From: Candidatus Zixiibacteriota bacterium
Lineage (GTDB): Bacteria; SM23-81
NCBI GenBank assembly: GCA_030628225.1
Contig: DAOVRJ010000173.1
Span: 1 to 5,529, forward strand
Reading direction: 5' to 3'
DNA length: 5,529 nt
The position numbers and the translations under genes are program-made. Shown here one piece after another: positions 1 to 5,529 of the stretch. Numbering within the stretch: position 1 is the first letter of the stretch; each line of letters begins with the position of its first letter. The notes below the pieces were generated by a model, which was not told the DNA's origin, did not search any database, and saw only the letters and a list, made by a program, of their open reading frames with translations.

Positions 1-406
1 CATTGTGGCTGGCGGTGATCATGGCCCCGGCGGGGATGTCCAGATGGTGCTGGGCGAAATACAGAGCCGGAGAGACCAGCAGGCCGGCGTCCACCACGTG
101 AGCACCGGTGGAAAGCAGGCCTAGAACGAAGGCGTTCTTGACGTTCTGAGAATATGACCGGAAGTCATGTCCCACCACCACCTGAGGATCTTTCGGGAAG
201 CCGTCAAGATGCTCGAACAGCCAGCTCCCGAAGGCTTTGCCCAAAACCGTCAGCCCGCTGTAGTTCAGCTCCGGCTCCTCTCCGCCTTCCAGGCGCCAGC
301 GCACGTCGTATTCCCGGAAGCCGGTGGGCTTGATCAGCGGTTTGTCGAAGAAGTCCGCCGAGTTGGACGGTACGCCATCGGGGAAGATGTGAGTTTCGTC
401 GCTCAT
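1..406 (-). CDS. Alpha-D-phosphohexomutase (phosphomannomutase/phosphoglucomutase), N-terminal part
   Basis: The gene starts at ATG 406-404 and runs off the left edge, so 135 N-terminal codons are visible. The protein should interconvert hexose 1- and 6-phosphates through a phosphoserine intermediate, supplying sugar nucleotides for cell-envelope polysaccharides or central sugar metabolism in the cytoplasm. Seen directly: a FREYDVRW motif (residues 30-37), which matches the FREYDIRG opening of the family; GHDFRSYS (79-86), matching the GRDxRxSS-type region; and TASHN at residues 131-135, the catalytic loop in which Ser133 carries the phosphate. The window ends inside that loop. About 28 residues precede the FREYD motif, somewhat longer than usual. 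An AGGAGG Shine-Dalgarno lies 6 nt before the ATG, which fixes the start. Whether mannose or glucose phosphate is preferred cannot be told, because the sugar-binding and metal-binding loops lie outside the window. Confidence 0.93.
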   Translation of the reverse strand, partial: MSDETHIFPDGVPSNSADFFDKPLIKPTGFREYDVRWRLEGGEEPELNYSGLTVLGKAFGSWLFEHLDGFPKDPQVVVGHDFRSYSQNVKNAFVLGLLSTGAHVVDAGLLVSPALYFAQHHLDIPAGAMITASHN

Positions 407-478
407 GTTTCGGCCTCCTGGTTCCGTTGAATTTTTTTATTGACGATTGGTCGCTTCTGAATAGCTATGGCCGGTTTG

Positions 479-507
479 AAGATAGCAATGAAGCTGTTTT
501 TCGGCAA
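479..507 (-). promoter_or_regulatory. Possible sigma70-type promoter of the phosphohexomutase gene
   Basis: On the minus strand, TTGCCG (507-502) and TATCTT (484-479) are separated by 17 nt; each matches four of six bases of the sigma70 consensus. The predicted start would be near 472, giving a leader of roughly 65 nt before the Shine-Dalgarno of the phosphohexomutase gene. The REPIN begins only 14 nt upstream. Half-matching hexamers arise often by chance, so this is a weak call. Confidence 0.3.
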
Positions 508-520
508 GAACTTTTTGTTT

Positions 521-574
521 AAATGGGGACACATCCCATTTTTCCTTTCTCCAAAATGGGATGTGTCCCCATTT
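521..574. repeat. REPIN: perfect 22-bp inverted pair of REP-like hairpins
   Basis: Arms 521-542 and 553-574 are exact reverse complements (22 of 22) around a 10-nt spacer at 543-552. Each arm is also a small hairpin on its own. The right arm, extended by one base, folds as AAAATGGG (553-560) with CCCATTTT (568-575) around loop ATGTGTC. The left arm folds as AAATGGG (521-527) with CCCATTT (535-541). Two REP hairpins in inverted orientation with a short spacer are the definition of a REPIN. It lies between the divergent phosphohexomutase and transposase genes, so it could also influence their transcription or mRNA stability. A 10-nt tandem repeat, ATTTTCACAC/ATTTTCACAT, follows at 571-590. Confidence 0.85.
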
Positions 575-605
575 TCACACATTTTCACATTTCTTCATTT
601 CTTCC

Positions 606-634
606 TTGACAGACGGTTATCATCATGATGAAAT
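606..634 (+). promoter_or_regulatory. Possible promoter of the RAYT gene
   Basis: A perfect TTGACA hexamer at 606-611 is followed after 17 nt by TGAAAT (629-634), which matches four of six bases of the -10 consensus. If used, transcription would begin only a few bases before the ATG at 645. That would give a nearly leaderless mRNA, consistent with the lack of a Shine-Dalgarno there. The -10 is weak, so the call is tentative. Confidence 0.3.
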
Positions 635-644
635 TATATTTACT

Positions 645-1331
645 ATGCCAAGGATTGCGAGAGTGGTCATATCAGGGTATCCATATCATATCATTCAAAG
701 AGGCAATAATCGCCAGGCGATTTTCTTTGAGGATGAGGATAGGAGAGGGTACCTTGATTTACTCAAAAGCTACAGTAAGAAATGGGTGTGCAAGATTTTG
801 GCCTATTGTCTGATGGGCAATCATGTGCACCTTTTGGTTGAGCCAAGCAAAGAAATCAGTTTATCAAAGCTCATGCAGGGAGTGAGTCTCTGCTATACCC
901 AGATGGTGAATCGGAAATACCAGCGGACGGGACGGCTGTGGGAGTGCCGTTACCATTCATGCTTAGTTGAAAAGGATACGTATCTCTTAGCTGTAGGCAG
1001 ATATATCGAATGTAATCCAGTAAGAGCAGGTATCGTAAGAACTGCCGCTGAGTATGAATGGTCAAGTGCTAAGGTCCATGTTTTAGGGAAGGACGATCCA
1101 GTATTGAGGGACTCCCACTGGCTCATAGAAAGAATAGACCTTCAGCACTATGGTAGTTATTTAAGAGAAGAAGAATCGCAAAACGAGCTGCGGGCCATCC
1201 GTTGTATGACTCAGCGGGGGTTGCCATTAGGCACTCTGAAGTTTCAGCAGGAGATTGAGCAGGCACTAAAAAGGAAACTGATCCCTCGCCCCAGAGGTAG
1301 GCCACGCAAGAAAGCGGGTAGCGGAAAATAG
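645..1331 (+). CDS. REP-associated tyrosine transposase (RAYT, HUH/Y1 family)
   Basis: The product has 228 residues and is expected to nick and join single-stranded DNA at REP-type hairpins through a covalent tyrosine link. Seen directly: the opening MPRIAR with YHIIQRGNN (residues 14-22), typical of this family; the metal-binding HUH motif His60-Val61-His62 within GNHVHLLVEP; and YIECNPVRAG (120-129), in which Tyr120 is the likely nucleophile. The C-terminal part (about 185-228) has the family's basic segment ending in PRPRGRPRKK (214-223), an AT-hook-like core. The reading frame is open upstream to an ATG at 561, but that ATG lies inside the left REP hairpin and the extra 28 residues do not resemble the family, so the ATG at 645 is preferred. 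The stop codon (1329-1331) lies inside the right-end hairpin. All catalytic residues are present, so the gene is probably intact. Members of this family are usually single-copy and domesticated rather than freely mobile. Confidence 0.92.
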   Translation: MPRIARVVISGYPYHIIQRGNNRQAIFFEDEDRRGYLDLLKSYSKKWVCKILAYCLMGNHVHLLVEPSKEISLSKLMQGVSLCYTQMVNRKYQRTGRLWECRYHSCLVEKDTYLLAVGRYIECNPVRAGIVRTAAEYEWSSAKVHVLGKDDPVLRDSHWLIERIDLQHYGSYLREEESQNELRAIRCMTQRGLPLGTLKFQQEIEQALKRKLIPRPRGRPRKKAGSGK

Positions 1332-1347
1332 GATGTGTCCCTATTTT
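1325..1347. repeat. Right-end REP-like hairpin, single copy
   Basis: AAAATAGG (1325-1332) pairs perfectly with CCTATTTT (1340-1347) around loop ATGTGTC (1333-1339). It is the same hairpin as the right arm of the left-end REPIN with one pair changed: G-C in the left copy is A-T here, both sides having changed together. It overlaps the transposase stop codon and touches the arsC stop codon (1348-1350). It therefore fills the junction between two convergent genes and may also help end transcription, although no clear U-tract follows on either strand. Confidence 0.82.
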
Positions 1348-1770
1348 CTATTTACCGCTGAACTCGGCTACCAACTCATCCACACTCTGCCTGATCTCAT
1401 CCCGGGCGGCCCGGTAGACCGTAATGGGATGGTCGTGGGGGTCCTTCACCGGCCAGTCCCGCATTTCCCCGGAAAAGCCGCCGGGGCAAATACCATTGGA
1501 AACGCCACAAAGGGTCACCACCACATCCTGGTCAAGCACATCGACATCCTCCAGACGCTTAGGAATCTGTCCGGAGATGTCCACACCGGTCCCCATCATG
1601 ACCACCACTGCTTGGGGATCAACTCGCCAGTGGGGCATCAGCCCTGCGCTGGTTACTTGAAAGCGGTTGCCGCCCAACTTGCGCAAAAACCCCTCGGCCA
1701 TCTGGCTGCGGGCGGCATTGCCTATGCAGACGAATAGCACCTTGATTGGTTTGGTTTTGTCCCCCTTCAT
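1348..1770 (-). CDS. arsC: Arsenate reductase, thioredoxin-coupled type (LMW-PTP fold)
   Basis: The product has 140 residues and should reduce arsenate to arsenite in the cytoplasm, using a cysteine relay that is reset by thioredoxin. Seen directly: the phosphatase-type P-loop CX5R, Cys15 to Arg21 in VCIGNAARS; the relay pair Cys88 and Cys95 with six residues between them, the spacing of Cys82/Cys89 in the plasmid pI258 ArsC; and DWPVKDP (105-111), whose Asp110-Pro111 matches the general-acid loop. In many relatives a cysteine sits just before the P-loop arginine; here it is Ala20. That residue is not one of the three essential cysteines, so activity should be kept. A GGAGGAGG Shine-Dalgarno 7 nt before the ATG fixes the start. 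The gene is last in the transporter-PhoU-arsC series, 81 nt after the PhoU-like gene. No arsR or arsenite-efflux gene is visible. The alternative, a low-molecular-weight tyrosine phosphatase, is less likely given the intact relay cysteines. Confidence 0.9.
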   Translation of the reverse strand: MKGDKTKPIKVLFVCIGNAARSQMAEGFLRKLGGNRFQVTSAGLMPHWRVDPQAVVVMMGTGVDISGQIPKRLEDVDVLDQDVVVTLCGVSNGICPGGFSGEMRDWPVKDPHDHPITVYRAARDEIRQSVDELVAEFSGK

Positions 1771-1851
1771 CCGGTTCCTCCTCCGGTGCGTCGCGGAGCG
1801 TGTCGTGGCCGTGTGCCGGAAAGATCACGCCCAGGATTCTGTTGGTAGATC

Positions 1852-2532
1852 TCAGAAAGTATCCCCCCACTTCTCGTCAAAATAGTCCAGCTTGTGCAGC
1901 GGCATGACGACGCTGGAGGCTATGTTGGAGAGGTGTAAGCATACCCTCTTCAGGTACCGAGCGAGGAGCGTGTAGAGAACGGCCTCTCGACAGGCCATGC
2001 TGTTCTCCAGCAGCTGCGTTATAACGGCGTCGCACTCCTTGGCCAGCCGTCTGCTCTTCTCCACCGCTTCGTGACCCAACTTCTTGTCGGACTGGCAGAA
2101 GGCCTGGACCGTGGGATCGAAGAGGCCCTCTGTCTCGCGCAGGATGCTGCCGAAGCAGTCTTCGTACTTCCCGCCATCCAGCTTGCCCCCCAGCGCCTCC
2201 GCCACCTCATACATGTTCTTGCAGATGTCGCCGATCCGCTCCGCGTCTTTGGTGATGCTCATCAGGATAAGGCTTATGGCGACGTCGGAGCCAGGAGAGA
2301 CGATCAGGTGCTCCACCAGTTGCTTGCGGATCTTCCGCTGGATGTGGTTGATCTTCCGGTCGGTCTCGTAGATCATACGGTGAGTGTCGCCGGATAGTTC
2401 CTGCTTGCCGGCGAGGACATCGGCGATGGGGCGATACATGTGGATGGCCTCGGCCAGCATCTGTTCCATCTCGGAGATCATCTGCTTGAGGAGAGGGCGT
2501 TGCCTTAGCGCATCGATGAGTTTCTTGAACAT
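1852..2532 (-). CDS. PhoU domain protein, phosphate transport regulator
   Basis: The product is a mostly alpha-helical protein of 226 residues, the usual PhoU length. PhoU proteins have two three-helix bundles, bind metal clusters and modulate phosphate uptake or signalling at the cytoplasmic face of the membrane. The first signature is clear: TKDAERIGDICKNMYE (residues 94-109) matches the family's D-x-ERIGD-x-x-x-NI pattern with Glu98 and Asp102. The second, ARYLKRVCLHLSNIA (191-205), is aligned in sequence but has lost the acidic residues: Lys replaces Glu and Leu replaces Asp. Metal binding may therefore be confined to one half. An AGGAGG lies 6 nt before the ATG. The gene follows the Na+/phosphate cotransporter, and a PhoU domain is often fused to the C-terminus of such transporters, so this protein most likely controls that transporter rather than a Pst system, none of which is visible. 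Confidence 0.87.
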   Translation of the reverse strand: MFKKLIDALRQRPLLKQMISEMEQMLAEAIHMYRPIADVLAGKQELSGDTHRMIYETDRKINHIQRKIRKQLVEHLIVSPGSDVAISLILMSITKDAERIGDICKNMYEVAEALGGKLDGGKYEDCFGSILRETEGLFDPTVQAFCQSDKKLGHEAVEKSRRLAKECDAVITQLLENSMACREAVLYTLLARYLKRVCLHLSNIASSVVMPLHKLDYFDEKWGDTF

Positions 2533-2558
2533 TCTGTACCTCCTGGAAAGACTCGGTT

Positions 2559-2588
2559 TCGATGCTCGTTTGTCGTCGTTGAAACTTG
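2559..2588. repeat. Copy 1 of a 30-nt dispersed repeat
   Basis: This sequence, 26 nt upstream of the PhoU-like start codon, matches 5311-5340 at 25 of 30 aligned positions with no gap. The shared blocks include GCTCG, TTGTCG and GAAACT. The spacing and lack of coding potential suggest an intergenic repeat present elsewhere in the genome. It directly precedes the heptamer array. Confidence 0.55.
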
Positions 2589-2595
2589 AAAAAGC

Positions 2596-2692
2596 CGATC
2601 CTAGATCCTAGATCCTGGATCCTGGAAAACAACAACCCCCAGCGAAGATCATCTTTTTCTATCCAGTATCAAGTATCCAGCATCCAGGATCC
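2596..2692. repeat. Inverted pair of 7-nt tandem repeat arrays
   Basis: Four units of NGATCCT run head to tail at 2596-2623. After about 40 nt, four units of AGNATCC (one of them ending in A) run at 2665-2692. Read on the opposite strand these are GGATNCT, so the two arrays are inverted relative to each other and could fold into a stem. They sit in the 195-nt gap between the cotransporter gene and the PhoU-like gene, and would be transcribed if the two are one operon. No U-tract follows, so it is not a standard terminator. Confidence 0.7.
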
Positions 2693-2727
2693 GCCTTTCT
2701 CACCAGCTTCCAGATTTCTGCAAAGTC

Positions 2728-3858
2728 CTAAAATAGGTTGCTCAACAGTATCAGTAACGCTGGCAGGGCGAAAAACAGACCTATGATATATAGTAAGGCG
2801 GTGTATCCTTTTGCCCGGGCAGCAAAATTGGCAAGCCTGGTGGCCAAAAAGATCGGGATCCGCCGTATGGGCCGGAACGGATAAACGAGAAGGATCCCGC
2901 AGATATTGAACAGCAGGTGCACGATGGCTATGGTCAGCCCCCGGGCGTCGCCGGCCAGGGATGCCAACAAAGCGGTGACGGTGGTGCCCATATTGGCTCC
3001 CAGGGCGATGGGGAAGATCTGTTCCAGGCGCACGATCCCCGCTCCGGCCAGAGGCACCAGCAGTGAGGTGGTCACGGAACTGCTCTGGATGATCGCCGTC
3101 ACGCCGCACCCCACCAATATGCCGATGGCCCCGCTTTTTCCCATCAGCCTGTCCAGCACCACCTCGACCCGCTTCAGCGCCAGGCTCTTGGCCTGCGCTA
3201 CGATAAAATAAAGTGATAGAAGCAGCAGGACGATGCCGGTTATGGCCACAACCACTGCGGTATGTTCCCCGGCAAGCCTGCTGATCAGGGAGACGATCTG
3301 TGCGACTGCCGGGGTCACTATTTTCTTCACCGGGCTGGCAAATGTGACGCTCTCCGTGCCAACCAGGAGAGTTGAGATAGCCTGAGCCGAATGACGCAGA
3401 AAACCGGTGGCCAGCTCCAGTGGGAATAGTACGATAACGGTGAGGACGTTGAAGAAATCGTGCACGGTGGCGGCGCCCATCGCTCTGCGGAACTCCTCGG
3501 GCCTGGTGATATGTCCCATGGAAACGATTGTGGATGTTACAGTTGTTCCGATATTCGCCCCCATAACGATGGGCACAGCGTTCTCGAGAGAGAGGATTCC
3601 AGCGGCTACGAAGCCGACGACGGTGCAGGTGGTCGTCGAGGAGCTCTGCACAAGACTGGTGGCCAGGATCCCGATAAAGAGACCGACGAAGGGGTTGGAT
3701 GTGCTGCTGATCAGTCGCTCGGCGAACCCGCCCCCGAACATCTCGAACCCGGTGCCCAGGAGCTTGATGCTGACCAGAAATAAATAGAGAAACACGCCTA
3801 AACTGAGGGCCTGCTGGATGTTCTTAATGTATGCTGGCCAGTGTCGACTCTGGACCAT
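2728..3858 (-). CDS. Na+/phosphate cotransporter (NptA/YjbB-like, PF02690 family), without PhoU tail
   Basis: This inner-membrane protein of 376 residues should move inorganic phosphate with sodium. The family contains two inverted transport repeats, each marked by a QSSS motif. Both are present: TSLVQSSSTTT (residues 67-77) and TAIIQSSSVTT (254-264), each followed by a GAN-x-GTT motif (100-105 and 287-292). About nine hydrophobic segments are visible, for example near 17-35, 56-70, 76-100, 134-155, 200-221, 244-270, 280-300, 308-326 and 352-374. Relatives such as E. coli YjbB carry a C-terminal PhoU-like domain and are longer. Here the protein stops after the last membrane segment, and the PhoU protein is encoded next as a separate gene. 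A GGGAG Shine-Dalgarno precedes the ATG at 3858-3856, with a perfect CCGCA/TGCGG hairpin immediately upstream of it. Family members may import or export phosphate; the direction cannot be read from sequence. Confidence 0.92.
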   Translation of the reverse strand: MVQSRHWPAYIKNIQQALSLGVFLYLFLVSIKLLGTGFEMFGGGFAERLISSTSNPFVGLFIGILATSLVQSSSTTTCTVVGFVAAGILSLENAVPIVMGANIGTTVTSTIVSMGHITRPEEFRRAMGAATVHDFFNVLTVIVLFPLELATGFLRHSAQAISTLLVGTESVTFASPVKKIVTPAVAQIVSLISRLAGEHTAVVVAITGIVLLLLSLYFIVAQAKSLALKRVEVVLDRLMGKSGAIGILVGCGVTAIIQSSSVTTSLLVPLAGAGIVRLEQIFPIALGANMGTTVTALLASLAGDARGLTIAIVHLLFNICGILLVYPFRPIRRIPIFLATRLANFAARAKGYTALLYIIGLFFALPALLILLSNLF

Positions 3859-4023
3859 GGATTCTCCCGCCGCAAAAATGCGGTATCGCGATGGTGAAGT
3901 TGTGCCGCCTGATGTGCCCTGACGGTCTCAGGTGTTGTCGCTGACTCCCGGTGCAGTGGCCTCTTTTATGTTCGCCGTCCTCAGGTGGTGGCGACCATGT
4001 CCGGCTACAGTCTGTCAGGTAAC
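3859..4023 (-). promoter_or_regulatory. Leader of the Na+/phosphate cotransporter gene, possibly structured
   Basis: This stretch has no credible gene. On the minus strand it holds several short inverted repeats: TCGCC/GGCGA (3972-3976 with 3990-3994), CCTGA/TCAGG (3918-3922 with 3928-3932) and CCGCA/TGCGG with a 4-nt loop (3870-3874 with 3879-3883). The last ends right beside the Shine-Dalgarno of the transporter gene. Two loosely similar segments of about 33 nt start at 3928 and 3981, both with TCAGGTG on the plus strand. I recognise no known riboswitch, no paired Pho boxes and no convincing promoter. A regulatory leader is an inference from position and pairing only. Confidence 0.3.
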
Positions 4024-4078
4024 AAAAAAACCATAAGGGGTGCTCGCAGCGCAACATTATGCGTAACACCTCTTATGG
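4024..4078 (-). terminator. Rho-independent terminator ending the tRNA-tadA cluster
   Basis: On the minus strand a 12-bp stem (4078-4067 with 4042-4031, eleven Watson-Crick pairs and one G-U) is followed at once by seven T residues (4030-4024). The 24-nt loop contains a second small stem, CGCA/TGCG (4050-4053 with 4060-4063). It lies 90 nt beyond the 3' end of tRNA-Ser(GGA) and points away from the cluster, so it most likely ends that transcript and insulates the downstream transporter gene. Confidence 0.75.
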
Positions 4079-4168
4079 CGCAATAGAAACTGGAGGTCTC
4101 CGGACAGGCAAAGGCTCTCGACCTCCCAAAATTTGGGTTATATGGTTAAGTTTTCTGTCTGTAATGAG
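4079..4168 (-). other. 3' trailer between tRNA-Ser(GGA) and the terminator
   Basis: No gene is visible here. There is a 7-bp inverted repeat GGAGGTC/GACCTCC (4092-4098 with 4120-4126) and an overlapping near-palindrome, CCCAAAATTTGGG (4125-4137). I looked for a small SRP RNA, since tadA lies near it in some Firmicutes, and did not find its conserved GGAAG/AGCAGC apical region. Confidence 0.4.
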
Positions 4169-4259
4169 CGGAGAGAGAGGGATTCGAACCCTCGGCGGAA
4201 CTTTTGGCCCCGCACACGATTTCCAGTCGTGCACCTTCGACCAGCTCGGTCATCTCTCC
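4169..4259 (-). tRNA. tRNA-Ser(GGA)
   Basis: The full class II cloverleaf is visible: acceptor stem GGAGAGA/TCTCTCC (4259-4253 with 4176-4170), discriminator G at 4169, anticodon stem CACGA/TCGTG with loop CTGGAAA, anticodon GGA at 4224-4222, T loop TTCGAAT, and the long variable arm typical of serine tRNAs. It reads UCC and UCU codons. No CCA is encoded, so CCA-adding enzyme is needed. It is the last tRNA in the cluster before the terminator. Confidence 0.96.
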
Positions 4260-4270
4260 GATGGATCATA

Positions 4271-4404
4271 GTTAAGAGAGTTCCGAGAGTTTGGAGAGTT
4301 TAGAGAGTTCTGAAAGATTCCTATCGGATGATTTTCCTCAACTCTTAACTCACTCAACCCCCTAAACTCGCTTAACTCTCAGAACTCTCCAAACTCTCTA
4401 AACT
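4271..4404. repeat. Inverted pair of 9-nt tandem repeat arrays between two tRNA-Ser genes
   Basis: Four perfect-period units, GAGAGTT plus two variable bases, run at 4276-4311 (CC, TG, TA, CT), with a degenerate fifth unit after them. From 4340 to 4404 the opposite-strand version appears as about seven units beginning AACTC, AACCC or similar, six of them at exact 9-nt spacing. Within them 4285-4300 and 4383-4398 are perfect 16-nt inverted repeats, so the spacer RNA could fold into a long hairpin. It fills almost the entire gap between the two tRNA-Ser genes and is presumably transcribed with them. No coding potential. Confidence 0.75.
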
Positions 4405-4417
4405 AGAAAATATAAGG

Positions 4418-4504
4418 CGGAGAGGGAGGGATTCGAACCCCCGGTATCCGAAGATACAACGGTTTTCGAGACCGCCCCGATAAACCAGGCTCTGGCACCT
4501 CTCC
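4418..4504 (-). tRNA. tRNA-Ser(CGA)
   Basis: A class II cloverleaf: acceptor GGAGAGG/CCTCTCC (4504-4498 with 4425-4419), discriminator G at 4418, anticodon loop CTCGAAA with anticodon CGA at 4468-4466, and T loop TTCGAAT. The long variable arm has stem GTATC/GATAC capped by a UUCG tetraloop. It reads UCG codons. No CCA is encoded. Its 5' end is only 10 nt beyond the tadA stop codon, so RNase P cleavage there would also set the 3' end of the tadA message. Confidence 0.96.
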
Positions 4505-4514
4505 ACCGATAGGT

Positions 4515-4997
4515 TTACCAGATCTCCGCCTCTTGCCCATCCCCCTTAAGACGCAGCTGCCGAAAAAACGACCTCAGCAGCTCTGAGGCCTGATCTGCCA
4601 GGATGCCATCGGTTAGCTCTAGGTTATGATTGAGGCGACGATCTTGTACTATGTTAAATAACGAACCGCAGGCGCCCGCTTTTGGATCCCGGGCACCGTA
4701 GACCAGACGCTTGACCCGCGCCCACACCAATGCCCCGGCACACATGGGGCATGGCTCGATGGTCACGTAGAGGCTCGCTCCGATCAATCTCCTGGATCTC
4801 AGGTGTGTGGCGGCCGCCCCGATGGCCAATATCTCAGCGTGGGCCGTGGGATCCTGAAGGCCCTCCATCTGATTATGGCCGCGTCCGATGAGCCTCCCCT
4901 CCGAAACGACAACGGCCCCAACGGGTACTTCGCCTTCCCGATAGGCCGTCTCGGCCTCGGCCAAGGCTTGCAGCATCCACCTCTCGTCCTCGGTCAA
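4515..4997 (-). CDS. tadA: tRNA-specific adenosine deaminase TadA
   Basis: TadA deaminates A34 of tRNA-Arg(ACG) to inosine so that one tRNA reads CGU, CGC and CGA. The zinc and catalytic motifs are intact: HAE (residues 53-55 from this start), where His binds zinc and Glu shuttles protons, and PCPMC (82-86), whose two cysteines complete the zinc site. EVPVGAVVV (23-31) is the usual core strand. Start choice: a TTG at 4997-4995 gives the protein opening (M)TEDERWMLQAL, matching the family N-terminus, with a G-rich stretch (GGGGGCGAGG) just upstream. A TTG at 5012 is possible but has no Shine-Dalgarno, and the first ATG (4976) would cut helix 1. The gene lies 23 nt after the CCA of tRNA-Arg(ACG), its own substrate, and 10 nt before tRNA-Ser(CGA), so it is probably co-transcribed with the tRNAs. 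Length of about 160 residues is normal. Confidence 0.95.
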   Translation of the reverse strand: MTEDERWMLQALAEAETAYREGEVPVGAVVVSEGRLIGRGHNQMEGLQDPTAHAEILAIGAAATHLRSRRLIGASLYVTIEPCPMCAGALVWARVKRLVYGARDPKAGACGSLFNIVQDRRLNHNLELTDGILADQASELLRSFFRQLRLKGDGQEAEIW

Positions 4998-5020
4998 GGA
5001 CCTCGCCCCCAAATAAAAAG

Positions 5021-5097
5021 TGGCGCGCCCAGGAGGAGTCGAACCCCCAACCCCCTGATCCGTAGTCAGGTACTCTATCCAATTGAGCTATGGGCGC
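5021..5097 (-). tRNA. tRNA-Arg(ACG), substrate of TadA
   Basis: The cloverleaf is complete: acceptor GCGCCCA/TGGGCGC (5097-5091 with 5031-5025), discriminator G at 5024, encoded CCA at 5023-5021, anticodon stem CCTGA/TCAGG with loop CTACGGA and anticodon ACG at 5063-5061, and T loop TTCGACT. A34 is the base that TadA converts to inosine. It sits 6 nt after tRNA-Glu and directly before tadA. The bases after CCA are CTTTTTATTT, a possible processing region. Confidence 0.97.
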
Positions 5098-5103
5098 GCT
5101 GAG

Positions 5104-5175
5104 TAGCGCCAACGGGAATTGAACCCGTGTCTCCGCCTTGAGAGGGCGGTGTCCTTACCCCTAGACGATGGCGCC
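5104..5175 (-). tRNA. tRNA-Glu(CTC)
   Basis: Acceptor GGCGCCA pairs with TGGCGCT (5175-5169 with 5111-5105, including one G-U), the discriminator is A at 5104, anticodon stem CCGCC/GGCGG encloses loop CTCTCAA with anticodon CTC at 5142-5140, and the T loop is TTCAATT. It reads GAG. No CCA is encoded. It lies between tRNA-Gln and tRNA-Arg with gaps of 5 and 6 nt, consistent with one polycistronic tRNA transcript. Confidence 0.95.
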
Positions 5176-5180
5176 GAATA

Positions 5181-5254
5181 TGGCTGGGGTGCAGGGATTT
5201 GAACCCCGATAACATGATCCAGAGTCATGTGTCCTGCCGTTGGACGACACCCCA
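5181..5254 (-). tRNA. tRNA-Gln(CTG)
   Basis: Acceptor TGGGGTG/CACCCCA (5254-5248 with 5191-5185), discriminator G at 5184 and encoded CCA at 5183-5181. Anticodon stem CATGA/TCATG encloses loop CTCTGGA with anticodon CTG at 5222-5220, which reads CAG. It is the first visible gene of the minus-strand tRNA-tadA cluster. I could not identify a convincing promoter in the 275 nt upstream. Confidence 0.96.
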
Positions 5255-5529
5255 GTAACTTCACAAACGCAAACAGTTGAGAGGAGTATGGTGTATATTG
5301 CTACTGAAACTCGAAGCTCGGTTGTCGGCGTCGAAACTCGTGAACGCCCCCAACAAGTAGTCCCCAGTGTTTTCCCTGCCTACTCCCACTGGTGCAGTTG
5401 TGGGGGGAGGGGCAAATTTTCAATTTAAAATTTGCACTTTGCAATTTGAAATGCGACCTTCGAAGAAGGTCGTCAAGCTGTCTTCCGCCACCCCCTCTGC
5501 GGAATGATTTGGGAATAGTTCTAAGTTGA
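5255..5529. other. Non-coding region upstream of the tRNA cluster with several palindromes
   Basis: No credible complete gene is present. The region should contain the promoter of the tRNA cluster, but I see no good hexamer pair. It holds three perfect hairpins: GCAAATTTT/AAAATTTGC (5412-5420 with 5427-5435), CGACCTTC/GAAGGTCG with a GAA loop (5454-5461 with 5465-5472) and TTCCGC/GCGGAA (5483-5488 with 5499-5504). None is followed by a T-tract, so they are not textbook terminators. CCAGTG (5365-5370 region) and CACTGG near 5390 also form a short inverted repeat. Confidence 0.5.
5311..5340. repeat. Copy 2 of a 30-nt dispersed repeat
   Basis: It matches 2559-2588 at 25 of 30 positions in the same orientation, with no gap. 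The block GAAACTCG also occurs just before it at 5306-5313, so the element may be internally repetitive. It lies in the upstream region of the tRNA cluster, about 70 nt from the AT-rich palindrome. Confidence 0.55.

Follow-up and report, generated by a model that had tools for sequence, protein, structure and literature searches.

In the DNA analysed here, the gene encoding the tRNA adenosine(34) deaminase TadA lies directly behind the gene of its canonical substrate, tRNA-Arg(ACG), and directly in front of tRNA-Ser(CGA). The arrangement is real and widely recurring, which extends an earlier single-genome observation well beyond one genome. We consider it likely that tadA is embedded in an inherited same-strand tRNA cluster whose single transcript is cut by tRNA processing, and enzyme and substrate output would then be roughly coupled through this shared ancestry.

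The window (the whole stretch of 5,529 nucleotides that was analysed) is one contig, G000:C289, of a 2.34-Mb assembly in 306 contigs that is about 92% complete. On its minus strand, we observed the order tRNA-Gln(CTG) (5181-5254), tRNA-Glu(CTC) (5103-5175), tRNA-Arg(ACG) (5021-5097), tadA (4515-4997, 160 amino acids), tRNA-Ser(CGA) (4416-4504) and tRNA-Ser(GGA) (4168-4259), the tRNA genes being recognised by both ARAGORN and Rfam. tRNA-Gln(CTG) is the first tRNA of the array. The preliminary description had read a tRNA-Arg with anticodon ACG and an encoded CCA ending at 5021, and both programs confirmed this tRNA fold and anticodon (Rfam RF00005, 62.2 bits). Across 28 aligned Arg(ACG) genes, among them the one of G001, the nearest relative, from the same family, mean column identity is 82%. 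Anticodons were called for 30 of the 34 tRNA matches in the assembly, just one of them being Arg(ACG), and a pattern search allowing 2 mismatches located its anticodon arm at a single place; a second copy may lie outside the ~92%-complete assembly. The 23-nt gap between the CCA and tadA (4998-5020) includes a G-rich stretch, a possible ribosome binding site. On the other side, tRNA-Ser(CGA), a second flank that the preliminary description does not mention, starts 10 nt past the tadA stop.

The frame 4515-5012 (minus strand) scores 180.9 bits on NCBIfam NF008113, for which the curated equivalog cut-off is 150, in agreement with the TadA identity first proposed. Its product also matches PF14437 and PF00383, its translation contains the zinc-site motifs HAE and PCxxC (as PCPMC), and it falls far under the cut-offs of the RibD models. 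The closest solved structures are the tRNA-specific adenosine deaminases 7cph and 1z3a. Judged by its sequence, the frame is TadA, with a predicted A34-to-I34 activity. It is the one true tadA in the assembly, two further matches being weak deaminase-fold hits of 34-35% identity. The longest open reading frame starts at TTG 5012; this start was dropped for TTG 4997 because, in G001, an in-frame TGA at +17 past the tRNA excludes longer starts, the next start there being TTG at +23. Thus, a start whose first base is 4997, 23 nt behind tRNA-Arg on the same strand as originally placed, is the most likely one and improves on the choice of the ORF tool. The 23-nt spacing is the same in the window and in G001, while the gap sequence has diverged. 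Translational autoregulation via codons of tadA was considered and rejected, as its 3 CGU and 2 CGC codons are too few.

The order in G001 is gltX-glnS-tRNA-Gln-tRNA-Glu-tRNA-Arg-tadA-tRNA-Ser-tRNA-Ser, in which tRNA-Glu occupies the same position as in the window. In the window's own genome, Ser(TGA), Ser(GCT), gltX and glnS are found at the end of contig C42, in an orientation matching G001. The ends of C42 and of the window share no overlap, so their junction is inferred by synteny with G001. SRP RNA and dnaX are not directly downstream in the window, where a Na/Pi cotransporter gene follows Ser(GGA), and Ala(CGC)-SRP RNA-dnaX is on contig C14. The cluster core present in the window, Gln(CTG)-Glu(CTC)-Arg(ACG)-tadA-Ser(CGA)-Ser(GGA), is thus intact, and the outer parts are on other contigs.

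Other features of the window were also recorded. Between both tRNA-Ser genes, at 4270-4404, tandem 9-nt units (AGAGAGTTT) occur in opposite orientations; their 14-nt core (at most 1 mismatch) is found 140 times in the genome vs 12 times for a reversed control, its copies are often 9 nt apart, and it is present at the end of C42 as well. At 516-579 and 1325-1348, a Y1 transposase frame (561-1331, RAYT/IS200-like) is bordered by repeats: a near-perfect 27-nt inverted repeat with a 10-nt loop lies just ahead of it, and a copy of one arm, 92% identical, immediately behind. This is likely a REP-type element. The minus strand of 1348-3858 carries a gene row for a Na/Pi cotransporter, PhoU and a low-molecular-weight phosphatase/arsenate-reductase-like protein, indicative of phosphate or arsenate handling.

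We then compared tadA neighbourhoods across bacteria. Loci were taken from genomes spread over the bacterial domain, the surrounding DNA was read and tRNAs were called, with one locus per family (182 families); a tRNA was scored as linked when located on the same strand within 300 nt of tadA. Arg(ACG) is upstream of tadA in 40 of 180 families, about one in five, where about 0.01 families would be expected by chance, and, of the 44 loci with any upstream tRNA, 39 have Arg(ACG) closest to tadA. Downstream, Ser(CGA) is the most conserved neighbour (68/180), and Ser(GGA) (40/180) and Ala(CGC) (10/180) are observed as well. Among the first 128 families, upstream tRNAs are on the same strand in 37 loci vs 1 opposite, and downstream tRNAs in 65 vs 3. 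Even among the 54 families scoring lowest for TadA, Arg(ACG) is linked in 7/53 and Ser(CGA) in 14/53, so that the effect reaches past close relatives, though more weakly. All 4 genomes reached in the window's phylum have Arg(ACG)-tadA-Ser(CGA)-Ser(GGA) on one strand, and loci with the Arg(ACG)-tadA pair include TA06, WOR-3, Bacillota, Atribacteria, Elusimicrobia, Marinimicrobia and one Actinomycetota genome. The comparison of neighbourhoods suggested in the preliminary description thus reveals an arrangement that is not peculiar to a single genome. No description of Arg(ACG)-tadA adjacency was found in the open-access literature, an absence that is weak evidence. In one locus (L006:2049-2120), an extra tRNA-like gene with no anticodon call lies between tRNA-Arg(ACG) and tRNA-Glu.

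Is the substrate the reason for the arrangement? The Arg(ACG) and Ser(CGA) flanks co-occur (p = 5.7e-5). Were the enzyme-substrate pair the reason, Arg(ACG) would be expected to be the best-preserved neighbour. However, when only one of them is present, it is the non-substrate that is kept more often: Ser(CGA) alone is retained in 41 families and Arg(ACG) alone in 13 (p = 1.8e-4). This sets back the enzyme-substrate pair as the explanation, and a purely substrate-driven pairing is weakened accordingly. Thus, of the linkage between enzyme and substrate first put forward, adjacency, strand and conservation all stand, but substrate pairing as its point does not fare as well, Ser(CGA) being the more frequent neighbour. 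On the other hand, the link between Arg and tadA is more durable than that between Ser and Arg: Ser(GCT/TGA) precedes Arg(ACG) in 9 of the 40 loci where Arg is next to tadA vs 2 of 29 unlinked ones. Some constraint around tadA that is not substrate-specific is therefore plausible, and substrate-specific selection on Arg(ACG)-tadA is possible.

Such selection could act on matched dosage, too little TadA leaving A34 unedited and an excess resulting in mRNA edits. The position of Arg(ACG) as the usual nearest upstream tRNA and the greater persistence of its link to tadA speak for this explanation. We nevertheless consider it rather unlikely, given the preference for Ser(CGA), the lack of tight Arg(ACG)-tadA linkage in about 78% of families and the situation in E. 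coli. There, serV-argVYZQ places Ser(GCU) beside four Arg(ACG) copies, so that one link of the cluster, Ser(GCU) adjoining Arg(ACG), is shared, whereas the four copies and a tadA located elsewhere are not. The argVYZQ genes are named in a study of E. coli mRNA editing, where over 300 mRNAs were edited upon TadA overexpression, compared with 15 before, and additional tRNA-Arg2 reduced mRNA editing (PMC13170351). These shifts indicate that TadA dosage matters; yet, in the same study, a 16-fold cut of tRNA-Arg2 left TadA protein unchanged, which argues against matched dosage. A stronger proposal would make Arg(ACG)-tadA an ancestral bacterial device tying the amount of the editing enzyme to new substrate, with tRNA maturation freeing the message and stray mRNA editing being limited, unlinked lineages having solved dosage otherwise. 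We regard this as quite improbable.

An inherited cluster transcribed as a unit would operate as follows. Transcription of the array would start at a promoter in front of tRNA-Gln or still further upstream. The tadA message would receive its 5' end when the 3' end of tRNA-Arg is matured, and its 3' end when RNase P cleaves at tRNA-Ser(CGA). The released message would be ~0.5 kb long, including a ~23-nt leader and a ~10-nt trailer, and the TadA made from it would deaminate A34 of the tRNA-Arg(ACG) that these transcripts also supply. The output of enzyme and that of substrate would then be roughly coupled through shared ancestry, selection on the pair not being required. The genes are on one strand, separated by gaps of 23 and 10 nt with no terminator-like site in either, as expected of a mixed tRNA-mRNA operon, and this spacing suggests that enzyme and substrate come from one transcript. 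Across families, the implied leader is no longer than 80 nt in 31 of the 40 Arg-linked loci (median ~33 nt), leaving little room for a separate tadA promoter in most of them, and the downstream tRNA starts within 40 nt of the tadA stop in 55 of 81 loci. RNA folding of the tRNA-leader region is ordinary (z 0.12), and no riboswitch-like structure is claimed. A terminator-like site at 4590-4570 (minus strand) was dismissed, since it is inside the tadA coding sequence and at chance level (1 found, 1.7 expected).

Alternatively, the genes might be mere physical neighbours, tadA being read from a promoter inside the tRNA-Arg gene or from elsewhere, with no consequence for expression. Gaps of up to ~300 nt in some related loci would accommodate this, as would the terminator-like hairpin seen in the gap of one family. 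In that family (L139 and L140), a GGGAG/CTCCC-type hairpin followed by seven T lies between tRNA-Arg(ACG) and the tadA ATG and is attenuator-like; read-through is therefore not to be assumed everywhere. Against mere proximity, the genes are just 23 nt apart in the window, their nearly exclusive same-strand order is typical of operons, and no sigma-70-like promoter was found on the minus strand between 3850 and 5529, where the consensus used may not suit this organism. We judge mere proximity to be unlikely.

Of the 81 families in which a tRNA follows tadA, 16 have the tadA stop inside that tRNA gene, one case (L290) being doubtful and another (L005) a single-base overlap. In L025, L027, L175, L185, L202, L217, L220, L235, L257, L283, L285, L289, L294 and L297, the stop is 14-57 nt into a tRNA-Ser gene. 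In such loci, tRNA maturation by RNase P would truncate the tadA message at its end, and one transcript could not yield both a complete message and a mature tRNA-Ser.

The inherited cluster can be tentatively reconstructed as Ser(UGA)-Ser(GCU)-Arg(ACG)-tadA-Ser(CGA)-Ser(GGA)-[Ala(CGC)]-SRP RNA-dnaX-ybaB-recR, and would be eroding in many lineages. Among the surveyed loci, Ser(GCT) and Ser(TGA) recur upstream of tadA, serS is upstream in one (L108), and SRP RNA, then dnaX, ybaB and recR, is present behind the cluster in many. In 60 families scored negative for linked Arg(ACG), its arm was found; when coordinates were compared by eye, 12 of these families had it 0.8-12 kb upstream on the tadA strand, and 2 had it at this distance in another orientation. 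The 12 same-strand cases look like an inherited cluster broken by insertions. Mapped onto a tadA tree, which is poorly resolved (151 columns), the arrangement is scattered, with 28 changes vs a shuffled mean of 30.7; repeated gain would produce such scatter too, and the tree cannot separate gain from loss. The tRNA-Ser/Arg-tadA-SRP RNA-dnaX neighbourhood may date back to the bacterial ancestor. Adjacency by mere chance within a fragmented assembly, conceivable for a 5.5-kb contig out of 306, is ruled out by the survey and has a practically negligible probability, as three further genomes of the phylum and the 40 linked families show the order, whereas a random single-copy gene would be expected at that place upstream of tadA in ~0.006 of the first 127 families.

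Parts of this organisation have known counterparts. The E. coli thrU-tyrU-glyT-thrT-tufB locus is a mixed tRNA-mRNA operon in which a translation-factor gene is directly behind tRNAs and tRNA processing makes the 5' end of the message. In contrast to tufB, the protein encoded in the window is a tRNA-modifying enzyme behind its own substrate, and a tRNA is found on its other side too. In B. subtilis, the yaaJ(tadA)-scr-dnaX-yaaK-recR neighbourhood has been described (PMC10454642), where tadA, SRP RNA, dnaX, ybaB/yaaK and recR correspond to the downstream half of the cluster in L099, L108 and L037. Unlike in the cluster, no tRNA-Arg(ACG) is described before tadA there, and own promoters are stated for the downstream genes (PMC10454642).

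A reading in which the arrangement couples dosage is attractive and testable but unproven, and an inherited tRNA-rich cluster is the likely basis of the arrangement. The arrangement marks a gene neighbourhood of tRNA-Ser/Arg, tadA, SRP RNA and dnaX that is common to many phyla, and offers an example of an mRNA, essential or nearly so, whose two ends may be defined by tRNA processing. In E. coli, the dosage of TadA relative to tRNA-Arg(ACG) sets the amount of mRNA edited (PMC13170351). The widespread linkage of enzyme and substrate is thus a natural experiment, in which mRNA editing may be compared between species with linked and unlinked tadA.
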